DNA from: Opitutia bacterium
GTDB lineage: Bacteria; Verrucomicrobiota; Verrucomicrobiia; Opitutales; Opitutaceae
NCBI GenBank assembly: GCA_947452315.1
Contig: CANGCX010000013.1
Span: 1-44,142 of the forward strand
Length of the DNA stretch: 44,142 nt
Reading direction: 5' to 3'
Of this stretch, positions 1 to 44,142 are shown piece by piece. How positions within the stretch are numbered: position 1 is the stretch's first letter; every line of letters starts with the position of its first letter. The position numbers and the translations under genes are program-made. The notes under the pieces are model-generated. The model did not search any database, was not told where the DNA came from, and was given only the letters and a program-made list of their open reading frames with translations.

Positions 1-2402
1 CCTTCCACGCCAAAACCGGATTCATCGATCGTGTGTTCGGACCATTCACGGCGATCCACGTAATAATCTTGGGGTACCAGCTCGTACTCCTTCATCAAAC
101 GCGCGGTTGAAGCGGCGAGTAGTTCCGTAGCGCGCAGGTATTCGACGTTGCCTGTGGCTTGGTATAAGGGAATCCACGACCAACCGGACAAAAATAGCGC
201 ATCGGAGACCGCGGCGCACTGCTCGTAGCCAAAAGGCAGATCAATCGCTCGGCGCCAACGTGATAGTGGGACGCCGTAGGCAGGATGTTTGGGATCAAGA
301 ATCCGCAGTGCTAGTCCGCTGCGCCCGATCTCGTCAGCCCGATTCGTTAAAAAACGCGGTGAAAATTGCCGAGCAATCACGGGTATTTTTTCAGCCTCAA
401 GCAAAGCTGAGACCGCCGGACCTGCACCCCATATCCAGTGCGAAGAACGATACGTCTGAGCATCGAGATCATAAAAGAGATGCAGGCCACCGGCGGTGGG
501 ACTCGCGGGATTGCGATTTTGCGCACGCAGAAGGTAATTCACCGAATCCATCAAGGAGCGCTCGAGATTAGGCGTCGTTAAAGCAATGGCGGGCGCACCG
601 CCGACCTGTGCGGAGACAAAAGGCTTCGGCTCGATACGAAGCAATTCGACTTCCTGCCCCGTGGCAGTATCCAGCATCGTGACGGTACCTGCCCACGTTT
701 CAGCGAGCGAGGCCACAGAATATTTCAAGGCGCCGTTAATGACCGGTACGCGCGCCGACAAATAAAAATCCTTCAGCGTCACAGCCGGCTCGCAGTAGAC
801 GCTGTTTTCCCAAGACTCAAGGATCTCAGCGGCCACAGGCATTTCAATTTTTCCGGTTTCTACCTGTCCGTGAAAATGATGATTCACCGCGACCACCCGC
901 GGCGCAGTTTGCCAACGCAACACGCCGTTCATGCCGGCGTTGAGGCCGAGATCTACGACGGGGTACCAGATCTCTTTATCGGGTTTTGGCGAAGGCAGCA
1001 CGGTCTCCGGAGCAGGATGATTCGGCGCGATGTCGGTGATCTTGCTTATGGTGCGGTTGCGCGCGCTGCGGAAGCGCAGTTCAACGGATTTTTTATCAAG
1101 TGGGACCGTAAGCCTGATCTCGAGCGGCGCATATTTTCCGGTGTTTTTTCCTGCTTCACGACCGAGTTCCACCGCCGCGGTTTCCGGCTTGGCGGACGAA
1201 CTCGCAAAGGCGCGCGCGCGAATGAGCGCTTCGAGGAAGTAGTAATCGGCGTAATTGATCGGGCCGTCGATTTCGCTGTTTTTCGGGAAATTGCCGGTGG
1301 CGTGTTTGAGGATGAAGCCGCCGTTGGTGCCGGGTTTAGCCAGATACGTCGGTGAGGCCAGGCTGCGCAATTGCTCCTCGGCAAAGGCAGCGTAACGTGT
1401 CGCCGCGGCCGGATCACGCGTGAGGCCGGAGAGTTCAAAGAGCGCCGAACTCATGATCGCCGCCGCCGAGGAATCACGTGGCGCGTTGGGCTGACCAGGC
1501 GCGTCAAAATCCCAATAAGGGATTTTATCCGCCGGCAGGCGCGGATGATTCATGATGAAGCGAGCGACTTTTTCCGCGGTTTCCAAGTAGCGGACTTCAC
1601 GTGTTTCCCTAAACATCATCGTGTAACCGTAAAGACTCCATGCTTGGCCACGCGCCCAAGCGGAACTATCCGCCGTGCCTTGATGCGTGATGCGGCGCAG
1701 CACGCGGCCTGTGGCGGCATCATAATCCACGACGTGGAAGGTGCTGCTATCGGGTCGGAAATGATTCGCCAGCGTAGTGTCCGCGTGCGCGATCGCGATA
1801 TCCCGGAGCCGGGATTCGCCGCCGTTGCGCGCGGCCCAAGTCAGCAATTCGAGATTCATCAAATTATCGATGATAACCGCAAAAGTGTATTCCTCAGGAC
1901 TGCGGTCCCACGATTTGATCGAACCGACCACAGGCGAGAAGCGCGTGGCCAAGGACTGCGCGCCTTTGAGCAACACAGGGCGATAGGCCGCATCGCCGGT
2001 AAGCCGGAGACCGTTGCCGTAACTGCTATTTAGGATAAAACCGACGTCATGCGTACGGGTGTTGAGCTGCTCCGTCTCAAGCAAGCGCGTGAAGCGTTCC
2101 GCCGCCGTACGCCAGTTTGGCATTTTGGTGCCTTCGTAAAGATACCAGAGCGCACCGGGGAAAAATCCGACCGTCCAATCGCGCTCGCGCACGGTGACGA
2201 GTTTTCCTTTCTCCATGGTTCGCGGCATGCGCTCCTGCGTCGGTAGGTGGCCAATCATCCACTCGTATTGTTCCGCTGAGGTGTGCAATGCCTGGTCGAT
2301 CACCGAGTGCAGCTCCGGTTGAGAAGCGGCTACGTCAGCCGAAGCGAGGGCGGGAACCAATAAAACGGCAAACCAGAGCGATATGCGGGCGAGCGAGGAC
2401 AT
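1..2402 (-). CDS. Secreted GH88-type unsaturated glucuronyl hydrolase with a second C-terminal alpha/alpha-type domain (partial, 3' end off the left edge)
   Basis: The frame is open from an ATG at 2402-2400 to the edge of the window (800 codons, no stop). Residues 1-22 form a signal peptide ending ALASA. Residues ~30-400 match GH88 unsaturated uronyl hydrolases. Candidate catalytic Asp residues are D119 in THDVGFILNSSYG (position of Bacillus UGL D88) and D179 in IIDNLMNLELLTWA (position of D149). Further family motifs are DSSAWARGQAWSLYG (D245) and HATGN (H367) followed by INYADYYFLEAL. GH88 enzymes hydrate the unsaturated uronic acid at the non-reducing end of lyase products. GH88 proteins are usually ~400 residues. 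Here a beta-rich stretch (~400-600) and a Trp-rich helical domain (from ~610, with SSHWIWGAGP and DESGFGVEG) follow. That second domain resembles another (alpha/alpha) barrel, but I cannot assign its family. The product is probably periplasmic or extracellular and supplies uronates to the Kdu pathway at the other end of the window. Confidence 0.82.
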   Translation of the reverse strand, partial: MSSLARISLWFAVLLVPALASADVAASQPELHSVIDQALHTSAEQYEWMIGHLPTQERMPRTMEKGKLVTVRERDWTVGFFPGALWYLYEGTKMPNWRTAAERFTRLLETEQLNTRTHDVGFILNSSYGNGLRLTGDAAYRPVLLKGAQSLATRFSPVVGSIKSWDRSPEEYTFAVIIDNLMNLELLTWAARNGGESRLRDIAIAHADTTLANHFRPDSSTFHVVDYDAATGRVLRRITHQGTADSSAWARGQAWSLYGYTMMFRETREVRYLETAEKVARFIMNHPRLPADKIPYWDFDAPGQPNAPRDSSAAAIMSSALFELSGLTRDPAAATRYAAFAEEQLRSLASPTYLAKPGTNGGFILKHATGNFPKNSEIDGPINYADYYFLEALIRARAFASSSAKPETAAVELGREAGKNTGKYAPLEIRLTVPLDKKSVELRFRSARNRTISKITDIAPNHPAPETVLPSPKPDKEIWYPVVDLGLNAGMNGVLRWQTAPRVVAVNHHFHGQVETGKIEMPVAAEILESWENSVYCEPAVTLKDFYLSARVPVINGALKYSVASLAETWAGTVTMLDTATGQEVELLRIEPKPFVSAQVGGAPAIALTTPNLERSLMDSVNYLLRAQNRNPASPTAGGLHLFYDLDAQTYRSSHWIWGAGPAVSALLEAEKIPVIARQFSPRFLTNRADEIGRSGLALRILDPKHPAYGVPLSRWRRAIDLPFGYEQCAAVSDALFLSGWSWIPLYQATGNVEYLRATELLAASTARLMKEYELVPQDYYVDRREWSEHTIDESGFGVE

Positions 2403-2668
2403 GATGATACAGGGATTCACAAACAGGTCTTAAAGGGGCGGGGGTTAGCTTAGCAAAAAATTAGACTGCGACTGCAAAGCGCGAAGTTCAACCCGCCTGC
2501 AGCTTACATCATTAACTCCATCGAGCACTCGTGTCGAAGCCCTGCGATGAAATTTCCTGCACGCTTTGTGTGTTTTGGGAAAATTTTGGTCTGCACTGGT
2601 TCGCGACGGCCTTTGCGCTTGCGGCTAGCCCGCGTCGGATACCAATCCACCTCAGTCCCAAAATATTC

Positions 2669-4987
2669 ATGCCCCCTACCCTCGCTTCTTTAGGCATTCG
2701 CTCCCTGCATATCTCAACCGCGGCAGTACCCGTCGAACACACCGCCGCCCGCGAACTTGCCCTGCTAACCGGCGCCAAAATCTCCCTCGTCGCTCGCCCC
2801 GACTCCGGCGTTAACGTCGCCCTCGCTTCTCGCCACTGGGTAAAAAAATTGCCCACCGCCAGCCGCGACCAACGCGGTTGGATGTGGCTCCGGATCGCCG
2901 GCGGCGGCGGTGAAATCATCGCAGATGAACCCGCGCTGCTATTCGCCGCCGTGCGCTTGCTCGTCAACGGCCTCAGCGATACCACACGCGAGCAACTCGA
3001 GCGCGGTCTCTTCATTGCGGCCAGCTTCGGTTGGCACCGACCGCACTGGGATGGTTGCAACACCCAATACTGGCGCTCCGCCCGCGGCTTCGATCCTGAG
3101 CAATACGCCGCCACGCTCGCCGAGAGCGGTTTCACCCATTGTGAAGTCAACGGGCTCCAAGCGCATATGCCTTACGAGGACCTCGTCACCGACGAATACT
3201 ATTCGCAATTTTATACCTACGCACCGGGATTCAATCACTTCCTCTCCACTCCGCTCACGCGTGGGCTCTGGCCCGAGATGTACCTTGAGGCCAATCTCAA
3301 CCAACTAAAAAAACTCGCCGACATCGGCCGCAGCTACGGCCTGCGCCCCGGAGTATGCATGTTTGAACCGCGTTCGATGCCGGAGCGTCTTTTTCAAAAA
3401 TACCCCACGCTGCGTGGCGCACGTATCGATCATCCATTCCGCTCGCGACTACCGCGTTATACGCTCGCCCAAGACCATCCGATTTCTGTCGAGCATTACA
3501 GCGCTGCCATTGGCCAACTCGTCAGCGCCGTGCCTGATCTCAGTTATATGTCGGTTTGGACGAATGACAGCGGCGCGGGCTTCGAGCACACCGCCTCGCT
3601 CTATGTCGGTCGCAACGGCGGGCCTTACATGATTCGTGAATGGCGCAATCACGATAAAGTCGCTGCCGCCGCCGGCGCGAGCATCGCGCGTTTCCTCAAA
3701 AATCTCCAAAGCGCAGCCGCGGCTGTGAATCCCGAGTTTGACGTTCTTCTCCGCATCGAGCCGTTCAAAGTTGAACATGAGCACATCAAAGCCGCACTCG
3801 GCGGACATGTGGGATGGGAAGCACCGTCACTCATGGTCAAGGGTTACCACGTGCCCTACAACCACCCGCGTTATCCCGAGCAAGCGGGCGTAGGTGGTTC
3901 GATTTTTCAATCCACGATGGACACCGGTGAAGCTGAAGCGCTGAAGCAAACGCGTGCCCAAGGCGTCGAGCCCGTACTTTATTATTCGCCCGGCCCGGTC
4001 ATGAACCAAGAACCACTTCTGGGCATCCCGTTCCCACGCGCGCTCCACCAAAAATTACTCGCGGTCCGGGATAGTGGGATCACGCGCATCAGCGCCTTTG
4101 GTGGACTCGCCAACACTACTGCTACGCCGTACTGGCCCAATCCAGAAGCGATCCGGGCCGCGCAATTTTTTCCCAAAACGCCTATCGAAGATATTCTACT
4201 CGCTTACGCGCAACGCCACGTTGGGGCGGATCACGCATCTGCGCTCGTCGCGGCATGGGACGCGTTTGAGGAGGCTGTATCATGGCAGCCGACGGTACCT
4301 CTCTTTACCGCGTTCGGCTTCTGTTGGCAGCGCACGTGGGACCGCCCAATAGTACCGGACATCGCCGCCATTCCGGCCACCGAGCGCGCTTATTACGAGA
4401 AGCACGGCTGCTTCCAATTCAACAACCCAAGCCTCTTCGACCTCGGCAAAGACGTGCTCTTCGACCTCATCAGCCGTGAGCACGGCACCAACAGCGCGCG
4501 TTACTTCGATCGCAACGTCTTCCCGCGCCTAGAGAAACTCATCGCTCGACTAGCCCAACTCATCGCCGACTCCGATAAAACGCCCGATGCGCAGGCTGTG
4601 TTCATCGATCTACACGACCGCGCACGCGCGTATCGTTATTGGTGTGGCTCGCTACGCAGCGTCTGTGCGTGGTGCAGTGATGTCTACGGTTACATCGCAG
4701 CGACCAAGGCCACCGAGCGCATGCGTCACGAGAAATCACTCCAAGCCACCATCGATCTCGAGCTGGTCAATACCGCTGCGCTGCATGAGTTACTCACGAC
4801 CGCAAAGACCGAGGTCACCGCCGTCTCCGCAGTCGGCAACAACACGTTCTTCTACGGCGAAGATCTGCCAGAATTATTGCTCAAGAAAATCCGGCTCATG
4901 AAAAAATACCGGAACCGCAAACCTAACATCCCCGCCGACACGATGTGGCTCCCCGCCCCCGGCACGACGTGGCCGAAGTTTAAATAA
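2669..4987 (+). CDS. Cytoplasmic glycoside-hydrolase-like protein (GH20/GH67-type layout)
   Basis: The product has 772 residues and no signal peptide. The ATG at 2669 was chosen because the 46 in-frame codons upstream do not look like a protein N-terminus; no Shine-Dalgarno is seen at either start. Residues ~10-110 look like the small alpha/beta domain that precedes the barrel in GH20 and GH67 enzymes (AARELALLTGAKISL, then DEPALLFAAVRLL). Residues ~112-480 look like a TIM barrel (ERGLFIAASFGWHRPHWDG; ESGFTHCEVNG). The segment VWTNDSGAGFE (N299, D300, E306) is a candidate acidic active site, and FDVLLRIEPFKVEHE contributes further acids. The C-terminal ~250 residues are helical. I do not recognise an exact family; alpha-glucuronidase-like or hexosaminidase-like are the nearest guesses. 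The neighbouring GH88 and AraC regulator suggest oligosaccharide catabolism. Confidence 0.6.
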   Translation: MPPTLASLGIRSLHISTAAVPVEHTAARELALLTGAKISLVARPDSGVNVALASRHWVKKLPTASRDQRGWMWLRIAGGGGEIIADEPALLFAAVRLLVNGLSDTTREQLERGLFIAASFGWHRPHWDGCNTQYWRSARGFDPEQYAATLAESGFTHCEVNGLQAHMPYEDLVTDEYYSQFYTYAPGFNHFLSTPLTRGLWPEMYLEANLNQLKKLADIGRSYGLRPGVCMFEPRSMPERLFQKYPTLRGARIDHPFRSRLPRYTLAQDHPISVEHYSAAIGQLVSAVPDLSYMSVWTNDSGAGFEHTASLYVGRNGGPYMIREWRNHDKVAAAAGASIARFLKNLQSAAAAVNPEFDVLLRIEPFKVEHEHIKAALGGHVGWEAPSLMVKGYHVPYNHPRYPEQAGVGGSIFQSTMDTGEAEALKQTRAQGVEPVLYYSPGPVMNQEPLLGIPFPRALHQKLLAVRDSGITRISAFGGLANTTATPYWPNPEAIRAAQFFPKTPIEDILLAYAQRHVGADHASALVAAWDAFEEAVSWQPTVPLFTAFGFCWQRTWDRPIVPDIAAIPATERAYYEKHGCFQFNNPSLFDLGKDVLFDLISREHGTNSARYFDRNVFPRLEKLIARLAQLIADSDKTPDAQAVFIDLHDRARAYRYWCGSLRSVCAWCSDVYGYIAATKATERMRHEKSLQATIDLELVNTAALHELLTTAKTEVTAVSAVGNNTFFYGEDLPELLLKKIRLMKKYRNRKPNIPADTMWLPAPGTTWPKFK

Positions 4988-4989
4988 GC

Positions 4990-5010
4990 GCACCCCGGCG
5001 CGGTGCTTTT
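4990..5010 (+). terminator. Probable rho-independent terminator after the glycoside-hydrolase-like gene
   Basis: A stem of GCACC (4990-4994) and GGTGC (5002-5006) with a 7-nt GC loop is followed by TTTT. It begins 3 bases after the stop codon at 4987 and lies at the convergent junction with the AraC gene. The stem is short (5 bp). Confidence 0.55.
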
Positions 5011-5848
5011 ACCCGCCACGGACCTTGCGTCGAAATTCCGACGGCGTGAGGCCCACGACTTGTTTAAAAGCCTTTGAAAAGTGAAACACGTCGCAGAACT
5101 CCAATTGCTCCGCCAATTCCTTGAAACCTTCGCTGCCTTGATAGAGTGCCGCGCAGGCGCGCTCAATGCGCTGGCGTTTCTGATGTTGGCCTGGTGACAC
5201 GCCGGTGCGCGCGGCGAATTGTTTTCGGAAATTATCGTAACTTAGCCCGACCGTCCGCGCCACGTTTTGGGGCGTCAGCCAGCCGTTGTCGCCGGGATTA
5301 CCTAGTAATTGCAACGCCTGCTCCAGCCACGCCTCACGGTGACCGCGAGCATCGGCGTTGGCCGCCAGGATGTCGCCGAGTAGATGAAGAAACCGTCCCA
5401 TCGCCCGTAACGACGCGCCCGCGCCGTGCCGCGATTCTGCGCCCACGACTTCCTCAAAACGACGCCGCCAATAATCCACTGGTTCCAAATGCAAGACCGG
5501 TCGCTCGGGCGTGAGCAAACCGCGCTCCCGCCAAAAATCAAATTCAGGACCATTAAACACAAAGTAGATCTGATCCCACCCACGCCCGCGCTTCGGCCCG
5601 TAAGCGTGTGCCAGTTCGGGCAGGATCAACACCAGATCACCCGACACCAAATCGCGCTTCACCCCGTTGGCGTCACAATAATAACCCTCCAAATCCACCA
5701 TGTAGATGAGCGAATAACTCCCGAGCACCCGCATCGCTCGTGGATCAAGCCCACGGGCATCCTTGAGCGAACCCGCCAACTGGAGTTCGCCCAGCGGCGT
5801 ACGCACCGCGCTCGTCAGCCAAGGTTGGGTCCGAAATGGGGTCGGCAT
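5009..5848 (-). CDS. AraC-family transcriptional regulator
   Basis: The product has 279 residues. An N-terminal cupin-like sensor (about 40-125, with GDLVLILPELAHAYGP) is followed by the paired helix-turn-helix DNA-binding domain (about 185-277). The first HTH contains NVARTVGLSYDNFRKQF and the second contains FCDVFHFSKAFKQVVGLTP, the AraC signature that ends in PSEFRRK. The gene is convergent with the glycoside-hydrolase-like gene and divergent from the PhyH gene, which starts 114 bp away. The likely targets are the divergent oxygenase operon, the hydrolase genes, or both. AraC proteins of this layout in carbohydrate loci usually sense a sugar or uronate; the ligand cannot be read from the sequence. 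Confidence 0.9.
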   Translation of the reverse strand: MPTPFRTQPWLTSAVRTPLGELQLAGSLKDARGLDPRAMRVLGSYSLIYMVDLEGYYCDANGVKRDLVSGDLVLILPELAHAYGPKRGRGWDQIYFVFNGPEFDFWRERGLLTPERPVLHLEPVDYWRRRFEEVVGAESRHGAGASLRAMGRFLHLLGDILAANADARGHREAWLEQALQLLGNPGDNGWLTPQNVARTVGLSYDNFRKQFAARTGVSPGQHQKRQRIERACAALYQGSEGFKELAEQLEFCDVFHFSKAFKQVVGLTPSEFRRKVRGG

Positions 5849-5962
5849 GATTGCACCAAAATCTACATGCCAAATCCCATTACAACCATTTTTTCGGCTT
5901 CGTTTTCAGTGTATTCTTAGGCAGGTTGCATCTCTGCCACCACTCCCCTTAATTTTGCCACA

Positions 5963-6889
5963 TTGCACATGAGCACCGCCACCCTGCCCCAAATCTGGTC
6001 CTACGGTCATCAACTTGAGATGAGCGACGATAAGTTCGGTCTCCTCCGGGATTCCTCCGACGCCGCAACTGATTTCGTCGAGCTACGCCGCCGCTTCGAC
6101 ACCGATGGTTACCTATATATGAGGGGCTACCTCGATCGCGACCAGGTTCTCGACGCTCGCGCCAGCCTCACCGACGGCCTGGCGGAAGCCGGCGTCCTCG
6201 ACGAAAATTTCCCGCGCATCGATGGCATCTGCAAACCCGGCTCAGGCTATGTCTTCAAGCCCGAGCTCACCAACAACAACCCGCGCATCCAGAATCTGCT
6301 CTACTCGGGCCGCCTCCCCGATTTCTACCGCCAATTTTACGGCGAAGACATCCGCCACTACGACTTCACTTGGCTCCGGGCCATCGGTCCCGGTAAAGGC
6401 ACCAACCCTCATTGCGACCTCCCTTACATGGGTCGCGGCACGCACAAGCACATGACGTGCTGGCTTCCCTACGGTGACATCTCATACGAACTCGGTGGGC
6501 TCATGGTCCTCGAAGGTTCGCACAAGCGCATGGATCTACTCGAGAATTACGTTTACCGCGACGTCGATACCTTCTGCGAAAACAAACCCAAAGACGCCGA
6601 GGCCGCCAAAGCGGGCAAATGGTCTTTCACGGGGACGCTCTCGCACAACCCGCCCGCCGTAGTAAATAAATTCGGCGGCCGCTGGCTTACCACTGAGTTC
6701 GAAGCGGGCGACTTCATCACCTTCGGCATGTTTCTCGTGCACGCCTCGCTCGACAACCGCACCGAAAACCGCCTCCGCATCTCCAGCGACGCCCGCTTTC
6801 AACGCGCCAGTGAGCCCATCGACGAGCGTTGGGTCGGCGTGAATCCCCCCGGCCACAGCCTCGCTGGGAAACGCGGGCGCATCTGCTGA
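5963..6889 (+). CDS. Phytanoyl-CoA dioxygenase (PhyH) family Fe(II)/2-oxoglutarate oxygenase
   Basis: The product has 308 residues; an ATG at 5969 (MSTATL) is an equally possible start. The family fold is a jelly-roll binding Fe(II) through HxD...H. Here the ligands are H150 and D152 (NPHCDLPYMG) and H260 (FGMFLVHAS). R270 or R272 (NRLRISSD) would hold the 2-oxoglutarate carboxylate. The motif GGLMVLEGSHKR is typical of bacterial PhyH members. The protein is cytosolic, with no signal peptide. It would couple 2OG decarboxylation to hydroxylation of a small molecule. The substrate is unknown, and relatives act on lipids, ectoine or natural products. The next gene starts 34 bp downstream on the same strand, so the two are probably co-transcribed. 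Confidence 0.85.
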   Translation: MHMSTATLPQIWSYGHQLEMSDDKFGLLRDSSDAATDFVELRRRFDTDGYLYMRGYLDRDQVLDARASLTDGLAEAGVLDENFPRIDGICKPGSGYVFKPELTNNNPRIQNLLYSGRLPDFYRQFYGEDIRHYDFTWLRAIGPGKGTNPHCDLPYMGRGTHKHMTCWLPYGDISYELGGLMVLEGSHKRMDLLENYVYRDVDTFCENKPKDAEAAKAGKWSFTGTLSHNPPAVVNKFGGRWLTTEFEAGDFITFGMFLVHASLDNRTENRLRISSDARFQRASEPIDERWVGVNPPGHSLAGKRGRIC

Positions 6890-6923
6890 AAATCTCTCAA
6901 CGTCGCCCACCTTAACCCAGCAG

Positions 6924-8252
6924 ATGAGCGCCGAAGCCGCCACCCCAACCCCAGCCGCCCGCCCCGCCTCCGGCCGCATGGCAGCCGTCAACGAGATGGC
7001 GCGCCTGCTCCGCGTGTTGTTTGAGGTCGAGCGCGAGTTCCTGTGCACCGTTACAACGCTAATTTACCGCGTCGGCGATCCGGAGCTAAAATATCTGCTT
7101 TGCCAACACGCTTGGGAATCGGCCGGACACGCCCGTTTCTTGCGCGAACGCGGCCGTGAACTCACGTCGTTTGGCTCCACCGAGACGGTCCGCGATAGCA
7201 TTAAAAAAATATTCACTGAGGCAGTCGGCACCAACTCCCAAGATGCGCTCGTGCTCAGCGCCGGCTTCTACAAAGTACTGAAGCCCGCTTTGTTGTCTGC
7301 TTATAGGCACTACCTCAAAGTCACTGATCCACTCGCCGATTGGCCGTCGAAAAAACTCGTCGAAGAATTCATCGCCGACGAAGAACGCCATACTCGAGAG
7401 ATCACGCCCTACCTCGATGGCACCGATGCTCGCGAATGGTCGCTTCATCTCACCCAAGCACTCGATGACCTCGGTGGCTGGCTTGGCCAAGATACCCGCC
7501 TGCCCCTGGCCGCCAGCTACGTCTGGCAACATACCACAACTCCTTACAAGCATCCGGCTACATGCAACCGCGGCAAGTACCCGACGTGCTCGAGCGTGTT
7601 TAGTTACGACGCCAACGAGACTCCAATCGTACGCCCTTGGCTCGTCGATCCCAAGACCGATGCCCGCGTCATCCGCCTCATGGTTTATGTGTGGCTCATG
7701 ATGGAAATGGACGCCGTAGACTACCTCGCGACTGTCTTTATCGACACGCCGCTAGCACCTTTTGATCTCCACCACGACATGGCGCGCCATCTTTGGGATG
7801 AATCGCGTCACAGCCAATTCGGTTTCCGCCAATTGCCTAAGCTCGGCGTGGATCTTATGACCGTCGAGCACTCGCTGGACCTCTACAACATTCTCGTTCA
7901 AATGCCGCCCCACGAGCGCTACGCGATGATGACGATGGAATTTGAAGCCGGCAGTTTCCCTGCGAAAGCGCACGTCATGGATCGCGTGCGCGAGCTCAAC
8001 GACTTCGAAGCCGACACGCTCCTCGCCTTCGACCGCAACGACGAACAAAATCACGTCCGCTACGGCCACCGCTGGCTTCCCGAGATAATGGCGCTTTGCG
8101 GCGAGACCCGGCCGGTCGATGAGTTCGTTAAAGCCACGCAGGAAAAATTCAAAGCTGTCGCCGCCATCCACGGCAACCGCACCCCACATTCCCTGCCACC
8201 TGAGCGTCGACTGACGGGTGAGAAAATCCTTCGCCTAGCCGTCGTGGCCTAA
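6924..8252 (+). CDS. Double ferritin-like (di-iron carboxylate) protein, function unknown
   Basis: The product has 442 residues, is soluble and has no signal peptide. It appears to hold two consecutive four-helix bundles with di-iron ligand patterns. Bundle 1: E34/E36/E38, E65 with H69 (ESAGH, an off-spacing pair), and E153-H156 (EERH). Bundle 2 is more canonical: E261 (MMEMD), E293-H296 (ESRH), E339/E341 (MEFEAG) and E374-H377 (EQNH). ExxH pairs alternating with single Glu are the hallmark of ferritin-like oxidases and oxygenases; the domain is reminiscent of the DUF455 family, but I am not certain of that assignment. Between the bundles is a stretch with two cysteines (C214, C222). The pairing with a PhyH oxygenase suggests oxidative tailoring of a shared substrate. 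Confidence 0.72.
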   Translation: MSAEAATPTPAARPASGRMAAVNEMARLLRVLFEVEREFLCTVTTLIYRVGDPELKYLLCQHAWESAGHARFLRERGRELTSFGSTETVRDSIKKIFTEAVGTNSQDALVLSAGFYKVLKPALLSAYRHYLKVTDPLADWPSKKLVEEFIADEERHTREITPYLDGTDAREWSLHLTQALDDLGGWLGQDTRLPLAASYVWQHTTTPYKHPATCNRGKYPTCSSVFSYDANETPIVRPWLVDPKTDARVIRLMVYVWLMMEMDAVDYLATVFIDTPLAPFDLHHDMARHLWDESRHSQFGFRQLPKLGVDLMTVEHSLDLYNILVQMPPHERYAMMTMEFEAGSFPAKAHVMDRVRELNDFEADTLLAFDRNDEQNHVRYGHRWLPEIMALCGETRPVDEFVKATQEKFKAVAAIHGNRTPHSLPPERRLTGEKILRLAVVA

Positions 8253-8288
8253 GCCTGAAGGCAAGGGCAGATACCCGTCTGACCAGGA

Positions 8289-8305
8289 GCGCCATGATTT
8301 GGCGC
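8289..8305. repeat. Short perfect hairpin in the 8253-8539 intergenic region
   Basis: GCGCCA (8289-8294) and TGGCGC (8300-8305) flank a 5-nt loop, about 37 bases after the ferritin-like stop codon. No T-run follows, so it is either a weak terminator, an RNA-stabilising stem or an operator. Confidence 0.4.
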
Positions 8306-8348
8306 CGGATAACAGAATGATTGAGCCTAGATGATCCTTTATTGCTCC

Positions 8349-8387
8349 GAAATTTCATCATTAAGCACTCTTAACGACTGAAATTTC
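8349..8387. promoter_or_regulatory. Nested palindromes upstream of the Gfo/Idh/MocA gene: candidate operator
   Basis: GAAATTTC, itself a perfect 8-bp palindrome, occurs at 8349-8356 and again at 8380-8387. The copies are 31 bp apart, about three helical turns. The extended arms GAAATTTCA and TGAAATTTC are inverted repeats of each other. Between them lies a second inverted repeat, TTAAG-CACT-CTTAA (8361-8374). The block is AT-rich and sits ~150 bp upstream of the ATG at 8540. It could be an operator for a dimeric regulator or an RNA hairpin. A related block occurs at 2507-2558, upstream of the glycoside-hydrolase-like gene. Confidence 0.4.
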
Positions 8388-8539
8388 CTATTAAAATACC
8401 CTATGTGAGCTAATTGCCCCAGTGTGAAACTTTTTGAATAATCCCGTAATCACGCCTTGCCCGGGAAGCCCCTGCCCGCTCTTTTAAAACGAATGTCCCG
8501 TTCAACTGCGCGTTCCCTCACCGCCATCGGCGTCCAATC

Positions 8540-9640
8540 ATGAGCAAAGTTTATCGCGCCATTCTCGTGGGCACCGGTGGCATTGCTGACGCCCACGTCC
8601 GAGCTGCCGAAGCTACCAAAGGCCGGGTCGTGATCACAGCCGCGGTCGATATCGACGCCACGCGCGTAAGGACCTTCAGCGACAAGTATAAAATTGCCGG
8701 TGCACACACTGATTACGCGACTGCCCTTGCCGCAGAGAAACCCGATCTCGTTTTCATCGCCGCGCCACCATCACTCCACGCCTCGATGAGTATCGCCGCC
8801 ATGGAGGCTGGCGCTTGGGTTCTCTGTGAAAAACCATTTTGCGCCTCACTCGCTGAGCTAGATCTAATCGAAGCTGCCGAGCAGCGCACCGGAAAATTTG
8901 CCTCCTGCGTTTTCCAGATGCGTTTCGCCTCGTCGACTGCACACCTGCGCAAACTAGCCGATCTAGGCCTGCTCGGCCGCCCGCTAGTGGCGGTCTGTAA
9001 CACCGTCTGGTTCCGCGACGCCGCTTATTATGCGGTGCCCTGGCGCGGTAAATGGGCCACTGAACTCGGCGGACCCACCATGGGCCTCGGCATCCACGCG
9101 ATGGATCATCTCCTGCACCTGCTCGGCGACTGGGCTGAGATCCGCGCAATGGCCGCTACCCTGGACCGCGCAATCGAAGTCGAAGACGTGTCGATGGCGC
9201 TCATCCAATTTACCAACGGCGCCCAAGCCTCAGTAGTAAACAGCGCCCTCAGCCCGCGCCAAGAGACCTATATCCGCCTCGACTACCAACGTGCTACCGT
9301 CGAGCTCACGCACCTTTATAGTTACAACCGCGACAACTGGCGCTTCACGCCAGCAGCACCCGCCCCCGAGAGCGACGCGCTCACGCAAGCTTGGCAAAAT
9401 TTCCCCTCCGACGTCGGCTCTACCCACGCCGCACAGCTAGAAACACTCGTGAGCGACATGGATGCCAACCGCCGACCACTCCTGAGCGGACCCGAAGCGC
9501 GACGCACGCTCGAGCTGTTGACTTCTTTGTACAAGAGCGCGTTCACCGGCCAGCCCGTAAAACGCGGCAGTATAGTAGCAGGCGATCCGTATTACAGCTC
9601 ACTCCACGGCGACGGCACTCCCCGACGCGCGGCGAAATAA
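8540..9640 (+). CDS. Gfo/Idh/MocA family NAD(P)-dependent oxidoreductase
   Basis: The product has 366 residues. The N-terminal Rossmann fold has the dinucleotide motif GTGGIA at 11-16 and the family EKP motif at 97-99 (CEKPF, K98). The C-terminal alpha/beta domain carries GLGIHAMDH (H186, D189, H190), the usual catalytic region. Members oxidise or reduce sugars, inositols and related polyols using NAD(P). The gene is preceded by a 287-bp regulatory-looking gap and followed 128 bp later by an ABC transporter on the same strand. Its place after the oxygenase pair suggests it acts on a sugar or sugar-derived substrate of the same pathway, which is an inference. Confidence 0.9.
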   Translation: MSKVYRAILVGTGGIADAHVRAAEATKGRVVITAAVDIDATRVRTFSDKYKIAGAHTDYATALAAEKPDLVFIAAPPSLHASMSIAAMEAGAWVLCEKPFCASLAELDLIEAAEQRTGKFASCVFQMRFASSTAHLRKLADLGLLGRPLVAVCNTVWFRDAAYYAVPWRGKWATELGGPTMGLGIHAMDHLLHLLGDWAEIRAMAATLDRAIEVEDVSMALIQFTNGAQASVVNSALSPRQETYIRLDYQRATVELTHLYSYNRDNWRFTPAAPAPESDALTQAWQNFPSDVGSTHAAQLETLVSDMDANRRPLLSGPEARRTLELLTSLYKSAFTGQPVKRGSIVAGDPYYSSLHGDGTPRRAAK

Positions 9641-9713
9641 TTAACTGTTTTTGACGCTACCAGCTTGGAAAGCGCCAACTGTCGCGCACCACGTGACTGG
9701 CTAATGACCCTTT

Positions 9714-9734
9714 CAAGGGAAACAAAATCCCTTG
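9714..9734. repeat. Perfect 7-bp hairpin upstream of the ABC transporter
   Basis: CAAGGGA (9714-9720) and TCCCTTG (9728-9734) flank an A-rich 7-nt loop, 34 bp before the ATG at 9769. It could be an operator or an mRNA leader stem. There is no U-tract. Confidence 0.35.
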
Positions 9735-9768
9735 GCGTCGCGCGTAGCTTGGTCAGTTTTAGTTCAGC

Positions 9769-11574
9769 ATGTCCCATGAGCCGCTCAATTCACCCAGCCT
9801 ACTCGGCTACCTCTGGCGCGCCCGTCGTGCGCTAGCACCGGGCGTGGGGCTGGCATTGTTGCGAAGCCTCGCGATCGCGCCGTGCCCACTGATTTTTGCG
9901 CGCATCATCGATCAATCGGTGCCGGCCAGCGACACGCGCAGCGTGCTACTTTACACCGCACTATTCACCTGCTTGCTCGGGATGCATTATGTGTTCTCGA
10001 TCCTAGGCGCCAATGAGCTGGCTAAAGTCATGGCACGCCTGATGGTCGAATTACGCAGTCGTATTTTCTTTCGTCTACAGTTTCTGAGTTTCAGCTATCT
10101 TGATCGTCAGAAAACAGGCCGCCTGCTTTCGAAGTACGCATTCGATACACAGAAAATCGAATCATTACTATATTCGGTGCTGAATCAATTCCTGCCCGTT
10201 ATTTTGTACAGCACAGGGGTATTTCTCGTGCTGGCGTTTCTAAATTGGCGGCTTACGGCGATTCTTGTGCTGGCGTTGCCCGTTTGGGCGTTCGCGAAGT
10301 GGCGCTTTTTTGCCAAGCTTCAGATCACCAACCACGAAGCACGCCTCGCTCAGGAAAAACTCACCGGTACTGCCAGCGAATTCATTTCAGCGCTGCGCCT
10401 CGTGCGCAGTTTTGGTGAAGAAAAACAGGCTGAGCAACTGCTAGACCGCAGCAGCGGCGACTTCGCACGTAGTCGCGTCGATCAATCGTGGGTAAGCGCT
10501 GTTTTTGGCACATTCACCTATGTGAGCACGCAAGCCATCGCCGCGCTCGTGGTCGCCGGTGGTGCCATCCTCGCAATCCAAGGCCAGATGACGGTCGGCA
10601 CGCTCGTGGCCTTTATCGCGGGCCTACCGGTAATTTTGGCGCCTGTGCAGATGGTGATAGGTTTGAGCGAACCATGGTTCGCCGGACGGGAAAGCTACGC
10701 CAGCATCAAAGAACTCATCGATTCGCCCTATGTTGAAGAATGGCACGGTGCGCGCCGCGAAAAACGACTCTCCGGTGACATTGTTTTTGATCGCGTCACG
10801 TTCACGTATCCTGAAACGGAAAAACGCGTGATCGAATCCTTTTCCCTGACGATCCGCCCCGGAGAAAATATTGCCCTCGTCGGTCCGTCCGGCTCCGGCA
10901 AGAGCACATTGGCCAATCTACTCCTCGGCCTTTACGCGCCGACCGCAGGCCAAATACTGATCGACGGCGTACCACAAAGTGAATGGGACATGCGCTGGAT
11001 CCGCCGTCAGATGGCCGTTGTCATGCAGGAAAGCATTTTGCTTTCCGGCACCGTTGATGAAAACATTCGATTCGCCCATGCCGGTGCTACCGACGAAGAA
11101 GTCCGCGCCGCCGCCCGACTGGCCAACGCCGAAGAGTTTATTTTGAAAATGCCACAAGGCTACCAAACCCCCATCGGAGAGCGCGGCGTCACGCTTTCCG
11201 GCGGCCAGCGCCAGCGCCTCGCAATTGCGCGCGCCATCTTGCGCAACCCTCCCGTGCTCATTCTCGACGAAGCCACCTCCGCCCTCGATTACGAAAGTGA
11301 GCGCCTGATCCAACAAGCCCTCGATCGCCTAGCCCAAGGCCGCACTGTAATCACGATCGCACACCGCCTCAGCACCATCAAAAATGCCGATCGCATCGTC
11401 GTCCTACGCGACGGCGCTGTGCTCGAAGAAGGCGATTACAACACCTTGCTTGCCCGCGGCGGCGCCTTTGCCGAACTCATCACCGCGCAAACGATCGGCG
11501 CTGATTTCATCAAGGCTGAAACGCCGTCCCTCCTTCCCCCTCCCACCGCCCTTCCTCCCACTTACCCCTCATGA
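9769..11574 (+). CDS. ABC transporter, fused transmembrane and ATPase domains (MsbA-like half-transporter)
   Basis: The product has 601 residues. The type-1 exporter transmembrane domain (about 20-310, six predicted helices) precedes a complete nucleotide-binding domain (336-575). Walker A is GPSGSGKST (372-380), the Q-loop Gln is 420, the signature LSGGQ is at 476-480, Walker B is VLILDE (496-501, catalytic E501) and the switch His is H532. Such proteins work as homodimers in the inner membrane and export lipids, peptides or drugs. The last ~20 residues are Pro-rich. The stop codon overlaps the start of the next gene by 4 bp (ATGA), implying translational coupling. In this context it may export the product of the upstream oxygenase genes. 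Confidence 0.93.
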   Translation: MSHEPLNSPSLLGYLWRARRALAPGVGLALLRSLAIAPCPLIFARIIDQSVPASDTRSVLLYTALFTCLLGMHYVFSILGANELAKVMARLMVELRSRIFFRLQFLSFSYLDRQKTGRLLSKYAFDTQKIESLLYSVLNQFLPVILYSTGVFLVLAFLNWRLTAILVLALPVWAFAKWRFFAKLQITNHEARLAQEKLTGTASEFISALRLVRSFGEEKQAEQLLDRSSGDFARSRVDQSWVSAVFGTFTYVSTQAIAALVVAGGAILAIQGQMTVGTLVAFIAGLPVILAPVQMVIGLSEPWFAGRESYASIKELIDSPYVEEWHGARREKRLSGDIVFDRVTFTYPETEKRVIESFSLTIRPGENIALVGPSGSGKSTLANLLLGLYAPTAGQILIDGVPQSEWDMRWIRRQMAVVMQESILLSGTVDENIRFAHAGATDEEVRAAARLANAEEFILKMPQGYQTPIGERGVTLSGGQRQRLAIARAILRNPPVLILDEATSALDYESERLIQQALDRLAQGRTVITIAHRLSTIKNADRIVVLRDGAVLEEGDYNTLLARGGAFAELITAQTIGADFIKAETPSLLPPPTALPPTYPS

Positions 11575-12098
11575 AAACCCTACGCCCATTCCGCTTATTC
11601 GCGTTTGTGTTGCTCGCATTGAGCGTCGTCCGAGCTGACGACTTCCCCGGCCTCAAAGTCATCATGACCGCCGATGACTATGCCCGTGCCGGTCTTGACC
11701 GCCTCACATCCGACCAAATTGGCGTGATCGATGCCGCTCTCATCCGACACTTCAGGGCCAACGTCAGCGTCGCCGCCGAGCGCAAAGCCGCAGAACAAGT
11801 CGTAGCCGCCACCACCGCTGCCGTGGCCACCGAACGTAAACGCAGCGGCCTAGAACGCTTTGGGCTGCCCTCGTTTAACGGCGACTGGAAAAATGAGCCC
11901 ATTCTCAAAGCTCGGGCCACAGGCTGGGTCGGCGGCAATAGCTTCGCTCTGGACAATGGACAAATTTGGGAGGGCGTGGAACCCATTACCGTCGAGCTCG
12001 TAGGCCGCGAAGTAGAAATCCAACCGCGCCCCGCCGGCGCCTTCGCTCTCAGTGTCGATGGCAAGAACACCACCTTGCGCGTGCGCCGAGTGAAATAA
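11571..12098 (+). CDS. Small secreted protein, unknown function
   Basis: The product has 175 residues. It starts inside the ABC transporter stop (ATGA overlap), so it is very likely translated with it. Residues 1-22 form a signal peptide (hydrophobic LFAFVLLALSV, cleavage near RA-DD). The mature protein has an Ala-rich helical part (~45-90) followed by a beta-rich C-terminus with GWVGGNSFALDNGQIWEGVEP. The repeated Gly/Asp turns and the phrase LDNGQIWE resemble small SH3-like periplasmic modules. I do not recognise a named family. The overlap with an exporter suggests a periplasmic accessory role. Confidence 0.75.
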   Translation: MKTLRPFRLFAFVLLALSVVRADDFPGLKVIMTADDYARAGLDRLTSDQIGVIDAALIRHFRANVSVAAERKAAEQVVAATTAAVATERKRSGLERFGLPSFNGDWKNEPILKARATGWVGGNSFALDNGQIWEGVEPITVELVGREVEIQPRPAGAFALSVDGKNTTLRVRRVK

Positions 12099-12154
12099 TA
12101 CGCCCCACGCATCACGCCGCACGTACCGAGCGCCCCAACCCCGGCCCTGTCCCC

Positions 12155-13018
12155 GTGCTCACCCTAGCCAACGCCGAACTTTCGGTCGAACTGCTCGATC
12201 CAGCAGATCCAGCCGATCGCCTGCACCAAGGTATTCGTTTTTGCTGGGGCGGCTATATTTGGCAGGTCCAAGATTCCCGCGGCGGCTCACTCCTTGCCGG
12301 TCCCGAGTGGCCCCGCCCGAATCCTAAAGCTTTCAACGGCCAAGGCCTGCCGGAGTCGTTTCGCTACGCCGAATTTGGCACCCAACGTAACCTCATGCTC
12401 CGCGACGGCCACGGCTGGATCATAGGCATCGGACGTGTCGGCCCCGGCCCCGATGGCAAACCCATCGTGACTGACCCCTGCTCGTGGCGCATAACGCCCG
12501 CGGCCACCGCCCTAGAATTTCAAACCGAGCAATTCGGCGACGGCTACGGCGCCCAACTCACCCGGCGCGTCGCCCTAGAAGGCCGCACACTCGTTTCCAC
12601 TACGAGCCTCACTAACATCGGGGCACGCACCCTACCATTACATTGGTTTGCTCATCCTTTTTTCGCTCTCAGCGATCGCCTCCTCACCTGCGAGCTACCC
12701 GCCGGTTATAGCTTTTCCGAAAATCCCGGCTACGCACTAGACACCCACAACCGAATTTCGTTCAAACGCCGCTTCGAAAACGAATTCGATGGCCACTTCG
12801 AACCCCTCCGTATCGCCCCAGGCCAACCCCTCCGCGTCCACCTATCGCATCCTCACCTGAGTGGCCTGACGTTCTCGGCCGATTTCACGCCCGATTTTTG
12901 CCCGATCTGGGGCAATAGCAATACTTGGAGCATCGAGCCCTACCTTGTCACCGAACTCGCGCCCAGCGCCACCCGAGCTTGGACGCTTCGCTACAGCTTT
13001 GGCTCCGTACGCACCTGA
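12155..13018 (+). CDS. Aldose 1-epimerase-like (mutarotase fold) protein
   Basis: The in-frame open stretch begins inside the previous gene, but its first ~60 codons are that gene's shadow. The first sensible start is GTG at 12155, giving 287 residues (VLTLANAELSVELL). The pattern of beta-strands, with GIRFCWGGYIWQV near the start, LHWFAHPFFALS in the middle (candidate catalytic His) and SIEPYLVTELAPSATRAW at the end, fits the galactose-mutarotase-like beta-sandwich. Such proteins interconvert sugar anomers or bind sugars. There is no signal peptide, so it is cytosolic. It lies 56 bp after the small secreted protein, at the end of the block. The start codon is uncertain. Confidence 0.72.
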   Translation: MLTLANAELSVELLDPADPADRLHQGIRFCWGGYIWQVQDSRGGSLLAGPEWPRPNPKAFNGQGLPESFRYAEFGTQRNLMLRDGHGWIIGIGRVGPGPDGKPIVTDPCSWRITPAATALEFQTEQFGDGYGAQLTRRVALEGRTLVSTTSLTNIGARTLPLHWFAHPFFALSDRLLTCELPAGYSFSENPGYALDTHNRISFKRRFENEFDGHFEPLRIAPGQPLRVHLSHPHLSGLTFSADFTPDFCPIWGNSNTWSIEPYLVTELAPSATRAWTLRYSFGSVRT

Positions 13019-13062
13019 ACCTAACGACGCGCCTAAGCCATACACGTCCCAAGGGCATTCTC

Positions 13063-13278
13063 CTACTCCGGCCCCACCGAATTATCTAAGCCGTGTATAT
13101 CTGGCAAAAAAAGATCGACGGCCAAAAGATCTGGTTTCGTCCGCAGGCAATACTCCAAACCTTCATTACCCGAATCAAACGCAACACTTACGACGACCCC
13201 GCGCACGCGGGCCATATTACTCCGCTTGAGCGTGGCATGATAAAGCAAACACGGCGATACTTCACTCCGTAATTGCAC
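13063..13278 (-). pseudogene. Remnant of a response-regulator receiver domain
   Basis: The 376-bp gap between 13018 and 13395 holds one recognisable piece, on the minus strand. It has a REC-like middle: SVAFDSGNEGLEYC, then TKPDLLAVDLFLPDIHGLD. In intact receivers this is the segment from the second strand to the phospho-acceptor Asp and the loop after it (PDLvllDl.lPdmdGle). There is no convincing first strand with its acidic pair, and the frame stops within ~6 codons of HGLD, so about half the domain and any output domain are missing. The reading begins at a GTG. It is best read as a decayed gene fragment; no intact histidine kinase or regulator is adjacent. Confidence 0.55.
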
Positions 13279-13394
13279 GTTTCTCGTTTTCAGCCCGGCG
13301 GAAAGAAATTAGGGTAAGTCATCCATGCCTAACTGTGGAATCATTATGAGCTCGGTTCGGCCACGAGGTTAAGGCACACCACGCTCTGTACCAC

Positions 13395-14309
13395 ATGCCC
13401 GCCTCCGCCGCCATTCCCTCCCGCCCAGCACTCATCGGCGCCTTCGCCACAATTTATCTCGTCTGGGGCAGCACTTACTTGGGCATGCACATCGCCGTCG
13501 AGACGATGCCGCCTTTTCTGATGGCCGCCGCGCGATTCCTCATCGCAGGTGCGTTACTTTTTACGTTTTTAAAACTCCGCGGTGCGCCCAAGCCCAGCCT
13601 GCGCCAGTGGCGCGTCAACACCCTCATCGGCGCCTTTCTTCTACTCGGCGGCAACGGCGCCGTGGTGTGGGCGTCGCAATATCTACCCTCGGGCATCATC
13701 GCATTGCTGATCGGTATCGGTCCGCTGTTTATAGTGCTGACTGAGTGGGCGTGGCCCGGCGGCTTGCGCCCAACAGTCCGTACTTTTGGCGCTATGATCC
13801 TCGGTTTCAGTGGAGTCGTCTGGCTTGCCGCCCCTTGGCAAAACACCTCACACGGAGGCCTGCATCTCGGCGGTGTGATCGCGATTCTGATCGGCTGCGT
13901 CGCTTGGGCGTTAGGCTCCATCACTTCGCGTCATGCGAAACACGGTGCCTCGCCCGCACAAGCCGCCGCATTGCAGATGCTAGGCGGTGGCACGGCGCTA
14001 TTGCTCGTAGCTTGTCTACACGGCGACTTGACGCGCTTCGATATTAACACGGTGAGCTCACGCTCATGGCTGGCGTTTATTTACCTCGTAGGCATAGGCT
14101 CGTTAGTAGGTTATTCGACCTTCGTTTGGCTCATGAAAAATTGCGCGCCCGCCCACGTCGCCACCTACGGTTACGTCAATCCCATCGTCGCCGTTTTCCT
14201 TGGTTGGCTGATCTTGGACGAACCCATCAGCACGCGCACACTGATCGCCTCCGCTATCATCATCGCCTCGGTAGTGTTGATCACGCTGGATAAATCTAAA
14301 CCCGCCTAA
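13395..14309 (+). CDS. EamA-family (DMT superfamily) transporter
   Basis: The product has 304 residues with about ten transmembrane helices arranged as two EamA repeats (about 12-145 and 155-298). The opening IYLVWGSTYLGMHIAVETMPP is the characteristic first helix of the RhtA/YedA-like group. The second repeat contains GCVAWALGSITSRHAK and ends with YVNPIVAVFLGWLILDEP, the family's usual last-helices motif. Members export amino acids or other small metabolites from the cytoplasm. It stands alone, with a terminator directly after it. The substrate is not predictable. Confidence 0.9.
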   Translation: MPASAAIPSRPALIGAFATIYLVWGSTYLGMHIAVETMPPFLMAAARFLIAGALLFTFLKLRGAPKPSLRQWRVNTLIGAFLLLGGNGAVVWASQYLPSGIIALLIGIGPLFIVLTEWAWPGGLRPTVRTFGAMILGFSGVVWLAAPWQNTSHGGLHLGGVIAILIGCVAWALGSITSRHAKHGASPAQAAALQMLGGGTALLLVACLHGDLTRFDINTVSSRSWLAFIYLVGIGSLVGYSTFVWLMKNCAPAHVATYGYVNPIVAVFLGWLILDEPISTRTLIASAIIIASVVLITLDKSKPA

Positions 14310-14321
14310 AAAAATAGGTGG

Positions 14322-14350
14322 AAAGTGTCACATAATGGGTGGCACTTTTT
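14322..14350 (+). terminator. Rho-independent terminator after the EamA gene
   Basis: AAAGTGTCA (14322-14330) pairs with TGGCACTTT (14340-14348) through nine pairs including one G-U, and the T-run continues to 14350. It begins 13 bases after the stop codon. Confidence 0.75.
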
Positions 14351-14360
14351 CCCGCTTTAG

Positions 14361-14389
14361 CTGACGAGGCATTCGATCTTATTCGTCAG
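14361..14389. repeat. 7-bp inverted repeat upstream of the lipoprotein gene
   Basis: CTGACGA (14361-14367) and TCGTCAG (14383-14389) are perfect inverted repeats around a 15-nt AT-rich centre, ~50 bp before the ATG at 14441. It is a candidate operator or leader hairpin. Confidence 0.35.
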
Positions 14390-14440
14390 TTACCAAAGGA
14401 GAGATTTTAAACCGAACTCAATGCTCAAGCGCTTTTAAAT

Positions 14441-14890
14441 ATGTTCAAAATTCACCGTCTCCTAGCCTTGGTCTGTCTCGCTCTTTTTCTTGGCGGTTGC
14501 AGTACGATACCTAGCCGCATCAAGGAAAAATCTGCGGCTTTCTCAGCCCTGGACGCGGATACTCAAAATAAAATAAGGCTCGGTCGCGTAGAAGTCGGCT
14601 ATTCGCCCGATCTGGTCTACATCGCCCTCGGTACTCCTGACGAACGCCTCACCCAAACTACCCAGACCGGTACTAGCGAGACGTGGATCTATAACAGCTA
14701 TCGTCAAGAATACCTCGGCAGCACCCGCACAGGTTATAGGCAATACGTAGTGATCGACCCCAAGACTCGCCAAGCCGTCGTAATCTACGAACCCGTTTAC
14801 AGCAGCATCTACCGTGACCGTGTGGACGAACGCATCCGCATCAATTTCAAAGCCAGTCAGGTCGAGTCTATCGAACAAGTGAAACGCTAG
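14441..14890 (+). CDS. Lipoprotein with BamE/SmpA-like fold
   Basis: The product has 149 residues. The signal peptide ends in a lipobox LGGC with the lipidated Cys at residue 20. The mature part contains KIRLGRVEVGYSPDLVYIALG followed by ETWIYNSY. This resembles the SmpA/OmlA (BamE) pattern, in which a short helix after a GxxxxxV turn is followed by a W-x-Y strand. BamE-like proteins are outer-membrane lipoproteins assisting beta-barrel assembly or binding lipids. The C-terminal ~30 residues (ERIRINFKASQVESIEQVKR) are charged. The product is probably outer-membrane anchored. The relation to BamE is by pattern only, and no bam gene is adjacent. Confidence 0.75.
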   Translation: MFKIHRLLALVCLALFLGGCSTIPSRIKEKSAAFSALDADTQNKIRLGRVEVGYSPDLVYIALGTPDERLTQTTQTGTSETWIYNSYRQEYLGSTRTGYRQYVVIDPKTRQAVVIYEPVYSSIYRDRVDERIRINFKASQVESIEQVKR

Positions 14891-14986
14891 TCTAAATAGC
14901 GCCAATCTGCGTCGAATCCGTAAAGGGACCGAGCAGACGGGAAACAGAGTTGTCACGCTGCAGTGCGCTCACATCCTCATCTCAGC

Positions 14987-15289
14987 ATGTCTTCGCCTAC
15001 CCCGAACCACGACGATGTGGTGCACAGCGAGCCGTTTCTACGCTCCTTGATGCGCCGCCAACTCGCCCTATCCATCGCCTGCGCTGCCACATTCCTAGTG
15101 GCATTGCTGGGCTTGCCCCTACTCAACTACTTCGCACCGGTCTTCATGGCGACCCGCGTAGCCGGCTTTACCCTGAGTTGGCTCATACTTGGAGTGCTGT
15201 TTTTTCCTTTCGTCTGGATCATCTCATACGTCTTCATCAAGCGCTCCCTGCGCCTAGAGGAAGCCGAAGTTCAAGAACTCCGCCGCTAA
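14987..15289 (+). CDS. DUF485 small membrane protein (partner of the solute symporter)
   Basis: The product has 100 residues from ATG 14987; a GTG at 14963 would add eight residues. Two transmembrane helices (about 30-55 and 65-88) are followed by a charged tail, RSLRLEEAEVQELRR. This is the layout of DUF485 proteins, such as the YjcH type encoded directly upstream of the acetate symporter ActP. The stop codon is 3 bp from the symporter start, so the two genes form one operon. The family is thought to assist or regulate the symporter, but its biochemical role is not established. Confidence 0.85.
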   Translation: MSSPTPNHDDVVHSEPFLRSLMRRQLALSIACAATFLVALLGLPLLNYFAPVFMATRVAGFTLSWLILGVLFFPFVWIISYVFIKRSLRLEEAEVQELRR

Positions 15290-15292
15290 GCC

Positions 15293-17125
15293 ATGAACCT
15301 ACACCTTGCTTTCTTCGGTGGCGTAGATCCTTGGATCTTCACATTCTCTTTTATTACAGTCGCGGTGACGCTCTGGATGGGGTTTCGCTCAGCGAAAACA
15401 TCCAAAACTGCCAGTGACTTCTTCGTCGCAGGTCGCTCGGTTTCTGTGGGCTGGAACGCCTCCGCCATCTCTGGTGAATATCTTTCCGCGGCGTCGTTTA
15501 TGGGCATCGCAGGCATGGTGATGTCATCGGGCTACGACGCCTTATGGTATCCAGTCTGTTACGCCTGTGGTTATCTTTTCTTGCTGTTATTCATCGCTGG
15601 GCCGCTGCGGCGCTTCGGGGCTTATACAATCCCTGATTTTGCGGAGGGCAGGTTCGATTCTCCGATGTTCCGAAAGATCGCCGTGTGCTTTGTGCTGTTT
15701 ATTGGTTTCTTTTACACGATGCCGCAGATGAAGGGCGCAGGCGTGACGCTCGCGTATATTTTCCCCGGCCTGCCGTATTGGGTCGGCGTTGTGCTCGTGG
15801 GCGCAGTAATCACGCTCAACGTCGCCCTCGGCGGCATGAAAGGTATCACGCTCGTCCAAGCCGTCCAATATTGGATCAAACTGTTCGCGATCACGGTGCC
15901 CGTGTTCGTGCTGATGGCGGTCGTTGGTTTCTACAACGGCCAAGTCGGCGCCAATGTCGCTCCGGGTGAAACCGCGACAGCCGCGTCAGGCATCCAAGCT
16001 AGTGCCAGCCCTTCAACTGGCATTGAACGCAAACCGCTCGTCGCAAAAGCTCCTGCAGACACGGCATGGATAGCGCCGTTTGGCCCTCTTACGACCAAGG
16101 CCGTCAACGCCGCCGCGGCGGCACTTCCCGTCGAGCAACGCGCTACGTTCCTCACCGAGCATCAAAAGCCCTACTCTCTGGTTTACACCTACTCGCTGAT
16201 CATCGCACTCGTCTGCGGGACGGCAGGCCTGCCGCATATTCTTGTGCGTTTTTATACCAACCCCGACGGTGTCGCCGCGAAAAAAACCACGATGTGGGTC
16301 ATGATATTAATCGGCGTATTTTACGTGTTTCCGCCGGTCTTCGGAGTGATTGGTCGCAATCTCATGCCGGAGCTCTACAGCGGCGTCGGCGCCAAGGGCA
16401 CGGACAAGGTCGTGCTCGAATTGCCCACGTTAATCAGCGCCAAGTACGGCGTCGTGGGCTCGATCTTAAGCGGAATAACGTGCGCCGGTGCCTTCGCGGC
16501 ATTCATGAGCACGTTCAGTGGACTGCTCGTATCCATGACGGGCGCGCTCGCCCACGATGTCTACGGGCGCATGTTACGGCCAAAATCTTCATCCGCCGAA
16601 CGCATGGTCGCCTTCAAACTTGCCGCCATTTTAATCGGCGGGGTGGCCGTCACGCTCGGCTGCTTCGTCGAACCGCTCGAGATCAACTTCATGGTTGGCC
16701 AAGCATTCGCGATCGCCGCAGCGAGTTATTTTCCGCTGCTTTTCATGAGCGTATGGTGGCGCGGCATGACGATGAAAGGTGCCGCCACAGGGATGTTGAC
16801 CGGCGGACTCTGCGCACTCGGGGCTGCCGCCCTCACCAATCTTGGCACGCTCGCTCTCGACAAGGGCCCCATGGGTAAAATCTTTGCCAACTTCGCCCCA
16901 CTCAACGGCTACTGGGCCGAGCACCCTCTTTTGCGCATCCTCTGTGAACAACCCGCCATCTGGAGCGTGCCGCTCGCGATCACGCTCATGATCGTCGTCT
17001 CGAAAGCGACCTCCGACCAGGTGCCCGCCGATATTCGCATGAAGATGCTTGTTCTGCACGCTCCCGAAAAACTCGGCCTCAAACAGGAATATATCCAAGA
17101 CCACCAAGCCGGCGCTGGGCATTAA
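15293..17125 (+). CDS. Sodium:solute symporter, acetate permease (ActP)-like
   Basis: The product has 610 residues with about 13 transmembrane helices. SSS-family motifs include KTASDFFVAGRSVSVGWNASA near the N-terminus and GTAGLPHILVRFYTNPDG in the middle, the signature of the ActP/acetate branch. A hydrophilic Ala/Thr-rich insert (about residues 215-300, starting PGETATAASGIQASASPSTG) separates two helices and is longer than in E. coli ActP (549 residues). The protein imports a monocarboxylate with Na+ across the inner membrane. It is co-transcribed with the DUF485 gene, and acetate or another short-chain acid from polysaccharide breakdown is the probable substrate. Confidence 0.9.
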   Translation: MNLHLAFFGGVDPWIFTFSFITVAVTLWMGFRSAKTSKTASDFFVAGRSVSVGWNASAISGEYLSAASFMGIAGMVMSSGYDALWYPVCYACGYLFLLLFIAGPLRRFGAYTIPDFAEGRFDSPMFRKIAVCFVLFIGFFYTMPQMKGAGVTLAYIFPGLPYWVGVVLVGAVITLNVALGGMKGITLVQAVQYWIKLFAITVPVFVLMAVVGFYNGQVGANVAPGETATAASGIQASASPSTGIERKPLVAKAPADTAWIAPFGPLTTKAVNAAAAALPVEQRATFLTEHQKPYSLVYTYSLIIALVCGTAGLPHILVRFYTNPDGVAAKKTTMWVMILIGVFYVFPPVFGVIGRNLMPELYSGVGAKGTDKVVLELPTLISAKYGVVGSILSGITCAGAFAAFMSTFSGLLVSMTGALAHDVYGRMLRPKSSSAERMVAFKLAAILIGGVAVTLGCFVEPLEINFMVGQAFAIAAASYFPLLFMSVWWRGMTMKGAATGMLTGGLCALGAAALTNLGTLALDKGPMGKIFANFAPLNGYWAEHPLLRILCEQPAIWSVPLAITLMIVVSKATSDQVPADIRMKMLVLHAPEKLGLKQEYIQDHQAGAGH

Positions 17126-17126
17126 G

Positions 17127-17147
17127 CCAGCGCGCCTGCTGGTTTTT
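17127..17147 (+). terminator. Probable terminator after the symporter
   Basis: CCAGC (17127-17131) and GCTGG (17138-17142) flank a 6-nt loop, followed by TTTTT. It overlaps the end of the convergent aat gene by two bases. The stem is only 5 bp. Confidence 0.55.
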
Positions 17148-17820
17148 AAGTTTTTGAAAACAATGTCCGTTTCGCGCTGAGCTCATTTTCGAGCTCGGCG
17201 AGAAACGTCGCTCGAGTGATCTCTTTAGCGCCTAGACGCTCCATGTGGGGGGTGAGTTGCTGGATATCCAGCCACGCCTGGCCACGCTCACGGAGATAAC
17301 CAGCGAGATACCAGATAGCTAATTTTGAGGCGTTGTCCTCGAGGTGAAACATGCTCTCACCACCGAAGAAACCGCCTGCATCGACGCCATATAGCCCGCC
17401 CACAAGCAGGTCGTTTTTCCACACTTCGACGCTATGCGCTCCGCCTGCATGATGAAGCGCCGTGTACGCCGCGATCATCGCCGGACTGATCCACGTGCCT
17501 TCCTGGCCTGAGCGCGGCGCAGCTGCACACGCCGCGATCACTGCCGAAAAATCGCGATCAATTGAAAAACTCCAACCTGGTTTCCGAGCAGTTTTTTCCA
17601 GCGTACGCCCCGGCGTAAATTCATCAAAAACTAAAACCGCGCGCCGCCGCGGACACGCCCAAGGAATCGGCTCATCGGGTCGTCCGGGCCAAGGAAAGAT
17701 TCCGCGCGCATACGCCGCACGTAAATTTATCACCGTCAACGCCTCGTCGCCGGTCACCGTCACAACTTCGCGCCCGCGCGCGAGGTCAGCGCGGGCGGGA
17801 AATTTCAAGTTCGACATCAT
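17146..17820 (-). CDS. aat: Leucyl/phenylalanyl-tRNA--protein transferase
   Basis: The product has 224 residues (E. coli Aat has 234). It transfers Leu or Phe from tRNA to proteins with N-terminal Arg or Lys, marking them for ClpAP degradation (N-end rule), in the cytosol. Family motifs are GIFPW (40-44), TWIS (109-112), GGLYGV (141-146), GESMF (154-158) and DIQ (185-187) followed by TPHMERLGA. Two ATGs in tandem (17820 and 17817) are possible starts. It lies 31 bp downstream of gpsA on the same strand and is probably in the same transcript. Confidence 0.95.
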   Translation of the reverse strand: MMSNLKFPARADLARGREVVTVTGDEALTVINLRAAYARGIFPWPGRPDEPIPWACPRRRAVLVFDEFTPGRTLEKTARKPGWSFSIDRDFSAVIAACAAAPRSGQEGTWISPAMIAAYTALHHAGGAHSVEVWKNDLLVGGLYGVDAGGFFGGESMFHLEDNASKLAIWYLAGYLRERGQAWLDIQQLTPHMERLGAKEITRATFLAELENELSAKRTLFSKT

Positions 17821-17851
17821 CGTGAATGCGCTTCGATTCGCGCGTTCGCGT

Positions 17852-18853
17852 TCACTCGCGCTTGAGCTCGCGCGTCATTAGCGCGTTCAGCGCCGCAGCC
17901 GGTGCTTTGCCGCCAAACAAAATCGAGTGCATCTCGCGTAAGATCGGTGCATCAATACCGCGTTCGACGCACAAACCGTGAAACGATTCCGTGGTGCGGT
18001 AACCTTCGACTACGGTCTTGCGGTGGGCGATGAGCTCGGCGGCCTTCTGGCCTTCACCGATGCGCTGGCCAAATTCGCGGTTGCGGCTCCAGGCTCCGTG
18101 ACAGGTAGCCACAAGATCGCCAAAACCACTCAGGCCGTAAAACGTCTCCGGCCGAGCACCGAGCGCCGCACCGACGCGCACCATCTCGGCGAGCGCGCGA
18201 GTGAGCAGCGCCGCGTTGGCGTTGTCGCCGAGCCCAAGACCCGCCGCGCAACCCGCGGAGATGGCGTAAATATTTTTCAAGCAACCACCGTATTCGAGAC
18301 CTGCGAGATCGTCGCTCGTGTACACGCGCAAGGTCGGGCCGCTAATGGCGGTCTGAATTTCCGCGACCAACCCCTCGCTACCGCGCGCGGCGCCCAGCAC
18401 CATAACAGCGGGTAAACCACGCGCGACTTCTCCGGCGTTAGTGGGGCCGGTAATGGCTCCAACGGGCACCTCGGGCTGCACGGCGGCGATCACTTGCGTT
18501 GGGCGCAGGTGCGAACCGACTTCAAGACCCTTAGCTAGACTTACAATTAAGCGCAATGGAGTCGCTGCGCTACCTGCAGCGTGCACGCGGGCCGTCGTCT
18601 CGCGCAAGGCCTGCGACGGACACGCCAGTAACACCACGGTTGCCGGCGCCAACGCTAACGCGAGATCCGCGGTCACACTGAGGGCGGTCGGGAGTACGAC
18701 ACCCGGAAGATATTCTCGGTTCTCGCGTGCCGCGAGCAACGCCTCAGCTTGCTCCGCGCGTCGCGGCACCAGCGTCACCGAACGGCCCAGACGCGCCAAG
18801 TGCACTGCAAACGCAGTGCCCCAAGCTCCGGCTCCGACGATGCAAAATTTCAT
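17852..18853 (-). CDS. gpsA: NAD(P)-dependent glycerol-3-phosphate dehydrogenase
   Basis: The product has 333 residues and reduces dihydroxyacetone phosphate to sn-glycerol-3-phosphate for phospholipid synthesis. The N-terminal nucleotide motif is GAGAWG (7-12). The conserved SLAKGLE (K108), GPTNAGEVA (136-144, more often GPSFAKEVA), the catalytic Lys in CLKNIYAISAG (K193) and SGFGDLVATC (D246) with SRNREFG are all present. The Thr-Asn-Ala-Gly variant of the middle motif is unusual. It lies between lysA (upstream) and aat (downstream) on the same strand. Confidence 0.95.
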   Translation of the reverse strand: MKFCIVGAGAWGTAFAVHLARLGRSVTLVPRRAEQAEALLAARENREYLPGVVLPTALSVTADLALALAPATVVLLACPSQALRETTARVHAAGSAATPLRLIVSLAKGLEVGSHLRPTQVIAAVQPEVPVGAITGPTNAGEVARGLPAVMVLGAARGSEGLVAEIQTAISGPTLRVYTSDDLAGLEYGGCLKNIYAISAGCAAGLGLGDNANAALLTRALAEMVRVGAALGARPETFYGLSGFGDLVATCHGAWSRNREFGQRIGEGQKAAELIAHRKTVVEGYRTTESFHGLCVERGIDAPILREMHSILFGGKAPAAALNALMTRELKRE

Positions 18854-18873
18854 GGGCAGAGGTTAACCACGAA

Positions 18874-18941
18874 ACTCGCCAAAGACACAAAAAAGAAAAC
18901 GCCTAAACTGCGTGTTTCCAAAAATTGAGATTTTGGCGAGT
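18874..18941. repeat. 10-bp perfect inverted repeat between lysA and gpsA
   Basis: ACTCGCCAAA (18874-18883) and TTTGGCGAGT (18932-18941) are exact reverse complements 48 bp apart. The AT-rich spacer contains a second imperfect stem. In the transcript this would close a long stem-loop just upstream of the gpsA start. It could be a leader structure, a terminator without a U-tract, or a small repeat element. Confidence 0.45.
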
Positions 18942-18950
18942 GCTCGGGTA

Positions 18951-20255
18951 TCACTTGAGAAACGCTGGGATTTTTTCGTGGGCGATCATCGACTCAAAAG
19001 TCTCACGAGCAGTTACGAGCTCGAAAGCGCTGCCCTGGACCATGACTTCGGCCGGAAGAGCGCGGGTGTTGTAGCGGCTAGACATTGTGGAGCCATAAGC
19101 GCCAGCGCTCATCAGCGCGATGTATTCACCCTCGCCGACTTCTTGGAGTTGACGGTCTTTGGCGAAACAATCGCCGCTCTCACAGATCGGTCCGACGATG
19201 TCAGCCACGAGCGCACGGCGCGTCGTGTCGCGATGCAGCGGGACAATTTCGTGAAACGCTTCATACATCGCGGGACGTACAAGGTCGTTCATCGCGGCGT
19301 CAACAATGAGGAAATTTTTCCCAGAACCACGCTTTAGGTGCTCAACGCGAGTCAGCAGGACGCCGGCGTTGCCAACCATATAACGGCCGGGCTCAAGGAG
19401 GATTTTAAGACCGAGTGGTTGCAGTAGTGGCACAAGTGCCGCGCCGTAGGCCTCAGGAGTCAGCGGTCGCGTGGCCGCAGGCTGCGCGTCCCACCAAGCG
19501 GCATTGCCGCTGGCGAGCGCGTCTTTATAAACGATACCGATACCACCACCGATGGAGAAATACGTGATGCCATACTTCGCCTTCAACTCGGCGGCGAAAG
19601 GCGCGACCTTGGCGACGGCTTCAGCAAAGGGCCCGATTTCTGTTAGCTGCGAGCCGATATGCATTTGCACGCCGCGCAGTTGGATATGGGGATATTTTGA
19701 AGCCGCCTCGTAGGCGGCCGCGGCAAACTTGAGTGGGATGCCGAATTTATTGTCGCTCTTGCCCGTGGTGATTTTGGCGTGGGTGTGGGCATCGACGTCG
19801 GGGTTGATACGGATGGCGATGGGCGCCTTGACGCCAAGTTTGCCGGCTACGTGGTTGATCCGGGCGAGCTCGGGCTCGCTTTCGACGTGAAAGGAGAAAA
19901 TGCCGCTCTGCAGCGCAAGCTGGATTTCCGCCTCAGTCTTGCCGACGCCGGCGAAGACGCTGCGCTTCACATCAGCGCCAGCCGCGAGCACGCGCCGGAG
20001 TTCGCCACCGCTCACAAGATCAAACGCAGCACCGAGGCGAGCAAAGTGCCGAAGCACGGCAAGGCCGGAATTGGCCTTCATCGCGTAACAGAGCTGCACG
20101 TCGAGCCCAGTGAGGCTATTAGCCAAGCGGTTATAATTATCAGCCATCGTGGCAGCGCTGGTGACGTAAGTTGGGGTGCCGTAGAGACGGGCGACTTCGG
20201 CGAGATCGACGGACTCGCAGTGTAGATTTTGGCCGACGTAGTGGAAGTGGTGCAT
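18951..20255 (-). CDS. lysA: Diaminopimelate decarboxylase
   Basis: The product has 434 residues from the ATG at 20255; 17 more in-frame codons upstream (MVFSRRNSHR...) look non-coding. The enzyme is PLP-dependent and decarboxylates meso-diaminopimelate to L-lysine, the last step of lysine synthesis. The PLP lysine is K60 in CYAMKANS. The Ser/Gly region AAFDLVSGGELRR, the HIGSQ motif, SIGGGIGI and the C-terminal catalytic Cys in CESGDCF complete the family set. The end of the protein (AYGSTMSSRYNTRALPAEVMV) is also typical. It heads the lysA-gpsA-aat series. Confidence 0.95.
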   Translation of the reverse strand: MHHFHYVGQNLHCESVDLAEVARLYGTPTYVTSAATMADNYNRLANSLTGLDVQLCYAMKANSGLAVLRHFARLGAAFDLVSGGELRRVLAAGADVKRSVFAGVGKTEAEIQLALQSGIFSFHVESEPELARINHVAGKLGVKAPIAIRINPDVDAHTHAKITTGKSDNKFGIPLKFAAAAYEAASKYPHIQLRGVQMHIGSQLTEIGPFAEAVAKVAPFAAELKAKYGITYFSIGGGIGIVYKDALASGNAAWWDAQPAATRPLTPEAYGAALVPLLQPLGLKILLEPGRYMVGNAGVLLTRVEHLKRGSGKNFLIVDAAMNDLVRPAMYEAFHEIVPLHRDTTRRALVADIVGPICESGDCFAKDRQLQEVGEGEYIALMSAGAYGSTMSSRYNTRALPAEVMVQGSAFELVTARETFESMIAHEKIPAFLK

Positions 20256-20434
20256 AAAAAAGATGGAAAGATGGAAACGGTGCGAGTTTCGCCTTGAAAA
20301 AACCAATCCAAAATTACGTTTTCATTAGCGTGCTACGCTTCCTTCAAAAACTACTCCATCGACCGGCTATCCGTTTCGGATTGGCGCGGGATCGTCGGGG
20401 GAGCCGGTTGCGGGATCCGCGGTTTGTGAGTTTC

Positions 20435-20587
20435 ATGGCTCAGAACAACCGTAAGACGCTCGATACGGACCTCCAAGACGCCGTATTGCGTGGGCAAAAG
20501 CTTTTCAGGCACGCCCTTGTAGCGGCTGCGATCGCGGGGGTGGTATGGTTTGCACTGGAAAGTGCCCGGGCGCTTTCAATTTTCTGA
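20435..20587 (+). CDS. Small single-helix membrane protein (50 residues)
   Basis: The ATG at 20435 opens a 50-residue frame: a polar, charged N-terminus (NNRKTLDTDLQDAVLRGQK) followed by one transmembrane helix (about 27-47). An in-frame start at 20294 adds 47 residues of non-protein-like sequence and was rejected. It ends 44 bp before the lipoprotein gene at 20632, on the same strand. I do not recognise a family; a real gene is plausible because of the helix and the tight spacing. Confidence 0.5.
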   Translation: MAQNNRKTLDTDLQDAVLRGQKLFRHALVAAAIAGVVWFALESARALSIF

Positions 20588-20631
20588 GCGCGGCCTTGCC
20601 GTCGGCGGCCGGAACGCCTTGCGTGGTACGC

Positions 20632-21129
20632 ATGACGCCCCTTCGCCTATTTTCCCGTAGCCTCAGACTCACGCTCGCCCTTGCCTTTGTCGCGCTCGTC
20701 GCGGGTTGCGGCAATGGCTTCAAGCTCACCGGGGTCAACGTGAGCATCGTCGGTTTTAAACCCTCGACCACAAACAAACTGGAAACCACCGCAGTGATGA
20801 CCTTGCGCTACACGAGCGAGAACGTGATTCCGATCGGTCTATCGGGCTCAAACCATAAACTTTACCTAAACGGCGTCTACGCCGGCAAAACCCTGAGCGA
20901 AGAACAACCCTTGGGTTTGGCGCCACTGAGCGCGATCAATCAAGATGTGACGGTGAAATTTGAAAATCTCGCTCGCCTGCAACAGCTCGTGGCTGATGCG
21001 GGTCAAAACACCGCTGCTTATAAAATCGAGAGTGTGCTTCTTGTGACAAGCGGCGAAGAAAAATTGGACATCAAAACCACCGGAACCGGCAACGTGGATC
21101 TGCGCCCGCTCATAGCAGGCTCGCGTTGA
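20632..21129 (+). CDS. Lipoprotein with WHy / LEA-14-like domain
   Basis: The product has 165 residues from the ATG at 20632; the longer reading from 20545 adds an unlikely N-terminus. The signal peptide ends LVAGC with the lipid Cys at 26. The mature part (about 35-145) has the beta-sandwich pattern of LEA type 2 / WHy domains: VNVSIVGFKPSTTNKLETTAV, a strand pair around MTLRYTSENVIPIGLSGSN, and LYLNGVYAGK. Such bacterial proteins sit in the periplasm anchored to a membrane, and some help under desiccation or stress. The function here is not known. Confidence 0.75.
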   Translation: MTPLRLFSRSLRLTLALAFVALVAGCGNGFKLTGVNVSIVGFKPSTTNKLETTAVMTLRYTSENVIPIGLSGSNHKLYLNGVYAGKTLSEEQPLGLAPLSAINQDVTVKFENLARLQQLVADAGQNTAAYKIESVLLVTSGEEKLDIKTTGTGNVDLRPLIAGSR

Positions 21130-21150
21130 TTCTCGCGTAGAACACGCCAG

Positions 21151-22992
21151 TTAAGGCAACTCGTAGACCTCGACGATCGCAGCTCCGGTGCCGCCATCCG
21201 CGCCGGAAACCTGTACGGTATAACCACCTGGTGGCAGGCTCACGATTAAGGCCGCGTCTTTGGCATTAGCCACGAATCCGAAAGCGCCTACGGAATTAAA
21301 AATCGTGTTCAGCGAGGCGGCATACGAGTCATTTTCGGCGATCCTGCTCCCCGAGGCTGTGAACAGCTCAAGTTTGGGATCGGCAATCGTGCCCGGGACA
21401 CCAAGTGCACCCAAGCTGGGTCCCGCCGCGCGGATGAGTAAGTTTCTCGAACCCGAGCCCGCAACCGTGAAGCCGGCGATCAAAATATCTCCACCGGTAC
21501 CTACAAAATTAAGCGCAGAGAGATTAGTCAGACGGGTCGAATTACCCGAACCGGCATCATAAGCCTCGACGATAACGTTGCCGGCGGCAGGACCAGAAAC
21601 CTGAACGGTACGTCCTCCTTCAATATTAGCGACAAGGGCTGCATCGAGACTGCTCGCTGAGGGAAAGGCGAACGCGCCGACGGTAGATATAGCCGAAGAA
21701 ACCGCCGTATTGCCCTGCCAATTATCATTCAGCGCGACCTGTGCAGAACCGTTGTAAAGAGCGAGCTTGGGATCGGCCATGGTGCCAGGAACTCCGAGAG
21801 CGCCGAGGCCGGGACCTGCAGCACGAAGGAGTACGTCTTTTTTTCCACCCGACATCGTGAGTCCGACGATCAAAATCTGATTAGCAGAAAGCGTTGTGCG
21901 TACCGCTAGGTTACTCAAATAAGCGGAGTACGGTGAGGTAACCAACAGCGTGGCGGGTCCACCAATGGTCGTGCCAGCCGAATTGGAGATGACGACGTCG
22001 TAGCACGCGGTATCAGCGGCGGCGAGACTGGCAAAGCTGAGGGTCTCATTCGTAGCGCCGGTGATAGCTGTGCCGTTTTTGCGCCATTGATAAGTCGGCG
22101 AGCCGGTAGCAACCACGGTAAACATGGCAGCTGTACTCGCGGCGGCGGCGGTGATGCTGGTGGGTTGCGTCATGACGACGGGTGCAGTAACCCCGCCGGT
22201 AACAGTCAAAGTCACCGCGTTACTGGTGGCAGAACCTTGTGAGTTGGTGGCCACGAGGGTGTAAGTAGCGGCGTCAGCCGAAGTAGCGCCGGAGATTGTA
22301 AGAATCGTACTGGTCGCGCCGGCAATCGCCGTAGAGCCTTTGAACCATTGCAGCGTGGGGGTTGGTGAGCCAGAGACCGCGGCGATAAACTGAGCGGTAC
22401 CACCGACGGGCACCGTTTTCGCGGTTGGTTGCGTACTTATTGTTGGCGCGGAATTAGGCGCAGCAGCGATATTGATGACGTAGGTAAAAGTTGTGGAGGT
22501 GTTTTTAGCACCGGCACTTTCCCAGGCCGTAAGAGAAACTAAAAATTGTCCCGCGGTGGTGGGTGTACCATCGAGCTGTAAAGTAGATGCGTTGTTAATT
22601 AGACCGCTAGTGACTCCTGTGGTGGTGGAGCCATATGCTTTAAGGGAGAGGCCGGGGGGTACGCCACCATTGACAGTCCAGGAGCTCGCCGCGGATTGGG
22701 CACCTTTCACGGAGAACACCACCGTATTGAAAACTGCTCCCACCGTCCCGCTAGCTGGACTTGGGGTCGAGGCGCTCAAGGTGGTCGCACCTGCCATACT
22801 GTGAACCGCACCGAGTGCGCCGAGCGTGGTGGCGGCCGCTTTTAGGACATTGCCGGCGGTGGAACTGAGGACGAAATTCCCTGCGCTCGCAGCGACGCGG
22901 ATAATCGGTGTCCGCTGAAGCAGCGCGATTAGCAATGCCCCCGGGAGATTCAGCCAATGCAGACGACGATGGATGGCAGCGGAAAATGACAT
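21151..22992 (-). CDS. Secreted Ig-domain protein with two C-terminal Verrucomicrobia-type export repeats
   Basis: The product has 613 residues. The N-terminus has a weak signal or membrane region (about 15-65). A putative-Ig (He_PIG-like) domain at ~72-176 contains SWTVNGGVPPGLSL. Two Ig I-set-like domains follow at ~182-266 (TLQWFKGSTAIAGAT) and ~270-352 (TYQWRKNGTAITGAT). Two copies of a ~125-residue repeat close the protein (355-480 and 486-612), each with LIxGxTxxGxxxxxLLRAAGPxLGALGVPGTxADPKLxL and ending in VQVSG...VEAYD/VEVYE. The same repeat forms the N-terminus of the DUF1800 protein (33533-36820). It is probably cell-surface or extracellular. It is last in the one-strand block, 73 bp after the DUF4266 gene. 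Confidence 0.82.
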   Translation of the reverse strand: MSFSAAIHRRLHWLNLPGALLIALLQRTPIIRVAASAGNFVLSSTAGNVLKAAATTLGALGAVHSMAGATTLSASTPSPASGTVGAVFNTVVFSVKGAQSAASSWTVNGGVPPGLSLKAYGSTTTGVTSGLINNASTLQLDGTPTTAGQFLVSLTAWESAGAKNTSTTFTYVINIAAAPNSAPTISTQPTAKTVPVGGTAQFIAAVSGSPTPTLQWFKGSTAIAGATSTILTISGATSADAATYTLVATNSQGSATSNAVTLTVTGGVTAPVVMTQPTSITAAAASTAAMFTVVATGSPTYQWRKNGTAITGATNETLSFASLAAADTACYDVVISNSAGTTIGGPATLLVTSPYSAYLSNLAVRTTLSANQILIVGLTMSGGKKDVLLRAAGPGLGALGVPGTMADPKLALYNGSAQVALNDNWQGNTAVSSAISTVGAFAFPSASSLDAALVANIEGGRTVQVSGPAAGNVIVEAYDAGSGNSTRLTNLSALNFVGTGGDILIAGFTVAGSGSRNLLIRAAGPSLGALGVPGTIADPKLELFTASGSRIAENDSYAASLNTIFNSVGAFGFVANAKDAALIVSLPPGGYTVQVSGADGGTGAAIVEVYELP

Positions 22993-23065
22993 GGTCAGGA
23001 GAAGGCCGAGACAGCAGCGAGATTAGAAAGTTGCTATAAAGATACGGCGACGCGAAACCGCGCGC

Positions 23066-23296
23066 TCAGTTGCAGCCGCAACCGCTGCCACCCACGCCGC
23101 GGCCACCGGCGGCGGATTCACGTGAGAAATAAACGTGTTCGGCCAAAGCGAGCGCAAGGGGATCGCGGTCGGGCCGCATTGTATAATCGGCGAGCGTAGC
23201 GCGCTCCCATGGTTGGACTAATGCGGTGGTCGTGGCGCAGCCAGAGACGAGCGCGGTAGCGGAGAGCAGCAAGGCGAGGAGGAGGCGAGAGCGCAT
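23066..23296 (-). CDS. DUF4266 lipoprotein with a Cys-x-Cys tail
   Basis: The product has 76 residues from ATG 23296. The signal peptide ends VSGC with the lipid Cys at 20. The mature part has the DUF4266 pattern: VQPWERATLADYTM, RDPLALALAEHVYFSRE and a Gly-rich end, GVGGSGCGCN, with C73 and C75. The family is short, and its role is unknown. The C-terminal CxC could bind metal or take part in thiol exchange. It is the fourth gene in the row DUF3570-ApbE-TlpA-DUF4266, a grouping I have seen for these families elsewhere. It starts 28 bp after the thioredoxin stop. Confidence 0.85.
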   Translation of the reverse strand: MRSRLLLALLLSATALVSGCATTTALVQPWERATLADYTMRPDRDPLALALAEHVYFSRESAAGGRGVGGSGCGCN

Positions 23297-23324
23297 GAGA
23301 TTACTTGGAAAAATGTGACGTGAT

Positions 23325-23819
23325 TTAGGATTTCTCGGCGAGCAGGACGTCGAGTTCGGCGCGAAGATGTTGGTCCGTAGTAGTACCGTGGTAACCAGCG
23401 TGGAGGTACCGGACTTTACCGTCGCGGCCAATCACATAAGTCGTGGGCATCGCGGGAACGACGACAGCTCGGACAAGTTGTTGGGTGACGTCATGGAGCG
23501 CGAGAAACGGCGGGGCTTGTTTCTTCACGAACGCGGCGTAGGCGGAAGCTTTTTCATCGACGCTGACGCCGACAAGCACGACGCCGCGTGGGGCGTAGTC
23601 CGTGTTGATTTTGCCGAGCGCGGGAAACGATGCTTTGCATGGCGCACACCACGAGGCCCAAAAATCAACAACGAGAATTTTACCCTCGGTCGCGGGCACA
23701 GTGCCGCCGGCAAGTCCGGCGGAGGCGAGCGCGGGGAATAAGTCACCGACTTTGATTTCGGCGCGCGAGACGGTGGCCGTAAGAGTAAGTACGAGGGTGA
23801 AGAAAAAAACGGAGCGCAT
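23325..23819 (-). CDS. TlpA/ResA-like periplasmic thioredoxin
   Basis: The product has 164 residues. The signal peptide (1-20) ends SRA. The thioredoxin fold follows, with active site WCAPC (57-61) in VVDFWASWCAPCKASFPAL, then GVVLVGVSVDEKASAY and the cis-Pro loop VPAMPTTYVIGRDGKVRY. TlpA-like proteins reduce disulfides of periplasmic partners such as cytochrome c or cuproprotein maturation factors. It starts 10 bp after the ApbE stop and precedes the CxC lipoprotein DUF4266, which is a plausible substrate. Confidence 0.93.
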   Translation of the reverse strand: MRSVFFFTLVLTLTATVSRAEIKVGDLFPALASAGLAGGTVPATEGKILVVDFWASWCAPCKASFPALGKINTDYAPRGVVLVGVSVDEKASAYAAFVKKQAPPFLALHDVTQQLVRAVVVPAMPTTYVIGRDGKVRYLHAGYHGTTTDQHLRAELDVLLAEKS

Positions 23820-23829
23820 GGGAGATTTT

Positions 23830-24819
23830 TTAGGTTGCGAGGTAGTTCCAGAAACCGCGGGTTTGGGCGCGAGTGGAATCGGTGAGGAGTTGGCCTTCGG
23901 CGCCGGGTTGAGCTTGAATGAGCTCGAGTCCGGCTTTCACGCCCAGTACGAACGCGGCGGTGCTTAGGACGCCGGCTTGTAGACAGGTCGGCGCAATAAT
24001 GGTGGCTTGGCGGCAGCCATTGGCGACGGGGCGGCCCGTGCGCGGGTCGACGATGTGTCCGTAGCGAACGCCGTCGATGACGATGCGGCGCAAGTAATCA
24101 CCAGAGGAAGCAACACCTTGACCACGCGTAAGCGCAAGGGAGCCTTTGAGGGCGCCGGGCTCGGCGGGGTCTTCGAGACCAATGTGCCAAGCGGGGCGAG
24201 CGGGCGGGAATCCGACGGCGCGTAGGTCGTGGCCAAAATCGACGAGCGCGGCGGTGATGCCGTGGTCACGCGCGATCTGGGCGACGATGTCGACGGCCCA
24301 TTCCTTACCGAAGCCACCGAAATCGAGGGCCATGCCGGGTTCGGGGAGAAATACGTGGCCGGGGGTGCGTTGAACTTTTTTCCAACCGACGAGGCGTTGG
24401 GCGGCGGCGATCTCGGCGTCGGTGGGGAGACGCGGTGACGGGGCTTTGTAATCCCAGAGGCGCAGCAGCGGCAGCGCAGTAGGATCGAGCACGCCTTGCG
24501 TCATGAAATAGAGACGGTCACAGAGCGCGAGGAGGCCTTCCATCTCGGCGTCGATGGCGACGGGCGCGCGGCCGGCGGCAGCGTTGATGCGCGAAATGAG
24601 GCTGTCTGGGCGGAAGCGGGAATATTTCGCTTCGAAGGCGGCCACCCAGGCAACGGCGGCGGTTTCAAAGGCCTGAGATTGGGCGGAGGAAGTCGCGGTG
24701 TACTGAACTTCACAACGGGTGCCCAGGGCGGACCAGGTGAGCACGCGTAGCGGGATATCCGAGGTCGCCGTGGCGGCGAAGGGCGGCGGGGCGCGGTGAC
24801 TGGGAAGAACAAGTGCCAC
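23830..24819 (-). CDS. apbE: FAD:protein FMN transferase (ApbE)
   Basis: The product has 329 residues. ApbE enzymes use FAD to attach FMN by a phosphoester bond to Thr or Ser in a D-x-x-[ST]-G-A-[ST] motif of exported proteins. Family motifs here are GALGT-like SALGTRCEV near the N-terminus, the Ser/Arg region YSRFRPDSLISRIN, DFGGFGKEWAVD (the usual GGxxKGxxxD), SSGDYLR and YGHIVDPRTGRP. The N-terminal ~25 residues are not a clear signal peptide or lipobox, so localisation is uncertain. It directly follows the DUF3570 gene (26 bp gap), whose product carries a matching acceptor motif. Confidence 0.93.
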   Translation of the reverse strand: MALVLPSHRAPPPFAATATSDIPLRVLTWSALGTRCEVQYTATSSAQSQAFETAAVAWVAAFEAKYSRFRPDSLISRINAAAGRAPVAIDAEMEGLLALCDRLYFMTQGVLDPTALPLLRLWDYKAPSPRLPTDAEIAAAQRLVGWKKVQRTPGHVFLPEPGMALDFGGFGKEWAVDIVAQIARDHGITAALVDFGHDLRAVGFPPARPAWHIGLEDPAEPGALKGSLALTRGQGVASSGDYLRRIVIDGVRYGHIVDPRTGRPVANGCRQATIIAPTCLQAGVLSTAAFVLGVKAGLELIQAQPGAEGQLLTDSTRAQTRGFWNYLAT

Positions 24820-24845
24820 GGGCGAAGGTGTGAGACTATTTTAGC

Positions 24846-25994
24846 CTACCAAGCGAAACGGGCGCCGAGGGTGAGAATGGTCGCGCGGACGTAGGCGCTG
24901 GCGGGAGTAACGCCGTCGCGGCCGCGCATGTCGTAGCGCTCGAGGGCGGCGTCAAATTGCAGCGCTTCGGTGGCATTGAAGATGAGTTTCAGGCCGGTGT
25001 TGTAAGACCGCAAAGAGGAGAGCCGGTAATCGGAAGAGTAGAACGGGCCGGCGGGATTGGGGCGGCGGCCGGGAAGAATCGGCGTGCGGTCGAGGTTGTA
25101 GTAATAAAAATCTGCGGCGCTTTGTTGGTAGAAACGGAAGCCGGGACGGAGGATAAATTTTTCGCCGATGCGCTGGAACCAAGCGGTCTCTACGGTATGG
25201 GCGCCAGTACCAAAGGTGTCGCGGTAGTAGCGGTAGCTGGTTTCAAGCGCGCCGCGCATTGAAGGGAGGGCGCGGCTGAGGGACGCGAGTGCGATCCACT
25301 TGTCGCGCTCACCGGGACGATTTTCTCCGAATGTCTGGCTGAGGAAAATACCGGGCAACAGCTCAACGTTTTTTTCGACGAGCTTGTAAGGGTCGCTAAT
25401 ATATCCAGTTGTGCGGCCCCAGGTGGCATTAACCGTGACGGAAGTGCGCGGGTCGATGAGCTGGGTGACGCCGACGATGACATCGTTGGAGCGTTTTTTG
25501 ACGCGATTGGGTTGAAAGAAGACCTTTACGTCGTCGTCGGTACCAGCAACGCCAGTGAGGAGCGTGGTATTTTTTTGATTGAAATCGGTGAGAGCGTTGA
25601 GGGACCAACCATTCGAGACATAGTCGCTCTCACGCGAGTTACCGAAGCCGAGAGAGAGATTGACGCGAGCAAATTGACGGGAGAAATCGGCGTTCCAGGC
25701 TTTGCGGCGATCGTGCAGATCCGTGAGACGGACTTGGTCACTCCCTTTAGGTGCGGGTTCGCCGGTGGGCGTAGCACCGGTGATAGCGTCGAGGGTACCG
25801 GTGATACGGGCATGGTAATCGGTGCCGATGTCGTGTTCGATGAGCGCGGTCTGCGTCTCGACAGCGACACGGCCGCCGGATTCGCGGTAGTCGGACCATT
25901 TATAGGCGACGGAATTCTCGGCGCGGGCGCCACGAGGGGCAAGGACGGCGAGAGCAGCGGCGAGAAGCAGGGCGGGAGACGAACGCGGAGTCAT
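24846..25994 (-). CDS. DUF3570 outer-membrane beta-barrel-like protein carrying an FMN-acceptor motif
   Basis: The product has 382 residues from the ATG at 25994 (an ATG at 26036 adds 14 residues). The signal peptide MTPRSSPALLLAAALAVLAP ends RGARA. The mature part is rich in alternating strands and Tyr/Arg, and it ends in a Phe-Ala-Trp (GARFAW), like an outer-membrane barrel with a terminal aromatic residue. Residues 69-75 are D-A-I-T-G-A-T, followed by PTG. This fits the ApbE flavinylation consensus, with T75 as acceptor. The motif lies near the N-terminus, before the bulk of the barrel. The gene is first of the DUF3570-ApbE-TlpA-DUF4266 row. The DUF3570 family has no established function. 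Confidence 0.85.
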   Translation of the reverse strand: MTPRSSPALLLAAALAVLAPRGARAENSVAYKWSDYRESGGRVAVETQTALIEHDIGTDYHARITGTLDAITGATPTGEPAPKGSDQVRLTDLHDRRKAWNADFSRQFARVNLSLGFGNSRESDYVSNGWSLNALTDFNQKNTTLLTGVAGTDDDVKVFFQPNRVKKRSNDVIVGVTQLIDPRTSVTVNATWGRTTGYISDPYKLVEKNVELLPGIFLSQTFGENRPGERDKWIALASLSRALPSMRGALETSYRYYRDTFGTGAHTVETAWFQRIGEKFILRPGFRFYQQSAADFYYYNLDRTPILPGRRPNPAGPFYSSDYRLSSLRSYNTGLKLIFNATEALQFDAALERYDMRGRDGVTPASAYVRATILTLGARFAW

Positions 25995-26080
25995 CGGATG
26001 ATGAAAAAAGAGTAATCGAATCGAGTTCTTAAACAAGCCGAACGACGAATCCTAACCCACGACCAGCCAAAAGCCGCTAC

Positions 26081-26611
26081 TTATTTGGCAACCTCGACGG
26101 AGGAGACCCGGAGCACCGCTGTGAGCGGCGTACCCGAGGGCGGGGCGTTGAGGGTGAATTGCTCGATACTAATATAGGGTGAGCGGGCCTGGAGGTTGAG
26201 GTAGAATTTTTTCAACGCCTCCCAGTCAACCTTGGTAATGGTGACTTGGAGCGAGTGCACGGAGAATTGCTCGCCTGTGACGTCGCGTTGTTCGCCGAGG
26301 CCTGGGGTGACGCCGGCGGAGCGCGCGAGTTTATCGATCTCGGCGTAGAGGCGCGTGGCATCGAGCGTCTGGGCGGCGTCAAGGCGGGCGGCGGCTTTCT
26401 GGGCGGAGGCGTCGATGGCTGAGCGGTTGGCGAGCCATTGCTTCTGCTCGGCGAGGGAGATGCTGGTGGAGCGTTGCTCACGCCAGAAGGTGCCGACGCG
26501 GGTGCTGAAACCGGAAAACCACATCACGACGCCGAGGACGGCAAACGCGACGAGCAGAAGTTTCTCGCGGAAAAGTCGGGCGAGGAAGAGAGCGCGGAGG
26601 GTGCGGATCAT
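26081..26611 (-). CDS. gspM: Type II secretion protein M-like
   Basis: The product has 176 residues: a short cytoplasmic N-terminus, one transmembrane helix (about 17-35), a coiled-coil-like stretch (about 45-95, with AEQKQWLANRSAI) and a small C-terminal alpha/beta domain (about 100-175, with VHSLQVTITKVDWEALKKFY). This is the GspM/PilO layout. GspM binds GspL in the inner-membrane platform. The start overlaps the gspL stop by 4 bp. Sequence identity to named GspM proteins is low, so the name rests on layout and position at the end of the gspG-M series. Confidence 0.78.
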   Translation of the reverse strand: MIRTLRALFLARLFREKLLLVAFAVLGVVMWFSGFSTRVGTFWREQRSTSISLAEQKQWLANRSAIDASAQKAAARLDAAQTLDATRLYAEIDKLARSAGVTPGLGEQRDVTGEQFSVHSLQVTITKVDWEALKKFYLNLQARSPYISIEQFTLNAPPSGTPLTAVLRVSSVEVAK

Positions 26612-27780
26612 GGCGCGGCGGTGACGGCGGGTTTGACAGCGCCGGCTTTGAAGGTGGTCGTGAGGGTGAAGGTGGTGGTGGGCGAACCCGGGGCGTTGCG
26701 CTGGCCGCTGATCTCGGCGTGGGAGACTTCAGGGAGCGCTTCGAGGGCGGTTTTAAACAGCGTGATCTCGCCACTATTATCAGTGCGGGCGTCGATAGTG
26801 ACGCGTTCTAGGTCTTTGGCATCGGTGACGACGCGTGAGAAACGAATCGTGCCGGGGATTTTGGCGGCAACGACAGAGATCATCTCCATAGGCAGAAGGC
26901 GTTTAGTGGAGAGGTCTTCGATGCGCGTAGCGAGAGCCTGCGCGTTCATGATTTTCTCGACGGTGGGACGCTGGGCGGAGAGCTGGGTGAGGCGCACTTT
27001 CTGCCAGGTGGCGCGAGCGGCGCCGAGGGAAATTTCGCCGAGGCCCATGAACAAAAGCGCCAGAACGCAGCCGACCGCGACGCGCCAGAACATGACGTCG
27101 CGGGCGAGGCCACGACGGCGGGCCAACAGAGCGGCTTTATCGCGGACGTCGAGATCGGCGGCGATCACGGCGGACAAGCGAGAGGTGATTTCGCCGGCGG
27201 CAAAACTGAAGTCGCCATCGCCAGCGGCGGACTGAGCGACAGGAAGCGTGGCGAGATCGAGGACGTGGGTGCTGCCGCCGACACTACGAAGAAGCTCGGC
27301 CTTGGCGGCAGCTAATGCGGCTTCGTTGGCAGGAACCTCGTCGGTGGCTGGGGCGAGCGGCGTGGTAAAAATCTGCACGGGGCCATCGGCGGCAGCGTGG
27401 AGCGCCGTGAGGCTATCGGAGTGTGTAAGAATTAACGTGGTGCCGGCAGCGAGCGGGGCGCCGAGCAGGGCTGCAAAGGTCGGAAGGACTAGATCGGCTT
27501 CGTTCCATAGGTCAGTTTGTTCGGCCGTGACGCGGCGGCGGTAGGCGGCGAAGACGAGGGCGGCGCTGGCACCGGGAGGGTAATAGTAACCGTAGTAAAG
27601 CTGCGCGACGGGGAACGGCGCGAGGGACTCAAGAGCGAGTTCAACCTGCGAGGCGACGTCCTGGGCGGGCGTCTCAGAGGCGATCGGGATGGCGCGGGTG
27701 AAAAAAAGCGCATCGGGCAAGAGGCAAACCTTGGGTGGCGGGGGGCCTGCGCGGAGAAAATGGAGGGGCGAATCGCTCAT
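26608..27780 (-). CDS. gspL: Type II secretion protein L-like
   Basis: The product has 390 residues. The cytoplasmic N-terminal ~220 residues look like a degenerate actin-like (GspL/PilM-type) domain, followed by a transmembrane helix (about 230-250) and a periplasmic PilN-like domain with coiled coil and ferredoxin-like fold (about 260-380). It contains PMEMISVVAAKIPGTIRFSRV, typical of PilN/GspL. GspL links the GspE ATPase to the inner-membrane platform. It overlaps gspM and lies 88 bp after gspK. That gap is A-rich on the plus strand and holds no gene. Confidence 0.8.
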   Translation of the reverse strand: MSDSPLHFLRAGPPPPKVCLLPDALFFTRAIPIASETPAQDVASQVELALESLAPFPVAQLYYGYYYPPGASAALVFAAYRRRVTAEQTDLWNEADLVLPTFAALLGAPLAAGTTLILTHSDSLTALHAAADGPVQIFTTPLAPATDEVPANEAALAAAKAELLRSVGGSTHVLDLATLPVAQSAAGDGDFSFAAGEITSRLSAVIAADLDVRDKAALLARRRGLARDVMFWRVAVGCVLALLFMGLGEISLGAARATWQKVRLTQLSAQRPTVEKIMNAQALATRIEDLSTKRLLPMEMISVVAAKIPGTIRFSRVVTDAKDLERVTIDARTDNSGEITLFKTALEALPEVSHAEISGQRNAPGSPTTTFTLTTTFKAGAVKPAVTAAP

Positions 27781-27868
27781 CGGAAAAAAGGTTGGCGGAA
27801 AGAGAAAAAAGGAGAATGGCCGAGAAAGGGAGAACGTTTAAGAGAAAAAACGAAAAGGATGGCTAAGA

Positions 27869-29020
27869 CTAGGATGCGGGCGGAGGGGGTGGAGGGGGAG
27901 GTAGAGGCTCGTTTTCGACGAGCTGAAGGATTGTAAAGGGGTAGTTTAGACGAGTGCTCGCCGCAGCGGCGGTGGTGGCGGAGGAGGGGGTGGTCGTGGG
28001 TCGGGAGGTGGTGGAGACGCTGGCGGCACTGGCCGCTTGTTCATCAGACGTGTTAGCGCGGGTATTGGTTGCGGTCGTCAGGACGGTTGTTGCGCCGCCA
28101 CTTTGAGGCGAAACAATGGCATCGAGGCGGTATTGGGCGCGGCCTTCTTGCACGACGAGGCGAATACGAAGGGCGCTGATGGTGGTGCCGAAGGTGTTGG
28201 CGCGGCCGGCGGAACCAAGAAACTTGCGGGCGTCATTGGTGGCAGTAAACCAGCCGGGGCCATTGTAGGCGGATTGGCCAGTGCCGGCGAGATAGTCGGA
28301 GAGTTTAGTTTTCTGCGTCTCGTCGAATTCGCCGAGAGCAGTAAGGACGTCGGATTTGGCGCCGTTTAGATTGGTGCGCTGGAAATTGAGAAGGGAAACG
28401 TTGTCAACGAAGCGGCGGTAGAGGTCGTTGGGGCGACCAGTTTCGTCGAAGAAAATCGTGCGAGCAAAGTCGATGGCGGCGAGTTCGCTGTAGGAGCGCA
28501 GCGAACGCAGGGGGGCGACGTAGGGCAAGGCGGCGTGCTCGTAGTCCGGGGATTGAGCGGTGGTATAGGTGTGGTTGCGCTTCATCCAGCCGAGCATGAT
28601 GTCGGTGAGTTTCTCGGTATCGTAGTTGGTGAGACCGAAGGCGAGAAAGAGATTTTGAAGCTGATTAGCGCCGGCCTGCGGCAGAGAGAGTTTACCGCTT
28701 TCGTCTTCAAAGGTGACCGTAACGGTGCGACCCTCGGTCGGGATATAGCCGGCAAATCCAAGAGGGTCGGACCATCCCTCGGCGGGAGTGTGGAGGCCGT
28801 TGGTGACGAGCCTAAATTCTTCAAGCACGGAAAGCGTGGTCTCGAGGGCAGAATAGGCCTCCTGACGGAGACGACGGGTGTCGGCTTCGCGGGCTTCAAC
28901 GATGAGGTCATTGGATGCTTTTTCGAGGAAAACGGTGAGCGCGAGAGCCGTAAAAATGAGCGTGACCATGACGATCACGAGAACACTAGCGCGGACAGAA
29001 GAAAGAGAGCGTGCCTTCAT
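27869..29020 (-). CDS. gspK: Type II secretion minor pseudopilin K with a poly-proline tail
   Basis: The product has 383 residues. The N-terminus RASVLVIVMVTLIFTALALT is the hydrophobic pilin-like helix; as in other GspK there is no Glu at position 5. The large globular domain (about 60-310) follows GspK, with FEDESGKLSLPQAGANQLQ near the start and helix-hairpin-helix-like DYLAGTG. GspK caps the pseudopilus tip with GspI and GspJ. The C-terminal ~75 residues are unusual: a Thr/Ser/Ala-rich linker and eight consecutive prolines before the final Ala-Ser. It starts 6 bp after the gspJ stop. Confidence 0.9.
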   Translation of the reverse strand: MKARSLSSVRASVLVIVMVTLIFTALALTVFLEKASNDLIVEAREADTRRLRQEAYSALETTLSVLEEFRLVTNGLHTPAEGWSDPLGFAGYIPTEGRTVTVTFEDESGKLSLPQAGANQLQNLFLAFGLTNYDTEKLTDIMLGWMKRNHTYTTAQSPDYEHAALPYVAPLRSLRSYSELAAIDFARTIFFDETGRPNDLYRRFVDNVSLLNFQRTNLNGAKSDVLTALGEFDETQKTKLSDYLAGTGQSAYNGPGWFTATNDARKFLGSAGRANTFGTTISALRIRLVVQEGRAQYRLDAIVSPQSGGATTVLTTATNTRANTSDEQAASAASVSTTSRPTTTPSSATTAAAASTRLNYPFTILQLVENEPLPPPPPPPPAS

Positions 29021-29026
29021 CCTCGA

Positions 29027-29713
29027 TTAAAAATTGGGCACCCCTTGGGGTGTGTTGCCAAGATTGACGACGGTCTCGCGACTGAAAGCACCGTAGGCGA
29101 ATTTCAAGCGGAGGCGCTGCGGGGCGGTGTATTTGCCGGAGTTGTCTTTCTTGATGGCGGTCTCGGTAGTCCAGCGCACCAAGGCGGTGTCGTAATAATC
29201 GTATGCGATAGCCGTGACGAACGGGGTAAGGATCGTCTCACGTGGTGGATCCGCTTCGAAGCGGGGTTCAAGGCGCGAATGCCAGAGTAGGATCAGACCT
29301 TCGTTTTGTCGGGCCTGAAGGGAGCAAACGACTTCGGGGAGCGCGGGGCCGGGCCAGCTGATGAGGCGGGTGCCGGCAGGGAGTTCAAAGGTGAGCAGCG
29401 TATCGGTGACACCTCCGCTAGGGCGGATTTCTTGGGGCGCGACCGGACTGGCGTTGGCGCGGGCGGATGGTGGGAGGGTGGCTGCACGGAGTTCGCGATC
29501 GAGTGCGCGCGTGACAGCGCGGACGTGTTGCTCGAAGAGGCGGATGTCGGTATTTTTGCCCCACAGTTCTCCCATGGAAAACACAAAGGTGTTGAGCGCC
29601 ACGAGCATCAAAGCGACGAGCGCAAGCGAGAGGAGAATCTCAAGGAGCGTGAAACCGGCAGCGGCGCGCGAAGAGCGAGCGGAAGAGGAAAAGATGTGGC
29701 GACCCAGGCTCAT
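29027..29713 (-). CDS. gspJ: Type II secretion minor pseudopilin J
   Basis: The product has 228 residues. The type IV prepilin motif AAAG-FTLLEILLSLALVAL has cleavage after G20, mature Phe 21 and Glu at position 5 (E25). The C-terminal globular part is beta-rich, with TLLTFELPAGTRLISWPG and the later SLQARQNEGLILLWHSRLEP. GspJ forms the pseudopilus tip with GspI and GspK. Its ATG overlaps the gspI stop (ATGA), so translation is coupled. Confidence 0.92.
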   Translation of the reverse strand: MSLGRHIFSSSARSSRAAAGFTLLEILLSLALVALMLVALNTFVFSMGELWGKNTDIRLFEQHVRAVTRALDRELRAATLPPSARANASPVAPQEIRPSGGVTDTLLTFELPAGTRLISWPGPALPEVVCSLQARQNEGLILLWHSRLEPRFEADPPRETILTPFVTAIAYDYYDTALVRWTTETAIKKDNSGKYTAPQRLRLKFAYGAFSRETVVNLGNTPQGVPNF

Positions 29714-30204
29714 TTTTTCTTAGTGCCCTGAAGCTCTGCGATGCGATCGCGCACCGATTGGCGGAGTTGGGTTTTCTCGGCGGCATCGGACCATGTAGGA
29801 CGCAACACCGTAAATGTCTGGATGGTTTTTTGTGCCTCGCCGCCTTTTGTCATGTCGGTGACTTCGCACAAAAAAGTGACTGTAAAAAGATCGGGCATTG
29901 CTGTGCTGGAGAGTGTGGCACTCCAACGGACGTGACGGTTTTCGAGCGAATCAAATTCCGCGCCGGCTTCGACTTTGGCTCGGTCGGGTTGGGCCAGCAA
30001 TTGGGCACGAGCGAAGGTGACGTCCTCGTCGCGAGTGTTACCGCGAGCGACGGCTTCGTAACTGTTAAGGATATTAACGTACGTGGAGCCAAGAACGATG
30101 GCCGAAAGTGCGAAGATCATCAACGCCACGAGGACTTCGAGTAGACTGAAACCGGAGGCGCAGCGCGGGGCGCGCGCGGAAAGAGGAAGCGCGGGCGAGA
30201 TCAC
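29710..30204 (-). CDS. gspI: Type II secretion minor pseudopilin I
   Basis: The product has 164 residues from a GTG at 30204, chosen because it overlaps the gspH stop as GTGA. An ATG at 30240 would give 176 residues and a 40-bp overlap. The prepilin motif CASG-FSLLEVLVALMIFAL has G18 as the cleavage site and Glu at position 5 (E23). The globular part is longer than in classic GspI (~120 residues). It follows gspH and is coupled to gspJ. Confidence 0.9.
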   Translation of the reverse strand: MISPALPLSARAPRCASGFSLLEVLVALMIFALSAIVLGSTYVNILNSYEAVARGNTRDEDVTFARAQLLAQPDRAKVEAGAEFDSLENRHVRWSATLSSTAMPDLFTVTFLCEVTDMTKGGEAQKTIQTFTVLRPTWSDAAEKTQLRQSVRDRIAELQGTKKK

Positions 30205-30785
30205 GGCGTGGATTTGGGTGGCGTGAGCACAGGCGAACACGTCCAGGGATCGATGGAGATAATGTGCGCGCCACTGTTGACACGAATCTGAAGGCGGAAG
30301 GGCGAGCAGGTGCCGTCAGCATAAAAGGTGACGCCGCCACTCAGAGGCTCAGTTTCGACGACGGTGCCACCGAGGAGGATGGAGCCACCTGTTTTTTGGG
30401 CAGCGAGAAATTCGACTATGAGATCGTTGCCGGTGCCCACAACGGGGATAGGAAACGATTGGATGTTTCCGTCGGGCGGCGTGAGCTGGAAGGCTTTGGT
30501 TTTCTCGTCGTAGCGGAGGTTGAGGTCTTGTTCGGCGTTCAGAGCAGTCTTGCGCGCGGTGCGGACGGTGCTCCAAAAAACGTCGTCGGCCGAAGGGGGT
30601 TTCTCAGCAAGCAGGGCGGAAGAACCCCCGATGAGAGCTCCCGCGAGCAACGCGATGAGCGCGAGGGTGAGCAGCATCTCGAGCAAAGTAAAACCACGCA
30701 GAGAGACACAATGAATAGCAGGAGCAAAGTGCCCCACCCGCGCGGCCCGGCCGCCTGCCGCCGGTTGCTGGCCGCGCTCGATCAT
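30201..30785 (-). CDS. gspH: Type II secretion minor pseudopilin H
   Basis: The product has 194 residues. The prepilin signal is SLRG-FTLLEMLLTLALIAL, with cleavage after G31 and E36 as Glu 5. The leader of 31 residues is longer than usual; the true start may be an internal codon. The globular domain is GspH-like, with LNLRYDEKTKAFQLTPPDG and a final strand near FYADGTCSPFRLQIR. GspH couples the pseudopilus tip to the GspG fibre. It starts 3 bp after the gspG stop. Confidence 0.9.
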   Translation of the reverse strand: MIERGQQPAAGGRAARVGHFAPAIHCVSLRGFTLLEMLLTLALIALLAGALIGGSSALLAEKPPSADDVFWSTVRTARKTALNAEQDLNLRYDEKTKAFQLTPPDGNIQSFPIPVVGTGNDLIVEFLAAQKTGGSILLGGTVVETEPLSGGVTFYADGTCSPFRLQIRVNSGAHIISIDPWTCSPVLTPPKSTP

Positions 30786-30788
30786 GTA

Positions 30789-31277
30789 TTATTTTCCGGC
30801 CGTGGCTGCCGCGCTTGAATCCCAGTTGCCGATGTCGTCTTCGGTACCGTCGGCTTTGTCGGGGCCTTTTGAGTAAAGGTCATAGCTGCCTTTATTTTTC
30901 GTGCCGGGATAACGGTATTGATAAGGTTCGCCCCAAGGATCGAGAGGGACTTTGCCGCCTTCAATATATGGGCCACGCCAACGGTCAGCTTTGCTGGCGG
31001 GTGCGGTGACAAGGGCGAGAATGCCTTCGGCGCTCGAGGGATAATCGCCGAGGTGAATGCGATAGGTGGTGAGCGAGGTTTTCATGCTCTCCTTGACGAA
31101 GAGCGAGGCGGTGGTGACTTGCGCGCCGCCAAAGATTTTATCGACGTTGCTGATGGCGAGGCCAGCCAAGAGCCCGATGATGGCGAGTACGACAAGGATT
31201 TCGAGGAGCGTGAAAGCACGGCGGGTGCGAACGGAAAAGCGCGAACGCGAGAAGGATGCAGGTTGGGTGGCGAACAT
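30789..31277 (-). CDS. gspG: Major pseudopilin G of type II secretion
   Basis: The product has 162 residues. The prepilin motif RRA-FTLLEILVVLAIIGL has Ala instead of Gly before the cleavage site, and E26 is Glu 5. The C-terminal calcium loop is clear: GSYDLYSKGPDKADGTEDD with GNWD following (D140, D143, D147/D148). DPWGEPYQYRYPG is the standard GspG turn. This is the fibre subunit of the pseudopilus and the first of the gspG-H-I-J-K-L-M series. The 154 bp upstream hold a 6-bp stem (ATCAGC/GCTGAT, 31369-31390) and probably the promoter. Confidence 0.95.
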   Translation of the reverse strand: MFATQPASFSRSRFSVRTRRAFTLLEILVVLAIIGLLAGLAISNVDKIFGGAQVTTASLFVKESMKTSLTTYRIHLGDYPSSAEGILALVTAPASKADRWRGPYIEGGKVPLDPWGEPYQYRYPGTKNKGSYDLYSKGPDKADGTEDDIGNWDSSAAATAGK

Positions 31278-31431
31278 GATGAAAATTAAATTTGGGGATG
31301 ATGGGGTAATTGTCGAGACGCTGGCGGCGGCTAGAGGTTGCAGGAAAAATAGCGAAGAAACTCAATCAATCAGCCGTAAATACCGCTGATTGCCCGGATT
31401 GAAATAAAACCGACGACTGGCCTATTATTAT

Positions 31432-31998
31432 TTACAAGGGCGGGTCGATGCCAGGAGGTGTGAGGCGGACGTCGTCAGCCGTGCCAAATTTTTTATCAGG
31501 GCCAGCGGAGCGGATTTCCATGCGGTCGCTGGCGAGAGCGTGAAAAAGGAAGGGGGTGCCCCAACGGTCAGTGAGTTCGCCGGCGGCGTTGATCGCGGGA
31601 TGGTCGCGCGGCATGAGAGGTAAGCGGTAGGGATTCTCTCCAAGAAGGGCGGCGGTGATCTCAGAGTTTTCGCCAAAAGGGTGACCGAGATGAGGGAAAT
31701 TGATACGCCAATTAGTGAACAAATCGTTGATGAAATTGAGGTCGCGCGTGATGTCGGAGCGCGGCGAGTTCAATTCCGTGGCAAGTGAAGCGGGAGCTTC
31801 GTACGGGGCGGAGAGGGATCGTGCGACGGCCGGCGGATTTTTTTCACGGCGGGTATCAACGGCTTCCGGAGTGGGAGCAGAAATAGCAGCGATACGTGAG
31901 GAGTCGGGCTCGAGAGCGCGAGGCAAAAGCCACCAAACCAGAAGGCCCGACAACAAGAGCAAGAAGCCGAGGGCCGGCAGCAGACGACGCGAGGTCAT
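31432..31998 (-). CDS. Membrane-anchored GspG-C-terminus-like protein without a pilin motif
   Basis: The product has 188 residues. One N-terminal transmembrane helix (about 7-25, PALGFLLLLSGLLVWWLLP) is followed by a Pro/Ala linker. The C-terminal domain (about 100-185) matches the GspG carboxy part: TDRWGTPFLFHALAS, then MEIRSAGPDKKFGTADDV, in the place of the calcium loop. It has no GFTLxE cleavage motif, so it would not be processed by prepilin peptidase or join a fibre the usual way. It lies between the DUF1501 gene (52 bp upstream) and gspG (154 bp downstream). The function is unknown; it could be a pseudopilin-like adapter for the neighbouring exported proteins. Confidence 0.75.
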   Translation of the reverse strand: MTSRRLLPALGFLLLLSGLLVWWLLPRALEPDSSRIAAISAPTPEAVDTRREKNPPAVARSLSAPYEAPASLATELNSPRSDITRDLNFINDLFTNWRINFPHLGHPFGENSEITAALLGENPYRLPLMPRDHPAINAAGELTDRWGTPFLFHALASDRMEIRSAGPDKKFGTADDVRLTPPGIDPPL

Positions 31999-32049
31999 GC
32001 GGAACGCGGGCGCGCGCGCACGGAGCAGCGCACGCGCGAGGTAACAGAC

Positions 32050-33525
32050 TTAGAGGAAGCCAACATTGGCGCGGGAGAAGCGACCGATGTTGGGAAGTAC
32101 GGTGGGAAGATTGGTGGCACTGACACCGAACCAAGTTGCGAGCGTGGCGCTGTATTCATCGACGCTAGTCGTGGGAATCCAGTTGCCGCGGGTGCCGGAG
32201 TCATCCGGGCCGCTGCGGATCAGCGTGGGCATTTTGCCATAAATGTCGCCGCCTTTAACGGCGCCGCCGACAACGAAGTGGTGAGAGCCCCAAGCGTGAT
32301 CGGAGCCGTCGCCGTTGGTGTTGAAAGTGCGGCCGAAGTCGGAGGCGGTGAAGGTAGTGACTTGTTGGGCGGCGCCGAGCTCTACGGTGGCGTTGTAGAA
32401 GGCGGAAACGCTACGGGATATATCGGCGATGAGATTGGCGTGCGCTCCGAGTTGGGATTCGTGGAGGTCGAAGCCGCCGATACGCGCGAAGAAGACTTGG
32501 CGTTTAAGACCGAGTTGAGGGGCGGCGGCGATGAGTCGAGCGATGGTGCGCAGTTGCTGCCCAAGGCCGGTATTAGGGAACGCCGTAGTAAAAGGTATCG
32601 TCTGCGCGAAGATACTGGAGACGAGCGCACTGTCGGAAATGGCGTTAGAAGTTAGCCCGGAGAATGCGGTCTCGAAGAGGTTGCTGTTTTTCGCGGCGAG
32701 CAGGTCGTTCTGGGCCTTGGTGCGGATGGCGGCGAACGAGGTGCCCGTGGGGGTACTGGAGCCGCTGAGGGTGATCGCGCCGTTGGGGCTGACGGAGTAT
32801 TGGACGACGTTGCGGCCGACTTGGAAGGAGTTTTGGCCGTTCAACGTGATCGACATGGAGATCGAGTTGTTGGAGTTGAAGGCGTCGGTGAGATCGGCGA
32901 GGCGGCCACCCCAACCGGAGGCGAACGCCTTATCGGAAATACTGCTCTGCCATTCGACCTGCTGGTCGTTGTGGGAGAAGAGCGACATCGGGAGCGGGAC
33001 CGAGCGCGCGAGGTATTGGGCGCGAGTCGTCGGGACGGCGAGCGTACCAACGTTGGCCATGAACGCCATCTGGCCGGAATCAAACAGGGACTTCAGGCCG
33101 GTGGTGTTGGTGCCAGCGACGTCGGCATTGAAGCTGGGGTGAATAGCCCAGGCGCGTCCATCGGAGGTCTTAGGGTTAATGCCCAGCAGGGTGTTTTGCG
33201 GGAGAGCGAGCGCACCGCGACCGCCGGTGATGGAAGCGTAACCCGTATCGGAGGTGGGAGAGCCGTAGCCTGCAGCGTCGTTGGGGATGATAAAATTATT
33301 GGCGTCGTTGCCGCCGGCGAAAAAGAGACAGACGAGGGCTTTGTAATCGGACGGTAAGGCGCCGGATGTGTTGGGGGTGACAGGGCCGTTGTCGGGGCTG
33401 GCGATGGCTCCGGTCAGGCGTAGTTGCGCGAGAGTGGACAACATGCCAGTGGCGCCGACGGCAGAGCAGCAGGAGCCGATGAATTTGCGGCGGGCTGGAT
33501 CGAAGGTGGGGTTTTTGGGATTCAT
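32050..33525 (-). CDS. DUF1501 exported protein
   Basis: The product has 491 residues from the ATG at 33525; the longer frame adds 50 residues that overlap the DUF1800 gene. Residues 12-20 read RRKFIGSCC, a Tat-like signal with a following hydrophobic stretch. Family motifs are ALVCLFFAGGNDANNFIIP, FFARIGGFDLHESQLGAH, TASDFGRTFNTNGDGSDHAWG and the end YSATLATWFGV. DUF1501 belongs to the alkaline-phosphatase-like (sulfatase) superfamily by fold; no enzyme activity is established. It follows the DUF1800 gene by 7 bp. These two families are almost always paired. Confidence 0.92.
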   Translation of the reverse strand: MNPKNPTFDPARRKFIGSCCSAVGATGMLSTLAQLRLTGAIASPDNGPVTPNTSGALPSDYKALVCLFFAGGNDANNFIIPNDAAGYGSPTSDTGYASITGGRGALALPQNTLLGINPKTSDGRAWAIHPSFNADVAGTNTTGLKSLFDSGQMAFMANVGTLAVPTTRAQYLARSVPLPMSLFSHNDQQVEWQSSISDKAFASGWGGRLADLTDAFNSNNSISMSITLNGQNSFQVGRNVVQYSVSPNGAITLSGSSTPTGTSFAAIRTKAQNDLLAAKNSNLFETAFSGLTSNAISDSALVSSIFAQTIPFTTAFPNTGLGQQLRTIARLIAAAPQLGLKRQVFFARIGGFDLHESQLGAHANLIADISRSVSAFYNATVELGAAQQVTTFTASDFGRTFNTNGDGSDHAWGSHHFVVGGAVKGGDIYGKMPTLIRSGPDDSGTRGNWIPTTSVDEYSATLATWFGVSATNLPTVLPNIGRFSRANVGFL

Positions 33526-33532
33526 GGGCAGA

Positions 33533-36500
33533 TTATTTTTGGACGGAGCCTTCGGGGGAGGTGACAACGAGATAGAGAGCGGAGCGGACTTTTTCGAGAT
33601 CAGCGGTCGAACTAGGCATGCGCGTGATTGCGGAGACGATAAGGTTGGTGTCGGCTGGGGACATAGTACCTCCACAGAAAATAAGGTTCATGTAATCGAC
33701 GAGTTGCTGTGGAGCTTTAGCTAAAGGAAGCAAGTCGGTGAGCGTGAGTCCGACCGAAGTGGCTGTAGGTGTACTATAAATAATGCCGTAAAGATAATTG
33801 GGGGCGGAGATGGCCGTAGTATCATTGAAGATCTGGAATTCCGGAGCATAAAGTCCGGCGGAAGCAATGACGCCGGGGTAAATGTAGTCGGGTTCGTAGA
33901 AGTTGAATACGGTGTTTGCGCGACCGGCAGCTTGGGCGAGAGAGCTTTCGGGGTTACTGAGGCTAAAGCCGCTGCCCGCAGTGTAGCGTCCACCGGGTGT
34001 GGTGGTGGTGGCGCCGCCATAAGCGCGCAGGAGTGCGGTGGCGCGAAGGAGGGGCTCCTTGGCTTTACCGTGTCCTACGGTGTTGAGGAGGGTCGATGAG
34101 CGGGCTTCGTAATCGGTGAGGATGGCACGAACGACCGCACCGAGGTCACCGCGGACGCCGGCACCATTGTTGGCAAAAACGGAAGCGACTCGGTAAATGT
34201 AGCCAGGGCTAGGGTTACTGGTGACGAGACGCTGGATGAGTTGGCGCGAGATAAAAGGGGCGGTGTTGGGGTGATTGAAAAGGGTGTCGAGGGTGTCTTG
34301 GAGGTCTTTGGCGCCGCCTTGGGTGGCCGGGAGAACTTTGCCGGTGACAATGGTTTTCACGGTGTCGTCGTGAAACGCTGGATAGAGCACCATCGGGTTG
34401 AGGTAATTCTCACTGAGGCCGCCACCGCCGGTGAAGGTCGGATTGGTGGATTGGTAGTAGCCCCAACCGGTGAAGACCTTAGCCATCTGCACGATGGTGT
34501 CTTGGGTGTAGGTCGGGATGGGTTGGCCGTTGACGTCGAGTTTAAGGGTGCCGTCAGGCTGGAGTTCGTTGAGGCCGATGGTGAAGAGCTGCATGACCTC
34601 TCGGGCGTAATTTTCGTCGGCCTGGGTAAGTTGTACACCCTTGGCGTCGAAGGTCGCCTTGCGGTTACGCAATGAACTCAGGTAGATGCCCATGTTGGGG
34701 CTCAGCGTGACGTTTTCCAGGAGGGTGCGGAAGTTGCCGAAGGCGCCGCGAACGAGCAGATCGTAGTAATTGGTGTGACCGTCCTGCCAGCCGGAGATTG
34801 TGCTATTTTGATCAGAGGTAACAAGAATCTGGCTCAGGGCGTAGGCCACGCGCTGACGAAGTTGGTCAGGGGCATTGACGGCGAGTTTCCACCAAGCGTG
34901 TTGACGATGAACAGCGCCGATGCGGGTGTTGAGCGCGCCGGTGGTGGTGTTACCGCCCGCGCCTCCGGCGTTGTTGTTGGCGAAATCGGCACTAGCTTCG
35001 ACGAAATGAAGCGAGGCTGGAAGTGTCATCTGCTCGTTCAACCAAGCGCTGTAGCCTTTGTTAATAAGGGTGTAGATGTCATCGTTGCGGGCGCCGAAAG
35101 TGGCCTGCGTGAGGAATCGCGCGGCGTCTTGGGTCGTGATTTTAGTGAGATCGATGGCCGCGGCGGCGACGGGGACGTTGAAGGCAGCCGTGCCAGAGGT
35201 TTTAGCGAAATTGCCGGCGAGTTCACCGGTAGTAAACTTGGCCGTGTCGATCGAGATTGAAATGCGGCCGGCCTTCAGAGCCGCGATCAAGTCGGCGGTA
35301 CTATAAATGCCCGAAGGCGCGAAGTCCCACGAGGCGTAGCTTACTTGGCCCTGCGGAAGATTGTAAACGTAGTTACCGTCAATCTGTAAGTGAGCTACAA
35401 TCTCCGGCGAGCTGAGGTTAGAGAATGAGACGTTAATGTAAGCGGATTTTTCGTCGGGCGCGAGTTGGATGGTGCCAGTGCCATAGGCCGTGGAGCCCGT
35501 GACGGTCGCCGGTGTGCGCAAGTTGGAGATGAAGAGCGATCCGGAGTTATAGAAGAATGAGCCGCTGGCGCTGTCGTTACTGCCGACACCATAGCTGTTG
35601 TTGGCGAGGAGCGTGAGGGTAGCGATGCGGTTGTTGAGGTTGGCGCCATTAGCCTTGGGCACGAGGCTTACGGTCGCCGTGGACACACCCGCAGCAAAAT
35701 TGGCCACGCCGCTCACGGGCAAGTAATCGACGCCAGATTGGGCTGAGCCAGTAAGCGTGTAGCCGACTGAGATGGCCTTGGAAATATCCCCGACGCGATT
35801 GAGCGAAAAAACCACAGGCGAGGAGCCACGCGAGTCAGCCGCCGCAACGGAGGCAGAGACACCCACCGTCGAAAGTGTTTCAGACGAGAGGTCATATACT
35901 TCAACAAGCGAAACGCCGCCCGTGCCACCGACGCCAGCCACCTGGATCGTATAACTGCCGGGATTAAGATCGATTACAAGCGCCGCATCGCGCGAACCTT
36001 CAGCAAAAGGAAAAGCCCCAGCTTTGGCGAACGCAGCGGAGACGGTGGCGGTGTTTGCCGCGGTGCCGGCGGACCAATTATCATTGGAGCCACCGGAGAT
36101 TATGACAGATTTGTCATTATAAATGGAAAAAACAGGATCGGCGATGGCGCCGCCTACTCCAAGCGCAGTTAGTGCAGGGCCGGCCGCACGAATCAGCAAC
36201 CGACGCGGGCCGGTGCTAGGCGCGATGACAAGGCCAGAGATCAAGACGCCGTTGCCTGCGGCGACGACGGCGCGGGTCGAAAGATTGATTAGGCGCGCGG
36301 AGCCACTGATGTCGTAAACCTCCAGCAATCCAATTCCCGAGGTATTACCGACACCGCTGACCTGAGCGGTGTAAGTGCCGGGAGAAAGGGTGGCGACCAA
36401 GGCGGCATCGTTGGAACCATTCGCCGTGGTGGTACCAAGGGCAAAGGCGCCGGCGGCCGTGGTGGTGGCGGCCAGGACTGCTTGGTCGTTATCTGCTGAA

Positions 36501-36820
36501 CTCCAGGTGTCATTCTGGAGTACGAGTTGGCCATCGCCGTTGTAAATACTGAGCGTGGGATTAGCTAAGAGGGTGTTAGTGGCGAGGCCGAAGCGCGCGA
36601 GCGAATAACCCACAGCTCGAACGAGAACTTTTTTGGGCGCACCGTCATTCACCACGAAGCCGGTGATCATGATATTTGCACCGGTACCGATCTGGCCGCG
36701 CGTAGAAAGATTAGCGAGACGCTGGTCATACTGGGCAGCGGAGGCAAAGTGGGGGCCGCAAAACAGGGCGGCGGAAACAAGACCGGCAAAAATCGAGGAA
36801 AGGCAGCGCGTTGATTTCAT
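33533..36820 (-). CDS. Large exported DUF1800 protein with repeats, Calx-beta and CHRD domains
   Basis: The product has 1095 residues. The signal peptide (1-28) ends FASA. Two ~135-residue Verrucomicrobia export repeats (about 31-170 and 174-310) share LLIRAAGPAL-type motifs and end in LLEVYD/LVEVYD. A Calx-beta-like domain (about 320-425, SGVDYLPVSGVANFAAGVST) follows, then a CHRD-like domain (about 428-540, IVAHLQIDGNYVYNLP). DUF1800 fills the rest (about 560-1090), with TQDAARFLTQATFGA, REVMQLFTIGLNEL and ARFGA-type helices. DUF1800 function is unknown. It is divergent from the GH105 gene and first in the one-strand block. Confidence 0.9.
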   Translation of the reverse strand: MKSTRCLSSIFAGLVSAALFCGPHFASAAQYDQRLANLSTRGQIGTGANIMITGFVVNDGAPKKVLVRAVGYSLARFGLATNTLLANPTLSIYNGDGQLVLQNDTWSSADNDQAVLAATTTAAGAFALGTTTANGSNDAALVATLSPGTYTAQVSGVGNTSGIGLLEVYDISGSARLINLSTRAVVAAGNGVLISGLVIAPSTGPRRLLIRAAGPALTALGVGGAIADPVFSIYNDKSVIISGGSNDNWSAGTAANTATVSAAFAKAGAFPFAEGSRDAALVIDLNPGSYTIQVAGVGGTGGVSLVEVYDLSSETLSTVGVSASVAAADSRGSSPVVFSLNRVGDISKAISVGYTLTGSAQSGVDYLPVSGVANFAAGVSTATVSLVPKANGANLNNRIATLTLLANNSYGVGSNDSASGSFFYNSGSLFISNLRTPATVTGSTAYGTGTIQLAPDEKSAYINVSFSNLSSPEIVAHLQIDGNYVYNLPQGQVSYASWDFAPSGIYSTADLIAALKAGRISISIDTAKFTTGELAGNFAKTSGTAAFNVPVAAAAIDLTKITTQDAARFLTQATFGARNDDIYTLINKGYSAWLNEQMTLPASLHFVEASADFANNNAGGAGGNTTTGALNTRIGAVHRQHAWWKLAVNAPDQLRQRVAYALSQILVTSDQNSTISGWQDGHTNYYDLLVRGAFGNFRTLLENVTLSPNMGIYLSSLRNRKATFDAKGVQLTQADENYAREVMQLFTIGLNELQPDGTLKLDVNGQPIPTYTQDTIVQMAKVFTGWGYYQSTNPTFTGGGGLSENYLNPMVLYPAFHDDTVKTIVTGKVLPATQGGAKDLQDTLDTLFNHPNTAPFISRQLIQRLVTSNPSPGYIYRVASVFANNGAGVRGDLGAVVRAILTDYEARSSTLLNTVGHGKAKEPLLRATALLRAYGGATTTTPGGRYTAGSGFSLSNPESSLAQAAGRANTVFNFYEPDYIYPGVIASAGLYAPEFQIFNDTTAISAPNYLYGIIYSTPTATSVGLTLTDLLPLAKAPQQLVDYMNLIFCGGTMSPADTNLIVSAITRMPSSTADLEKVRSALYLVVTSPEGSVQK

Positions 36821-37123
36821 GATGGGGCTGGGATCAGGAGTATTAAGGCCCTTGGGGGTTAAGAGCTACTAGTAGGTGCTATGAGATAATGAATGAAAAA
36901 AAATCGGCCAAAGTCGAGACACAGATATGGGATCGTTGGATAAACCTCTACCTAACAAGGTAAAAGCGACGAACCGTTTAATCCAATAATCTATTTAGGA
37001 CACCTGTCTTTATATTTGCGACAAAGCTTGGGTAGGCGTTGAACATTGCCCCAACACTCCTCCCTGCTCGCCCCACCCTCCTCCCCGCTCGCCTTCCCAT
37101 CCATGATACCTCTTTCCTTTACC
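36821..37123. promoter_or_regulatory. Divergent intergenic region between the DUF1800 and GH105 genes
   Basis: About 300 bp. The middle (36880-37015) is AT-rich and probably holds both promoters. A TATATT at about 37011 is a possible -10 for the GH105 side, with no good -35. A perfect 10-bp palindrome CTACTAGTAG lies at 36866-36875, 46 bp from the DUF1800 start. The last ~80 bp are C-rich and could encode an N-terminal extension of the GH105 frame (from 37046). No RNA gene was recognised. Confidence 0.4.
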
Positions 37124-38536
37124 ATGATCCCGCGCCGCTTAAAGTTGGCCAACATAGCCAGCGCCGCCAGCCTCCTATGCATCACCGGATCGCTGCAAGC
37201 CGAGGGGCCGTTTCGCAATCGCGACAACCCGAGCGCCAAGGATTCCGCCGAGGGCACCTACCCTGTGCCATATCAACTCCCCACCGTCGCCGAAGTCACG
37301 GCGGCGCTCACCCGCGTGCGCAGCTACCTCGAAGTCGCGGCCCCACTGCGTATCATCGACAGCAAAACGGGCCATGAGATCACTGATTTTTCCCAGCCTG
37401 TCGCTACCGCTGTCGCCGATCGAGGAGAAGCCGAGTTCGGGCCGCTCATGTATGAGATGGGGGTGGTCCACTCGGCGATGTTAAGCGCGACCGCGGTGAC
37501 CGGCGACGCCCGATTCGCCGCCTACACGGCGAAACACCTCCAATTCATCGCCGACAAACTCCCCTACTTCCGCGCCAGCGCCGCACAGTTCGGCGCGGAT
37601 AAAAACGGCTTCCGCTCCATCCTAGAACCGCGAGCTCTCGACGACAGCGGCTCGATGTGCGCGGCGCTCCTCCGCGCTCGCCATGCCCAGGTCGGGCCCG
37701 ACCTCAAACCGGTGATCGAAACGTGGAGCGAGTGGATCGGCAAAAAACAATACCGCCTTATCGACGGCACCTTCGCCCGCCAACGTCCCCAAGCTCAATC
37801 ACTCTGGGCTGATGACGCCTACATGGGAATCCCTGCACTCGCAGAGATGGGTCGTCTGACCGGAGATCGCGTGTGGTTCGACGACGCGGTGAGCAACGTC
37901 GCCACCATGACGACCCGTTTGTTTAACCCTGCCAAAGGTCTCTATGCTCACGGTTGGAACGCCGCCAACCCCGATGCACCACGCTTTTACTGGGGCCGCG
38001 CCACAGGTTGGATCGTCGTCGCGATGTGCGACCTGCTCGATGTATTGCCCACCGATCATCCGGGCCGCACCTTCGTTCTCGCGCAGTTACGCGCAACCTT
38101 GAAAGGTGTGGCCGAATACCAATCCGGCTCAGGCTTCTGGCATCAAATGGTGGATCGTAATGACTCGTATTTGGAAACCTCCGCGACGGCGATGTTCACC
38201 TATGGCATCGCTCACGCAGTCAACGAGGGCTGGATCAGCCCCACAACCTACGGCTCTATCGCGCAAGCCGGGTGGGTCGCGCTCAGCACCAAAATCAACG
38301 CCCAAGGCCAGATCGAGGGCACGTGCGTGGGTACGACGTACGCGAGCGACCAAATTTATTACTACAACCGGCCGCAGAGTGTGAAGGCGTTGCACGGCTA
38401 CGGTACGACGATGCTCGCGGGCGTTGAAATGATCCGGATGTTAAAAAATCCGGCATTCACCATCGATTACAAGCTGCGCACGTATCACTACGTGCCGAAA
38501 GACGGCGGCGCGACGAGCTACCGAGAGCATAACTAA
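37124..38536 (+). CDS. GH105 unsaturated rhamnogalacturonyl hydrolase, exported
   Basis: The product has 470 residues from the ATG at 37124, chosen because it gives a signal peptide (MIPRRLKLANIASAASLLCI, ending LQA). ATGs at 37103 and 37046 are in frame upstream. The (alpha/alpha)6 barrel has the GH105 active-site motif LWADDAYMGIP (W228-D231; equivalent to YteR D143), FYWGRATGWIVVAM (R292, W296) and SGFWHQMVDRNDSYLETSATAMF. It hydrates unsaturated galacturonyl groups at the non-reducing end of pectin-lyase products, giving 4-deoxy-5-keto-uronate for KduI. It is convergent with kduD. Confidence 0.93.
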   Translation: MIPRRLKLANIASAASLLCITGSLQAEGPFRNRDNPSAKDSAEGTYPVPYQLPTVAEVTAALTRVRSYLEVAAPLRIIDSKTGHEITDFSQPVATAVADRGEAEFGPLMYEMGVVHSAMLSATAVTGDARFAAYTAKHLQFIADKLPYFRASAAQFGADKNGFRSILEPRALDDSGSMCAALLRARHAQVGPDLKPVIETWSEWIGKKQYRLIDGTFARQRPQAQSLWADDAYMGIPALAEMGRLTGDRVWFDDAVSNVATMTTRLFNPAKGLYAHGWNAANPDAPRFYWGRATGWIVVAMCDLLDVLPTDHPGRTFVLAQLRATLKGVAEYQSGSGFWHQMVDRNDSYLETSATAMFTYGIAHAVNEGWISPTTYGSIAQAGWVALSTKINAQGQIEGTCVGTTYASDQIYYYNRPQSVKALHGYGTTMLAGVEMIRMLKNPAFTIDYKLRTYHYVPKDGGATSYREHN

Positions 38537-38567
38537 AAAAAGACGGCCGCGCGGCGCGGCTCCCGTC
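38535..38567 (-). terminator. Terminator of the kduI-kduD transcript
   Basis: On the minus strand GACGG/CCGTC (38542-38546 with 38563-38567) and an inner CCGCG/CGCGG stem make a GC-rich hairpin, followed by a run of seven U (A-run 38535-38541 on the plus strand). It starts 9 bases after the kduD stop. Confidence 0.7.
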
Positions 38568-38575
38568 CCAAGAGC

Positions 38576-39355
38576 TCAACGGCCGCACCAGCCGCCGTCG
38601 ACGGTCATAACGTGGCCGCTTAAGTAATCACTCGCCGCCGACGCGAGAAAGATAATCGCGCCTTCCATGTCACTGGGTTCACCCCAACGACCCGCAGGAA
38701 TGCGACTAAGGATTTCCTTGGAGCGCACGGCGTCGGCTTGGAGCGCGGCGGTATTATCAGTGCGCATGTAGCCGGGCGCGATGGCGTTCACGTTAACGCC
38801 CTTCGAGGACCATTCGTTGGAAAGTGCCTTGGTGAGCTGGCCGACGGCGCCTTTGCTCGCAGCGTAACCGGGCACGGTGATGCCGCCAAAAAACGTGAGC
38901 AACGAAGCGATATTGATGATCTTGCCCGAGCCACGCACGAGCATGTGTTTGCCGGCTGCGCGACAGGCAGTGAAGACGCCGTTTAAATTGACGTCGATAA
39001 CAGCATCCCAATCGGCGTCCGTATGTTCGGCCGCAGGCGCACGTTTAATAATACCAGCGTTGTTGACGAGGATATCGAGGTGCCCCTGCCAAGCGATCGC
39101 TTGCTGAATGAGACCCTGGACGGCGGCGCGGTCGCCTAGATCGGCTGCGATGGCATGAGCGCGCACGCCAAGATTAAGGGCGGTAATTTCAGCGACGACA
39201 GGAGCAAGTTTGGCGGCATCGCGGCCATTGATTATGACATCGGCTCCAGCGCGCGCGAGGGCGATAGCCATGGCTTTGCCGAGGCCTTGTGAGGAACCTG
39301 TGACGAGCGCGACTTTACCAGCGAGGCCGAATTTTTGCTGAAGGAAAAGAGACAT
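38576..39355 (-). CDS. kduD: 2-dehydro-3-deoxy-D-gluconate 5-dehydrogenase
   Basis: The product has 259 residues, a short-chain dehydrogenase. It reduces 3-deoxy-D-glycero-2,5-hexodiulosonate to 2-keto-3-deoxy-D-gluconate with NADH in the cytosol. The cofactor motif is TGSSQGLG (19-26), NNAG is at 98-101, and the catalytic Ser151, Tyr164 and Lys168 (YAASK) are present. KduD-specific segments are FFGGITVPGYAASKGAV, NEWSSKGVNVNAIAPGYM and SRIPAGRWGEPSDMEGA, ending VDGGWCGR. It lies 24 bp after kduI on the same strand. Confidence 0.95.
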   Translation of the reverse strand: MSLFLQQKFGLAGKVALVTGSSQGLGKAMAIALARAGADVIINGRDAAKLAPVVAEITALNLGVRAHAIAADLGDRAAVQGLIQQAIAWQGHLDILVNNAGIIKRAPAAEHTDADWDAVIDVNLNGVFTACRAAGKHMLVRGSGKIINIASLLTFFGGITVPGYAASKGAVGQLTKALSNEWSSKGVNVNAIAPGYMRTDNTAALQADAVRSKEILSRIPAGRWGEPSDMEGAIIFLASAASDYLSGHVMTVDGGWCGR

Positions 39356-39379
39356 AAAAAAACAGGAGTCGCGAAAAAA

Positions 39380-40207
39380 TTAACGAAGTGACGCGATCGG
39401 CGCGGGATCCATGTCGGTGAAGATTTGGTTGTCGCCGCCCATAGCCCAAACGAAACGGTAAGCGCCGGTGCCGACGCCGCAGTGGATCGACCACGCAGGC
39501 GAGAGGACCGCTTCGCGGTCGCGCACAACCAGGTGGCGCGTAGCGTGCGGCTCGCCCATGAAATGCATCGCGATGTTATCTCCGAGATCAAAGTAGAGAT
39601 AAATTTCCGTGCGGCGACTGTGCGTGTGCGGTGGCATTGTGTTCCAGATGCTGCCGGGTTCGAACTCCGTAAAGCCGAGGACGAGCTGACAGCTCTTGAT
39701 GCCGTCGGGATGAATGTACTTCAGAATCGTGCGGCGATTAGCCTTGGTGACATCGCCGATAGGCGCGGCTGAGACGTCGGCGCGACGGGCGAGCACCGTG
39801 GGGTGTTTCGCATGGGCGGGCGTGCTGATGAAATAAAACTGGGCCTGGCCAGAGGTGCCGTTTTCAAGCGTGACGTCTTTTTCGCCGAGCCCGATGTAAA
39901 GACAATCAAGCGTGGCAAGCGTGTGCGCCACGCCGCCGACCCGAACAATGCCGGGACCCGCGCCGACGTTGAGAATACCGATCTCACGGCGCTCGAGGAA
40001 AAAGGAGGTGCCGATTTCCTTATCACTCGGAAGTCCAAGCGGCGCAGTGGTAGGTACGGCGGCGCCGACGATCATGCGATCAAGATCAGTGTAATGCGCG
40101 ATGACGGCGTCGGGTTTGAAGAGCCCGCCGATATGAAAGGTCTCGCGGAGCTGATCGGTGGAGAGCGTGTTAGTCGCGGCTGGCGTGGGAAAATAATGAA
40201 GTTTCAT
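39380..40207 (-). CDS. kduI: 5-dehydro-4-deoxy-D-glucuronate (4-deoxy-L-threo-5-hexosulose-uronate) isomerase
   Basis: The product has 275 residues (E. coli KduI has 278). It is a Zn-dependent double cupin that isomerises 5-keto-4-deoxyuronate to 3-deoxy-D-glycero-2,5-hexodiulosonate. The zinc ligands are H194, H196 and E201 (PPHTHSRRTEIYLYFDL) and H242 (WSIHCGVG), matching E. coli H196, H198, E203 and H245. The N-terminal cupin has FFLERREIGILNVG. It precedes kduD and follows the DUF4861 gene by 35 bp. Confidence 0.96.
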   Translation of the reverse strand: MKLHYFPTPAATNTLSTDQLRETFHIGGLFKPDAVIAHYTDLDRMIVGAAVPTTAPLGLPSDKEIGTSFFLERREIGILNVGAGPGIVRVGGVAHTLATLDCLYIGLGEKDVTLENGTSGQAQFYFISTPAHAKHPTVLARRADVSAAPIGDVTKANRRTILKYIHPDGIKSCQLVLGFTEFEPGSIWNTMPPHTHSRRTEIYLYFDLGDNIAMHFMGEPHATRHLVVRDREAVLSPAWSIHCGVGTGAYRFVWAMGGDNQIFTDMDPAPIASLR

Positions 40208-40242
40208 GAAGGAAGATTAAGGCGCGGACGTTGGGGGTAGAT

Positions 40243-41469
40243 TTATTTGGAAGCGACGGTGATTTTGATCGGTGAGGCGGCGCGCGTGGCGCAAACAGCA
40301 ACGTAAGCGTTCCAGTCGGCCTGAGATTTAAATTCACCGGCTTTGCTCCAACCGGCGCCCGCGTAGTAGCGGAGCGGTTGGCCAGCAGTTGCCTTGGCGA
40401 GGATGAGCTCGTTAAGCGAGTCGGCGGTGAATCCGACAAAGGCGCCCGTGGGCATGATCAAAGCGGTGCCTAGTTCGCCATTGGTTTTTTGTGTCACCCA
40501 TTGGGTGAGCGTACCCGTGGCAGCGGAGGAAGTGAGGGCGACGGAGGCGTCTTGGTTTTTATCGGCGGGAGTTTTATTTAGACCAATTGCGACAGTGATT
40601 TCCTTGGGGCCGCCGGCGGCGACGGTGAAAGTGCTCTCAATTTGGTCGAGGTTGTGGCCGGCATCGACGGTGAAGCGTTTCACTTCGGAAACTTGTGTGC
40701 CTGCGGCGTCCCAAGCGTCATAGGTTAGCTCGAACACGGTCCGAACGGGACCGTTGGTGATGACCTTCCAAGACTTGTAATTGCGGCCGACATAGAGAGT
40801 TTTTCCGTCCCAAACACCCGTGCCGCCACAACCGCGGGAAGGCCCGACTTGGTACATGTCCATGCCCTCGCCTTCGTCTTTATGGTAGTGGTCGTGGCCC
40901 TTATTATACCAGCGATCAACGATGAGGTAATTCACGCGCTTGCACCAAACGTCGAGACCGCTGGTGACGAGCACTTCTTTGGTCACACCGGGAACGGCGG
41001 GTGCGGCGAGCGCAGGTCCATAAGTGCGATGACCGATCTTGTCGTTTTCCCAGCCGAAGTCATCGAGGCGCTCCGGCACGTAACGACCAAAGGTCTTGAT
41101 CGGAAACACTGGTGCAACGGTGTCGATTTTCTCGACGGTGAAGGTTGCGGATTTTTCGCCGGCAGCAAAATCGTGTTGGAAAATGAGTTCACCGTAGGCG
41201 ATACCAACACCTTTAGGATCCTTGGCTTGCGGGGCGACGTTGGTGACTTGGTATGGCAGAACATGACCAGCGGAGTCTTTAACGGCGATGCGCTGGAGCA
41301 TCGCGCCGGGCAGCGCGGCATTCACTTGCGACCATGGTACGACAACGGTTTCGGAGGGACGAGCGATGGCGAGGTCGTGCGTGACGGTGACGAGCATCTG
41401 CTCGGCGGCAGCCGACACAGAAACAGAAGCCAGAGCGGCGAGAGCGTGGAACACAGGTCGGAGTTTCAT
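40243..41469 (-). CDS. DUF4861 secreted protein of the pectin locus
   Basis: The product has 408 residues from the ATG at 41469. The signal peptide MKLRPVFHALAALASVSVSA ends AAA-EQ. The protein is beta-rich throughout, with a His-rich segment, KGHDHYHKDEGEGMDMY, followed by GPSRGCGGTGVWDGK. It ends with AGWSKAGEFKSQADWNAYV. This is the pattern of DUF4861, a family recurrent in pectin and rhamnogalacturonan loci and suspected to bind or cleave the polysaccharide; its activity is not established. It lies between the pectinesterase and kduI on the same strand. Confidence 0.85.
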   Translation of the reverse strand: MKLRPVFHALAALASVSVSAAAEQMLVTVTHDLAIARPSETVVVPWSQVNAALPGAMLQRIAVKDSAGHVLPYQVTNVAPQAKDPKGVGIAYGELIFQHDFAAGEKSATFTVEKIDTVAPVFPIKTFGRYVPERLDDFGWENDKIGHRTYGPALAAPAVPGVTKEVLVTSGLDVWCKRVNYLIVDRWYNKGHDHYHKDEGEGMDMYQVGPSRGCGGTGVWDGKTLYVGRNYKSWKVITNGPVRTVFELTYDAWDAAGTQVSEVKRFTVDAGHNLDQIESTFTVAAGGPKEITVAIGLNKTPADKNQDASVALTSSAATGTLTQWVTQKTNGELGTALIMPTGAFVGFTADSLNELILAKATAGQPLRYYAGAGWSKAGEFKSQADWNAYVAVCATRAASPIKITVASK

Positions 41470-41558
41470 GATGATTAAAAAATAAGAGCTAAGTTGGTGG
41501 GACGGAGCTACGGAGGCAAAGAGCACGATGCTTATAAAGTTAAACGGCGAGGCAAAGT

Positions 41559-43031
41559 TTAAGGCTTAAATATCGGCGCGCGACGAGGTTGCCAGCCACT
41601 ACCGAGCACGAACGCGGGGTTGCGATATTCGGAAATGAGCGCGTCGTCGCTCGGGGTCTGCAGTTGGCGCGAGGCCGAATGGCGACCACTTACCGGGAAG
41701 GGCTCACCATTGGGAGCGCGGCTGTTGTGCTCCCAAAATTGCAGATCAGCGGTGGCGCCGGGCGGCGTGCCGGCGGGTGCGGGTTGCAGTTGCCAGCCTA
41801 CGGCGCCGACGGCGGGGCCGAGCACACAATCGACTAGGATGACCTCGCTGTGCGGAAAACGGTGCGGTTCGATGCGCGAGATAAAATTATCTGTGACGCC
41901 GGGTGCGCCTTCAAACGTGCAACGCACAAAAACAAAGCCGTGATTCGTGGCGGGGTTGCGAATCTGTGTGAAATACGCGCCGCTGCGCAGGGAGCGTGCG
42001 GTGCAATTCTCGAAAAACGACGGTCCAGTGCCCCACATGAAATCGACGTCACCCTCGATGAAACAGTTGGAAAGATAGGCCTGACCATTAATCTGGATCG
42101 TGTCTTGGAAGCTGTAGAAATCGACGTCCTTAATGATCGTGCGCGCGATGCTACTTCCGTTGACGATGAGCGCCTCGGCCTGCGTGCCGCCTTGCGGCGT
42201 AGTGTTATGGAGCGTGAGGTTGGCGAGGGTGAAATCGTTCACGCGATGCGCGAGGAACATCCCGCGCCGATAAATATTGCCGCCGCGCTTCGGGGCTTCG
42301 GCGCTGGGATTGGGTGTGCGGCCGGCGAAGGGATTGCCGCCGGAGCCGTTGAATTTGGCGTTATTGGGATACGCGAGGATCGTCGCGCGGCGGTCTTCGC
42401 CGAGGATCGTGACGCCGTGTTTGTCGGTGAAAAAGATGATCTCACGATACGTGCCTTTGCGGACGAAGATCGTGACTGGGGTGGTGTTGCCCGCGGGGAT
42501 GTAATCGAGCGCGGCCTGCACGGTGGAAAAATCGCCGGAGCCATCGGCCGCGACGACGAGACGCGAGGCGCCTGGAGCAGGCCGGACGGACTTGGTCGTG
42601 AAGCACCATGCGCTGGGCGACTCGAGCGCGGTGAACGTTTCAGTCGAAATTTTAAGCGCACCTGAGTCGGCGGCGACGTAGTAGCAGTGGCCGTAGGCGA
42701 GCGCGCCTGGCGGCGGGAACAAGGTGACTTCGCGCTCGGTGATGAGAACGGTGTGATAGTTGTAATGATCGAGCCCGCCGATGGTCTTAGAGGCGACGGG
42801 CGCGGCGACGTCGAGCGTGGCGACGATGGCGTGCGTGGCCGCATCGTGGATGCGGAATTGGCCGGCGGCGCCGAGGATCGGTGGGGCGGGAAACGTGAGA
42901 CGCAGCGGGGTGTCGGGGTTAACCGACGTTGCGCCATTGGCGGGGAAAAAATGTGTGGCGGTAAAGCTGGCGCGCGCGGCCGGCGCGAGGCCGACAGCCA
43001 TGAAAACGACGATGAGAAGAAAGCGGGGCAT
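41559..43031 (-). CDS. Pectinesterase (CE8) with an N-terminal Big-5-like domain
   Basis: The product has 490 residues from the ATG at 43031. The signal peptide ends PAARA. Residues ~25-150 look like a bacterial Ig (Big_5-like) domain, FPANGATSVNPDTPLRLTF. The right-handed beta-helix (about 158-480) carries DGSGDFSTVQAALDYIP, GGTQAEAL (Q284), FQDTIQ (Q309, D310) and GDVDFMWG (catalytic Asp D330; usually GTVDFIFG). The later LGRPW motif is replaced by ISRIEPH: R386 is kept, the Trp is missing. CE8 enzymes demethylate pectin, so the specificity may be altered here. It is exported to the periplasm or surface. Confidence 0.9.
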   Translation of the reverse strand: MPRFLLIVVFMAVGLAPAARASFTATHFFPANGATSVNPDTPLRLTFPAPPILGAAGQFRIHDAATHAIVATLDVAAPVASKTIGGLDHYNYHTVLITEREVTLFPPPGALAYGHCYYVAADSGALKISTETFTALESPSAWCFTTKSVRPAPGASRLVVAADGSGDFSTVQAALDYIPAGNTTPVTIFVRKGTYREIIFFTDKHGVTILGEDRRATILAYPNNAKFNGSGGNPFAGRTPNPSAEAPKRGGNIYRRGMFLAHRVNDFTLANLTLHNTTPQGGTQAEALIVNGSSIARTIIKDVDFYSFQDTIQINGQAYLSNCFIEGDVDFMWGTGPSFFENCTARSLRSGAYFTQIRNPATNHGFVFVRCTFEGAPGVTDNFISRIEPHRFPHSEVILVDCVLGPAVGAVGWQLQPAPAGTPPGATADLQFWEHNSRAPNGEPFPVSGRHSASRQLQTPSDDALISEYRNPAFVLGSGWQPRRAPIFKP

Positions 43032-43076
43032 GGGGCGACGGGGATTTTTGAAACAGAGAACGGCCGAGGTGGGCAG

Positions 43077-43107
43077 AAAAAAGCCGCGCGGTGGATTCCG
43101 CGCGGCT
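43077..43107 (-). terminator. Terminator of the TonB-dependent receptor gene
   Basis: A perfect 10-bp stem, AGCCGCGCGG (43082-43091) with CCGCGCGGCT (43098-43107) around a 6-nt loop, is followed on the minus strand by six U (A-run 43077-43082). It lies 26 bp after the receptor stop codon, between the receptor and the pectinesterase, so downstream genes need another promoter or read-through. Confidence 0.85.
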
Positions 43108-43133
43108 GAGAGGATCACAAGTCGAACGAGGGT

Positions 43134-44142
43134 TTAGAACGTGCCCTTCACGCCGATCGTGTATTGCACGCCGAATTCTTCGCGGCGATAGGTGCGACTC
43201 CAGCTCGGGGAGACCGGGCCGTAGCGCTGCGCGTCTTGGGCGACGTTGGTCAAGTTACGCGCGTTGACGAACACGCCAATGAGGTTCGTGAAGCGGTAGT
43301 TGAAGTTGATGTCGGTGTAGATGCGCGGCTTGAAGTATTCGAAGAAACCGTCGTCGGTGTGGGCGAGGCCGTTATAGGTGATGCTTTGTTGAGCGAGGCG
43401 TTGGCGGCCGCGGTAGTTCCAGTTCACCTGAGCGCCGAATTTATTCTTGTTGTATTTCACGCCCCAGCTGCCGCTGGCGGGAATGAAGTTACTGAAGTCG
43501 GCGAGGGTCGAGCCTTCGAGGTGCATCTGCTGGCCGTTGGCGTAGACGGTGAAATCCTTCGTCCAGGTGGGGAAGGCGTCGACGTCGAGGACTTGCGAGT
43601 AGTTGAACTCGACGCCGGAGACGCGGGCCGAGCCGACATTCGAGCGCGTGGCGACGGTCACGCTGGCAGAGGGATTCGTCGCGGCGGCCGAGGCGAGTAA
43701 GTTGGCTGCATCGGGGATGCCGAGGGATTCGAGGACCGCGAGCGTGGCGGTTTGCGGCACGCTGCCACCGACGAAGTCGCGGAAGTCTTTGCGGAAGGCG
43801 CCGACGGAGAACACGCCGGTCTTCGCGAAATAGTATTCGAGGGAGACGTCGTAGGCGTTGGTCTGCGTGGGCTTGAGCGCGGAGTTTACCGTGGTGATAG
43901 CATAGGTACCGGTGACCAAGCTCGTGTCGGGCAGCGTGGTGCTTGGGATGATGTTACCCAAATCAGGCCGGCCGATCGAGCGGGCGTAGGCCGCGCGGGC
44001 GACGATATTGTGAGTGACGTTGTAGGACGTGTCGAAGCTCGGGTAGTAGCCGTCGTAAGACTTCGAGCGGATGTCGCCACGGTCTTTGTACTGGGCGGCG
44101 GCGCGAGCGGCGACGTCGGGATTCAACACCTGCTGGCCGGCG
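43134..44142 (-). CDS. TonB-dependent receptor, C-terminal barrel (partial, 5' end off the right edge)
   Basis: At least 335 residues are seen; the frame is open to the window edge (reading ...AGQQVLNPDVA). The sequence is the C-terminal part of a 22-stranded barrel: SKSYDGYYPSFDTSYNVTHN, AYARSIGRPDLGNIIPST, SVGAFRKDFRDFVGG and KFGAQVNWNYRGRQRL. It ends YTIGVKGTF with the terminal Phe needed for outer-membrane insertion. Such receptors import oligosaccharides or siderophores using TonB energy. The position at the head of the kdu locus makes a pectin oligosaccharide the likely substrate. Confidence 0.92.
   Translation of the reverse strand, partial: AGQQVLNPDVAARAAAQYKDRGDIRSKSYDGYYPSFDTSYNVTHNIVARAAYARSIGRPDLGNIIPSTTLPDTSLVTGTYAITTVNSALKPTQTNAYDVSLEYYFAKTGVFSVGAFRKDFRDFVGGSVPQTATLAVLESLGIPDAANLLASAAATNPSASVTVATRSNVGSARVSGVEFNYSQVLDVDAFPTWTKDFTVYANGQQMHLEGSTLADFSNFIPASGSWGVKYNKNKFGAQVNWNYRGRQRLAQQSITYNGLAHTDDGFFEYFKPRIYTDINFNYRFTNLIGVFVNARNLTNVAQDAQRYGPVSPSWSRTYRREEFGVQYTIGVKGTF

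Follow-up and report, generated by a model that had tools for sequence, protein, structure and literature searches.

The DUF3570 gene studied here raises the question of whether an ApbE flavin transferase can furnish an outer-membrane barrel with a covalently bound FMN and, if so, in which compartment the cofactor is attached. In the window, by which we mean the whole 44,142-nucleotide stretch that was analysed, from a member of the Opitutaceae, this gene is followed downstream by apbE, a thioredoxin gene, and a DUF4266 gene, all in the same direction (Table 1). ApbE flavinylation of DUF3570 and the gene cluster were published in 2021, so the core interpretation is already known (Méheust et al., eLife 2021, PMC8238504). 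As described there, Chlorobium luteolum DUF3570 is flavinylated in E. coli with its ApbE at serines in two [S/T]GA[S/T] sites, both of which had to be changed to stop flavinylation; some clusters of ApbE, DUF3570, thioredoxin-like, and DUF4266 genes include dsbD and 316 others lack it. The main text of that paper does not use the word "barrel", and its single "outer membrane" passage concerns siderophore transporters. Among the matches listed from the open-licence literature, no title or abstract opening described either a flavinylated barrel or an exported protein that is modified by a cytosolic ApbE. The meaning of the DUF3570 motif is already known, and what is added here is a structural and enzymatic variant.

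We favor, at a probability of roughly two in three, a reading in which the DUF3570 protein is an exported 16-strand barrel with one FMN on T75, attached by a cytosolic ApbE and fed by the thioredoxin and the DUF4266 protein. The cluster ApbE would attach FMN to T75 of the unfolded precursor in the cytosol, where FAD is available, and the flavinylated protein would then be exported to form a 16-strand barrel in the outer membrane. The single FMN would be linked through a phosphoester to T75, a residue that the model puts at the extracellular end of strand 3 and that most likely faces the lumen; conserved charged residues there could hold the flavin. Both this pocket and the cytosolic attachment are what we infer from the features described below. 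Electrons might pass from a DsbD-type protein to the thioredoxin, then through the DUF4266 protein's Gly-rich CxC tail to the barrel flavin, which would pass them to an acceptor located in the outer membrane or outside it. This order and direction are a guess from the gene set.

Table 1. Features of the DUF3570 locus, with positions in the window.
Feature	Position	Strand	Basis
DUF3570 gene, 382 aa, ATG at 25994	24846..25994	-	PF12094, 215 bits
Signal-peptide-like N-terminus, DUF3570 residues 1-25	25920..25994	-	Sequence; extent by inspection
FMN-acceptor motif DAITGAT, DUF3570 residues 69-75	25770..25790	-	Sequence and conservation
T75 codon, predicted FMN-bearing residue, extracellular end of strand 60-76	25770..25772	-	AlphaFold2 and motif rule
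apbE, GTG start, 329 aa, without signal-peptide-like segment	23830..24819	-	PF02424, 247 bits
ApbE Glu173 codon (KE where KG is usual)	24301..24303	-	Alignment
ApbE Gly283 codon, place of metal-site/catalytic Asp (V. cholerae Asp285)	23971..23973	-	Alignment
TlpA/ResA-like thioredoxin, signal-peptide-like N-terminus, WCAPC	23325..23819	-	PF08534, 71.5 bits
DUF4266 small lipoprotein-like protein, ending GCGCN (CxC)	23066..23296	-	PF14086, 79.7 bits

The genes, the site and its conservation, the barrel prediction, the co-occurrence of the partners, the N-termini, and the metal-site change were all computed here. The initial annotation had placed apbE next to the DUF3570 gene in the same direction and had read residues 69 to 75 of the product as an acceptor motif, and both statements agree with the coordinates in Table 1. 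The Pfam scores of the two proteins lie above the curated cut-offs of 25 bits for PF12094 and 25.6 bits for PF02424, and the DUF4266 protein has a lipobox-like start. No NCBIfam model gave a name to the DUF3570 protein, NCBIfam matches to the thioredoxin were all under cut-off, and no RNA element reached its gathering score between 22900 and 27900. NqrC and RnfG proteins carry an FMN_bind domain; the window DUF3570, in contrast, is a predicted membrane barrel without an FMN_bind (PF04205) match, DUF3570 being its sole Pfam match at E <= 0.1. What it shares with NqrC and RnfG is the D-x-x-[ST]-G-A-[ST] acceptor motif (PMC12052999).

The proposal that the DUF3570 product is an outer-membrane barrel with a signal peptide and a terminal aromatic residue stands as a prediction. 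AlphaFold2 returned a 16-strand outer-membrane barrel (pLDDT 88.2, pTM 0.82; the strand number is a manual count that excludes a loop hairpin), and Foldseek and VIA matched the model to outer-membrane barrels. The even strand count and short periplasmic turns accompany the signal-peptide-like start and a C-terminus that reads ...GARFAW. A sequence search for relatives with solved structures gave none at E <= 1, and the PelB, BcsC, and OmpG barrels are only 5-9% identical to the window protein; we know of no flavin motif in these three. In the model, T75 is located at the extracellular end of strand 3 (residues 60-76), and the most conserved residues of the family concentrate in the barrel lumen. 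The T75 side chain probably faces the lumen as well, with lumen and lipid faces inferred from the alternation of hydrophobicity, without coordinates, an alternation that is weak in some strands and hardly present in residues 43-56 and 90-107. A flavin at the outer mouth would lie an estimated 25 Å or so from the periplasm, and a further electron carrier would therefore be needed.

The acceptor site was followed through the family in a sample of 387 genomes from the phylum, 42 of which contain DUF3570, and in 13 genomes of the genus, where 12 do (the window's own counted). The 58 DUF3570 matches gave 54 rows longer than 300 aa for the motif alignment; a wider set held 137 frames longer than 250 aa, duplicates between samples included. 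The expectation that the motif would be conserved in DUF3570 homologues held for a loose form, [DN]..[STAV]G[AS][ST], present at the motif columns in 36 of the 43 frames of the phylum sample, which was chosen without the motif. It did not hold for the strict form, D-x-x-[ST]-G-A-[ST], found in only 11 of the 43 because the fourth place often holds Ala or Val, the first Asn, and the sixth Ser. A genome-contig scan, from which the best 80 of 528 loci were kept, had the motif itself as one of its two search patterns; motif conservation among its loci is biased for that reason and was left out of the main count. The closest named relatives among those 80 are Opitutae and Opitutaceae MAGs. Beyond the phylum, the only relatives were four plasmid records, three from Vibrio and one from Hymenobacter, of which two were read (H1 and H4).

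Seven frames lack even the loose form. One is a doubtful member of the family (L100), and another is a reading frame broken by a stop and a frame change (L080, genome G121), in which the aligned piece is not the true motif site. The other five form a distant group that reads D-x-V-S-S-A-S at these columns, followed after 10-12 more residues by a second SGAS or TGAS. The window's group has one site, mostly with threonine: the window protein itself contains DAITGAT as its single [ST]GA[ST] site, and of the group's 130 frames, counted with duplicates between samples, 7 have a further [STA]GA[ST] without Pro directly after it. By the published description, we infer that the distant two-serine group resembles the C. 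luteolum case and that the window's one-site group differs from it, although the family, the flavinylation motif, and the cluster with ApbE, thioredoxin-like, and DUF4266 genes are the same (PMC8238504). The low count of the strict motif and the two serine sites of the published flavinylated member both weigh against our preferred reading. As described in PMC12052999, the residue that ApbE modifies is the last of the motif, so T75 would be the one to bear FMN here. Nine relatives (L057, L058, L059, L075, L083, L085, L086, L092, and L093) have a Pro/Ser-rich acidic insertion of about 100 residues directly after the flavin motif.

If T75 is modified, the next question is where. Cytosolic attachment before export appears likeliest because the cluster ApbE has no recognisable signal peptide. 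In a home-made and crude test for such segments, only one of 97 unique ApbEs of the window's group passed, and this lone pass scores inside the ApbE domain; their cluster neighbours mostly passed (DUF4266 100/101, thioredoxin 92/104, DUF3570 81/104). Since the ApbE lacks a signal peptide and its exported neighbours have one, flavinylation of DUF3570 may precede export. Each unique sequence entered the count once, and domains whose start lies past profile position 25 were excluded, thioredoxins exempt, a filter that leaves no distant-group DUF3570 in the test. Other ApbEs of the phylum passed in 40 of 80 cases (10/19 and 30/61, the latter the usable part of 70 from genomes without DUF3570), so ApbEs counted as cytosolic are not rare. 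The Vibrio ApbE likewise shows no signal peptide on inspection. Within the window's own ApbE, residues encoded at 24780-24819 form a short Pro-rich N-terminal peptide (SHRAPPP-like) that recurs in many Opitutaceae cluster ApbEs; a loose pattern finds it in 40 of 114.

The chief rival, which we regard as unlikely but still the best of the alternatives, is that the barrel is flavinylated in the periplasm before folding, either by the cluster ApbE arriving by a route invisible in its sequence or by another ApbE of the genome. Three further ApbEs are present in the window genome, two of which (L112 and L113) look exported. The ApbEs of the distant two-site DUF3570 group have signal peptides in four of four cases, and the Hymenobacter ApbE, which adjoins an SSAS-type DUF3570, has one by inspection. 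Substrates outside the cytosol are known to be modified by exported ApbE, and the Klebsiella pneumoniae ApbE, which like that of the window has no signal peptide, serves a soluble fumarate reductase inside the cell, whereas the window substrate is exported (PMC12052999). What stands against periplasmic attachment is the contrast just described, between 96 of 97 cluster ApbEs without a signal peptide and neighbours that mostly have one.

Among the partner genes, DUF4266 occurs in 42 of the 387 sampled genomes, 41 of them shared with DUF3570, and 122 of its 123 frames (106 of 107 unique) carry CxC at the C-terminus. The window cluster resembles published DsbD-type flavinylation clusters in its thioredoxin-like protein and DUF4266 with a terminal CxC, but differs in having no adjacent dsbD, as in the 316 published clusters without it (PMC8238504). 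In the window genome, rated 84% complete, the sole DsbD_TM match lies on another contig (C76). DsbD was dropped as a marker of the system because it is found in 374 of the 387 genomes and is thus uninformative; one genome with DUF3570 that is rated 100% complete (G160) gave no DsbD match.

Rather than a general electron conduit, the barrel might be a porin-like pore for uptake of iron or small molecules, with a flavin that reduces ferric iron at the surface. The published survey reports the iron transporter VIT1 in 25 DUF3570 clusters (PMC8238504), and the fold matches of our model include siderophore receptors. These matches are generic to barrels, however, and no iron transporter was recognised by inspection among frames of at least 100 aa between 18000 and 34000, eight proteins of which were scanned with Pfam. 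We consider this role less probable than periplasmic attachment.

The cluster ApbE also departs from known enzymes in its active site. Aligned with solved ApbEs (6nxi, 3pnd), it keeps Ser239, His255, and Thr287, but of the triad Ser, His, and Asp (V. cholerae 241, 257, and 285) the Asp is replaced by Gly283. V. cholerae Asp285 is described as one of three conserved active-site residues (PMC12052999), and in E. coli ApbE the metal is bound by Asp280 together with Thr166 and Glu169 of a facing loop (PMC4767422; the matching of these numbers to the window protein is ours). In the facing loop of the window protein, Lys-Glu (Glu173) replaces Lys-Gly. The two changes go together in all 98 sequences of this type: the 95 cluster ApbEs, the Vibrio ApbE, and two (L198 and L199) that lie away from the DUF3570 operon in genome G283, where L199 looks like the cluster enzyme moved to a new place. 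Neither change is seen in 93 other ApbE rows, of which 70 (out of 86 matches, 70 being read) come from genomes without DUF3570; their Asp column holds Asp in 84, a residue other than Asp or Gly in seven (E, S, T, H, or Q), and a gap in two. One Hymenobacter row, a fragment from another frame, was left unchanged. Some ApbE domains lie in very long open frames (859 to 1570 residues) and may belong to fusion proteins (G021:C1:1981935-1982750, G298:C8:304-1125, and G102:C5:152977-153795).

A tree of 94 rows (29 of the 95 cluster ApbEs, 40 of the 70 from genomes without DUF3570, and 25 of the remaining 26) places all 32 of the 98 double-change ApbEs that it includes on one branch with support of 98/96, the Vibrio sequence and L198 being long branches. 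The covariation therefore counts as about one event rather than 98, and the double change probably arose once, long ago, and has been kept since. The Gly in every one of the 98, along with the relaxed motif in DUF3570 relatives, could mean that this ApbE is no longer a flavin transferase, that the motif is a structural strand end, and that the system works without covalent FMN. Yet the 95 cluster ApbEs all retain the active-site Ser and His and all but one (94) the metal-ligand Thr, the facing-loop Glu is present in the same 98 sequences, and the acceptor stays Ser or Thr. The absence of the double-change type among the 70 ApbEs from genomes without DUF3570 likewise speaks against this reading, and loss of activity is in our view distinctly improbable. 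Chance occurrence of so short a motif in an ordinary porin is hardly credible, given that the pattern D..[ST]GA[ST] arose in 0.4% of shuffled versions of the mature protein (79 of 20,000), occurs in one of the 150 stop-to-stop frames of at least 100 aa in the window (that of DUF3570), and is conserved in place, that the family is experimentally flavinylated (PMC8238504), and that 51 of the 55 frames in the genus and phylum set, to which the window's own belongs, have an ApbE close by on their strand.

Returning to the preferred reading of a flavinylated barrel served from the cytosol, a more specific version can be put forward tentatively, at somewhat less than even odds. A separate branch of ApbE in Verrucomicrobiota and Vibrio, tied to one-site DUF3570 barrels, would act in the cytosol through a metal site remodelled by the Asp-to-Gly and Gly-to-Glu changes and would flavinylate the barrel before export; the flavin would be shipped through Sec and BAM to the outward mouth of the barrel, and a flexible CxC tail would feed it from the periplasmic side. 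Were these additions true, an outer-membrane barrel without haem would carry a covalent redox cofactor, attached before export by an ApbE with an altered active site, and porin-cytochrome conduits would have a counterpart that works without haem. It could then be tested directly how the machineries for export and barrel insertion deal with a chain that already bears flavin.

Directly upstream of the DUF3570 gene, on the minus strand at 26081-31277, lies a run of type II secretion-like genes (pseudopilins and GspK/L/M-like, by inspection). The GspJ-M-like names rest on inspection, the Pfam T2SSM_b match being below its cut-off. We considered type II secretion as part of the flavinylation system and dropped it because the neighbourhood is common to only part of the Opitutaceae, with GspM-like matches at 6 of the 12 loci from the genus, 4 of the 43 from the phylum, and 27 of the 80 from the scan.
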